A program made the translations under genes and the position numbers. Under the pieces are notes generated by a model. The model worked only from the letters and a program-made list of their open reading frames with translations. It had not been told where the DNA came from and did no database searches. 40,890 nucleotides of DNA from an uncultured Bacilli bacterium (GTDB lineage Bacteria; Bacillota_I; Bacilli_A; RF39; UBA660): contig CALVJW010000011.1 in assembly GCA_944332435.1 (NCBI GenBank), positions 1 through 40,890 of the forward strand. Direction: 5' to 3'. Below, piece after piece: positions 1 through 40,890 of this stretch (within the stretch, counting starts at the first letter, position 1; every line of letters begins with the position of its first letter).

Positions 1-1548
1 ATCTTCTAGTTTTGCTATATTTGCCCCTTCTACAAGCCATGCAAACTTATAAATATATTCGGCATCTCCTGTTGCTATAATTATATCTTCTAGTTTTCCG
101 ATATTTGTTCCTTCTACAACAACCGCAAATTCACAAATAAATTTTACGTTTCCTGTTGCTATTATTGCAGATTCGAGCCTTTCAACATTGGCTCCCTCTA
201 CATCTTCTGCAAAACCGCAAATATATTTGGCATCTCCTGTTGCTATTATTGCTTCTTCTAATTTTTCAATGTTTGCTCCTTCTACTTTTCTTGCAAACCA
301 ATAAATATATTTGGCATTTCCGGTTGCTATAACGGCATCCTCGAGTTTTTCAATATTTGCTCTTTTCACATTTCTTGCAAAATCATAAATATATTCGAAA
401 TTTCCTGTTGTTATAATTGCATCTTCTAATTTTGATATATTTGTTCCTCCGACAAACCATGCAAACTTATAAATATATTCGGCATCTCCTGTTGTTATAA
501 TTGCTTCTTCTAGTTTTTCAACATTGGCTCCTTCTACATTTCTTGCAAAATCACAAATATATGAGGCATCTCCTGTTGCTATAATTGCATCTTCTAGTTT
601 TTCAACGTTTGCTCCTTCTATATTCTTTTCAAAGTCATAAATATATGAGGCATCTCCTGTTGCTATAATTGCATCTTCTAGCTTTTCAACATTGGCTCCT
701 TCTACATTCATTGCAAAATCATAAATATATTCTGCATTTCTTGTATTTATAACAGCAGTCTCTAACTTTGAAATGTTTGCTCCTTCTACACCATCTGCAA
801 ACAAATAAATATATTGGGCATCTCCTATTGCTATAATAGCGTTTTCTAATTTTGCGATATTTGCTCTTTTCACATCACTTGCAAAATAATAAATATAAGC
901 AGGATTGCCTATTTTTATAAGTGCATCTTCTAATTTTGGCACATTTGCGTTTTCCACCTCATGGGAAAACTCATAAATATATTTAGCACTTTCTATTGAT
1001 ATAATTGCTTTTTCTAATTTTTTGACATTGGCTTCTTTTACATATCTTGCAAAATCACAAATATATTCAGCCTCTCCTGTCGCTATCATTGCTTCTGCTA
1101 ATTTTGCAATATTTGCTCCTTTTACATATCTTGCAAAAGCATGCATATAATATACATTTCTTGTTGCTATAATACCTTCTTCTAACTTCGGAATATTTGC
1201 ATTTTCTACATTTATCGCAAACTCATAAATATACTCGACATTTCCAGTTGATATAATAGCGTCTTCTAATTTCTCTATATTTGCTCCTTCTACATATCTT
1301 GCAAAATCACAAATATATTCAGCCTCTCCTGTCGCTATGACAGCATCTTCTAATTTTGCAATATTTGCTCCGTCTACATCTTTTGCAAACCAATAAATAT
1401 ATTTAGCATCTCCTATTGCTATGATAGCATCCTCAAGCTTATCTAATACTCTTTTATTATTTTTTTTCTTTCCGCAAGCATAATTTAAAATCATGAATGC
1501 ATCGTTACAATTTAAAATTTCTTGTATTTCTTTTTTTTCTCTAACCAT
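1..1548 (-). CDS. 28-residue helical-repeat protein, partial (C-terminus beyond window)
   Basis: The frame is open from an ATG at 1548 to the window edge (516 codons), so the C-terminus is missing. A 36-residue N-terminal cap (MVREKKEIQEILN...) is followed by 17 complete 28-residue repeats and the start of an 18th. Each repeat follows the pattern KLEDAIIATG, then a DAxYIY turn and helix, then xFARxVEGANIE. The predicted shape is two short helices per unit, hence an alpha-solenoid. No signal peptide or membrane segment is seen, so it is probably cytoplasmic. The start is fixed by AAGGAAGG just upstream and by the matching cap of the neighbouring paralogue at 1715-3889. Its own promoter lies at 1574-1601. 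The family is not one I can name with certainty and no enzymatic motif is visible. Function unknown; protein or ligand binding is an inference from the repeat architecture. Confidence 0.8.
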   Translation of the reverse strand, partial: MVREKKEIQEILNCNDAFMILNYACGKKKNNKRVLDKLEDAIIAIGDAKYIYWFAKDVDGANIAKLEDAVIATGEAEYICDFARYVEGANIEKLEDAIISTGNVEYIYEFAINVENANIPKLEEGIIATRNVYYMHAFARYVKGANIAKLAEAMIATGEAEYICDFARYVKEANVKKLEKAIISIESAKYIYEFSHEVENANVPKLEDALIKIGNPAYIYYFASDVKRANIAKLENAIIAIGDAQYIYLFADGVEGANISKLETAVINTRNAEYIYDFAMNVEGANVEKLEDAIIATGDASYIYDFEKNIEGANVEKLEDAIIATGDASYICDFARNVEGANVEKLEEAIITTGDAEYIYKFAWFVGGTNISKLEDAIITTGNFEYIYDFARNVKRANIEKLEDAVIATGNAKYIYWFARKVEGANIEKLEEAIIATGDAKYICGFAEDVEGANVERLESAIIATGNVKFICEFAVVVEGTNIGKLEDIIIATGDAEYIYKFAWLVEGANIAKLED

Positions 1549-1573
1549 AAGTTTTCCTTCCTTTTGTTTTTTT

Positions 1574-1601
1574 ATTATAACATAAAAAGTTACATTGTCA
1601 A
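1574..1601 (-). promoter_or_regulatory. sigma-A-type promoter for the partial repeat gene
   Basis: On the minus strand, TTGACA (1601-1596), a 16-bp spacer and TATAAT (1579-1574) lie about 30 bp upstream of the ATG at 1548. Both hexamers are perfect. The same promoter, with the same spacer length, precedes the paralogue at 1715-3889. Confidence 0.85.
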
Positions 1602-1701
1602 CGAAATGCTAGTATCAAATACTCTGTTACTTCTTTAGAAAAATACCATACTAATATTGTTATTATCAATAAAATCGATATCGTACTATAACATAACAAA
1701 G

Positions 1702-1720
1702 GAGTGATCAGCAATCACTC
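1702..1720 (-). terminator. hairpin at the end of the 1715-3889 gene
   Basis: GAGTGAT and ATCACTC form a 7-bp stem overlapping the TGA stop. The following T-run is weak (CTTTG). The equivalent hairpin beside the decayed copy (4039-4059) has a clean T-run, so this looks like a weakened terminator. Confidence 0.5.
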
Positions 1721-3889
1721 TTCAAAACTATCTTTACTATATGTTGGCTTATTATTATATTCGATACATTTTGGTTTTTTACCACTACAAACTTGAGATG
1801 ATTCTTTTTCTAAAAAAGAATCTCTATGTAAATAGTATGATGACGTACTAAGTTCTTTTAATAACTTCAAGTATAAATCTTTTTTTCCATTATCTTTAGC
1901 ACTAGATGCAACAACATGTAAGAATACTTTTTCATCCGTCAAAGATATATTATTCAACCATTCAATCTCTTCTTTTGATAATAAAGGTTTAGTATCCGAG
2001 TTTTTATTCGAAGACTCTTGAATGTTTTCATGATTTTGTGTAGCTTGTTCTAAACCTTGAATATCCACTTCTTCAATTTTTGTAATAGCATCCTCTAATT
2101 TTCTAATATTTGCTCTTTTTACATCTCTTGCAAAAGAACAAATATCATCTACATTTCCGGTTGCTATAACGGCATCCTCGAGTTTTTCAATATTTGCTCC
2201 TCTTACATCAATAGCAAACTCACAAATATCATCTACATTTCCGGTTGCTATAACGGCATCTTCTAACTTTGTGATACTTGCTCCTTCTACATCTCTTGCA
2301 AACCTATAAATATATTTTAGATTTCTAGTTGCTATAACGGCATCCTCTAACTTTGTGATACTCGCTCTTTTTACATCTCTTGCAAAATAATAAATATATC
2401 CGGCATCTCCAACTGTTATAATTGCATCTTCTAATTTTGTTATATCTGCATCTTCTACATTTCTTGCAAAAGAACAAATATCATCCCCATTTCCGGTTGC
2501 TATAACGGCATCTTCTAGTTTTTCAATGTTTGCTCCGTTTACTTCTCTTGCAAACTCATGTATATATTTGACATTTCCTATTGCTATAACAGCATCCTCG
2601 AGTTTTTCAATATTTGCCCTTTTGACATATAATGCAAAATAATAAATATATTCAGCATCTCCGATTTTTATAATTGCATCCTCTAATTTTGAGAAATTAT
2701 CTCTTTTTGCATCTCTTGCAAAGAGGCAAATATATTCGGCATTTTCTGTTTTTATAATGGCATCTTCTAATTTTAGTACATTTACTCCTTTTACATCTCT
2801 TGCAAACCTATAAATATAGTCTGCGCTTCCTGTTCCTATAATAGTGTCTTCTAACTTTGAAATATTTGTTCCTTTTACGTATCTGGCAAAATAATATATA
2901 TATTTAGCAGTTCCTATTCCTATAATAGTGTCTTCTAACTTTAAAATATTTGCTCCTTTTACGTATCTGGCAAAATAATATATATATTCGGCATCTCCTG
3001 TTGCTATAATGGCATCTTCTAATTTTTCAATGTTTGCTCCTTCTACTTTTCTTGCAAACCTATAAATATATTGGACATTTCCTATTGCTATGATAGCATC
3101 TTCTAATTTTTCAATGTTTGCTCCCTCTACATCTCTTGCAAACCTATAAATATATTCGGCATTTCCTATTGCTATTATTGCTTCTTCTAATTTATCAATG
3201 TTTATTCCTTCTACCTCTGTTGCAAAATTATAAATATACTCGGCATCTCCTGTTGCTATTATTGCTTCTTCTAATTTTTCAATGTTTGCTCCTTCTACAT
3301 CTCTTGCAAACCAATAAATATATTTGGCATCTCCTATTGCTATTATTGCTTCTTCTAATTTATCAATGTTTGTTCCTTCTACCTCTGTTGCAAAATTATA
3401 AATATACTCGGCATCTCCTGTTGCTATTATTGCTTCTTCTAATTTTTCAATGTTTGCTCCTTCTACTTTTCTTGCAAACCAATAAATATATTTGGCATCT
3501 CCTATTGATATAATTGCTTTTTCTAATTTTTCAACATTTGCATTTTCCACTATATATGCAAAATAAGCAATATATTGTGCATTCCCCGTTGTTATAATTG
3601 CATCTTCTAATTTTTCAATATTTGCTCCTTTTACATTTTCTGCAAAAGAACAAATATGATTTGCTTTTCCTATTGCTATGATAGCATCTTCTAATTTTGA
3701 GATGTTTACCATTTTCACCTCTCTTGCAAAAAAACAAATATAACTTGGATCACCAATTTTTATAAGAGCATCTTCTAGTTTACCTAATGCTCCTTTACTA
3801 AATTTACTCTTTCTTCGAGCATAATCCAAAATTATATCTTTATCATTATATTTTAAAACTTCTTGTATTTCTATTTCTTCTCTGAACAT
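1715..3889 (-). CDS. 28-residue helical-repeat protein, complete (724 aa)
   Basis: A 36-residue cap (MFREEIEIQEVLK...) leads into 20 uninterrupted 28-residue repeats (about residues 37-596), a partial 21st, and a unique C-terminal region of roughly 110 residues (LLSKEEIEWLNNISLTDEK...). Repeats start KLED/KLEE, carry a YIYxFA core and end GANIE. The residue before FA varies widely (W, N, R, Y, E, S, L), while YIY and FA are nearly fixed. The open frame extends 19 codons upstream of 3889, but that extension covers the promoter. AGGAG before the ATG at 3889 and the paralogue's cap decide the start. No signal peptide, membrane helix or catalytic motif is visible. It is likely a cytoplasmic solenoid that binds something; the ligand is unknown. 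A related C-terminus persists in the remnant at 4060-4420. Confidence 0.85.
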   Translation of the reverse strand: MFREEIEIQEVLKYNDKDIILDYARRKSKFSKGALGKLEDALIKIGDPSYICFFAREVKMVNISKLEDAIIAIGKANHICSFAENVKGANIEKLEDAIITTGNAQYIAYFAYIVENANVEKLEKAIISIGDAKYIYWFARKVEGANIEKLEEAIIATGDAEYIYNFATEVEGTNIDKLEEAIIAIGDAKYIYWFARDVEGANIEKLEEAIIATGDAEYIYNFATEVEGINIDKLEEAIIAIGNAEYIYRFARDVEGANIEKLEDAIIAIGNVQYIYRFARKVEGANIEKLEDAIIATGDAEYIYYFARYVKGANILKLEDTIIGIGTAKYIYYFARYVKGTNISKLEDTIIGTGSADYIYRFARDVKGVNVLKLEDAIIKTENAEYICLFARDAKRDNFSKLEDAIIKIGDAEYIYYFALYVKRANIEKLEDAVIAIGNVKYIHEFAREVNGANIEKLEDAVIATGNGDDICSFARNVEDADITKLEDAIITVGDAGYIYYFARDVKRASITKLEDAVIATRNLKYIYRFARDVEGASITKLEDAVIATGNVDDICEFAIDVRGANIEKLEDAVIATGNVDDICSFARDVKRANIRKLEDAITKIEEVDIQGLEQATQNHENIQESSNKNSDTKPLLSKEEIEWLNNISLTDEKVFLHVVASSAKDNGKKDLYLKLLKELSTSSYYLHRDSFLEKESSQVCSGKKPKCIEYNNKPTYSKDSFEE
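3165..3500 (-). repeat. near-identical tandem 168-bp duplication inside the repeat gene
   Basis: Bases 3165-3332 and 3333-3500 match almost base for base at a shift of 168 bp, which is exactly two 28-codon units. The adjacent repeats are far more diverged, so this is a recent in-frame amplification of a two-repeat block. Confidence 0.85.
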
Positions 3890-3914
3890 AAATTTTTTCT
3901 CCTTTTGTTTTGTT

Positions 3915-3942
3915 ATTATAACATATAACACTACATTGTCAA
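3915..3942 (-). promoter_or_regulatory. sigma-A-type promoter for the 724-aa repeat gene
   Basis: TTGACA (3942-3937), a 16-bp spacer and TATAAT (3920-3915) lie on the minus strand just upstream of the AGGAG site and the ATG at 3889. The promoter and about 100 bp upstream of it resemble the region upstream of the partial paralogue. Confidence 0.85.
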
Positions 3943-4038
3943 CCAAACGCTAGTATCAAATATTTTGTTACTTTTTGAGAAAAATAATATACCAATATTG
4001 TTATAGTCAATAAAATAGTCATCATTCTAAAACATAAT

Positions 4039-4059
4039 AAAAAAGTGATAAGTAATCAC
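4039..4059 (-). terminator. terminator beside the decayed repeat-gene copy
   Basis: On the minus strand a GTGAT/ATCAC stem with a 5-nt loop is followed by six T residues. Position and sequence match the hairpin at 1702-1720, so the duplicated unit included its terminator. Confidence 0.55.
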
Positions 4060-4420
4060 ACTTCAAGCCTATCTTAACTATATATAATATGATAACGTAC
4101 TAAGTTCTTTTAATAACTACAATGTGAATCTTTTTTTCCATTATCTTTAACAATAGATGCAACAGCATGTAAAAATACTTTTTCATCCGTCAAAGATATA
4201 TTAATCAACCATTTGATTTCTTCTTTTGATAATAAGGTTTTTAAATCTAAACTTTGGAAATTCCATTTTTCAATAATTTGTTTAAATCTATTAATATATT
4301 TTGCATCGTCTATCGCTATGATAGTGTCTTCTAATTTACCTAATACTTCTTCACTAATATGTTTCTTTTTTTACTATTATAATATAAAATTATCTAAGTA
4401 TTTAATGTTACAATAAATAA
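4060..4420 (-). pseudogene. decayed third copy of the repeat gene (repeats deleted)
   Basis: Read on the minus strand, this stretch starts with a cap-like segment carrying several in-frame stops, then VLGKLEDTIIAIDDAKYINRF (one repeat start). It then jumps directly to the family's C-terminal region (LLSKEEIKWLINISLTDEK, KVFLHAVASIVKDNGKK). A 1-base deletion relative to the live gene, just before the LLKEL segment, shifts the frame into TAA. All internal repeats are gone. The flanking terminator and the order cap, repeat, tail match the live gene at 1715-3889. This is a whole-gene duplicate that lost its repeats by deletion and then decayed. Nonsense codons in the cap and the frameshift make a functional product very unlikely. 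Confidence 0.8.
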
Positions 4421-4763
4421 AAAAAATAACTATTGTTTATTTTGATTATAAAACTAAGTTCATTCAACTAATAAAAGTCAATATTTTATTTATATGGCGA
4501 AAACCGATAATATCATTTATAAGGTAATGAGACCTAGAATGACTAAACACAATCATAAAGTTGAAATAAAAGAAAAATAAGTAACAAAGATTTTATTCAT
4601 ACATCAGTTTTTTATACAACATTTCATTTCAATTATAATGACGGAATACTTTTAAAGTAAAACATAGATTATCATTATAAATTTCATTATAGATATCTAA
4701 TTCAGTACAAAGTTTTAGGGCATATGTATACACACAACATCTGATAAATACATATATTACATT
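4421..4763. other. AT-rich intergenic stretch without a supported gene
   Basis: It separates the minus-strand repeat family from the plus-strand YjcZ-like gene. A 28-codon ATG frame (4494-4580, plus) is present but has no ribosome site. No convincing RNA structure or promoter was found. Confidence 0.5.
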
Positions 4764-4778
4764 GAAGGAGGTTATACT

Positions 4779-4949
4779 ATGTATTACTATGGTGGATACC
4801 AAGGTTACGGATGTGGCTGCGGTGGTGGTTTCCCTTATGCTGGTGGTTACGGATGTGGCACTGGATACGGAGCTGCAATCGTATTAGTATTATTTATTTT
4901 ATTAGTAATTGTCATCGGTGCTCGTTCTTTTGGACCTTGTGGCAGATAA
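4779..4949 (+). CDS. YjcZ-like small glycine/tyrosine-rich membrane peptide (56 aa)
   Basis: The product is MYYYGGYQGYGCGCGGGFPY, a second Gly/Tyr/Cys segment, then a hydrophobic stretch AAIVLVLFILLVIVIGA and a short RSFGPCGR tail. A Gly/Tyr-rich head joined to an LFILLVIVGA-type helix is the hallmark of the YjcZ/tiny transmembrane family known from spore-forming Bacilli. A strong GAAGGAGG site seven bases before the ATG and a good terminator right after the stop support a real, well-translated gene. The helix is at about residues 33-48. Four Cys in the head and tail (C12, C14, C26, C54) could be cross-linked or metal-bound, which is inference. The family is linked to sporulation in Bacillus; whether this organism sporulates is not shown by the window. 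Confidence 0.8.
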   Translation: MYYYGGYQGYGCGCGGGFPYAGGYGCGTGYGAAIVLVLFILLVIVIGARSFGPCGR

Positions 4950-4953
4950 TAAA

Positions 4954-4979
4954 AGAAGCAAGTTTTGCTTCTTTTTTTT
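4954..4979 (+). terminator. intrinsic terminator after the YjcZ-like gene
   Basis: AGAAGCAA (4954-4961) pairs perfectly with TTGCTTCT (4965-4972) across a GTT loop, followed by a run of T. Confidence 0.9.
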
Positions 4980-4984
4980 ATCTT

Positions 4985-5016
4985 TTCACGTCAAATAAAG
5001 AATTTTATGGTAAAAT
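4985..5016 (+). promoter_or_regulatory. extended -10 promoter for def
   Basis: TGG followed by TAAAAT (5008-5016) forms an extended -10, with no good -35 (TTCACG is loosely placed). It sits between the upstream terminator and the GGAG site of def, so def and the next gene probably start here. Confidence 0.45.
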
Positions 5017-5034
5017 AAAATTGGAGTTGATTTT

Positions 5035-5586
5035 ATGAAATTTAAAGCGCTAGATATATTAGATGAAAAAGATAAACATCTTAGAAAAAAAAGTGAAGAA
5101 GTATCCTTTCCATTATCTAAAGAAGATAAGAAGCTTATTCAAAGAGCAATTGACCATTTAACATATAGTCAAATTGAGGAATATGAAAAAAAATATGAGT
5201 TACGCCCTGGAATGGGACTTGCTTTCCCACAATTAGGATTAAATAAAAGAATTATTATTATTGTTCATGAAGTGGAAGATGGCGTATTCGATAATTATGT
5301 CTTTATTAATCCAACAATTGTCAGTGAGTCAACAGAAATGATTGCCGCTGAAGCTGGTGAAGGCTGTCTAAGTGTTAATCGTGAAGTAGAAGGACATGTT
5401 CCAAGGCATGCTCGTGTCACGGTAGAAGGATATGATGAAGATGGTAATAAAATTCGTGTTCGTGCAAGAGAAGAACTTGCAATTGCATTTCAACACGAGA
5501 TAGACCATTTAAATGGAATTTTATTTTATGATCGAATTAATAAGAAAAAGCCATTCTTTACAGAAGATGAAATGCGACTAATTTAG
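5035..5586 (+). CDS. def: peptide deformylase
   Basis: This metalloenzyme removes the formyl group from the N-terminal Met of new proteins, at the ribosome exit. All three family motifs are present: GMGLAFPQLG (residues 59-68, with Phe where Ala is usual), EGCLS (109-113, metal-ligand Cys111) and HEIDH (154-158, metal-ligand His154 and His158 with catalytic Glu155). At 183 residues, with an insertion before motif 2, it fits the Gram-positive type 2 enzymes. GGAG precedes the ATG. It begins an apparent two-gene unit with the arylsulfotransferase-family gene 11 bp downstream. Trigger factor, which acts on the same nascent chains, lies elsewhere in the window (37725-38978). Confidence 0.96.
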   Translation: MKFKALDILDEKDKHLRKKSEEVSFPLSKEDKKLIQRAIDHLTYSQIEEYEKKYELRPGMGLAFPQLGLNKRIIIIVHEVEDGVFDNYVFINPTIVSESTEMIAAEAGEGCLSVNREVEGHVPRHARVTVEGYDEDGNKIRVRAREELAIAFQHEIDHLNGILFYDRINKKKPFFTEDEMRLI

Positions 5587-5597
5587 GGAGGATAAAA

Positions 5598-7535
5598 ATG
5601 AAAACATTATATAAATTTTTAATATTAATCACACTTGCTTGTGCTGCTTCCATCTTTATTTATTATAAAGTTGATAGAGCAAAGCCACTAAAAGAAATCA
5701 AAGATACACTAATAGTGCAAGAAGAATTAGAAAAAGAATTTTTAAAAAAGACCAATTACTCTTTTGAAGATCCAAAAATAGTAGTAGACCCATATGGGAT
5801 TTCGCCATTAACGGCTCTTATTATTTTTGAAACAAAAGATTTAACTACACCTACCGTTACGATTAAAGGAAAAGATGAGCTTACAACATTTACACATACT
5901 TTTACGCCAAATAAAAAGCACATCTTACCAATTTATGGATTATATCCTAATAAAGATAATGAAGTAGAAATTAAAATTAATGATAAAAAAACTACCGTTC
6001 ATATTAAAACTGGAGAATTACCAAAAGATTTTGCTTTACCAACAAATGTAGAAGCAGATAAAGATGAATTGGATAATGAATTATATTTTTTTACACCATC
6101 TAGTGAAGGATATACATGTGCTTATGATGTAAATGGTGATGTAAGATGGTATCTTACTAAAAAATATGTATGGGATATTAAAAGATTAGAAAATGGAAAT
6201 TTATTATTAAGTAGTGAACGCCTAGTTAATCCTCCTTACTATACAACTGGATTAGTAGAAATTGGGTTGACTGGAAAAATTTATTTTGAATATTCTCTAC
6301 CTGGTGGATATCATCATGACGTAGTAGAAATGCCAAATGGAAACTTCCTTGTTGCTAGCGATGATTTTGCTAGTGGGAATGGTACAGTAGAAGATTATAT
6401 TGTTGAAGTAGATCGTAAGACAGGAGAGATTGTAAAAGAAATTGATTTAAAAAATATCTTACCAACAGATGAAGGAAAAAGTGAAAATTGGACAGAATAT
6501 GATTGGTTCCATAACAATGCTGTTTGGTACGATGAAAAAACAAACTCAATTACATTATCTGGAAGACATCAAGATGCAGTTGTTAATATTAACTATGACA
6601 CAGAAGAAATCAACTGGATTATTGGTGATCCAGAAGGATGGGATAAAAAATATCAAAAGTATTTCTTTACAATAGAAGGTGACGATGAATTTGATTGGCA
6701 ATATGCTCAACATGCAGCTATGATATTACCAAATGGAAATGTATTTATCTTTGATAATGGAAATAATCGTTCGAAAAAGAAAGAAAACTATATTAAAGCA
6801 GAAGATAACTTTAGTCGAGGTGTTATCTATGATATCAATCAAGAAGATATGACAATTAAACAAGTTTGGGAGTACGGAAAAGAATTAGGTAGTGACTTCT
6901 ACTCTCCTTATATTTCGGATGTCGACTATTTTAGTGAAGGACATTATTTAATCCATTCTGGAGGAATTAGTTCTACCAATGGAAAACCAAATAATACTCC
7001 AGCAAGTTTTAATAAAAATGTAAAATTAAATAGTATTACAGTAGAAGTAAAAGATGATGAAGAAATTTTTAGAATCGAACTTCCAACAAATAATTATCGT
7101 AGTGAAAAGATGCCATTATATTCTAATAGTGTTTATAAAACAGGAAAAGCTGTTCGTCTTGGAAGTCTTGGAACAACGGAAGCAACTGGAAAAAATAAGT
7201 TAATTCTTTTCCCAAATCGTATTGATAAAGATTATAAAAGTCATGATATTTCAATTACAAAAGAAGTAGATCGTATCGTATTTACTGGTACATTTAAGAA
7301 AAGTGATAAAGTAGAAATTATTTTAGATAACCTAGTTGATAAAAGGACTTATCCACTTGTTATTTCTAAGAAACCATATACGGCTATGTGTATTGATGTA
7401 TTTAATGAAGAAGAAAAGAAAAATGGAATTCAAGTTACAAAATATATCAATGATGAAGGCATGCATGGAAAATATTATATTTACGTTAGAATTAATGGGA
7501 AAACATACGATATTGACAAATATGTATCATATTAA
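5598..7535 (+). CDS. arylsulfotransferase (ASST) family protein, membrane-anchored
   Basis: ASST enzymes move a sulfate group between phenolic compounds without PAPS, through a sulfo-histidine. The order here is an N-terminal hydrophobic anchor (about residues 5-23), an Ig-like N-terminal domain (about 55-140), then a beta-propeller. Residues aligned by eye with the known catalytic set are present: His239/His240 (GGYHHDVVEMPNG), His305 and Asn307 (DWFHNNAVW), Arg323 (SGRHQDAVVN) and the putative nucleophile His372 (YAQHAAMILPNG). A Cys at residue 15 follows ITLA, but this is a poor lipobox, so a signal anchor is more likely than a lipoprotein. The active domain should be outside the cell. GGGAGGA precedes the ATG, 11 bp after def, so the pair may be cotranscribed. 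At 645 residues it is of normal family length. The substrate is unknown. Confidence 0.85.
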   Translation: MKTLYKFLILITLACAASIFIYYKVDRAKPLKEIKDTLIVQEELEKEFLKKTNYSFEDPKIVVDPYGISPLTALIIFETKDLTTPTVTIKGKDELTTFTHTFTPNKKHILPIYGLYPNKDNEVEIKINDKKTTVHIKTGELPKDFALPTNVEADKDELDNELYFFTPSSEGYTCAYDVNGDVRWYLTKKYVWDIKRLENGNLLLSSERLVNPPYYTTGLVEIGLTGKIYFEYSLPGGYHHDVVEMPNGNFLVASDDFASGNGTVEDYIVEVDRKTGEIVKEIDLKNILPTDEGKSENWTEYDWFHNNAVWYDEKTNSITLSGRHQDAVVNINYDTEEINWIIGDPEGWDKKYQKYFFTIEGDDEFDWQYAQHAAMILPNGNVFIFDNGNNRSKKKENYIKAEDNFSRGVIYDINQEDMTIKQVWEYGKELGSDFYSPYISDVDYFSEGHYLIHSGGISSTNGKPNNTPASFNKNVKLNSITVEVKDDEEIFRIELPTNNYRSEKMPLYSNSVYKTGKAVRLGSLGTTEATGKNKLILFPNRIDKDYKSHDISITKEVDRIVFTGTFKKSDKVEIILDNLVDKRTYPLVISKKPYTAMCIDVFNEEEKKNGIQVTKYINDEGMHGKYYIYVRINGKTYDIDKYVSY

Positions 7536-7563
7536 AAAATATTGCTTTTTAGCAATATTTTTT
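7534..7563. terminator. bidirectional terminator between convergent genes
   Basis: A perfect 13-bp AT-rich stem (7534-7546 with 7551-7563) has a TTTT loop and A/T runs on both sides. It overlaps the stops of both the ASST gene (plus) and ylmH (minus), so it can serve both. Confidence 0.85.
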
Positions 7564-8253
7564 TATGTTCAAAATCTGATTTCCTTTTTTTGTTGTTCCT
7601 TCTTTTTCAGCAATTTGATACTTACCATATTTTCGAATCGACAAAATATCCCCTTCTTTCAATTCTAATGCTTTATTTTTTACAACTTCATAATTTCGAA
7701 CCACTTCATTTACTTTTATTTTTTCTAGAATCGTACTTCTACTAGTACCTAATAATTTAGCTAAAACTACATCAATTCGCATACTAGGCACCATTACCTT
7801 TTTAGTAATAAATTGATATTGATAAGAAGATACTGTTTCAAGTGGAACTTCTTTTAGGGTAATTCTTTGGTTTCCTATCATGGTAAAAAAAGAAGTAAAA
7901 TAATTTTTCATACTAGATAAAATTGTAATATAAAAATTACCATTCATCATTATAATATCACCAAATAGATTCTTATTGATTTGATGAGAAAAAATACTTC
8001 CTAAAATATCTTGATGACGAAAAGGAACTTTTGATACGACTTGATAACAAGTAAGATTAGGTTTCTGTGTATGATACAAAATTACTTTTTCACTTTCGTG
8101 AAACAAATGAAAAGTTTGATATGATATATTTGCTTTATTCAAAAAAGGAATGACAATTTTTAATTCATGTGGTTCTAAAAATTCTGTTGCCATCCCTTTT
8201 TTCAATTGTTCTCTTACATGTTCTTTTAAATATTTTAAATCTTTATTTGCCAT
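7549..8253 (-). CDS. ylmH: YlmH-type S4-domain RNA-binding protein
   Basis: The central segment FRHQDILGSIFSHQ followed by FGDII matches the characteristic HRDFLG...GDIL block of YlmH. The C-terminal third (about residues 165-225) is an S4 RNA-binding fold: MRIDVVLAKLLGTSRSTI, then VVKNKALELKEGDILSIR. At 234 residues it has slightly under the usual family length. YlmH proteins bind the 50S subunit and act in rescue of stalled nascent chains in Bacillus. The gene usually sits in the division cluster; here it follows an ABC-F gene with an 11-bp overlap, so the two are probably translated from one message. That pairing of two ribosome-associated factors is suggestive only. Confidence 0.85.
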   Translation of the reverse strand: MANKDLKYLKEHVREQLKKGMATEFLEPHELKIVIPFLNKANISYQTFHLFHESEKVILYHTQKPNLTCYQVVSKVPFRHQDILGSIFSHQINKNLFGDIIMMNGNFYITILSSMKNYFTSFFTMIGNQRITLKEVPLETVSSYQYQFITKKVMVPSMRIDVVLAKLLGTSRSTILEKIKVNEVVRNYEVVKNKALELKEGDILSIRKYGKYQIAEKEGTTKKGNQILNIKKYC

Positions 8254-9838
8254 CTTCTAATGTTTCCAAATATTGTTCATATGTTAACTGCATATCTTTA
8301 TAAGTACCATCACTTTTAATATCAATCAAACGATTTGCTACGGTTTCTGTTAATTGTTGGTCTAAAGAAGACATGATAACCGGTCCATTAAATTTTTGTA
8401 ATCCTTTATTTAATGATGTAATCGATTCAATATCTAAATGATTGGTTGGTTCGTCTAATAATAACATATTAGGATGTTCTAACATCATTTTTGCCATCAT
8501 ACTTCGTACTTTTTCTCCTCCAGATAATACCGTAACACTTTTTAATGCTTCTTCCCCACTAAATAACATTCTACCCAAAAATCCTCTTACAAAAGCATCT
8601 TCTTTATTGGTAGAAAAACGACGTAGCCAATCTACTAAACTAATTTCTTCTTGGAAATATTCACTATGATCTTTTTTAAAATATCCTAAATTAACATTCT
8701 TACCAATATGAATCATACCACTATCTGGTTGTATATTTCCACTAATCAATTCAAATAAAGCAGTTTTTGCTTTTTCATTATCACCAATTAGGGCAATTTT
8801 ATCTTCTAAACGAACTGTTAAATTAAAGTCTTTTAAAAGAACTTCTCCATTTAATGTTAAATTGACATTTTCCATTACTAAAATATCTTTCCCTAATACC
8901 ACTTCTGGTTCAAAATTAATAAATGGATATTTACGACTAGATGGAATCATTTCATCTAATTTAATTTTATCTAATGATTTCTTACGAGAAGTTGCTTGTT
9001 TACTTTTACTTGCATTTGCTTTAAAACGATCAATAAAGTTTTGTAATTCTTTGATTTTTTCTTCCTTTCGTTTATTAGAATCACGCATTTGTTTTTGAAT
9101 TAATTCACTTGATTCAAACCAAAAGTCATAGTTTCCAGCAAATAATGTTAATTTATTATAATCGATATCAACCATGTGTGTACATACTTTATTTAAGAAA
9201 TGACGATCATGGGATACAACAATGACAGTATTTTTAAAATTAATTAAAAATTCTTCTAACCACATCTTACTTTTAATATCAAGTCCATTGGTTGGCTCGT
9301 CTAATAATAAAATATCTGGATTCCCAAATAAAGCTCGAGCAAGTAATACTTTTACTTTATCTTTGTCTGTTAATTCTTTCATTTGTTTGTCTTGAAGAGA
9401 AGTTACAAGCCCTAACCCTGATAATAATACTTTCGCATCACTTTCTGCTTGCCACCCATTCTTTGCTTCAAACATTGCTTCTAATTCTCCAGCTCGAATT
9501 CCATCAGCTTCACTAAAGTCTGGTTTCATATAAAGTGCATCTTTTTCTTGTTGAATTGCGTACAATTCTTGATCACCCATAATAACCGTTTCAACAACAC
9601 TATATTCATCAAATTCATTATGATCTTGCTTTAATACGGAAATACGCTCTTTATTTGGAGTTACAATCGACCCAGTTGTCGATTCTACATCTCCACTTAA
9701 TATTTTTAAAAAAGTGGATTTCCCTGCCCCATTTGCACCAATTAGTCCATAACAATTACCATCTTGAAATTCCATATTAACATTTTCAAACAAGGTTCTT
9801 TTCCCAAATCTTAAACTTACATTATTTACTTTTAACAT
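8243..9838 (-). CDS. ABC-F ATPase (YkpA/YbiT-like)
   Basis: Two ABC domains in one chain without membrane segments define ABC-F, whose members act on the ribosome. NBD1 has Walker A GANGAGKST (residues 34-42), Walker B LLLDEPTNGLD and switch His in VVSHDRHFL, but a poor signature (LTDKDKVKVLLA). NBD2 has a degenerate Walker A (GDNEKAKTA), a good signature (LSGGEKVR), LLLDEPTNHLD, and SSLDQQ in place of the switch SHDR. The linker is KSKQATSRKK-rich. In the head-to-tail dimer the consensus parts form one good ATP site and the rest one poor site. The residue pattern matches what I recall of YkpA, not the antibiotic-resistance ABC-Fs. GAGGTGG precedes the ATG. Confidence 0.88.
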   Translation of the reverse strand: MLKVNNVSLRFGKRTLFENVNMEFQDGNCYGLIGANGAGKSTFLKILSGDVESTTGSIVTPNKERISVLKQDHNEFDEYSVVETVIMGDQELYAIQQEKDALYMKPDFSEADGIRAGELEAMFEAKNGWQAESDAKVLLSGLGLVTSLQDKQMKELTDKDKVKVLLARALFGNPDILLLDEPTNGLDIKSKMWLEEFLINFKNTVIVVSHDRHFLNKVCTHMVDIDYNKLTLFAGNYDFWFESSELIQKQMRDSNKRKEEKIKELQNFIDRFKANASKSKQATSRKKSLDKIKLDEMIPSSRKYPFINFEPEVVLGKDILVMENVNLTLNGEVLLKDFNLTVRLEDKIALIGDNEKAKTALFELISGNIQPDSGMIHIGKNVNLGYFKKDHSEYFQEEISLVDWLRRFSTNKEDAFVRGFLGRMLFSGEEALKSVTVLSGGEKVRSMMAKMMLEHPNMLLLDEPTNHLDIESITSLNKGLQKFNGPVIMSSLDQQLTETVANRLIDIKSDGTYKDMQLTYEQYLETLEDGK

Positions 9839-9860
9839 AGTCCACCTCTTTCGCTAGATA

Positions 9861-9889
9861 ATCATACCATATTTTAAATAAAATGAAAA
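9861..9889 (-). promoter_or_regulatory. promoter for the ABC-F and ylmH unit
   Basis: On the minus strand TTTTCA (9889-9884), 17 bp and TATGAT (9866-9861) with an extended TGG. It begins within the smc terminator. Confidence 0.65.
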
Positions 9890-9908
9890 GGACTAGTTTT
9901 CTAGCCCT
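9884..9908 (-). terminator. smc terminator
   Basis: AGGGCTAG and CTAGTCCT (one G-U pair) form an 8-bp stem with an AAAA loop and TTTT tail, immediately after the smc stop. Confidence 0.8.
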
Positions 9909-12863
9909 TTACTCTATTTCATCTAATTTTACACTAACCAGTTTACTAACACCAGATTCTTGCATGGTAATTCCATATAATACATCAGCATATTCCATTG
10001 TCTTCTTTTTATGTGTAATTAAGATAAACTGCGTTTTTTCTTTCATACGCGTTAAATATTTACCAAAACTATTAACATTTGCTTCATCTAATGCTGCTTC
10101 TACTTCATCTAAAATACAGAAAGGTACTGGGCGTGATTTTAAAATTGCAAACAATAAAGAAATAGCGGTAAATGTTTTTTCTCCCCCAGAAAGAAGAGAA
10201 ATACTAGTCAATTTCTTTCCTGGAGGACTAGCAACAATTTCTACTCCTGTTTCCAGTAAATTATCTGGATCGGTTAATCGAAGTTCTCCATGGCCACCAC
10301 GGAATAATTCGGTAAATGTCTCTTTAAAATGTTCATTGATAACATCAAATGTTTCTTTCCATTCTTTTTTCATCACTTCATCCATTTCTTTAATAATTTC
10401 AAGTAATGTATCTTCTGCTTTCAATAAATCATCTTTTTGCTTTAATAAGAATTCATAACGTACACTGACACGATCATATTCTTCAATTGCTCCAAGATTA
10501 ACAATCCCAAATTCTTTAATAATTCTTTTCAAGTTAGAAACTTGTTGTCTTGCCTCAGTAATATCCATTTCTAATGGATAATTTTCATATGCTTTTTCAT
10601 ATGTCATACTATACGTTTCACTTAGCATATTTAATAAATTATCCAACTTGACATCTTTTCTATTAACATCAATTTCTAATGCCATTAATTCTTTATTTTT
10701 ACTATTTACTAAACTATTTTCTCGACGTAATTTAAAATCATATTCTTCTAATTCACTAGAAACTTGTTCTTTTTCTCTTGCCTTTTCTTTTATCTGTTGT
10801 TCCAATTCATTTTTTTCATTTACTTTTTCATAGTATAAATCTAAAATACTTTCTTCTTCTTCACTTAAACGGTTCGTAAGTAAATAATCTGTACCTTTTA
10901 ATTCTGATTCAATTTGTTCTTGCTTTTCTTCCAATTGTTTCAAATTTCTATCTTTTTGATTACGATTTTCAATTCTTAATAATTGTTCTTTTTTTAATAA
11001 ATAGATTTGATCTTCAAACCCTTTTAATTGTTGATCAAGTAAATTAATTTGATCTTCTATTTTACTTCTTTTCTCTTCATTTTCTTTTTGTAATTTCATT
11101 GCATGTTCTAATTCATACTTATCCTGAATTACAGTTCTAATTGTTTTATTGGCTCCCCCAGTAAAAGATCCACCAATGTTGATAACGTCACCATCTAATG
11201 TAACAATTTTTCGACTATTCTGAATTAGTTTACTAATTTTATTTGCGGTATCTAAATGATCTACTACGATAACACTACCTAAATGGTGATTAATAATATT
11301 GTGATAAATTGGATTTGTTTTTACTAAGTTAGCAGCAATATCGATAAAACCTTCGATATTTTTAATTTTATGGTAAGTAGTTTCATCTAAATATCTACCT
11401 TTAATTACATTGAGTGGAAAAAAGGTAGCTCTACCAATATTATTTTCTTTTAAGTATGTGATTGCATCTTTCGCAGCTTTTTCATTTTCTACCACTATAT
11501 AACTACTCGCCCCACCTAAACTAATTGAAATTGCTTTACTATATTGTTCTTCTACTTCAATTAAAGAGCCAATTGCATTATGAATCCCTGCTAGTTTTGG
11601 ATTATTTAAAACTTGTTTTACAGCATAAGGTAAACTACTATTATTTTCAATAGTATTTTGTAAATGTTCTACCTGATTTTTTAGTTCTAATTCTTCTTTT
11701 AATAGTTTGCTTAATCCTTGTTCTAATGTAAATCGTTTTTGTTTTGTATTTTCTAGTACCGATTGAATTCGATTAACTTGTTCTTCTGCTACAGAAATTT
11801 CATTTGTTAGCGTATCAAGTTCTCTTTTTTGTATCAATAAATCATTTTGTACTTGTAATTTCTCTTCTTTTAAAAATAATAAATTCTGATGCAACTTGGT
11901 ATCTTCCACTTGATATTTTTTACGTTCTAAAATAATTTGTTTTTGACTATTAATCTTTTCTACTTCTTTGGTCTTTTCTAATAACACTTTTGATAACTCA
12001 TGATATTCTTGCTCTATTTTTGATAAGTCTAATTTATATTTGCTAATCACGGCTTCATGATTGGTATTCGTATTGGTTAGTGCCATAATTTCTTCATTTA
12101 ACTTTTCCATTTGTTCTTTTTGTTTCTGGTATTCAAAATTAATATCGGTAATATCTTTGGTAATAACAGCAATTTCTATTTTCTCTAATGCTTCTTTCTT
12201 TTCTTGATATAAAAGTGCTTGTTCTTTTTGTTTACGAAGCGGTTCTACTTGTTCTTTTAAATCTAAGATAATATCTTCTACTCGTTCCATATTTTCATGG
12301 GTACGTTCTAACTTTCTTAAAGCATTTTCTTTTCTTTTTTTATACTTTAGTACTCCGGCTGCTTCTTCAAACATTACTCTTCGGTCCTGTGGCTTACTAC
12401 TAATAATTTCTTCTACTTTCCCTTGTGAAATAATATTAAAACTTTCTTTGGCAATCCCCGTATCTAATAAAATCGAAGTAATATCTTTTAATCGACATTT
12501 TTCGCCATTAAAATAATATTCTTGCGTTCCATCTTTATATACTTGTCTTTTAATAGATACTTCAGTAAAATCAACTGGTAAATAATGATCACTATTATCA
12601 AATACAAGAGTAATACTTGCTTGATTAGATGCTTTTCTCGAACTACTACCTGAGAATATAACATCTGTCATAGTTCCATCCCCACGAAGTGATTTAACTG
12701 ATTGTTCACCTAATACCCAGCGTACTGCATCTACAACATTACTTTTCCCACTACCATTTGGTCCAACGATACCTGATACACCATCGGTAAATTCAATCAC
12801 TAATTTATCAGCAAATGATTTAAAACCATGCGCTATCATTCTTTTTAAATACATGTTATCCAC
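9909..12863 (-). CDS. smc: chromosome partition protein Smc
   Basis: Smc is the ATPase of the bacterial condensin that organises and helps separate chromosomes. The N-terminal head has GPNGSGKS (residues 34-41) inside the family opening MYLKRMIAHGFKSFADK. Long coiled coils flank a hinge at about residues 405-555 (AIGSLIEVEEQY through GGSFTGGANK). The C-terminal head has the signature LLSGGEKTFTAISLLFAI and Walker B FCILDEVEAALD. At 984 residues it is shorter than the roughly 1190 of Bacillus, with the loss in the coiled-coil arms. GGAG lies 8 bases before the first ATG; a start three codons later would have poor spacing. Its usual partners scpA and scpB are not in this window. Confidence 0.95.
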   Translation of the reverse strand: MDNMYLKRMIAHGFKSFADKLVIEFTDGVSGIVGPNGSGKSNVVDAVRWVLGEQSVKSLRGDGTMTDVIFSGSSSRKASNQASITLVFDNSDHYLPVDFTEVSIKRQVYKDGTQEYYFNGEKCRLKDITSILLDTGIAKESFNIISQGKVEEIISSKPQDRRVMFEEAAGVLKYKKRKENALRKLERTHENMERVEDIILDLKEQVEPLRKQKEQALLYQEKKEALEKIEIAVITKDITDINFEYQKQKEQMEKLNEEIMALTNTNTNHEAVISKYKLDLSKIEQEYHELSKVLLEKTKEVEKINSQKQIILERKKYQVEDTKLHQNLLFLKEEKLQVQNDLLIQKRELDTLTNEISVAEEQVNRIQSVLENTKQKRFTLEQGLSKLLKEELELKNQVEHLQNTIENNSSLPYAVKQVLNNPKLAGIHNAIGSLIEVEEQYSKAISISLGGASSYIVVENEKAAKDAITYLKENNIGRATFFPLNVIKGRYLDETTYHKIKNIEGFIDIAANLVKTNPIYHNIINHHLGSVIVVDHLDTANKISKLIQNSRKIVTLDGDVINIGGSFTGGANKTIRTVIQDKYELEHAMKLQKENEEKRSKIEDQINLLDQQLKGFEDQIYLLKKEQLLRIENRNQKDRNLKQLEEKQEQIESELKGTDYLLTNRLSEEEESILDLYYEKVNEKNELEQQIKEKAREKEQVSSELEEYDFKLRRENSLVNSKNKELMALEIDVNRKDVKLDNLLNMLSETYSMTYEKAYENYPLEMDITEARQQVSNLKRIIKEFGIVNLGAIEEYDRVSVRYEFLLKQKDDLLKAEDTLLEIIKEMDEVMKKEWKETFDVINEHFKETFTELFRGGHGELRLTDPDNLLETGVEIVASPPGKKLTSISLLSGGEKTFTAISLLFAILKSRPVPFCILDEVEAALDEANVNSFGKYLTRMKEKTQFILITHKKKTMEYADVLYGITMQESGVSKLVSVKLDEIE

Positions 12864-12878
12864 TCCAATTACTATCTT

Positions 12879-12908
12879 ATTATACTATAAAATAAGTTGC
12901 ATTCGCAA
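12879..12908 (-). promoter_or_regulatory. smc promoter
   Basis: TTGCGA (12908-12903), an 18-bp spacer and TATAAT (12884-12879) on the minus strand, upstream of the smc ribosome site. Confidence 0.65.
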
Positions 12909-12921
12909 GGTAATTACTGTC

Positions 12922-12946
12922 AAAAAACAGTATGATAATTCATACT
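12922..12946 (-). terminator. terminator after the tcdA/hypothetical unit
   Basis: AGTATGA and TCATACT form a 7-bp stem with an ATTA loop, followed by G and six T residues. Confidence 0.8.
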
Positions 12947-12966
12947 ATTTTACTTGCTATTACTTA

Positions 12967-13518
12967 TTAGTTTACTAAAAAATCACCAATAATATCTGCA
13001 GCACGACATAATGAATCCGTAATGATATACCACCATTCTTTATACCATCTTGTTTTTGCTTTTGATAAATCAATGATAAAAACATAACTATTTTCTAATT
13101 CTACTTCTTCAAACGAAACTTGATAACGTTGATAACGTTCTTTTAAGTTAGAGTTTTGAATTCTTCTTTTAGAACCATAATAATATAATTTTCCCTTACA
13201 GATATAAACACTATCTTTGACAAAACGATTCAAGTATTGTTCCATATCTTTTAAATTACAGATAATAGCATCTGTTTTTTTCTTTTTAAAAGTTTTTCGA
13301 AACTTCTTTAATGGAATATTTTTATTTTTTCCTAATTGATAAGATTTCTTTTTTTTCTTCTCTTTTTTTTCTTTAATATTAGAATCTAAAAAATAGCATT
13401 GATTTAATGTTGTACTATGTAGAATCATATCATTTACTTCGCTATCTTCTAATCCAATGACAATTAAATTTCCGTGTAATGTTGGAATTAATTTTTTTAA
13501 ATATTCTTTTAACTTCAT
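12967..13518 (-). CDS. hypothetical lysine-rich protein cotranscribed with tcdA (183 aa)
   Basis: I do not recognise this protein. It starts MKLKEYLKKL, then NLIVIGLEDSEVNDMI, which looks like the first strand and loop of a Rossmann-type fold. A very lysine-rich stretch follows (about residues 50-82, including EKKEKKKKKS), then DAIICNLKD and a C-terminal half rich in aromatic residues (RWYKEWWYII). The strand-loop patterns could belong to a diverged methyltransferase-like fold, but no SAM-binding glycine motif is present, so this is only a guess. The start at 13518 is chosen over a GGATG-embedded ATG at 13527 because AAAGGA then has the right spacing. It begins one base after the tcdA stop, so the two are likely translationally coupled. 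A role with tRNA is possible from context alone. Confidence 0.6.
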   Translation of the reverse strand: MKLKEYLKKLIPTLHGNLIVIGLEDSEVNDMILHSTTLNQCYFLDSNIKEKKEKKKKKSYQLGKNKNIPLKKFRKTFKKKKTDAIICNLKDMEQYLNRFVKDSVYICKGKLYYYGSKRRIQNSNLKERYQRYQVSFEEVELENSYVFIIDLSKAKTRWYKEWWYIITDSLCRAADIIGDFLVN

Positions 13519-13519
13519 C

Positions 13520-14206
13520 TTAGTCATCCTTTACTATTTCTTGAAAAATGTAGTTTGTACAAAGTAACCCTGCTATACTTGGAACAATCGCATTAGAAGC
13601 AATCGTTTTGGTATTTGTTTTTACAGGTTGTTCCGTACTACAAACAGTCATTACCTTTTCTTTCATTTTTTCTTCTTTTACCATTTTACGAATTGTTTTC
13701 GCAATTGGGTCATAACTAGTTTTTCGAATATCAATACACTCTATTTTCGTAGGATCTATTTTGTTTCCCATCCCCATTGAACTAATAAAAGCAATTTTCT
13801 TTTGAACACATTTTTTAATTAATCCTTTCTTTGTAGATATCGTATCACAAGCATCAATCACATAATCAATCGGTTCTTGAAATAATAAATCAATATTATC
13901 TGGTGTAATAAATTCTGATATCAGTGTTACTTCAATCGTTGGATTTATTTCTTTTACTCGTTCTTTCCAGGCATCTGTTTTCTTTTTTCCAATTGTCGAC
14001 GTTGTTGCAATTAATTGGCGATTAATATTCGATTGTTCTATGATATCACCATCTACTAAGATTAATTTTCCAATTCCTAATCTTGCAAGTGATTCCACTG
14101 CATAACCACCTACACCACCAAGACCAATCACTAATACTGTTGTATTTTTAATTTTTTCTACTTTATCACCAATTAATAATTCTAAACGATTGAAACAATT
14201 TTCCAT
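13520..14206 (-). CDS. tcdA: tRNA threonylcarbamoyladenosine dehydratase (TcdA/YgdL family)
   Basis: This E1-like enzyme uses ATP to cyclise t6A37 in tRNA to ct6A. An adenylation-type Rossmann motif is visible near the N-terminus (VLVIGLGGVGGYAVESLARLG, about residues 25-45), followed by DGDIIEQSNINRQ, the ATP-contacting segment of E1-like folds. Later come DACDTISTK and VCSTEQPV, both typical of this family rather than of MoeB/ThiF, and no zinc-binding Cys pairs are seen. The start at 14206 (MENCFNRLELLIGD) is preferred to one 16 codons upstream because AAAGGA lies 8 bases before it and the promoter falls within the extension. At 228 residues it is of typical length. The next gene starts one base after its stop. 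Confidence 0.88.
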   Translation of the reverse strand: MENCFNRLELLIGDKVEKIKNTTVLVIGLGGVGGYAVESLARLGIGKLILVDGDIIEQSNINRQLIATTSTIGKKKTDAWKERVKEINPTIEVTLISEFITPDNIDLLFQEPIDYVIDACDTISTKKGLIKKCVQKKIAFISSMGMGNKIDPTKIECIDIRKTSYDPIAKTIRKMVKEEKMKEKVMTVCSTEQPVKTNTKTIASNAIVPSIAGLLCTNYIFQEIVKDD

Positions 14207-14242
14207 AATATCGATCCTTTCTTTTATCAAATCACTAGTTCC

Positions 14243-14251
14243 ATTATAACA
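14243..14251 (-). promoter_or_regulatory. extended -10 promoter for tcdA
   Basis: TGT followed by TATAAT on the minus strand. The -35 region is occupied by the T-run of the upstream terminator and is a poor match. Confidence 0.6.
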
Positions 14252-14257
14252 CAAATT

Positions 14258-14285
14258 AAAAAAAATAAGATATTGCTATCTTATT
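14258..14285 (-). terminator. terminator upstream of tcdA
   Basis: AATAAGATA and TATCTTATT pair over 9 bp with a GCAA loop and a run of eight T. It overlaps the stop of the gene ending at 14284. Confidence 0.85.
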
Positions 14286-15063
14286 AAAATTTGTTTTTCC
14301 TTTTTTCATAGGTTTGACTAGCTTTTAACACATCATCAGCAAATGATTCTAACGCATTCATTTTTTGAATTAATTCATTGGTCAAAGATGCCAATTCCCG
14401 ATAGTTTGGGTCAAGTATTGAACCATATTCATTAGGAATTTCTTCTCTTGCTTCAATCCTTTCTTTTAATAGTCTGACAAAATCATTAGTACTTAGTTTA
14501 AACTCTTTTAATTTTAAAATTTCATTTAATTGACGTTCTGTTTCTGCTGTTGTATCAATTCTGCTATTCGCTTTTTGTTGATAATATTTTAATACTTCTA
14601 GTTTTAATAATTTATCTTTTTCTTGTAAATAAACTAATTTTGGTTCTTCTACATCACGATTATAATCATAAATATTTGCACAACTTACATACGTAAGTGT
14701 TTGATTAGAAATAATATCCCTTAGTTCTTGAAAATAATTTTCTCCATTTAATACTAACAAATTAGTATTAATACGGAAATGACCACTTTCTTTATCTTGG
14801 ATTACGCCAAATAATGACATATCATTTTCTTCATTGGGTATTCCAATCAAATAATCTGTTTGAATTGGTTTTTTATTAGGATTACTATGCAATCTTTTAT
14901 CATATGGACAAACAAAAGTAATTTGCTTTAAAATCCCATTTCCTAAAATCGGTGTTCGTTCAATTGATAAGTTTTTTCTTCCCAGTTCCGGAGAAAACAT
15001 TTCTTCTACAACTAAGTTATCATTCATAATTTCATTAAGTACTTCTTCTGTATGATAAATCAT
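14284..15063 (-). CDS. C-terminal part of a gene split by an in-frame TAA (259 codons)
   Basis: The frame opens at an ATG at 15063 with no recognisable ribosome site. Moving upstream, the same frame stays open for 15 more codons (QPLFEGLSSYQCLEY) and meets a single TAA at 15109-15111, beyond which the frame of the 66-residue upstream gene continues without shift. The two are therefore best read as one gene of about 340 codons broken by one nonsense codon. This part contains TDYLIGIPNEENDMSLFGVI and SGHFRINTNLLVL, then a helical, charged C-terminal half. I cannot assign a function from this part. The joined protein may be a PBECR4-like nuclease-toxin relative (see the upstream part). It may be a pseudogene, a read-through product, or two translated halves. 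Confidence 0.6.
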   Translation of the reverse strand: MIYHTEEVLNEIMNDNLVVEEMFSPELGRKNLSIERTPILGNGILKQITFVCPYDKRLHSNPNKKPIQTDYLIGIPNEENDMSLFGVIQDKESGHFRINTNLLVLNGENYFQELRDIISNQTLTYVSCANIYDYNRDVEEPKLVYLQEKDKLLKLEVLKYYQQKANSRIDTTAETERQLNEILKLKEFKLSTNDFVRLLKERIEAREEIPNEYGSILDPNYRELASLTNELIQKMNALESFADDVLKASQTYEKRKNKF

Positions 15064-15108
15064 ATATTCTAAGCATTGATAAGATGATAAACCCTCAAAT
15101 AATGGTTG

Positions 15109-15309
15109 TTATGCTAAGTAACTATATTTTAATCCTAAAATGTGTGCTAGCGCACGTCTCGTAAAAAATAATTGAATTTTATCCCCATTTGCCAAAATAA
15201 GACTAAATCGTTTACCGGCAAATTTTGATTGATATAATTTTAACGAATGTTTCATTCGTTCTACATTTTCACGAAACAAAGTAATTTCCTTTAATTTTTG
15301 TTGTATCAT
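15109..15309 (-). CDS. N-terminal part of the TAA-split gene (66 aa, PBECR4-like?)
   Basis: It starts MIQQKLKEITLFREN with a strong AAGGGGG site before the ATG at 15309; the open frame continues 21 codons upstream but that region holds the promoter. The segment FAGKRFSLILANGDKI followed by FFTRRALAHILGL resembles, from memory, the start of PBECR4-type domains, a family of predicted nuclease toxins of phage and mobile origin that begin with a beta hairpin and a HLLGL-like motif. It ends SYLA-TAA, and the same frame continues into the 14284-15063 sequence. The resemblance is moderate and rests on a short stretch. An IS3 transposase fragment lies directly upstream, in line with a mobile neighbourhood. 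Confidence 0.55.
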   Translation of the reverse strand: MIQQKLKEITLFRENVERMKHSLKLYQSKFAGKRFSLILANGDKIQLFFTRRALAHILGLKYSYLA

Positions 15310-15338
15310 AAATCCCCCTTTATATATCAATTTTGTAA

Positions 15339-15372
15339 GTGTTATACTAACACAAATAAAAAAGTTTGTCAA
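15339..15372 (-). promoter_or_regulatory. promoter with palindromic operator for the split gene
   Basis: TTGACA (15372-15367), 17 bp and TAGTAT (15349-15344, extended TGT). A 15-bp inverted repeat, GTGTTA-GTA-TAACAC (15339-15353), covers the -10 box, so a repressor bound there would block transcription. The regulator is not identified. Confidence 0.65.
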
Positions 15373-15382
15373 ATTAAAAAAA

Positions 15383-15520
15383 ACTGACGATTTGATTATT
15401 CTTCACACTAATCAAGGTTCAGTTTATTCATCTAAAATTTATAACACCCTTCTAGAAAATTATAACAGATCTCATTCAATGAGTCGAACAGGAAAAACCA
15501 TCATATACTTTAAAATATAA
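15383..15520 (+). pseudogene. IS3-family transposase (orfB) fragment
   Basis: The plus-strand frame reads TDDLIILHTNQGSVYSSKIY, then NTLLENYNRSHSMSRTGKT, and stops at TAA (15518-15520). This matches the IS3/IS150 integrase core pattern DLILHSDQGSQYTS...QSMSRKGN around the second catalytic Asp (here Asn replaces that Asp in HTNQG). The DNA-binding part, the first Asp region and the final Glu region are all missing, and no terminal inverted repeats were seen. It is a degraded remnant of a former insertion, next to the TAA-split gene. Confidence 0.72.
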
Positions 15521-15540
15521 AATTGAATCAGGTATTGAAA

Positions 15541-15596
15541 AGAACGTTCTTTTTATAAAGTGTCTACTTTTTTTTGGCCACTTCAAAAATCGTTCT
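15541..15596 (-). repeat. long imperfect hairpin downstream of tdk
   Basis: AGAACG...AAGTG (15541-15562) and CACTTC...CGTTCT (15579-15596) form an imperfect inverted repeat enclosing a T-rich loop, directly after the tdk stop. It probably ends the tdk transcript, although its T-tail is weak. It could also be a remnant of the neighbouring insertion. Confidence 0.45.
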
Positions 15597-16194
15597 ATTT
15601 CTTTTTAGTATAAACTTTTTCTTTTTCTTCTAAATAGCATTTGCGACATAATGATACATAAGTTACTTCATCTTTACCATCAATTGCAACTTGCTCGCCA
15701 TCGAAAACAAATTCATGATTAATTTTTCGTGTGTTAAAAATTGCTTTTTCACCACATCGACAAAGAGTTCGTAACTCTTCTATTTCATCAGCAATTTCTA
15801 ATAAACGCTTACTCCCTCCAAATAACTGCGTTTTAAAATCAGTTCTAAGACCATAACACATCACTGTGATATTCATTTTATCAACAATCATACCAAGTTC
15901 ATCAATTTGATTTTCCGTTAAAAACTGAGCTTCATCTACAAAGATACATTTAATATTATTACGAATTAAATCCCCTGCGACAAGATCAAAAATACTATCT
16001 TCTTGTTTGATTAAATAATCAACTTGTAATATAGAACCATTTCTTGATACAATCTTTGTTTCTCCTTTTGTATCTAATTTTGGTTTCATTAATACCGTAT
16101 TTAATCCTAACTCCTCATAATTATAATGGGTTTTAATAATATCTAAGGTTTTACCAGAATTCATTGCTCCATATCGAAAATATAATTTAGCCAT
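15595..16194 (-). CDS. tdk: thymidine kinase (type II)
   Basis: It phosphorylates thymidine to dTMP in the salvage route. Walker A GAMNSGKT is at residues 9-16, Walker B IFVDEAQF at about 84-91, and the C-terminal lasso region carries zinc-ligand Cys145, Cys147 (CRCG) and Cys183, Cys186 (CRKC). At 199 residues it is of normal length for the TK1-like type. The gene begins 7 bp after the TM2-domain gene, so the two share a promoter (16605-16613). Presence of tdk suggests reliance on external thymidine, an inference consistent with a host-associated life. Confidence 0.95.
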   Translation of the reverse strand: MAKLYFRYGAMNSGKTLDIIKTHYNYEELGLNTVLMKPKLDTKGETKIVSRNGSILQVDYLIKQEDSIFDLVAGDLIRNNIKCIFVDEAQFLTENQIDELGMIVDKMNITVMCYGLRTDFKTQLFGGSKRLLEIADEIEELRTLCRCGEKAIFNTRKINHEFVFDGEQVAIDGKDEVTYVSLCRKCYLEEKEKVYTKKK

Positions 16195-16201
16195 ATCTCA
16201 C

Positions 16202-16588
16202 CTATCCTATAAATGGAATTCTAGATATATAGTAATATTTTGGTTGTCCTACTAATTTCATTAAATCAAAAATAATTCCAATTCCCCAAAATCCAAATGT
16301 AACTACATAAAATATTCCCATAATATATTTTCTCTCATAAAATTTATGAGCTCCTAACCATCCTAAGAAAACACAAAGAAGAATGGAAATCCATTTGTTA
16401 AATGGACCTCTGATAATTCCATTATCCATATATGGTCGTTTTTGATTATCATACTTTCCAAAATCATTTTCTTCTTTGACTGTATCTTCTATCATTACTT
16501 CTTTTTTATTTGTAAATGTTTCCCCACAATATGGACAAATCGTTGCATTATCCTTTACTTCTTTTGCACACTTTTTACATAATTTCAT
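16202..16588 (-). CDS. zinc-ribbon TM2-domain membrane protein
   Basis: Residues 4-21 form a zinc ribbon with Cys4, Cys7, Cys18 and Cys21 (CKKC...CPYC). The C-terminal half is a TM2 domain with two membrane helices: WISILLCVFLGWLGAHKFY, then IMGIFYVVTFGFWGIGIIFD. TM2 proteins with a zinc ribbon are widespread in Gram-positive bacteria and have no agreed function. The charged linker (about residues 28-60) lies on the same side as the ribbon. It is the first gene of a two-gene unit with tdk, though no functional link is obvious. Length 128 residues. Confidence 0.85.
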   Translation of the reverse strand: MKLCKKCAKEVKDNATICPYCGETFTNKKEVMIEDTVKEENDFGKYDNQKRPYMDNGIIRGPFNKWISILLCVFLGWLGAHKFYERKYIMGIFYVVTFGFWGIGIIFDLMKLVGQPKYYYISRIPFIG

Positions 16589-16604
16589 CTTATCACCTTT
16601 TTAT

Positions 16605-16613
16605 ATTATAGCA
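16605..16613 (-). promoter_or_regulatory. extended -10 promoter for the TM2/tdk unit
   Basis: TGC followed by TATAAT on the minus strand, close upstream of the ribosome site AAGGTG. No convincing -35. Confidence 0.65.
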
Positions 16614-16806
16614 TGTTCCTAAAAAAAGAAAAAGTAGTTATATCAAACTGATACAATTCCTTAATATGAATAAAAATGTTGTCACAAATCAGGATATTTT
16701 CTTTAATTTCTTTTTTACTTTTACTATTCTCTGCAAATTTTTACATCCTAAATAAGCAGTTGAATTTCTACTTTCTAACTATATTACCCCAAAAATATCG
16801 GCCAAT

Positions 16807-16828
16807 AAAAAAGAACTTTCGTTCTTTT
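16807..16828 (-). terminator. terminator of the 16827-18005 gene
   Basis: AAAAGAAC and GTTCTTTT pair with a GAAA tetraloop, followed by a T-rich tail. It overlaps the stop codon. Confidence 0.85.
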
Positions 16829-18005
16829 AAGAAACAATATACGGACTAGAACTTCGACCACTTCCTGTAAGTGTTACTGTATTTTTTAAATATAATACAG
16901 GACGAACGTCACCTTCTGTGGTAGTAGCTTTTAATTTTATACTACCATTTTTTTGCAATTGATATGCATGATTTTGATAATTTTGTATTTCTGTTGTATT
17001 GAAAAACCATATTTCATTTCCATCATATAAATAATTATCAACCATACATTCCTTTTTCGTATCTTTATTTAATCCATCACATGCAATATTACTACTTGCT
17101 TTTAAATAATCACTCACATTTAATAACCCAATATAATAAGAATCTTTTGAAGTAACACTACGTTCTAACATAATTAGTTCTTTTAATGTAAGATTTTTAT
17201 TGTCTTTTGTTTTTCCAATATACCAATTTGGTTGTACTAATTTTTCTACATCTAACGATTGAATGATATTATTAACATTTTTATCGGTATCCCATATTGC
17301 AATCAAATTTTTTAATGTGGCAGGCTTATTCCAATCATTACTTCCTGTTTCATCCCATACAAGTTCAGCGATTACTCCTTTATTTGAAGCTGGCGTACAA
17401 GTAGTATTATCAGATACTGGACCATCATAAACAATCTTAATAGAATTATTAGATGTGATTCCAACAATTCTATAACAAGAACGATTCAAAATTAAATAAT
17501 TACTAGGGTTTTTCCCAACATAATATTTTTTCATAGCCCATGGATTATTCAAATCTAGCCCTGTTTTTTCTGTATCATTTACAAGATTTTCATTGGTTAA
17601 TAACTCCGTTACGGTATTTTCTTTTGTAAGACACATCTGTTCTGATGTCTTAGTATCATCAATATGAAATTCTGTATCTGTAACTTTTTTTGTAACACAA
17701 TATTGCGAATTTACCCACATATCCATACTAGCATTTCCATATTTATCAAGTGTTAAAATAAATGGGCCATGACTACGATCATTTCCATCAAAATAAGATT
17801 CTTCCGTATAAGTAACCGTTTCATTCTTATTCATCCCCATATGTGTTAATTTGGCTGACTCAGAAATCGAATAAGCAATATTTTTTGCCTCATTACGTTT
17901 CTTTTTTTCATGAAAGTCAACACCTATGGAAATTACCCAAATGATTCCAATTATAAATATGATAATAATTGAAATAATTTCAGCTGGTGATAATTTTATT
18001 TTCAT
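16827..18005 (-). CDS. membrane-anchored surface protein with a DUF6273-like C-terminal region
   Basis: One N-terminal membrane helix (about residues 9-28, IISIIIIFIIGIIWVISIG) anchors a largely extracellular protein of 392 residues. The C-terminal two thirds contain NYLILNRSCYRIVGITSNNS then IKIVYDG, later GLLNVSDYL, YLYDGNEIWFFN and VRPVLYLKNTVTL. From memory this order is typical of the DUF6273-like domains common in gut Firmicutes surface proteins. Several Cys pairs may form disulfides. It lacks the GFTLIE prepilin motif of the protein at 31834-34194, although the two have similar hydrophobic starts. Transcription probably starts at an extended TGTTATAAG box at 18025-18033. AGGGATG lies before the ATG. 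Function unknown; adhesion is a guess. Confidence 0.7.
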   Translation of the reverse strand: MKIKLSPAEIISIIIIFIIGIIWVISIGVDFHEKKKRNEAKNIAYSISESAKLTHMGMNKNETVTYTEESYFDGNDRSHGPFILTLDKYGNASMDMWVNSQYCVTKKVTDTEFHIDDTKTSEQMCLTKENTVTELLTNENLVNDTEKTGLDLNNPWAMKKYYVGKNPSNYLILNRSCYRIVGITSNNSIKIVYDGPVSDNTTCTPASNKGVIAELVWDETGSNDWNKPATLKNLIAIWDTDKNVNNIIQSLDVEKLVQPNWYIGKTKDNKNLTLKELIMLERSVTSKDSYYIGLLNVSDYLKASSNIACDGLNKDTKKECMVDNYLYDGNEIWFFNTTEIQNYQNHAYQLQKNGSIKLKATTTEGDVRPVLYLKNTVTLTGSGRSSSPYIVS

Positions 18006-18024
18006 AGCATCATCCCTATCTATT

Positions 18025-18033
18025 CTTATAACA
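18025..18033 (-). promoter_or_regulatory. extended -10 box downstream of 6S RNA
   Basis: TGT then TATAAG on the minus strand, overlapping the T-run that ends the 6S RNA and about 20 bp before the ATG at 18005. Confidence 0.45.
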
Positions 18034-18190
18034 AAAAAAGTCTAAAGAGCATTATTGGAAACCGGATCTCCCAGGTGGGTATCACATACAAAGTTTTAGG
18101 ATTCTTATTTAAAAATAAGTATTCAACACCACTTTGTAATTAGATTCCCAATTAATAACTTGTAGGTTTTATAAATTGCTATCTTTAGAC
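18033..18190 (-). ncRNA. ssrS: 6S RNA (ssrS)
   Basis: The transcript is expected to start at G18190, seven bases after a perfect TATAAT. Its ends pair: GTCTAAAGA at the 5' end with TCTTTAGAC at the 3' end, followed by seven T. Inside, GCA/TGC and AACC/GGTT extend the closing stem. A large open region follows, then a terminal arm closed by TACAAAGT/ACTTTGTA and capped by CTTATTT/AAATAAG. This closing stem, central bubble and terminal arm layout in about 158 nt, together with ATACCCACCT on the 3' side of the bubble, is what I expect for 6S RNA in Firmicutes. That RNA imitates an open promoter and binds sigma-A RNA polymerase. No open frame covers the region. It is slightly shorter than most 6S RNAs. 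Confidence 0.75.
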
Positions 18191-18196
18191 AATTAC

Positions 18197-18225
18197 ATTA
18201 TATCATATTCTCCCCTATTTGAGAA
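18197..18225 (-). promoter_or_regulatory. 6S RNA promoter
   Basis: TTCTCA (18225-18220), 17 bp and TATAAT (18202-18197) with extended TGA, placing the start at the closing-stem G. Confidence 0.75.
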
Positions 18226-18228
18226 TAT
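18205..18228. repeat. inverted repeat over the 6S -35 region
   Basis: ATATTCTC (18205-18212) and GAGAATAT (18221-18228) are perfect inverted copies with an 8-bp gap. It could be an operator for 6S RNA, or the stem that ends the 18247-19800 gene; on the minus strand it lacks a T-run. Confidence 0.45.
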
Positions 18229-18246
18229 TTTTTCCTAACTTAATTT

Positions 18247-19800
18247 TTATTTTTTCGTATACTGCCTCATCTTCTTTATATAATATTGTCTTCTTCTTCC
18301 TTTCATTTCTTGAAAATTAAAATAATTTTCTAAATAACATTCATTGAGTATATTCGTAATTTCATAATAATCTTGAAATAAAAATTCTTGAAACAAGCGA
18401 TACATTTCTTTTGCCTCATGAAATTTAATATAGTGAAATAATTTTTTAAACTTTTCATAGAAAGGATTAAGAAGAACATAGTAATTTTGATACGAAACAA
18501 CTTGCATACGATTTCCATAGTCAAAGTTTCCAAATAAGGCAATCCCATTTTCTAATAATTTTCGATATAATTCTTCAGTCGAAAGTTGATGAATCACTTC
18601 ATTTACTAAATCATAATGTAATAAACCAATTTTTGTATTTTTTTGTTCCAAAGATAAGCCACATTTAATTCTTCTCTCATTTCGTAAATCTTGATATTCA
18701 GTCACTTCTAATGCGTGCAAAAATTCATGAAGCGCGGTTATAGAAGGATTATTTAATTTAACTGGTTTGACAAAAAAATATACTTGTGAATCAAAACTTT
18801 CAATACTACAAAATCCTTCTGTTTTCGAATCTAAAAATAATCTATTGATAGAATTTACCCCAAATGTATGATTCTTTAATCCTCCTAAGATATAGTCTTT
18901 AAAAGATTTAATATAAGGTTCAATTAAAAAACTTTGAATTTGATAATTATCATAATAATCACCCAATAACGATTTTATTTCTAATACTAAATTTCTAGGT
19001 GGCATGTAAGCAAGATAAAGTGGATTTTTTAAAAATTCGTCCACAGAGCAAAGATGAAAATGATAACAAACGTTTAAATATTTCATTCTATTTTGAATGA
19101 TATTCCATTTTTCTATTCCCTCTAGCATAAAATCTAAATCTTTACTAAATCCATCGATGATAGTAATAATGATAGAATTCGGATCAATTTTAGAAACCAA
19201 ATTTTCATCGTTCCAATATTGTTTTTTAGTATACTCCATATGAAGAGATTGACAAAAAGGTTCATTTGGATAATTCTTTACTATTTGCTTGTAAAAACGG
19301 GTCATAAACTTATTGTAAATCCATATGTTTTTTTTACGAAAATGGTTTATCTTATGAATATCATCACGATAGACCTCCATTACTTTTTGATAGTCGGCTA
19401 TCTTTTTTTGATAAAGAGATTGTAGTTCTTTATCATCCCACTTTTCAATATGGTCCATCAATTTTTTTGCTTTATCAAATTCTACTACATAACGTTCGTA
19501 AAATTTCGCATGATTATAAAATAATACTTTTTGTTTGGAGATGTCAGTTTGAAAAACTTCTTGTTTTACTGTAAAACCTGCTTCTAAAAGAAACTCCAGT
19601 AAAAAATGAGTTTTCCATACTTTACTTTGATAATATAAAAATTCATCGACATCCTCTACTGGCATATAAATATATCCTTTTATTTTCTTAAGTCTTTTTT
19701 TGATTTCTTCAGGAGTTGCTTGATAAAAATGTGCAAGTTCTTCAATTACTTCGTCTGAAATAGTATTTAATTGTAGTTTTTTTTGATAATCAATCATCAC
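18247..19800 (-). CDS. putative zinc metallopeptidase-like protein (HExxH), unknown family
   Basis: I do not recognise the family. The 517-residue protein is rich in Tyr, Lys and Phe and has no signal peptide or membrane helix. One striking motif is TALHEFLHALEV: His358-Glu359-x-x-His362, a zinc-protease signature. A second Glu comes 39 residues later in NEVIHQL (Glu401), the spacing and setting of a gluzincin third ligand. The first half is helical and charged. A starting segment SDEVIEELAHFYQATPEEIK resembles a small helix-turn-helix type helical pair. AGTAGG lies 7 bases before the first of two ATGs. It begins 5 bp after the TtcA-type gene, so they share a message. If it is a peptidase, the substrate is inside the cell; the motif could also be accidental. 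Confidence 0.55.
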   Translation of the reverse strand: MMIDYQKKLQLNTISDEVIEELAHFYQATPEEIKKRLKKIKGYIYMPVEDVDEFLYYQSKVWKTHFLLEFLLEAGFTVKQEVFQTDISKQKVLFYNHAKFYERYVVEFDKAKKLMDHIEKWDDKELQSLYQKKIADYQKVMEVYRDDIHKINHFRKKNIWIYNKFMTRFYKQIVKNYPNEPFCQSLHMEYTKKQYWNDENLVSKIDPNSIIITIIDGFSKDLDFMLEGIEKWNIIQNRMKYLNVCYHFHLCSVDEFLKNPLYLAYMPPRNLVLEIKSLLGDYYDNYQIQSFLIEPYIKSFKDYILGGLKNHTFGVNSINRLFLDSKTEGFCSIESFDSQVYFFVKPVKLNNPSITALHEFLHALEVTEYQDLRNERRIKCGLSLEQKNTKIGLLHYDLVNEVIHQLSTEELYRKLLENGIALFGNFDYGNRMQVVSYQNYYVLLNPFYEKFKKLFHYIKFHEAKEMYRLFQEFLFQDYYEITNILNECYLENYFNFQEMKGRRRQYYIKKMRQYTKK

Positions 19801-19805
19801 AAAAC

Positions 19806-20624
19806 CTACTTATCATATGTATCTAAAAAATGAAATTTTTTGTTATCTTTTTTATAAGCAATCAAAGTATCTAAGTTCACATTCATCGTACTATTTAAAA
19901 TATTGATATCACTATCTTCATAAATATCTAGTAAATCTTCTGATAATTTTTTAATAACAGCTCTTTTCCCAATTCCTTTTTTTGTCACACTACAAGCACA
20001 ATCAATAAAGGTTAAATCATTGTAATTAGCCCATGCTTTAATACAATTTTCTTTGACATAATATAATGGTCGAACAAGTTCCATTCCTTCAAAATGATCA
20101 CTATGTAATTTCGGCATCATACTACTATATTGCCCGTTAAAAATCATATTCATAAGTACTGTTTCTATTACATCATTCATATGATGGCCAAGTGCAATTT
20201 TATTGCATCCTAATTTTTTCGCTTCACTATATAAGTGTCCCCTTCTCATTCTTGCACATAAATAACAAGGATTATCATTTCGATCACGGCTTGTCATATC
20301 GGCTACTTCAAAAATATTACTTTGAAAAATATGAGCTTCTATATTTAATAATTTTAAATTTTCTTTTATCTTATTTAGATTTTCTTCTTGATACCCTGGA
20401 TCCATTACAATATATTCTAGTGAAAAATCTATTTTCCCATGTCTTTTTAATTCTTCTAAACATTTTGCCAGTAACATTGAATCTTTCCCACCACTAATAC
20501 ATACGGCAATTTTATCCCCATCTTCTACTAATTCAAATTCTTTTACCGCTTTTATAAATTTAGACCATATCTTATTACGATATCGCTTGATAATACTCTT
20601 TTCTATCTCTTTATATTTTTCCAT
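19806..20624 (-). CDS. ttcA: TtcA-family tRNA thiolation enzyme
   Basis: A PP-loop ATPase that activates a tRNA base for sulfur insertion; in TtcA the product is 2-thiocytidine-32. The PP motif SGGKDS is at residues 44-49. Cluster-type cysteines are Cys120 and Cys123 (CYLC, then ARMRRGHLY) and a third in DCACS (Cys209 or Cys211), the arrangement used for an Fe-S cluster in TtcA and TtuA proteins. GHHMNDVIET is also typical. The start at 20624 is preferred to an ATG four codons upstream because GAGGTG then lies in range. Length 272 residues. The related TtuA group cannot be excluded from motifs alone. It heads a unit with the HExxH gene. Confidence 0.85.
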   Translation of the reverse strand: MEKYKEIEKSIIKRYRNKIWSKFIKAVKEFELVEDGDKIAVCISGGKDSMLLAKCLEELKRHGKIDFSLEYIVMDPGYQEENLNKIKENLKLLNIEAHIFQSNIFEVADMTSRDRNDNPCYLCARMRRGHLYSEAKKLGCNKIALGHHMNDVIETVLMNMIFNGQYSSMMPKLHSDHFEGMELVRPLYYVKENCIKAWANYNDLTFIDCACSVTKKGIGKRAVIKKLSEDLLDIYEDSDINILNSTMNVNLDTLIAYKKDNKKFHFLDTYDK

Positions 20625-20648
20625 ACTGCACCTCATTTAAACAGTATT

Positions 20649-20657
20649 ATTATAGCA
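20649..20657 (-). promoter_or_regulatory. extended -10 promoter for the ttcA unit
   Basis: TGC then TATAAT on the minus strand about 25 bp before the ATG at 20624. The -35 region is weak. Confidence 0.6.
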
Positions 20658-20681
20658 AAATTTATTTATAAATACTATAAA

Positions 20682-20708
20682 AAATATATACAAAGTATGT
20701 ATATATTT
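20682..20708 (-). terminator. terminator of the 20708-22567 gene
   Basis: AAATATATAC and GTATATATTT form a 10-bp stem with a 7-nt loop, followed by further T. Confidence 0.75.
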
Positions 20709-22567
20709 TATCTTGATTTCTTAATTTGATAACTTAAATTAAGTTCTACATCATTTGGTATTTCTTCTAATGCATCAATAAATTGATCTAAACCAGAATT
20801 TGGAGCTCCAGCAACTGCATTATCATAAAGTTCTTCTACTAAAGAGTTTAACGTCACTGCTTGATTATCCTCTAAAAATGACTTTATTATTGCTAAAATA
20901 TCATCTTTAATAGTTGCTAAATCTCTTTTTGTTTTTTCATTTTCTAAATTTGCATTTGCATTTAATTGATAATAACATTTTATTTGTACCTGTAATTGTT
21001 TTTTCGTTTTTTCATCCAAAGCATCTATACTATGAGTAAGATTTTCTAACAACTCATTTGTAAAATTAATCATATTTTTTAGTGCATCTGGATGGTTTGC
21101 ATTTACTAATTGTTCTGTTAAAAATTCTTTTCCAAGTAAATTTACTATTTGTTTTTCTCTATCATCTAATAAAATTCTAGAAGTTGTTAACAATAATTTA
21201 GAAGTATCTAATACTATGATAATTTGTTCATTTAATCCTTGTTTTTGCAAATTGATTATTTTATCGATTAAAGATTTATCTAAACCTAATGCCAAAAATA
21301 ATTCTTCAACTATACTTGAATCTAATTGAAATATCTGATCTTTTAAATATTCTATTAAATCACTATTTTTATATTTTCTTTTAGCAATATCGTCTAAAAT
21401 TTCTAAAAATTGTAATAACCAAGCTTCATCATATTTTGAATAAAGTTGTTTAAAATTAGTTTGTATTTGTGAAAATGTCCCCCACTCATTCAATCTTAAA
21501 CCGATTAGTTTATCATAATCATAACTAAGTAAATATGCTCTTATATTTTCATTTTTAATTTGTGATGTAAAAGATAATAATTTTTCCATTTCTTTCATAG
21601 TATCAAAAGAAAAATCACATTCTATTAGTTTATCTGCATATTCTAATAATTTTTCTTGATTATTGAATACACAGGATAATTTCTTCATATGTCTCAATAC
21701 TTTTTTGACATGATTTTCTGGGCAATAGTACAACTTTTCTAAAAAAGGAACCCAGGAATTAAAAGTATCATTAATCATATATTCTAAAAATGGCAAATGA
21801 TCAATTAGCAATTCTTTTTGTTTATTTGGAAGATGGACAGCTGCAATATTAGATAAATAATTTTCTATTGCTTCTGCACTTTTGAGTCTATTTAATAAAG
21901 AAAGAATCGTCTCTGCTTTATTTGGATAATCAGAAATGAAATCTAGCAATTTGTTTGCATACTCCACTGTTCTTTGTTGGTTATTGAATACACGAGATAC
22001 TTTTTTCATATGATTCAATATTTTTTGGATGTGATCTTCTGGGAAATAGCACAACTTTTCTAAGAAAAAATCACTATTATTATTAATCGCATATTCTAAA
22101 AGTGGCAAATGATCAATTAGTAATTCTTTTTTCTCATTTGGAAGATTGATATGTGCAATACTACATAAATAATTTCCTATTGTTTCTGCACTTTTGAGCC
22201 TATTTAATAAAGAAAGAATCGTCTCTGCTTTATTTGGATGATCAGAAATTAACTCCAGTATATTATCTAAAGTATCTAAATTATCTAAATTATCTAAATT
22301 CTTTGTTAAATCAATATACTTTAAATTATTCTTTTTATAGACTTCTAAAAATAATTGAATAATGTCTGTATTTACTTTTCCCTTTAACGTAGCAACTATC
22401 ATTATCATGTCTTGCATTTTATCAAAATCTGTTTCACTTAAAATAATCTCTTCTTGTTCTTTTGTTAATTGTAGTAATTCTTTTATATAAAAATTTCTAT
22501 CATCAAAAAAAGTATTTCTTCCCAAGCCTGTATTTTGTAATAAATTGATTAGCGTTTCTTTTTTCAT
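20708..22567 (-). CDS. large helical protein with an internal 104-residue duplication
   Basis: I do not recognise this 619-residue protein. It appears all-helical, with no signal peptide, membrane helix or enzyme motif. Residues of about 104-207 and 208-315 are close copies: each has ISDxPNKAETILSLLNRLKS, LPNxxKELLIDHLPxLEY and then HMKKxSxVFNNQ. A short LDNLDNLDTLDN track precedes the first copy. Starting with MKKETLINLLQNTGLGRN, it has a very strong AAGGGGGA site and a perfect promoter. These resemble the control regions of the repeat genes at both window ends, so it may belong to the same class of cytoplasmic helical-scaffold proteins. That grouping rests on style, not homology. Function unknown. 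Confidence 0.7.
   Translation of the reverse strand: MKKETLINLLQNTGLGRNTFFDDRNFYIKELLQLTKEQEEIILSETDFDKMQDMIMIVATLKGKVNTDIIQLFLEVYKKNNLKYIDLTKNLDNLDNLDTLDNILELISDHPNKAETILSLLNRLKSAETIGNYLCSIAHINLPNEKKELLIDHLPLLEYAINNNSDFFLEKLCYFPEDHIQKILNHMKKVSRVFNNQQRTVEYANKLLDFISDYPNKAETILSLLNRLKSAEAIENYLSNIAAVHLPNKQKELLIDHLPFLEYMINDTFNSWVPFLEKLYYCPENHVKKVLRHMKKLSCVFNNQEKLLEYADKLIECDFSFDTMKEMEKLLSFTSQIKNENIRAYLLSYDYDKLIGLRLNEWGTFSQIQTNFKQLYSKYDEAWLLQFLEILDDIAKRKYKNSDLIEYLKDQIFQLDSSIVEELFLALGLDKSLIDKIINLQKQGLNEQIIIVLDTSKLLLTTSRILLDDREKQIVNLLGKEFLTEQLVNANHPDALKNMINFTNELLENLTHSIDALDEKTKKQLQVQIKCYYQLNANANLENEKTKRDLATIKDDILAIIKSFLEDNQAVTLNSLVEELYDNAVAGAPNSGLDQFIDALEEIPNDVELNLSYQIKKSR
21625..22256 (-). repeat. 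two 312-bp direct copies inside the helical gene
   Basis: A stretch starting at 21891 recurs at 22203 (shift 312 bp, 104 codons). The best-kept block, encoding ETILSLLNRLKSAE, is nearly identical in DNA, which indicates a fairly recent in-frame duplication. Confidence 0.8.
22263..22298 (-). repeat. 9-bp microrepeat (four units)
   Basis: TTATCTAAA repeats four times in phase (second unit GTATCTAAA), encoding a Leu-Asp-Asn/Thr track near residue 90-100. Slippage would change length by three residues without shifting the frame. Confidence 0.85.
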
Positions 22568-22591
22568 ATTATTCCCCCTTAAGTAACCCTT

Positions 22592-22619
22592 ATTATAAAC
22601 ATTTTTTTTAATTTGTCAA
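22592..22619 (-). promoter_or_regulatory. sigma-A-type promoter for the helical gene
   Basis: TTGACA (22619-22614), 16 bp and TATAAT (22597-22592), both perfect. Same spacer as the promoters at 1574-1601 and 3915-3942. Confidence 0.85.
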
Positions 22620-22624
22620 ATCAT

Positions 22625-22652
22625 AAAAAAGAAGTAGTTATTCTTCTACTTC
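22625..22652 (-). terminator. terminator of the ABC exporter operon
   Basis: GAAGTAG and CTACTTC stem across the TAA stop of the 22638 gene, followed by six T. Confidence 0.8.
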
Positions 22653-24446
22653 TTCAAATTGTGAATTATATAATTTTGCATATGCTCCATTTTTAGAAAG
22701 TAACTCATCATGGGTACCAGTTTCTACAATATCTCCATCTTGCATTACAATAATCATATCTGCATTCTTAATTGTAGATAGGCGGTGTGCAATGATGAAA
22801 CTTGTTCTTCCTTCCATTAATTTATCCATCGCATCTTGAATTAATAATTCTGTTCTTGTATCTACACTACTTGTTGCTTCATCTAAAATTAAGATTTTTG
22901 GATCTGCTAAAATAACACGTGCAATGGTTAAAAGTTGTTTTTGACCACCACTAATATTATCAGCATCTTCATTGATAATCATATCATATCCATCTGGTAA
23001 TGTTTTAATAAAATGATCAACACTTGCTGTTTTACAGGCTTCTCTTACCTCATCTAATGTAGCATCTAATTTACCATAACGAATATTATCAGCAATCGTT
23101 CCACTAAATAACCAAGTATCTTGAAGAACCATTCCGAATAATGATCGTAAATCTTCCCTTTTAAAGTCACGAATATCTGTTCCATCTACTTTAATAGAAC
23201 CACTATTCACGTCATAAAAACGCATAAGTAGTTTAATCATTGTACTTTTTCCGGCTCCAGTAGGCCCTACGATTGCTATTTTAGAACCTTTCTTTACTTT
23301 AGCACTAAAGTCATTAATAATAATTTTATCTGAGTTATAACCAAAATGTACATGATCAAATTCAATATTACCTTGAACGTGATCAACTGTAACACCTTTC
23401 TTCGCTGTTTTTACTTCTTCTTTTTCTGCTAAAAATTCAAATACTCTTTCGCTAGCTGCAATTGCTTGTTGTACCATATTCATAATTTGTGCGATTTGAC
23501 TAATTTGTTGCATAAATGTTCTAGCGTATTGCGTAAATGATAAAATATCTCCTACTTCAATTTTATCTTTGATTACCATATATCCACCAAGAATGGAAAC
23601 AACTACATAACTTAAATTTCCAATAAATGACATAATAGGATGCATCATTGTAGATAAGAATTGACTCTTCCAAGCCGTTTCATATAATTCATGATTAATA
23701 TCATTAAATGTATCAGTGGCTTTTCTTTCTGCATTAAAAGCCTTTACAATGTCATGTCCACCATAAATCTCTTCTACATGACCATTCATAACTCCTAAAT
23801 ATTTTTGTTGATTCGTAAAAAATATTTGACTTTTCTTTACTACTTTTCCAAGTACGAACATACAAAGTGGTACAATAAGTAACACGACAATTGCCATTGG
23901 AATATTAATTGATACCATCATAATAAAGATTCCAATTAGTGTTGCGATACTAGTAATAATTTGTGTTACACTTTGATTTAAACTTTGTGTTAAAGTATCA
24001 ACATCATTGGTAATTCTAGATAATACTTCTCCATGTGTTTTGGTATCAAAAAATTTCATTGGTAAATGATTAATTTTTTCAATTAACTCTTTTCTCATTT
24101 TGTAAGAAACTTTAGCTGAAACATTACTCATAATAAATCCTTGTAAGAATGAGAAAAATAAACTTGTAAGATAAAGAATCACTAATATAATAATGATTTC
24201 ATTAATTTTATCAAAGTTGATAGAACCTGTTCCACTAATTTTTGCCATTAATCCATTAAAAATTTCAGTTGTGATATTTCCTAAAATTTTTGGTCCAATA
24301 ATTGTGAAAACAGTAGAACAGATAGCAAATAAGAAGACAAAGAATAATGAAATTTTATATTCTTTTAATAAATTTAGTAATTTTAAAGAGGTTCCTTTGA
24401 TGTCTTTTGCTTTTTCAAAAGAAGCGTTTCCACCATGATTATTCAT
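22638..24446 (-). CDS. ABC exporter subunit with consensus ATPase domain
   Basis: A type IV (exporter-type) ABC half-transporter of 602 residues: six membrane helices (about residues 35-320), then an ATPase domain. The domain is fully consensus: Walker A GPTGAGKST, signature ISGGQKQLLTIARVIL, Walker B LILDEATSSVD with the catalytic Glu, and switch His in IIAHRLSTI. Its partner, encoded just upstream, lacks the catalytic Glu and switch His, so the pair forms a heterodimer with one working and one degenerate ATP site, as in BmrCD, LmrCD and TM287/288. The start overlaps the partner's stop by 8 bp and has AAGGAGG, so expression is coupled. Likely function is drug or lipid-like compound export; substrate not evident. 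Confidence 0.92.
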   Translation of the reverse strand: MNNHGGNASFEKAKDIKGTSLKLLNLLKEYKISLFFVFLFAICSTVFTIIGPKILGNITTEIFNGLMAKISGTGSINFDKINEIIIILVILYLTSLFFSFLQGFIMSNVSAKVSYKMRKELIEKINHLPMKFFDTKTHGEVLSRITNDVDTLTQSLNQSVTQIITSIATLIGIFIMMVSINIPMAIVVLLIVPLCMFVLGKVVKKSQIFFTNQQKYLGVMNGHVEEIYGGHDIVKAFNAERKATDTFNDINHELYETAWKSQFLSTMMHPIMSFIGNLSYVVVSILGGYMVIKDKIEVGDILSFTQYARTFMQQISQIAQIMNMVQQAIAASERVFEFLAEKEEVKTAKKGVTVDHVQGNIEFDHVHFGYNSDKIIINDFSAKVKKGSKIAIVGPTGAGKSTMIKLLMRFYDVNSGSIKVDGTDIRDFKREDLRSLFGMVLQDTWLFSGTIADNIRYGKLDATLDEVREACKTASVDHFIKTLPDGYDMIINEDADNISGGQKQLLTIARVILADPKILILDEATSSVDTRTELLIQDAMDKLMEGRTSFIIAHRLSTIKNADMIIVMQDGDIVETGTHDELLSKNGAYAKLYNSQFEEVEE

Positions 24447-26598
24447 AATCTAATTCCTCCTTACTAAGTTGTGATAATGCGATTTCGCGATATACTTCGC
24501 ATGTTTTCATTAATTCCTTATATGTTCCAATTCCAGCAATATCACCTTCATTTAATACGACAATTTGATCAGCATTCATAATTGTACTAATACGTTGTGC
24601 TACAATGAGTACTGTTTTATCTTTTGTAATCTTTTGCAATTCTCCTCTTAGTTTGGCATCTGTTTTGAAGTCTAATGCTGAAAAACTATCATCGAATATA
24701 TAAATGTCTGGATTTTTCGCAAGTGCTCTTGCTATCGCAAGACGTTGTTTTTGTCCTCCACTAACATTCGTACCTCCTTGACTAATTGGTGCTTGATATT
24801 GTTTTTCAAGTCCATTAATAAATTCTGTCGCTTGGGCAATACTAGCTGCTTCTTTCATCGCCTTGTCTGTAATCTTATCATTTCCATATTTAATATTAGA
24901 TTCTACTGTACCACTAAATAAAACACCCTTTTGTGGAACGAAACCAATTTTATTTCTTAAATCTTTTGTACAAACATCTTTGATATCAACACCATCAATT
25001 AAAATTTTTCCCTTGGTTACATCGAAGAATCTTGGAATTAAATTAACAATCGTTGATTTTCCACTACCTGTAGAACCAATAAAAGCAGTTGTTTTGCCTG
25101 GTTCAGCGACAAAGTTAATGTCCGTTAAAACGTCATAATCCGCATCTGGATAACGGAAACATACATTTTTAAATTCTACAACACCTTTTTTCTTTGCATC
25201 AAATGGTTTCGGTTGCTTTGGATCTTTAATTACAGTATCATGTTCTAATACTTCATTAATACGTTTTGCACTAACACTTGCACGTGGTAGCATAATACTC
25301 ATTACAGAAATCATTAAGAATGCCATAATAATTTGCATTGTGTATTGAATATATGCCATGATATCTCCAACTTGCATTGTACCAGCATCAACACCATTTG
25401 CACCTTTCCATACAATCAATAAACAAATCATATTCATGATAAACATCATAGCTGGCATCATAAATGACATCACTCTTCCAATAAAACGAGTTACTTTTGT
25501 TAAATGGTCATTTACCCCATCAAAACGTTCTTCTTCATGCTTTTCATTCGCAAAAGCACGAACTACTGGAAGTCCTGTTAAAATTTCTCTTGTTACTTGA
25601 TTTAAACGATCTACTATCTTTTGCATTAATTTCATTTTTGGCATAGCAACACCAAATAATACAATCACTAATACAGAAATAGCTAAAACGGCAATTCCAA
25701 TAATATATGTCATATTCGCATTGGTATTCATTGCTTTCATAACTCCACCAATCGCAATAATTGGGGCATAGAATACTACACGAAGTAAAAATACGATTAC
25801 ACTTTGTACTTGTTGAATATCATTGGTTGTTCTTGTTATCAATGAGGAAGAACCAAGTTCTTTCATTTCTGTTTTCGAAAAACCTACTACTTTAGCAAAC
25901 ATCTTTTCACGTAATGTTTTAGCTAATCTAGCAGCCATCCTAGAACCAATGAAAACAATTAAAATACCAATTACCATAATGAGTAATGCTAATCCTAACA
26001 TCTTAAGTCCTGTTACAAAAATATATTGCGTCTGCATTTTATCTGTATCAACACCAATACGTTGATATTCAGCCTTCACACTAGAAATAGCACCTTGTCC
26101 AATAATACTATCTGGCATTTTCTCCGTTTTTTCAAGAATACCACGAACCATCTGTTGTCGACTATCCTCTGGCATCATGCTTAATGTTTGAAATAAATCA
26201 ACACCTTCTGGTAATTGTAACATTTCTTTAGAATCTTCATTAGAAGCATAGGAAATAATTACCATTGATGGAGCTAAAAAATCACTTACCTTTTCTTGAT
26301 CACTATTATCCTTTAACTTATAAATAGTTTCTCCCTTATAAGTTCCATCTTTTTCATATTGACTTGAAATATAACTTTTCTCTTTCTCTGTTAAAAATAA
26401 ATTAATTTTCTGTAAGGTTGTTTCTCCTATTTTTTCTATCGCTGCATTTTCAATTCCACTTTGTTGTACCCCTACATTAACAATACGCGAAGTATAATCT
26501 GGTAATGTTAAATCACATGCAGCTTGAGCAAATAATAGAAGAACAATACATAAGATAGATAAAATAGAACTTTTTAAATAACGAAATATTTTAATCAT
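24439..26598 (-). CDS. ABC exporter subunit with degenerate ATPase domain and large outer loop
   Basis: A half-transporter of 719 residues, longer than its partner by an insertion between the first two membrane helices (about residues 35-190), predicted to face outside. The ATPase domain has Walker A GSTGSGKST and signature VSGGQKQRLAIARAL. Walker B reads IYIFDDSFSALD, so Asp replaces the catalytic Glu, and the switch region reads IVAQRISTI, with Gln for His. These are the classical changes in the non-hydrolysing half of heterodimeric exporters. Overlaps on both sides (8 bp with the TetR gene, 8 bp with the partner) show one operon. AAGGAGGA precedes the ATG. Confidence 0.92.
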   Translation of the reverse strand: MIKIFRYLKSSILSILCIVLLLFAQAACDLTLPDYTSRIVNVGVQQSGIENAAIEKIGETTLQKINLFLTEKEKSYISSQYEKDGTYKGETIYKLKDNSDQEKVSDFLAPSMVIISYASNEDSKEMLQLPEGVDLFQTLSMMPEDSRQQMVRGILEKTEKMPDSIIGQGAISSVKAEYQRIGVDTDKMQTQYIFVTGLKMLGLALLIMVIGILIVFIGSRMAARLAKTLREKMFAKVVGFSKTEMKELGSSSLITRTTNDIQQVQSVIVFLLRVVFYAPIIAIGGVMKAMNTNANMTYIIGIAVLAISVLVIVLFGVAMPKMKLMQKIVDRLNQVTREILTGLPVVRAFANEKHEEERFDGVNDHLTKVTRFIGRVMSFMMPAMMFIMNMICLLIVWKGANGVDAGTMQVGDIMAYIQYTMQIIMAFLMISVMSIMLPRASVSAKRINEVLEHDTVIKDPKQPKPFDAKKKGVVEFKNVCFRYPDADYDVLTDINFVAEPGKTTAFIGSTGSGKSTIVNLIPRFFDVTKGKILIDGVDIKDVCTKDLRNKIGFVPQKGVLFSGTVESNIKYGNDKITDKAMKEAASIAQATEFINGLEKQYQAPISQGGTNVSGGQKQRLAIARALAKNPDIYIFDDSFSALDFKTDAKLRGELQKITKDKTVLIVAQRISTIMNADQIVVLNEGDIAGIGTYKELMKTCEVYREIALSQLSKEELDYE

Positions 26599-27214
26599 AC
26601 GAATCCTCCTTATATAGTCCTTTCTTTAATAATAATAGTTGGTGTACAAATTTTTGGTACACACAATCTACATCCTCATTCCACTTAATAATTTTTATGA
26701 GTGAATGAATCAAACACATATTACATAAATCAACAATATCATATAAGTCTTCTTCTTTTGTTATATTCAATTTTTCTTTATTAATATAAGAAATTAATCT
26801 TTCTGTTCTGTTCTTTTCTACATCAATATTTCTCGTTGGCAAAACAGAAACATTTTTAAAATTGGCATTTAATATAATATTTTGAAAGAATTTTTTGTGA
26901 CGATTATGGTTTATTTTCTTTATAAATTTTAAAAATAATGCTTGATAAGACTTTAATAAATCTCCGCCGTTTTCTTCAAAGATTTGCTTTTCTATCAAAG
27001 AGAACTTCTCTTTATGAATTGTCAATAAATAATCGTATAAATCTTCCTTATCTTCAAAATACATATAAAAGCTACCACGCGAAATATTTGCATTATGAAT
27101 AATTTGATTAATAGAAGCTTCATCATAAGATACGCGACTAAACTCTTTAATTGCTGATTCATAAATTGATTTTTGTTTTTCCTTCGGTAAATTAAAAAAT
27201 GTTTGACTTGGCAT
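26591..27214 (-). CDS. TetR-family repressor of the ABC exporter operon
   Basis: The N-terminal helix-turn-helix is clear: SIYESAIKEFSRVSYDEAS, then INQIIHNANISRGSFYMYFE with the usual GSFYxYFxDKEDL ending at about residue 60. The rest (about 70-207) is a diverged helical ligand domain. It is the first gene of the operon with the two exporter subunits. A 13-bp palindrome inside its promoter (27266-27278) is the natural operator, giving autorepression with release by an exported compound. That logic is inferred from position. GAGGTGGG precedes the ATG. Confidence 0.92.
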   Translation of the reverse strand: MPSQTFFNLPKEKQKSIYESAIKEFSRVSYDEASINQIIHNANISRGSFYMYFEDKEDLYDYLLTIHKEKFSLIEKQIFEENGGDLLKSYQALFLKFIKKINHNRHKKFFQNIILNANFKNVSVLPTRNIDVEKNRTERLISYINKEKLNITKEEDLYDIVDLCNMCLIHSLIKIIKWNEDVDCVYQKFVHQLLLLKKGLYKEDSYD

Positions 27215-27257
27215 ATACCCACCTCTTCATTATATGTGTTTTCTAGCCACATGTCCC

Positions 27258-27286
27258 ATTATATATGACAAGTTGTCACATGTCAA
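27258..27286 (-). promoter_or_regulatory. promoter and operator of the tetR-exporter operon
   Basis: TTGACA (27286-27281), 17 bp and TATAAT (27263-27258), all consensus. The spacer holds the palindrome TGACAA-C-TTGTCA (27266-27278), with ACATGT half-site-like words on both sides. A second TATAAT at 27229-27234 could give a shorter leader. Confidence 0.88.
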
Positions 27287-27379
27287 CTTCAATTCATAGT
27301 AATCCCATAATTTTACATTTTCTTACGACTATGATTTGATTCTACTTAAAAGAATCTATCTAAATAATTTAATTGCAAC

Positions 27380-27403
27380 AAAAAAGCACCTATATCTGGT
27401 GCT
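27380..27403 (-). terminator. terminator of the lspA-rluD-rhomboid operon
   Basis: AGCACC and GGTGCT stem with a 7-nt loop and TTTTTT tail, overlapping the TAG stop of the rhomboid gene. Confidence 0.88.
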
Positions 27404-28559
27404 ATTTCATGAATCCCATAAAAATTAAAAAAGCAACATAAATAAAACTAACAATCCAACCATTTACTTTGTCCATTACAGTTGACTTATATTTTACTCC
27501 TACTGCCATAGCCATAAAAGTTCCACCTACAAGTCCACCAATATGTGCTGCGTTATCAATACCAGAAAGGGAAAATCCAACTAATAAATTTAAAATAATA
27601 ATTGGAATAATTTGTGACTTCATAACATTACCTAAATAAACTCGGTAATGATATCCAAAATATAATAAAGCACCTAAAAGTCCAAAGATAGCTCCACTAG
27701 CTCCTGCACTGATATGTTCACTAAAAGTAATTGAAAGTAAACTACCACAAAGGGCACTAAATAAGTAAATTAGTAAATACTTAGTTTTACCAAAAAAACT
27801 TTCCAATTGTGGACCAATCACATATAATGCATACATATTAACAAGTAAATGTAAAATACCAATATGAAGGAACGCACAAGTAAGTAAACGCCATGGTTCT
27901 CCATGTAATACTAAAAATTTATAATTTGCTCCAAAAGCAAGTAATGTTGGAATATGCGTACTTCCTTTTCCTAAAATATACATAAGAGCAAATAAGATAA
28001 CATTGATTGCAATAATTGCATAAGTAATTACTGGTTTTTTCATTGTAAATACTTCTTCTGCTTTTTTCGCATCTACTTCGTTTTTCTCACTAATATCCTG
28101 TGTTAACTTCATAAATAATTCTAGTCCCTCTTCTTTAAATTCTGTTTCCTTCGTAATAGATGGAAAAACTTCTTTTACAAGTGGACAAGCATTAATATCT
28201 TCAATTTCATTTAATCGCACACAAGTTAAATTACCATCTCTTTGTTCCTGATGATCAAATTCAACATTATCCCCTAAATTTAAATATACACATAATACAT
28301 TCATCTTCCAAGATAACATTTTCTTTTTAATACGTTTTGTTATTTTTCTTGTTTTAAATATATCAAACCCAAATTGTTCATTATTATGAATATAGTCAGT
28401 TACAATTCTAACAATATGATAAGGACTTTCTAAGTTTTCTAACCATATCTCATTCTTTGCCCCTTGTAACACAATGGGATTATAACCTTGTTCTGTAATA
28501 AAATAATGTAGCAATTTCATTACTAATTCATCTGTTTTATTTACCATTACATCGTTCAT
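27402..28559 (-). CDS. rhomboid family intramembrane serine protease
   Basis: Rhomboids cut membrane proteins within the bilayer. From the chosen start (28559) the protein has 385 residues: a soluble N-terminal region of about 175, then six or seven membrane helices. The catalytic Ser288 lies in SAGASGAIFG and the His339 in NAAHIGGLVGG; the HxxxxHLLVNM segment on the second helix supplies the oxyanion Asn. The long N-terminal domain resembles that of Bacillus YqgP-type proteins in layout. The earlier in-frame start (28613) would overlap rluD by 43 bp and has no ribosome site, whereas AGGGGGAG sits before 28559. It is the last gene of the lspA operon, 11 bp after rluD. Confidence 0.92.
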   Translation of the reverse strand: MNDVMVNKTDELVMKLLHYFITEQGYNPIVLQGAKNEIWLENLESPYHIVRIVTDYIHNNEQFGFDIFKTRKITKRIKKKMLSWKMNVLCVYLNLGDNVEFDHQEQRDGNLTCVRLNEIEDINACPLVKEVFPSITKETEFKEEGLELFMKLTQDISEKNEVDAKKAEEVFTMKKPVITYAIIAINVILFALMYILGKGSTHIPTLLAFGANYKFLVLHGEPWRLLTCAFLHIGILHLLVNMYALYVIGPQLESFFGKTKYLLIYLFSALCGSLLSITFSEHISAGASGAIFGLLGALLYFGYHYRVYLGNVMKSQIIPIIILNLLVGFSLSGIDNAAHIGGLVGGTFMAMAVGVKYKSTVMDKVNGWIVSFIYVAFLIFMGFMK

Positions 28560-28570
28560 GGTATCTCCCC

Positions 28571-29464
28571 CTAACTTTCTTGTTTTAATTGTTCTTGGAT
28601 TTTTGTAAAACATTCTGGTAATTCACTATCAAATTCCATATACTTTCCCGTTGTTGGATGATGAAAACCTAATACTTTTGCGTGTAAACATTGTCCTGTT
28701 TCATCAAACTTCTTTCTTCTTCCATACACCGGATCATTGACTACAGGATATCCAATATAATCCATATGTACCCTAATTTGATGAGTTCTACCTGTTTCTA
28801 GTTTTAATTCAATTAAAGTTGCATTTTTATAGCGCTCTAATACCCTAAAATGAGTAATAGAATCTTTACTATTAAAACTTGTAACTGCTTGTTTCTTACG
28901 ATCATTTGGATCCCTACCAATTGGAGCATCAATAGTACCAGTATCATTTTTAATAACACCCCATACTAAAGCATAATAGACTCTCGTTGTTGTTTTTTCT
29001 TCTAATTGTTTAGCTAATATTTCATGTGCTTTATTATTTTTCGCAACCATCAAAAGCCCCGTTGTGTCCGCATCAATTCGGTGAACAATCCCTGGTCGAA
29101 ATTCTCCATTTACATCACTCAACTTAGAATGATATAAAAGACCATTTACAAGTGTTCCATGCGTATTCCCTACTCCTGGATGAACAACAACTCCATTTGC
29201 TTTATTTACAACAATTACATCATCATCTTCATAAACAATATCCAAATCCATTTTCTCTGGTGTCGCATGCATTTCTTCTTCAACATATTCTTCTGTATGA
29301 ATCTGATCTTCCTCTTTTACTACATAACTTGCTTTTACTACTTTCCCATTTACCGTAACATCTCCATTTTTAATCATTTTCGCAATTTTACTACGCGATA
29401 ATTCTAAATGCTCCATTAAATAAGAATCTATTCTATTCCCACCATCTGTTACAATGATTTCCAT
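28571..29464 (-). CDS. rluD: RluD-family 23S rRNA pseudouridine synthase
   Basis: It isomerises uridines to pseudouridine in large-subunit rRNA. An S4 RNA-binding domain is at about residues 10-60 (SRSKIAKMIKNGDVTVNGK). The catalytic domain has GIVHRIDADTTGLLMVAKN with the catalytic Asp131, then RTHQIRVHM and the C-terminal LHAKVLGFHHP. Length 297 residues, usual for RluD/YlyB. It starts directly after the lspA stop. The lspA-rluD order is a conserved arrangement in Firmicutes, without a known functional reason. Target positions cannot be read from the sequence. Confidence 0.93.
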   Translation of the reverse strand: MEIIVTDGGNRIDSYLMEHLELSRSKIAKMIKNGDVTVNGKVVKASYVVKEEDQIHTEEYVEEEMHATPEKMDLDIVYEDDDVIVVNKANGVVVHPGVGNTHGTLVNGLLYHSKLSDVNGEFRPGIVHRIDADTTGLLMVAKNNKAHEILAKQLEEKTTTRVYYALVWGVIKNDTGTIDAPIGRDPNDRKKQAVTSFNSKDSITHFRVLERYKNATLIELKLETGRTHQIRVHMDYIGYPVVNDPVYGRRKKFDETGQCLHAKVLGFHHPTTGKYMEFDSELPECFTKIQEQLKQES

Positions 29465-29923
29465 TTAATCACGCTCCTTAAACGTCTCTATCATAATAAA
29501 AAATATAGAAATGACGATACATGTATCTGCTAAATTAAAAATTGGGAAAGGATAACCTAGCAAATAAAAGGATAAATAATCGATTACATATCCAAAAAAG
29601 ATACGATCGAATAAATTTCCAAAAATACCACCAATTAATAAACTAAGACTTATTTTTTCCAGCCATTTTAATTGTTTCCCTTTCATAAAATAGAAATAAA
29701 TAATTCCTAAAAAAAGAATAGTCATAATAATTAAAAAGATGCGATTTCCACTTAAGACACTAAATGCCGCTCCATCATTATGAACATTCGTAATAGAAAA
29801 AAAGTTAGGAATAATCGAAATATTTTCACCAAGTGCTATTACCTGAGTAATGATAACTTTAATGAAACGGTCCATTACAAATACAATACTACTTAGCAAT
29901 AAAATAAGTCCCATAAAATTCAC
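29465..29923 (-). CDS. lspA: lipoprotein signal peptidase (signal peptidase II)
   Basis: It cleaves signal peptides of lipoproteins after lipid attachment. Four membrane helices are predicted across 152 residues. The aspartyl protease pair is Asp106 (FGNLFDRIFFGYVIDYL) and Asp133 (FPIFNLADTCI), and the NxHNDGAAFS segment near residue 50 is the family's third conserved block. TTAGGTGA precedes the ATG. First gene of the operon with rluD and the rhomboid protease. It implies that this organism makes lipoproteins, although none is clearly encoded here. Confidence 0.95.
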   Translation of the reverse strand: MNFMGLILLLSSIVFVMDRFIKVIITQVIALGENISIIPNFFSITNVHNDGAAFSVLSGNRIFLIIMTILFLGIIYFYFMKGKQLKWLEKISLSLLIGGIFGNLFDRIFFGYVIDYLSFYLLGYPFPIFNLADTCIVISIFFIMIETFKERD

Positions 29924-29932
29924 CTAACTTAT

Positions 29933-29941
29933 TATATCAAA
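29933..29941 (-). promoter_or_regulatory. extended -10 promoter for the lspA operon
   Basis: TGA then TATAAT on the minus strand, immediately after the T-run of the miaB terminator. The -35 region falls in the hairpin and is weak. Confidence 0.65.
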
Positions 29942-29973
29942 AAATGATTGGTTAGAAAAGTCCAATCATTTCA
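29941..29973 (-). terminator. miaB terminator
   Basis: AAATGATTGG and CCAATCATTT form a 10-bp stem including the TGA stop, followed by T residues. Confidence 0.88.
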
Positions 29974-31384
29974 TTTTACCATTCATACTCCATGTTTTTA
30001 CATCAGTAATTTCAACATCTACAATTTTTCCAATCATAGCTGGATTTCCTTCTACATTAACCAATTTCATTGTATCAGTATATCCCATTAGTTTTGAAGG
30101 ATCATTCTCACTATATCCTTCAATTAATACAGGAACTACTTTCCCAAGATAAGTATCATTTGCCTCTTTCGAATATTGATTTACTAGTTCATTTAAACGA
30201 TGTAATCGCTCATTTTTTACTTCTAGTGGAACATCATCTTTCATTTTAGCAGCCGGTGTTCCAACCCTAGGAGAGAAAATAAAAGTAAATGCGGAATCAT
30301 ACTTACAAGTATTAACAACATCAAGTGTCTCTTCAAAATCTTCTTCTGTTTCACCTGGAAAACCTACAATAATATCAGTTGTAATAGAGGAATATGGAAG
30401 TACCTCCTTTAATTTACGAAATAAAGCTAAATAACTTTCTTTGGTATATCTTCGACCCATTAATTTTAATATACGGTCGCTTCCACTTTGAAGTGGTAAA
30501 TGAATGTATGGCATAATATTATCATATTTTCCAATTACTTCAATCATTTTATCGGTAAAATCCCATGGATGACTTGTTACAAAGCGAAGTCTTGGAATTC
30601 CTGTCTTTGCAACATCTTCTAATAAATTTTCCATTCCATAATCCATATCTAAATCTTTCCCATAAGCATTTACATTCTGCCCAAGTAATGTTACTTCTTG
30701 ATAACCCTGTTTCATTAAATCTTTTACTTCTTCAATAATGAAATGAGGCTTACGACTACGCTGTTTTCCTCTTGTATATGGAACAATACAATAAGTGCAG
30801 AACTTGTCACAACCATACATAATATTTACCCATGCCTTATATTTACTATCACGTTTTACCGGAATATTTTCAATAACATCCCCTTCAATGCTAAGAACAT
30901 CAACATTTAATTTTTTAGTCTCCATACTTGTTTTTAAAATACTTGGTAACTTATGAATATTATGAGTTCCAAATACAATATCTATCCATTTATATTTTTC
31001 TAAAATTTCATCTACAACTACTTCTTCTTGCGCCATACACCCACAAATACCAACGATTAAATCTGGCTTTGTTTCTTTCATATGTTTAATTCTACCAATC
31101 ATACCAAATACTTTATTATGCGCATTTTCCCTTATCGCACAAGTATTTAATAAAATAAGGTCCGCCTCTTCCATCGAAGGAGCTTCCGTAAAACTCATAT
31201 CTTCTAAAATTGCCTTGATGTTTTCACTATCATGTTCATTCATTTGACATCCATAAGTTTTTACAAAATATGTTTTTCCTTTTCCAATTTCCACTAAATC
31301 ATGACTAATAATATAGTCATTTGTTTTAGTAACTACTTCTTTTTTTGTTCTAACTCTTGCTTCTTTTAAATTTGGTAACTGCAC
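29966..31384 (-). CDS. miaB: tRNA-2-methylthio-N6-dimethylallyladenosine synthase MiaB
   Basis: A radical-SAM methylthiotransferase that modifies i6A37 in tRNAs to ms2i6A. The N-terminal domain ligates one cluster through Cys46 (TYGCQMNEHD), Cys82 (NTCAIRENA) and Cys114/Cys116 (CGCMAQ). The radical-SAM cluster is Cys191, Cys195, Cys198 (CDKFCTYC), and a TRAM RNA-binding domain ends the protein (from about residue 405). At 472 residues and with the CAIRENA wording it is MiaB rather than MtaB or RimO. The frame begins with GTG at 31384; there is no ATG before residue 49, and the ribosome site is weak (AAAGATGG), so the exact start is less certain. Confidence 0.94.
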   Translation of the reverse strand: MQLPNLKEARVRTKKEVVTKTNDYIISHDLVEIGKGKTYFVKTYGCQMNEHDSENIKAILEDMSFTEAPSMEEADLILLNTCAIRENAHNKVFGMIGRIKHMKETKPDLIVGICGCMAQEEVVVDEILEKYKWIDIVFGTHNIHKLPSILKTSMETKKLNVDVLSIEGDVIENIPVKRDSKYKAWVNIMYGCDKFCTYCIVPYTRGKQRSRKPHFIIEEVKDLMKQGYQEVTLLGQNVNAYGKDLDMDYGMENLLEDVAKTGIPRLRFVTSHPWDFTDKMIEVIGKYDNIMPYIHLPLQSGSDRILKLMGRRYTKESYLALFRKLKEVLPYSSITTDIIVGFPGETEEDFEETLDVVNTCKYDSAFTFIFSPRVGTPAAKMKDDVPLEVKNERLHRLNELVNQYSKEANDTYLGKVVPVLIEGYSENDPSKLMGYTDTMKLVNVEGNPAMIGKIVDVEITDVKTWSMNGKMK

Positions 31385-31411
31385 ATTTACACCATCTTTC
31401 TTAACGAATAG

Positions 31412-31420
31412 ATTGTATCA
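31412..31420 (-). promoter_or_regulatory. extended -10 promoter for miaB
   Basis: TGA then TACAAT on the minus strand, about 30 bp upstream of the GTG start. Confidence 0.55.
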
Positions 31421-31445
31421 TATATCAAGTATTTAAGCAATATTT

Positions 31446-31477
31446 TAAAAAAAAGACTCGTAATATTACGAATCTTT
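31446..31477 (-). terminator. terminator of the prepilin-like operon
   Basis: AAAGATTCGTAA and TTACGAGTCTTT pair over 12 positions with one mismatch, then a T-run; directly after the TAG stop at 31478. Confidence 0.88.
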
Positions 31478-31825
31478 CTAACAATCTGTACAGTCACCAA
31501 CGTTTTTCCCAGTATACCCAGTTGATACTAATGTATACTCTTTTTTTTCTAAATCAATAATATAATATGCATTTGTTTTTTTACTTTGCTTGTTGATAAT
31601 TTCTACTTTATAAGTATTATCTTCTTGTTTCATTGGTTCACTATAATCAAATTTTTTTGTGTTTTTTACATCGTTAATTATATTCAATACTTGCTCAATG
31701 TTTTCTTGCTCAGCCTTTTGCTCTGCTTTTCTATTCTCATGTGAAACAATAAATGTAATTCCACAAACAATTCCAATGATAATAATAATTCCAATGATAT
31801 TCCCTATTAACATTTTTTTATTCAT
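31478..31825 (-). CDS. small membrane-anchored protein paired with the prepilin-like gene (115 aa)
   Basis: It starts MNKKMLIGNIIGIIIIIGIV, one hydrophobic helix at about residues 5-27, then a charged helical stretch (KAEQKAEQENIEQVLNII) and a C-terminal region ending VGDCTDC with two Cys. The start at 31825 is chosen over one 8 codons upstream because AGGTGA lies in range; the upstream option would overlap the previous gene. It begins 8 bp after that gene's stop and shares its terminator, so the two products probably act together at the surface. I do not recognise the family. The hydrophobic start resembles a prepilin-like helix but lacks GFTLIE. Confidence 0.7.
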   Translation of the reverse strand: MNKKMLIGNIIGIIIIIGIVCGITFIVSHENRKAEQKAEQENIEQVLNIINDVKNTKKFDYSEPMKQEDNTYKVEIINKQSKKTNAYYIIDLEKKEYTLVSTGYTGKNVGDCTDC

Positions 31826-31833
31826 ATAATCAC

Positions 31834-34194
31834 CTATAAAACACACCATATCGTTGTTACTGTAATAACATTTGATTTATTTCCTGCTTGGTCAACTGTC
31901 CAAATTTTCATTATTCCTGTTGCACTTCCTATATACTTGTGATTGTCATCATGGCCAGCGGTTCCAGCATATGTAGCTGGTATACCATCGGCCGGATCAA
32001 ATTTTGTTGCAGTTGGTATCTGATCACCATCGTCATGTGGTGACTTTGACGTAAAAGTATAATAATACGTATCCGTACTTGGTCCAGTATTACTAGATGC
32101 TAGTTTTTCTGGAATAAAACTTTTACAATCGTCAGAACCGGCAGGAACTTTAAATGTTTTACTACCAGTAGTAGAACCATAACCAACTAAAGTATATGTT
32201 AAAGCTGTTGTCTTACGATCGATTTTAATCGTTTTCTTTGGTGTAGTTGATACATTTCCTGCATTATCTGTTATTTTATAATATACTTGACTTGTTCCTG
32301 TAGCTTGAATTGATCGGGTATTTTGCTTAAATGTTCCATTCGTACTAGCTCCAGTAACGACAACTTCCCTTTTAGCAACTCCACTCATAGAATCCGAAGA
32401 TCCAATCGTTGTTACTTGAACAAAATTTTTACTCCATGTATTGTTTGTATATGGTCCAATTGGATTACCAGCAACACCACTACTACCATCTGTTTTTTCC
32501 ATTTTAACACTTCCAGCAACTGGTGCTACAGTATCGACTTTTACCGTATCAGAAGTAGTACAAATATTACCAGCATTATCCTTAGTTGTTAAGGTTACTG
32601 TTGTCCCTGCAGTATCACTTACACTCGTATGTGATACTGTCGTTGATGCATGTCCACTTGTTGCGTCACTACCATCTGTTTTATTAACCGTTACCTTACT
32701 TCGATACCATCCATTGTCTCCCGCAGTTCCCGCAAATGAAATCGTACCACAGGTTGGATTTGTTTTATCTACTTTTACTGTTTTCGTAGTTTTACATGTA
32801 TTTCCTGCATTATCCGTTGTAGTAAGTGTTACAGTCGTACCCGTCGTATCACTTGTAATACTACTTTGACTTACTGTCGTACTCTTATGTCCACTTAAAC
32901 TATCACTACCATCTGTTTTATTAACCGTTACATTGCTTCGATACCATCCATTGTCTCCAACAGTTCCACCAAACGAAATTGTTCCACAAGTTGGATCTGT
33001 TTTATCTATTTTTATATAATATGGTTCACTCCAATCACTGGCATTTCCAGCTTTATCTACTGCTCTAATACAATATTTTTTATTTGTATCAGTTGTATAA
33101 ATATAGCTTTGTTTTAAATCTCCAGTCTTGGCACCCGTACATCCATCGGAATATTCAAAATGATCAATTCCAAGTCCAACATCAGCAGATTTAAACTCTC
33201 CCCACCATAATGTTTTATTTACCCAAGTTGTATCATTCTCTTTCTCTGCTCCGGTTGAACTATCATAGCGAATTTTAGCAGTTGGCACACTTGGAGCTCC
33301 AGCATCAATATTGGTAATAGTTAACGTTCTTGCTGTAATAATGTTATAACCATCTCTTACTCTGGCCGTAATGGTACCATTACTTGTAAAAGTGACATCT
33401 TTTGTTGTTCCAGTTGGTACTACTAGCCATGTTTTTCCGATATCTAAACTATATTCATAGATAAAATTGCTTTGTCTTTCTGGGTAATGAATTGTAATTA
33501 CCTTTTTGCTTGACATAATTGATAAATCTGGTTCTGAGGTATATTCCGGCATACCAATATCTAATGTTTTTAAACGAATACTTGCTATTAATGATTCATT
33601 TTCTGTATTGGTTGCTCTTCCTAAAATATAATAATCTAATCCATTTGTTAATTTAGTAAATGTATATTGATTACTTGTTGATTTACTACTCCAAGTATTT
33701 CCCCCATCAATTGAAAATTCATATTTCAAATTCGTATCATCAGTTTCTACTTGCATAGAAACACCAATAGAATTACTTGTTATCGTTCCTGCAATTAATT
33801 TAGCTTTACCAAATTTTTCACAGTTTTGATCATCATATAAATTCAATTCATAACTAATTTTTCCATTTGCACCAATTGTATAAAGTAAATACTTGTTTGG
33901 ATCAATATTTCCATCTTTTAAAGTACCTTCCTTAAATCGGTTATCATTCATTAATTCTTCTACTTTAATACATAGTTCTGCACCTTCATTCATTGGATAA
34001 TCATTACTATTATCTTTAATATAACTTTCTCCAGTTGAATAAACATATTCTAAGTTCGAACTTTTTACTGCATCATCAGATTTTTTTACATTATTAATAA
34101 TTGGAGGAGTTACAATCAAAGCTATAATTCCTAAAATAACAATAACTCCTAATAACTCAATTAATGTAAAACCATACTTTTTACTTTTTTTCAT
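31834..34194 (-). CDS. giant prepilin-like surface protein with Ig-like repeats
   Basis: The N-terminus is a classical type IV prepilin signal: basic residues, then Gly8-Phe9-Thr-Leu-Ile-Glu13 and a hydrophobic helix LLGVIVILGIIALIVTPPII, so cleavage would follow Gly8 with Glu at mature position 5. Instead of stopping near 150-200 residues, it continues to 786. After a pilin-like head come fibronectin/Ig-like segments, including two close copies of a 79-residue unit (DPTCGTISF...GDNGWYRS...DNAGNTC) and further related units ending in KIDRKT. Each unit carries paired Cys about 60 residues apart. It may be displayed on the surface by a prepilin peptidase and assembly system, or it may only use the helix as an anchor; neither system is in the window. 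GAGGT precedes the ATG. Adhesion is inferred. Confidence 0.82.
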   Translation of the reverse strand: MKKSKKYGFTLIELLGVIVILGIIALIVTPPIINNVKKSDDAVKSSNLEYVYSTGESYIKDNSNDYPMNEGAELCIKVEELMNDNRFKEGTLKDGNIDPNKYLLYTIGANGKISYELNLYDDQNCEKFGKAKLIAGTITSNSIGVSMQVETDDTNLKYEFSIDGGNTWSSKSTSNQYTFTKLTNGLDYYILGRATNTENESLIASIRLKTLDIGMPEYTSEPDLSIMSSKKVITIHYPERQSNFIYEYSLDIGKTWLVVPTGTTKDVTFTSNGTITARVRDGYNIITARTLTITNIDAGAPSVPTAKIRYDSSTGAEKENDTTWVNKTLWWGEFKSADVGLGIDHFEYSDGCTGAKTGDLKQSYIYTTDTNKKYCIRAVDKAGNASDWSEPYYIKIDKTDPTCGTISFGGTVGDNGWYRSNVTVNKTDGSDSLSGHKSTTVSQSSITSDTTGTTVTLTTTDNAGNTCKTTKTVKVDKTNPTCGTISFAGTAGDNGWYRSKVTVNKTDGSDATSGHASTTVSHTSVSDTAGTTVTLTTKDNAGNICTTSDTVKVDTVAPVAGSVKMEKTDGSSGVAGNPIGPYTNNTWSKNFVQVTTIGSSDSMSGVAKREVVVTGASTNGTFKQNTRSIQATGTSQVYYKITDNAGNVSTTPKKTIKIDRKTTALTYTLVGYGSTTGSKTFKVPAGSDDCKSFIPEKLASSNTGPSTDTYYYTFTSKSPHDDGDQIPTATKFDPADGIPATYAGTAGHDDNHKYIGSATGIMKIWTVDQAGNKSNVITVTTIWCVL
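32500..32995 (-). repeat. 237-bp direct repeat encoding Ig-like units
   Basis: The sequence around 32671-32760 recurs at 32908-32997 with a 237-bp shift (79 codons) and few changes. The copies encode the Cys-paired Ig-like units. Confidence 0.8.
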
Positions 34195-34240
34195 ACCATT
34201 ACCTCACAATTTACATACATCTATTCTTATCTATATTTAT

Positions 34241-34249
34241 AGTATATCA
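34241..34249 (-). promoter_or_regulatory. extended -10 promoter for the prepilin-like operon
   Basis: TGA then TATACT on the minus strand, about 47 bp before the ATG at 34194. No clear -35. Confidence 0.55.
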
Positions 34250-34304
34250 AATAATGGAAAAATAATCTAGTATTTTATCATACTTTTTTATTACACTAAT
34301 AAAA

Positions 34305-34327
34305 GAAAAAAAGAGCATATCGCTCTT
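34305..34327 (-). terminator. terminator of the RNase J-like gene
   Basis: AAGAGC and GCTCTT stem with a GATAT loop and a long T-run, overlapping the TAA stop. Confidence 0.85.
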
Positions 34328-35972
34328 ATACTTCTTGAATCACAATTAAAATCATTGGTTTACATTCAGTTTCTTTATATAAATATTTTCCTAACTTATC
34401 ACGGATTCCAAGTTTAATCTTATTAAAATTCGTATAATCTGGTTTGATATTCTCTAAAATTACTTCTTTCGAAATTTTTTCCGATTCTTTAATAATATCA
34501 ATGTTTTCCTTTACGTAAATAAACCCTCGAGTCAAAATTTCTGGTCCAGCTAAAATTTCCTTTGTCTTTTTATCAATTGTTGCACTAACTAAAACAATTC
34601 CATTATCACTTAATAACTCTCTATCTTTTAGTACTAGTTCACCAACGTCACCTGCTGTTTTCCCATCTACTAAAATATCATCGACTTTGATCTTTTCCTC
34701 ATCATTGACAAGTACTCCATCTTGGAAAGTTGCTACCTGACCATTTAATTTCAATAAAATATTATTTTCGTTCATTCCAAGTGCAACTGCAACTTTCGCA
34801 TTTTCTACTTGATGGCGATATTCTCCAATTACTGGGAAATAATATTTTGGTTGCATCAAATCAATCATCATCATTAAATCTTCACTAGATGCATGATGAT
34901 CTAAATATTTTTTAGATGATAAAATAATTAAATTTGCACCAATTTTTGAAATATCATCATAAATATACGTTGCACTTTTTTCCATTCCCTCATAAACAGG
35001 AGATGCAAATACAACCGTATCTTCTGCTCCAATATGAATAAATTTATCATATCCTTTAACAATTCGTTTCATATTAGAAAAAGGTTTTTCCCTTTCATCA
35101 CTTACTAATATGATAACTCCTTCATCATTTACATGGTGAATATTTAATAATCTATTTTTATCAAATGACATATAACGCATATCAATTGCTTTATTAATAA
35201 TATTTTCTAATCGTTTTCCTAAAATAACAACTTTACGATCTGTTTTCATAATTTCATTAAATATCTCTTGAATACGATGTAATTGAGCCGCTAAAATATT
35301 AATTAAAATTCGTCCATCATTACGATTAATAATTTCACTAATTGATGGAGCAATACGATGTTGTGGACTTGTATAGCCTTTCTTTGGGGCATATAAAGAC
35401 TCACTTAATAAACAAAGTACCCCTTGTTTTCCTACATACGCAAGCTTACCAATATCTGTTTTATATTTACCAATCATTGTTGGATCGAATACAAAGTTAC
35501 CAGTATAAAAAATTGCTCCATCTGGTGTATTTAAAACATACCCTACTGAATCTGGCACTGAATGTGTTACACTAATTGGGAAAATACTATTCTTACCAAA
35601 TTTTACTTTACGATGTGGTTTCAATTCCACTAATTGATTTGTATTCATCCCCTCTTCTAATAATTCCTCTTTTAATATTTCTAGCGTAAATGTTGTTCCA
35701 TATACTTTTACTTGTTTTAAATCTTTTAATAAATCAGGAATCGCTCCCATATGTTTATCATGTCCGTGTGTAATAAAAATTCCCTGAATTCTTTTTTCAT
35801 TTTCTTTTAAGAAATCATAATTAGGAATAATATAGTCAACTCCTAACATAAAATCATCTGCATATTTTAGTCCGGCATCAAAAATAAATAAGTCATTATC
35901 TACATCAACAACATACATATTTTTCCCGTTTTCATTTAACCCACCAAGACTAAATATTTTTATTTTACTCAT
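34326..35972 (-). CDS. rnj: ribonuclease J-family protein with altered metal ligands
   Basis: RNase J proteins are metallo-beta-lactamase/beta-CASP nucleases that degrade and mature RNA, often as J1/J2 pairs. The fold is clear across 548 residues (SLGGLNENGKNMYVVDVD, HSVPDSVGYVLNT, SATIDKKTKEILAGPEILTRGFIY). The metal-binding set is damaged: the HxHxDH motif reads HGHDKH (69-74, Lys73 for Asp), the TGDF motif reads YTGNF (Asn159 for Asp), and the late HVSGHA block reads LDHHASSED. His137 is kept. The protein may therefore be a J2-like partner with weak or no activity of its own. The catalytic J1 would lie outside the window. AAAGGAG precedes the ATG. Confidence 0.85.
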   Translation of the reverse strand: MSKIKIFSLGGLNENGKNMYVVDVDNDLFIFDAGLKYADDFMLGVDYIIPNYDFLKENEKRIQGIFITHGHDKHMGAIPDLLKDLKQVKVYGTTFTLEILKEELLEEGMNTNQLVELKPHRKVKFGKNSIFPISVTHSVPDSVGYVLNTPDGAIFYTGNFVFDPTMIGKYKTDIGKLAYVGKQGVLCLLSESLYAPKKGYTSPQHRIAPSISEIINRNDGRILINILAAQLHRIQEIFNEIMKTDRKVVILGKRLENIINKAIDMRYMSFDKNRLLNIHHVNDEGVIILVSDEREKPFSNMKRIVKGYDKFIHIGAEDTVVFASPVYEGMEKSATYIYDDISKIGANLIILSSKKYLDHHASSEDLMMMIDLMQPKYYFPVIGEYRHQVENAKVAVALGMNENNILLKLNGQVATFQDGVLVNDEEKIKVDDILVDGKTAGDVGELVLKDRELLSDNGIVLVSATIDKKTKEILAGPEILTRGFIYVKENIDIIKESEKISKEVILENIKPDYTNFNKIKLGIRDKLGKYLYKETECKPMILIVIQEV

Positions 35973-36024
35973 AACATTCTCCTTTCTTTATTTCTTGTTT
36001 TAATATTTATAAAAAGACTTATAC

Positions 36025-36053
36025 ATTATATCAGAAAAATAAGAAGAAGTCTA
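36025..36053 (-). promoter_or_regulatory. promoter for the RNase J-like gene
   Basis: TAGACT (36053-36048), 17 bp and TATAAT (36030-36025) with extended TGA. The untranslated leader is about 45 bp. Confidence 0.7.
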
Positions 36054-36327
36054 TCTTTCTATTTTTCTCAGTAAAATTTGATATTCTTATTACATAGTAA
36101 AGACGGTATGCGATAAAGAATAAAAAGAAAGATAATAAAACTAAGGTATTAATAGAAATCCCTAAAATTTTAACAATTTAGAAATTAAATTTCAGTTAAA
36201 ATTCTATTCATCCAATTAATTTTACCCATTATTACAAAAAAAGAGCTTATGCCCTATAATTAGTTTTTTATTTCTATCTTTTTTACTTATAATTGTTTTA
36301 AACTTCTTTCTATAAATTATGACTAAT
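36054..36327. other. intergenic stretch, no supported gene
   Basis: Very AT-rich. A minus-strand open stretch of about 50 codons with hydrophobic content is present but has no ribosome site or ATG. No terminator with a convincing stem was found for the 36328-36639 gene. Confidence 0.4.
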
Positions 36328-36639
36328 TTATATTACTAAAGGTAATACTAACATCGCTAGTACAAATGAAATGATTGCTCCAATAATGATAGACACGACA
36401 AAATAAGACATAAATGAATCTGTTTTTGTAAATATTAAGTAATCAAAAATAGTAGTTACAAGTGAAATCAGTGCTGTTAAACCTAGTACCAAAAGAAAAT
36501 GACTCGTTTCATTTTGAATCAATACTTGAATTATATTAAACGCTAAAACAAATATAAATCCCCGTTTAAATCCCCCACTTTCAAAACACTTATATAAAAT
36601 ATAAGCTGTCAATATTGAAAATACTAAAGATATAACCAT
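36328..36639 (-). CDS. small integral membrane protein (103 aa)
   Basis: From the ATG at 36639 it reads MVISLVFSILTAYILYK, with about four membrane helices over 103 residues and short loops (FESGGFKR, NETSH, FTKTD). An upstream GTG is in frame but lies too close to the ribosome site. AGAGGGAGTGGGG lies upstream of the ATG. I recognise no family and no motif. It has its own promoter and is not in an operon with its neighbours. Confidence 0.65.
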   Translation of the reverse strand: MVISLVFSILTAYILYKCFESGGFKRGFIFVLAFNIIQVLIQNETSHFLLVLGLTALISLVTTIFDYLIFTKTDSFMSYFVVSIIIGAIISFVLAMLVLPLVI

Positions 36640-36662
36640 GTTCCCCACTCCCTCTTATTTTT

Positions 36663-36691
36663 AAGATAACAAATCAAGAAAAAATAGTCAA
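36663..36691 (-). promoter_or_regulatory. promoter for the small membrane protein
   Basis: TTGACT (36691-36686), 17 bp and TATCTT (36668-36663) with extended TGT on the minus strand. Confidence 0.6.
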
Positions 36692-36711
36692 TAAGTTATA
36701 ATTTGAACAAC

Positions 36712-36734
36712 AAAAAAAGAATGAAACCTTCTTT
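36712..36734 (-). terminator. terminator of the DHH gene
   Basis: AAAGAA and TTCTTT stem with a GGTTTCA loop and seven T, about 90 bp downstream of the DHH gene stop. Confidence 0.6.
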
Positions 36735-36824
36735 GCAATAAAATATTATCACCTTTTTTATTTAACTTCCCATACTATTTACCAATTCAAATTTTCTTTA
36801 TTCATATTCATTCAATTAATTTTA

Positions 36825-37679
36825 CTATTTTTTCTGTAAAAAATAAGTTTCTACCTTCGGCATAATCACACTACCTCGAGAGACAAAATAAGAATAAGGT
36901 TCCACCTTTATATCATCTTTTGTAATATAATAAACCATTGTTTTATTATCTAAAAAAGTCATAATTAAGAATACATATAAATCTAACTTTTCTTCTATTA
37001 AACGTTTCGTACAAAAAGAAATGAGGCTATCTTTCTGCTCTTTCGTAACTTTCTCAACTTGGATATAACTAGACATCACAATATAATTACCAAATTGATA
37101 TCGCTTTAATCCATTACAATAAGTTTTTGATAAATCTTTTAACGAAGTAACCATCATTCCATCTTGTTCTAACAGTTGGTAATCCAAATTTAATTGTTGG
37201 CATAATTCTTTTGTTAATTGGATATCTACTTCCCGATATTTATCAGGTAAATGAAATGCCACAGTATCCACTAAATTAGCAAGAACAACTAATTTCTTTT
37301 CTTCTTCTAAAAAGAAATCTGAAAAAAGTTCATAGATTAACATTGCTGTTGAACAAATATGTTTATTAATTAAGTACGGACAATCTATAATCTTACTAGT
37401 AGGATGGTGGTCAATTATAGCAACAATATTACCCGGTACTTTTCTTTCATGATGATCTACTAATATATAATCTGCATCTATCACCCAATCTTTTTGATGC
37501 AAAGTAACATCAATCCCATATTTTTGACATAACGTTTTAGTATCAGTATCTATTTCTTTGTCTGGTATAATAAATTGTACAGAATAGCCCTTTCTTTTTA
37601 ATAATTGTTCTAATAAATAACCACTAATAACACTATCTAAATCAGGATTTTCATGACCAACAATTACATACTGCTTCAT
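36825..37679 (-). CDS. DHH-family phosphoesterase, family II pyrophosphatase-like
   Basis: Manganese-dependent pyrophosphatases (PpaC) split PPi. The metal set is at the expected places: His9, Asp13, Asp15 (GHENPDLDS), Asp75 (VDHHE), Asp90-His91-His92 (IDHHPTS) and Asp138 (LVDTVAF). STAMLIYELF is also typical. The C-terminal substrate motif of true pyrophosphatases (SRKKQ) reads SRGSV here (about residues 267-271), so two Lys and the Gln are lost, and VDHN of the family reads VDHH. At 284 residues it is a little short. It could have a different substrate, for instance longer polyphosphate or another phosphate ester, as in related DHH/DHHA2 proteins. AGGTGA precedes the ATG. Confidence 0.8.
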   Translation of the reverse strand: MKQYVIVGHENPDLDSVISGYLLEQLLKRKGYSVQFIIPDKEIDTDTKTLCQKYGIDVTLHQKDWVIDADYILVDHHERKVPGNIVAIIDHHPTSKIIDCPYLINKHICSTAMLIYELFSDFFLEEEKKLVVLANLVDTVAFHLPDKYREVDIQLTKELCQQLNLDYQLLEQDGMMVTSLKDLSKTYCNGLKRYQFGNYIVMSSYIQVEKVTKEQKDSLISFCTKRLIEEKLDLYVFLIMTFLDNKTMVYYITKDDIKVEPYSYFVSRGSVIMPKVETYFLQKK

Positions 37680-37695
37680 ACTATCACCTATTTAT

Positions 37696-37704
37696 ATCAT
37701 ATCA
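37696..37704 (-). promoter_or_regulatory. extended -10 promoter for the DHH gene
   Basis: TGA then TATGAT on the minus strand, next to the T-run of the tig terminator and upstream of AGGTGA. Confidence 0.55.
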
Positions 37705-37739
37705 CAAAAAAAAGATAGCAACAATTAGTTGTTATCTTT
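37705..37739 (-). terminator. trigger factor terminator
   Basis: AAAGATAACAAC and GTTGCTATCTTT pair over 12 positions with one mismatch, a 5-nt loop and a run of T; overlaps the TAA stop. Confidence 0.88.
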
Positions 37740-38978
37740 TAACACTTCAATGGCTTTACGCATTTTATTGTCGTATTTTACCATTTCCATTCCACCAAAT
37801 AATTTTAAGAATTCTTCTTTTTCCATATGGTATTTTTCTGCAAGTGAGTTTGCTTCTTTTTCTGCTTCTTCATCACTAATTTCAATCTTTTCTAATTTTG
37901 CAATTTCTTCCAATACTAATCTAGAAGTAATACGTTTTACTGCTTCTTCTTTCATTTGAGCACGTAAAGTTGCTTCATCAGAATTAGTAAATTGATAAAA
38001 TTGTGATAAAGTTAATCCTTGCATTTGTAAATTTTCTTCATATTGTTTTAAAATGCGAGTTGTTTCTTCTTCAATCATTACTTCTGGAATTTCTACTTCT
38101 GTTTCTTTTATAACAGCATCCATTACATCATCAATAAATTTATTTTCAGCTTGCATTTCTTTATATTCTGTCATCATTTTCTTTACTTCAGCTTCTAATG
38201 TTTCTTTAGAATTAACACCTTCTAAATTTAAGTCAGCATAGAAGTCTTCATTTAATTCTGGAATAATTGTTTCTTTAATTTCTTTTACAGTTACTTTAAA
38301 AGTTGCTTTTGCTCCTTTTAATTCTTCACTATGATATTCTTCTGGGAATGTTACTTCAATTTCTTTTGTTTCTCCCTTTTTCATTCCAATTAGTTGTTCT
38401 TCAAATCCTGGGATAAAAGTTTGAGATCCAATTACTAATGAATAATCAGTTCCTTTTCCACCTTCAAAAGCAACACCGTCTTTGAAACCTTCAAAGTCAA
38501 TAATTGCTGTATCTTTTTCTGCTACGGAACCATCTTTTACTTTTGTTTCAGCATATTTTTCACGCATTTCTTCGATTGTTTTATTGATTTCTTCTTTTGT
38601 AATTTCTACTTTTTCTTTTTTAACACCTAAACCTTTATATTTTTTAATTTTAACTTCTGGCTTTGTTGTTAAGATAAATAAGAATTCTACACCATCTTTT
38701 CCAATATTCTTTACTTGAATTTCTGGTTGTGCTACTAATTCTAAATCTTTATTATCTTCCATTGCTTTTGCATAAGCATCTTGTAATACAATATCAGCAG
38801 CATCAAAATATAATGATTCTTCCCCATATTTTTTCATAAATAATGCTTTTGGTGCATGTCCTGGACGGAATCCATCAATTTTTACTTTTTTATTTGCTTT
38901 CTCAAACGCTTTATCAATTGCTGAAGTCCATTCATTTCCTTCTATTTTAATTGTGATTTCTTTTTCATTTTTTTTCAT
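37725..38978 (-). CDS. tig: trigger factor
   Basis: A ribosome-bound chaperone and prolyl isomerase that meets chains at the tunnel exit. The ribosome-binding loop is GFRPGHAPK (residues 36-44; the usual Lys after G is His). The FKBP-type domain spans about residues 145-240 (DTAIIDFEGFKDGVAFEGG, PGFEEQLIGMKKGE). The C-terminal helical arms follow (to residue 417). The start at 38978 is preferred to a GTG six codons upstream because AAAGGA then has 8-base spacing. Single gene with its own promoter and terminator. It acts on the same nascent chains as deformylase (5035-5586). Confidence 0.95.
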   Translation of the reverse strand: MKKNEKEITIKIEGNEWTSAIDKAFEKANKKVKIDGFRPGHAPKALFMKKYGEESLYFDAADIVLQDAYAKAMEDNKDLELVAQPEIQVKNIGKDGVEFLFILTTKPEVKIKKYKGLGVKKEKVEITKEEINKTIEEMREKYAETKVKDGSVAEKDTAIIDFEGFKDGVAFEGGKGTDYSLVIGSQTFIPGFEEQLIGMKKGETKEIEVTFPEEYHSEELKGAKATFKVTVKEIKETIIPELNEDFYADLNLEGVNSKETLEAEVKKMMTEYKEMQAENKFIDDVMDAVIKETEVEIPEVMIEEETTRILKQYEENLQMQGLTLSQFYQFTNSDEATLRAQMKEEAVKRITSRLVLEEIAKLEKIEISDEEAEKEANSLAEKYHMEKEEFLKLFGGMEMVKYDNKMRKAIEVLKDNN

Positions 38979-39004
38979 ATTAACATCCTTTCTCACACTT
39001 CATT

Positions 39005-39033
39005 AGTATAACGTAATTTTCTTATTTACGCAA
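39005..39033 (-). promoter_or_regulatory. trigger factor promoter
   Basis: TTGCGT (39033-39028), 17 bp and TATACT (39010-39005) on the minus strand. Confidence 0.65.
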
Positions 39034-39091
39034 GATATAGAAGTAAAAATTAATAAAAGGACAAATATTTTTTAATAAGCCAACGTATATA

Positions 39092-39128
39092 GAAAACAAA
39101 AAGATAGATATGAAACCATGTCTATCTT
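39092..39128 (-). terminator. terminator of the diverged repeat gene
   Basis: AAGATAGACA and TATCTATCTT form an imperfect 10-bp stem followed by TTTGTTTT; it overlaps the stop of the 39122 gene. Confidence 0.7.
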
Positions 39129-40399
39129 CTATTTTTTCTATGTTTTGTTTTTACTGCACTTGGTTGACTTTGAAAATCGTTTTTTAATATTTCATCTATA
39201 CTCATAAATGCAAAATCTTCAATTGTATCTATATCTATATGATACACAGTATAGAAAAATGCCTTAATACAATGAATATTCCCAGTTTCTAAAAACACTC
39301 TTTCTATTTTTTTAACATCTGCACCTGGGATATCTTTCGCAAAATCGCAAATACATTCTACATCACACGTTTTAATCATAGCTTCTTCTAATTTTTCAAT
39401 ATTTGCACCTGGAACATACTTTGCAAAATCATAAAGAGCAGCTGCAAGGTAATCACTTTTTATTTTTACAAGTGCATCCTCTAATTTTGCAACATCAGCA
39501 TCTTCTGCACATACAGCAAACTCAAAAATAGCTCGTGGATTTCTTGCTTTTATAAGAGCATCTTCTATTTTTGAACAATCTATATTTTTATTTGCATCTT
39601 TGATAGCTTTAAAAAACAAATTAATATAATAAACGTCTCCCGTTTTAAGCATAGCATCGGTCATTTTTTCAACATTGATATATTTATGTTCTTTTAACAT
39701 TTTTTCTACAAGATTATAAAGCCACCTTGCTATAAAAGTATTAATATATGTTTTATCTTCTGCCTTGTTTAACACATTGGCTAGTCTTTTTATATCAGCA
39801 CCTTCTGCATACATAAACCAAAAAATAGCTTTTATATCCCCTGTATTTACAACAGCATCTTCTAATTCTGGAATATTAGCTCCTTTTACTTCACATGCAA
39901 AATCAGCAAGAAGATGAGCATCACCTGTTTTTATAACAAGATCTTGTAATTTTGCAATATTAGCCCCTTTTACATCCCTAGCAAATTCAAAAAGAAGATC
40001 AGCATCACCTGTTTTTATAACAAAATCTTGTAATTTTTCAACATTAGCCCCTTTTACATTCCTAGCAAATCTATAAATAAATTTTGCATTTGCTTTTTTT
40101 ATAACAGCATTCTCTAATTTTTCAATGTCTGCACTATTTACATTTTTAGCAAACTCATAGATATCTGCTTCGTTTCCCATTTCTATAATAGCATCTTGTA
40201 ACTTTTCAATGTTTGCACCTTTAATGCTTTTTGCAAATTCAACAATATAGAATAAATTTTCTGTTCGAATCAATGCATCCTCAAACGCTCCTAATTTCGT
40301 TTCATTAAGCCTATATCTATTTTTTTTCACATAGAAATAAATATCACTAGCTTCATTAGAGTTTAACATTTTTAAATCTTTTTTTTCCAAATTAAACAT
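39122..40399 (-). CDS. diverged 28-residue-repeat protein (425 aa)
   Basis: It is related to the proteins at the left end. After a cap of about 38 residues (MFNLEKKDLKML...) come about 12 units with the same framework: KLQDAIIEMG, xIYEFAK or LLFEFARDV, then KGANIE/KGANIA. The middle units differ in length (one about 40 residues, LYNLVEKMLKEHKYI inserted), and the YIYxFA core is looser, so this is an older, degenerate relative. The tail is basic (KTKHRKNRR). The start at 40399 is chosen because a strong AAGGGGGA precedes it, and the 11-codon extension upstream overlaps the promoter. No signal peptide, membrane helix or catalytic motif. Function unknown. Confidence 0.8.
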   Translation of the reverse strand: MFNLEKKDLKMLNSNEASDIYFYVKKNRYRLNETKLGAFEDALIRTENLFYIVEFAKSIKGANIEKLQDAIIEMGNEADIYEFAKNVNSADIEKLENAVIKKANAKFIYRFARNVKGANVEKLQDFVIKTGDADLLFEFARDVKGANIAKLQDLVIKTGDAHLLADFACEVKGANIPELEDAVVNTGDIKAIFWFMYAEGADIKRLANVLNKAEDKTYINTFIARWLYNLVEKMLKEHKYINVEKMTDAMLKTGDVYYINLFFKAIKDANKNIDCSKIEDALIKARNPRAIFEFAVCAEDADVAKLEDALVKIKSDYLAAALYDFAKYVPGANIEKLEEAMIKTCDVECICDFAKDIPGADVKKIERVFLETGNIHCIKAFFYTVYHIDIDTIEDFAFMSIDEILKNDFQSQPSAVKTKHRKNRR

Positions 40400-40422
40400 A
40401 AAATTCCCCCTTCTAGGCGCGT

Positions 40423-40451
40423 ATTGTAACACTTAATAATATTTTTGTCAA
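40423..40451 (-). promoter_or_regulatory. promoter for the diverged repeat gene
   Basis: TTGACA (40451-40446), 17 bp and TACAAT (40428-40423) on the minus strand. Confidence 0.8.
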
Positions 40452-40505
40452 ATCGATAATAAAAGGATTTTGCTGTACCCATCAACTATGCTTGGTAAAA
40501 GAAAC

Positions 40506-40539
40506 AAAAAGAAGCAGATACAATATTAATCCTACTTCT
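40506..40539 (-). terminator. terminator downstream of the rightmost gene
   Basis: AGAAGTAG and CTGCTTCT form an imperfect stem with a 14-nt loop and TTTTTG tail, about 110 bp after the stop at 40647. Confidence 0.6.
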
Positions 40540-40646
40540 TATATATATCTAGCAAGTCAAATTAAAATCTAACTTGATATCTTATCATTTATACTAGTAC
40601 AATTCTAAAATTGATTGAACCATCTTTAAATACTGATTAAAAACCC

Positions 40647-40890
40647 CTATCTTGTTTTTGGTTGTTCTTCTAAGTCCATATCTTCAGACAAATGTAAATC
40701 ATCAAAGCTTCCATCTAACCATGCTTTTCTAATTACTTCTTCCAATTTTCCAAAGTCTACTCCTTCTAAATTTCTTGCATACTCTGAAATATCATCTGAA
40801 CTAATTTCACTGCTTTGCTTTGCTTTTTTAATTGCTTCTTCCAATTTTCCAAAGTCTACTCCTTCTAAATTTCTTGCATACTCTGAAATA
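40647..40890 (-). CDS. C-terminal end of a 33-residue-repeat protein, partial
   Basis: The frame is open from the window edge to TAG at 40647-40649 (80 codons seen). It contains ISEYARNLEGVDFGKLEE, a linker AIKKAKQSSEISSDD, the same ISEYARNLEGVDFGKLEE block again, then a divergent acidic tail ending EEQPKTR. The repeat step is 33 residues, and the 50 bases at 40742-40791 recur exactly at 40841-40890 (shift 99 bp). The EYARNLEGVDFGKLEE core recalls the xFARxVEGANIEKLED core of the 28-residue family, with a longer linker. An internal TTG (40844) could be misread as a start, but the frame continues upstream with repeat sequence. The N-terminus lies outside the window. Confidence 0.75.
   Translation of the reverse strand, partial: ISEYARNLEGVDFGKLEEAIKKAKQSSEISSDDISEYARNLEGVDFGKLEEVIRKAWLDGSFDDLHLSEDMDLEEQPKTR

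Follow-up and report, generated by a model that had tools for sequence, protein, structure and literature searches.

A lineage-restricted family of predicted 28-residue alpha-solenoid repeats in which one position of the unit varies most

The start of this contig raises the question of whether the residue that differs most between near-identical 28-residue repeats lines one face of a solenoid and, if so, what such a face would be for. In the window (the whole 40,890-nt stretch of DNA that we analysed), two genes carry 37 complete units, 17 in gene A and 20 in gene B, all exactly 28 aa long, in agreement with the original count; Tandem Repeats Finder detected an 84-bp period in both genes, with 17.0 and 19.7 copies, respectively. 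The near-fixed framework (KLEDAII, YIY, FA, V, GANI) is also as first described, and the residue flanked by YIY and FA (position 18 of the unit, originally counted as 17) has the highest entropy of all positions in A and B (3.33 bits, 12 residue types). The series of residues given for this position in the incomplete gene was right in all places except the ninth, which is D rather than N; the corrected order is W D E A D E Y L D D D K D W G E K. The features of the repeat family in the window are:

1..1548, minus strand: gene A, the second repeat gene, N-terminal cap plus 17 complete units, open at the contig start (from the ORF)
16..1443, minus strand: gene A array, residues 36-511, 17 units of 28 aa
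1715..3889, minus strand: gene B, a complete repeat gene of 724 aa with N-terminal cap, 20 units and C-terminal region (from the ORF, unit listing and AlphaFold2)
1718..2104, minus strand: gene B C-terminal region, residues 596-724
2105..3784, minus strand: gene B array, residues 36-595, 20 units of 28 aa
3785..3889, minus strand: gene B N-terminal cap, 35 aa
4081..4338 (about), minus strand: relic of a third gene, comprising the end of the N-terminal cap, a single unit and some of the C-terminal region; a stop is present
39122..40399, minus strand: gene C, a divergent paralogue between tig and the contig end, with ~10 units, some irregular
40640..40890, minus strand: small incomplete ORF with a longer repeat variant (ISEYARNLEGVDFGKLEEAIKKAK), truncated by the contig end

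Beyond positions 1-3889, the family thus includes gene C and the relic, together with two genes, D and E, on contig C3. A near-copy of the truncated ORF lies at the start of contig C9, and there is more repeat sequence on both edges of the C11/C9 contig break. The C-terminal region of gene B is predicted by AlphaFold2 to be helical to about residue 624, with low confidence beyond; by eye, this C-terminus resembles those of three L055 genes (LSKEEIEWLxNxSL... / SEEEKRWLINFSL...). A tail motif, YxxLFxxD, is common to paralogues whose arrays differ.

AlphaFold2 predicts a regular solenoid with two helices per unit, helix A at positions ~1-10 and helix B at 13-22. The pLDDT is 84.5 for the full gene B model, in which the repeats are mostly above 95, and 98.2 for a six-unit fragment; AlphaFold2 can be overconfident on repeats, mainly by predicting beta-solenoids (PMC11795689). 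In the model, position 18 lies mid-helix B, ~150 degrees from the hydrophobic moment, and is therefore exposed, as first proposed, rather than buried; positions 14 and 21 are on that side too. Since the predicted solenoid is regular, an exposed position 18 would recur on one face from unit to unit, as in the stacking of variable residues foreseen from the sequence. As modelled, the family falls in the general alpha-solenoid class, with tandem helical units stacked as an open rod. Searching the six-unit model against 350,542 chains with Foldseek gave no match at E <= 0.001, and TMq was 0.45 or less among the matches listed; the best by TM-score, a weak one, was a Pumilio domain (TMq 0.45, rmsd 8.4). 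The full gene B model matched only generic solenoids (TM <0.25). No profile for Armadillo, HEAT, TPR, Sel1, PPR, PUF or ankyrin repeats in Pfam or NCBIfam matched beyond incoherent, repeat-driven hits, and neither the six-unit nor the full predicted model could be superposed on solved members of these families. The Pfam, NCBIfam and PHROGs matches that did arise (DUF1184, XPG_N, TrkA, OHA and others) were short, incoherent, member-specific and summed over repeats, and we rejected them. PDB sequence searches returned nothing except one chance match, and we found no earlier description of the family in the literature. This is a repeat type without a coherent Pfam or NCBIfam family or a close structural match in the PDB.

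The predominance of position 18 extends beyond the two genes. It ranked top in 965 of 1000 unit bootstraps for A and B, and in all 1000 unit and all 500 protein bootstraps for 373 distinct units from 55 proteins, which answers the proposed homologue-entropy check. The companion claim of one free residue in each rigid unit stands only in that position 18 is the most variable; positions 1, 9, 14, 21 and 22 vary as well (2.5-2.8 bits for 1, 14, 21 and 22 in A and B; across all units, 3.0 bits for 21 and 14, and 2.8 for 9 and 22). Across 51 pairs of young units, which are 1-8 nt apart and not mutually independent, amino-acid changes are concentrated at positions 22, 14, 18, 24 and 21. The variable feature of the units is mainly a patch on helix B (14, 18, 21, 22 and flanks), not a single residue.

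At codon 18, pN is 1.5-1.7 times the overall pS, whereas fixed framework positions have values of 0.00-0.2, and by parsimony its first and second bases change as often as, or more often than, most four-fold synonymous sites. These ratios, which bear on the dN/dS check first suggested, are compatible with diversifying selection, but also with neutrality. In this genome, codon 18 almost invariably ends in G or T. We considered targeted mutagenesis as the source of this pattern; descent from NNG/NNT codons combined with non-synonymous changes is probably the better explanation, because third-base synonymous changes at codon 18 are about as rare as at adjoining codons.

Among the sampled genomes, the repeat is confined, patchily, to one bacterial family. 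The metagenome-assembled genomes that carry homologues are gut-associated; many have 'Lapin' sample names, apparently from rabbit, and one is from chicken by name. For one pair of loci (L047/L049), pheT is 97.9% identical, whereas the adjoining syntenic repeat gene is 58% identical, has 12 versus 19 units and is non-collinear; a second pair (L046/L061) has a similar pattern. In a sister species of this genome (def 98%, tig 96% and pfkB 95% identical at the amino-acid level), repeats are absent from all three sites that carry them here, and one repeat cluster is present at another location. Near-identical units adjoin, with a spacing of mostly 1-3 units. Together, these comparisons directly show tandem copying of units, turnover of arrays, and insertion or loss between sister species. 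Of the original proposal, that repeat shuffling tunes a ligand surface, the copying and turnover of units are thereby shown; the ligand surface itself is something we infer.

Genes D and E, at one of this genome's three sites, sit on an inserted island of 9 kb that also carries a serine recombinase gene and an ApeA_NTD1-like gene whose match, seen at this one site, is just under the Pfam cut-off; no target-site repeats were found at the ends of the island. ToxN/AbiQ and Fic matches are scattered near repeat genes at other sites. A scan of repeat-gene neighbours for partners or defence genes revealed mostly unrelated housekeeping genes and no constant partner. Searches of phage records, plasmids and IMG/VR sequences yielded no homologue, or chance matches at E >1, and neither B nor D matched any PADLOC model. 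These searches gave no link to phage, and the sole neighbour hint is the ApeA-like gene on the recombinase island.

The fast-changing exposed face suggests a tunable binding surface shaped by conflict, and the explanation we favour, tentatively and at slightly short of an even chance, is that these proteins are modular binders that act in the cytosol and owe their diversity to conflict. We infer all four elements of this view: the cytosolic location, the binding itself, proteins as ligands, and conflict as the driver. We propose a lineage-restricted cytosolic alpha-solenoid family in which each 28-residue unit would form two short helices, and 5-20 units would stack into a rod flanked by a constant N-terminal cap and a C-terminal region that shows more constancy between paralogues. 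The exposed helix-B face (14, 18, 21, 22; above all 18) would present a ladder of side chains, for the most part aromatic, charged or amide; units are copied in tandem, lost, and then altered at this face, so that the surface could change while the frame stays undisturbed. The most likely role would be recognition of macromolecular partners that vary and are probably proteins, during intracellular conflict with phage, mobile elements or competitors, and the termini might supply a function common to different arrays. The B-type C-terminal region has decayed behind the stops of D and E; thus, a constant output domain is not general. We note that the mostly housekeeping neighbours, the lack of a constant partner or PADLOC match, and a pN/pS only modestly above 1 sit awkwardly with a conflict-driven binder.

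The main rival, possible although in our view doubtful, is a solenoid with a structural or scaffold role and a neutrally drifting surface: selection would maintain the fold but place no constraint on the exposed helix face, and tandem duplication and gene conversion would turn arrays over without selection for recognition. This would account for a codon 18 pN/pS of only ~1.5, like fast synonymous sites, for the variability of several nearby exposed positions, for the adjacency of near-identical units and for the presence of decayed relics. However, the residue set at position 18 looks filtered (25% aromatic, 39% charged, just 2.7% I/V/T, many Y/W/H, no Pro) and differs from those at exposed positions such as 9 and 1; position 18 exceeds every other position by 0.5-0.85 bit; and genes with as many as 20 units have stayed intact. 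We consider it quite improbable that the proteins are secreted effectors or surface antigens, varying for host or immune evasion as ankyrin or LRR effectors do. Gut-associated genomes, long arrays and rapid variation would suit such a role, but by eye neither a signal peptide nor an anchor was evident in A, B and D or in most relatives (and neither a signal peptide nor a transmembrane segment in the gene B N-terminal cap), and a hydrophobic N-terminal segment was seen only in the L043 variant. A shade less probable again is a programmable nucleic-acid binder like TALE, PUF or PPR proteins, in which each unit would read one base through position 18: near-identical units with one most variable position, and the weak Pumilio match, point that way, whereas A and B have a pI of only 4.5-4.8 and a strongly negative net charge of about -37, and position 18 takes up to 19 residue types with Glu commonest, unlike a small base code. 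A few relatives are basic, and for those this reading is less remote. Lastly, a diversity-generating retroelement targeting position 18 is hardly credible, despite the one most variable codon inside a fixed frame, given that changes affect every base of the codon as well as several positions and come after tandem duplication, and that no reverse transcriptase (PF00078, RVT_1) was found in the 66% of this genome covered.

If the exposed ladder binds peptides or proteins, these repeats would be of use in engineering repeat proteins and may point to a conflict system so far unrecognised in gut bacteria with small genomes. Such a ladder would be a highly regular natural scaffold with one diversified position per unit and many natural variants. 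A more ambitious version, which we regard as unlikely, is an unrecognised intracellular recognition system based on a compact alpha-solenoid whose 28-residue units each have one main position for specificity; tandem duplication would shuffle the units, which would be carried from site to site, in some cases on recombinase islands, to give a repertoire of protein binders in conflict with phage or competitors. Should each unit read its target additively, the system would amount to a natural modular protein- or peptide-recognition code. Even without a ligand, the repeats make up an abundant family of solenoids that lacks both a coherent Pfam or NCBIfam match and a close PDB structure, and the speed with which they turn over between sister species makes the evolution of repeat arrays measurable.

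Among known systems, TALE proteins have units of 33-35 residues, rather than exactly 28, and a variable diresidue at positions 12/13 that reads through residue 13 (PMC3978159, PMC11514114). TALE variation is confined to that DNA-contacting diresidue, whereas here it centres on position 18 in mid-helix B and extends to 1, 9, 14, 21 and 22; moreover, there is no match to the Pfam TAL model and no sequence match in the PDB, and the proteins of genes A and B are acidic. Armadillo proteins were the most frequent kind among the weak Foldseek matches, with a best TMq of 0.32 or less and no sequence relation. The armadillo unit has ~42 residues and three helices; nonetheless, peptide binding through exposed helix ladders in natural and designed armadillo proteins offers a plausible analogy for the 28-residue repeats, some arrays of which (L039, L048) have runs of Asn at position 18. 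Sel1-like and TPR proteins are also two-helix bacterial solenoids used as protein-binding scaffolds, with units of 34-40 residues; a Sel1 crystal structure has a TMq of 0.34 to the six-unit model, and there is no Pfam match. The best structural match is to A0A6J5RY29, an uncultured Caudovirales protein in BFVD (target-length TM 0.56, with 223 columns at 25% identity), which may be a remote relative.

The two genes at the start of the window encode arrays of a 28-residue unit:

1-1548, (-), gene A: 17 complete units; truncated at the contig end, so that the window opens inside the gene
1715-3889, (-), gene B: complete, 724 aa; 20 complete units

The 28-residue repeat of the original prediction is confirmed: the length is exact in every complete unit (17 in gene A and 20 in gene B), and Tandem Repeats Finder reports an 84-bp period. 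We number the residue between YIY and FA as 18 (17 in the original prediction); its series in gene B was read correctly, but the ninth residue in gene A is D rather than N. Position 18 carries 3.33 bits and 12 residue types in these genes, followed by positions 22, 1, 21 and 14 at 2.5-2.8 bits. In a wider set of 55 proteins (373 distinct units) the same position carries 3.70 bits and 19 types, with positions 21 and 14 at about 3.0 bits and 9 and 22 at about 2.8, and it ranks first in all bootstraps over units and over proteins. Hence the claim of a single free residue per repeat stands insofar as position 18 exceeds every other position, but must be relaxed for 22, 1, 21, 14 and 9, which vary too. 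The residues at position 18 are filtered, being 25% aromatic, 39% charged and 2.7% I/V/T, with Pro absent. Across 51 young unit-copy pairs (1-8 nt apart, and not independent of one another), changes concentrate at positions 22, 14, 18, 24 and 21, with none at framework positions 3, 8, 10, 15, 16, 17 and 19.

AlphaFold2 predicts gene B to form a regular helical rod, with repeats mostly >95 pLDDT and confidence falling to low values in the tail, which starts near residue 620. For a fragment of 6 units, pLDDT is 98.2 and pTM 0.90, each unit having predicted helices A (about 1-10) and B (13-22). Overconfidence on repeat sequences can occur, mostly as beta-solenoids (PMC11795689). Position 18 and the hydrophobic moment of helix B are about 150 degrees apart, so that this residue is predicted to be exposed rather than buried; positions 14 and 21 are on that side too, and 14, 18, 21 and 22 share one side of one helix. 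Foldseek returned only generic solenoids, no PDB match to the 6-unit fragment reaching E 0.001 (TMq <=0.45 among the matches listed). The best viral model match, an uncultured Caudovirales protein (TM 0.56, normalised to the viral protein's length; 25% identity), may be a remote relative.

Arrays turn over rapidly relative to their neighbours. At two syntenic loci of relatives (L047 and L049), pheT is 97.9% identical and the repeat gene behind it 58%, with 12 versus 19 units whose order does not correspond; at L046 and L061, repeat genes are 86% and 59% identical and neighbours 94-96%. Within gene B (units counted from 0), copies 4/6 are 99% and 5/7 95% identical, position 18 having already changed from W to R in the latter pair. 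Sites also change. The window's genome carries repeat genes at three sites, before def and in the tig/greA and ppdK/pfkB intervals; its sister species (amino acid identity 98% for def, 96% for tig, 95% for pfkB) has no repeat genes at any of them, and has its repeat cluster behind a rhomboid gene, where the window's genome has none. The ppdK-pfkB insertion, about 9 kb and absent in the sister species, is on another contig (C3):

L009:1438-10472: helix-turn-helix gene, unknown gene, serine recombinase, ApeA_NTD1-like gene, then repeat genes D and E

Repeats were not found at the ends of this insertion. The gene at L009:5008-6432 falls just below the Pfam cut-off for ApeA_NTD1 and has an RNAISH motif (HEPN-like Rx4H; compare PMC3710099). 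Decayed pieces of the gene B C-terminal region lie behind the stop codons of both D and E, and also upstream of B (window 4098-4259), where a relic retains one unit and part of that region; paralogues are thus losing it. The window end (40890) and the start of contig C9 (L010:1-709) both lie inside one tig-greA cluster rich in repeats, and these probably caused the assembly to break there; on each of the two contigs, small repeat ORFs follow a near-duplicate leader (CATCAACTATGCTTGGTAAAAGAA). Elsewhere in the window, the product of 20708-22567 (-) is 619 aa long, rich in Leu and Asn and probably built of helical repeats; Pfam gave no match to it at E 0.01.

Searching with an 83-column profile gave matches in 82 of the 385 genomes sampled from the order, spread over 28 of 117 genera; in the samples of the class and phylum, every matching genome was from the same family. 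Most named relatives are MAGs of uncultured Bacilli whose sample names contain 'Lapin', which apparently stands for rabbit; a further one is Candidatus Pelethosoma merdigallinarum (NCBI: Mycoplasmatota), and a few bear Clostridia names. Repeat genes are often clustered in tandem, two or three together, and their N- and C-terminal regions form groups common to paralogues with differing arrays (for example, the tail KYEQLFTDDT). In one repeat protein (L043:10234-12309) the 14 units come after an N-terminus resembling a coiled coil and a hydrophobic segment that may span the membrane. Probable ToxN/AbiQ-type toxin genes lie near repeat genes at L045:11873-12370, L054:12841-13338 and L054:15680-16153; the pooled neighbour scan gave one ToxN and one AbiQ match, likely from L045:11873.

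The original prediction raised a possible ligand surface. The likeliest of the explanations considered, an inferred one, is that the repeat proteins are cytosolic modular binders of variable partners, diversified in conflict: the helix B face would recognise the ligands, and duplication of units followed by change would diversify that face. Counting against this explanation, the neighbour scan found no constant partner gene beside the repeat genes, and no PADLOC model matched the repeat proteins. Its strongest competitor is that the proteins are structural solenoids whose surface is neutral. At codon 18, pN is 1.5-1.7 times overall pS, and bases 1 and 2 change at a rate equal to or above that of most four-fold synonymous sites; these rates would fit mild diversifying selection. 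In 59 of 64 units (window 1-3889 and L009:7190-10256) codon 18 ends in G or T, with K encoded by AAG (9/9) and R(AGR) by AGG (6/6), while A-ending codons prevail elsewhere (Fisher p 6e-19); relatives have a weaker G excess (p 6e-10). The probable cause of this bias is that the codons descend from NNG/NNT ones and have changed non-synonymously. A DGR as the source of variation is disfavoured, since no RT was found in the source assembly (0.94 Mb, 66% complete), of which the window is one entire contig (C11, 40,890 b). In the sister species only, a gene between a DHH gene and tig (L105:12603-13871) resembles by eye a group II intron reverse transcriptase. A nucleic-acid code read by the units of genes A and B is unlikely because both proteins are strongly acidic (pI 4.5-4.8).

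The proposed binders belong to an alpha-solenoid repeat family for which a literature search found no earlier description. Pfam, NCBIfam and PHROGs matches were scattered and repeat-driven; PDB sequence searches gave nothing useful, no relative was found in Pfam, NCBIfam or PDB, and no homologues were found in phage, plasmid or IMG/VR sequences. The family would work in a manner like that of other alpha-solenoids. It resembles TALE repeats in having a diversified position in each unit, but differs from them in unit length and in that its variation is not confined, as in TALEs, to the RVD.
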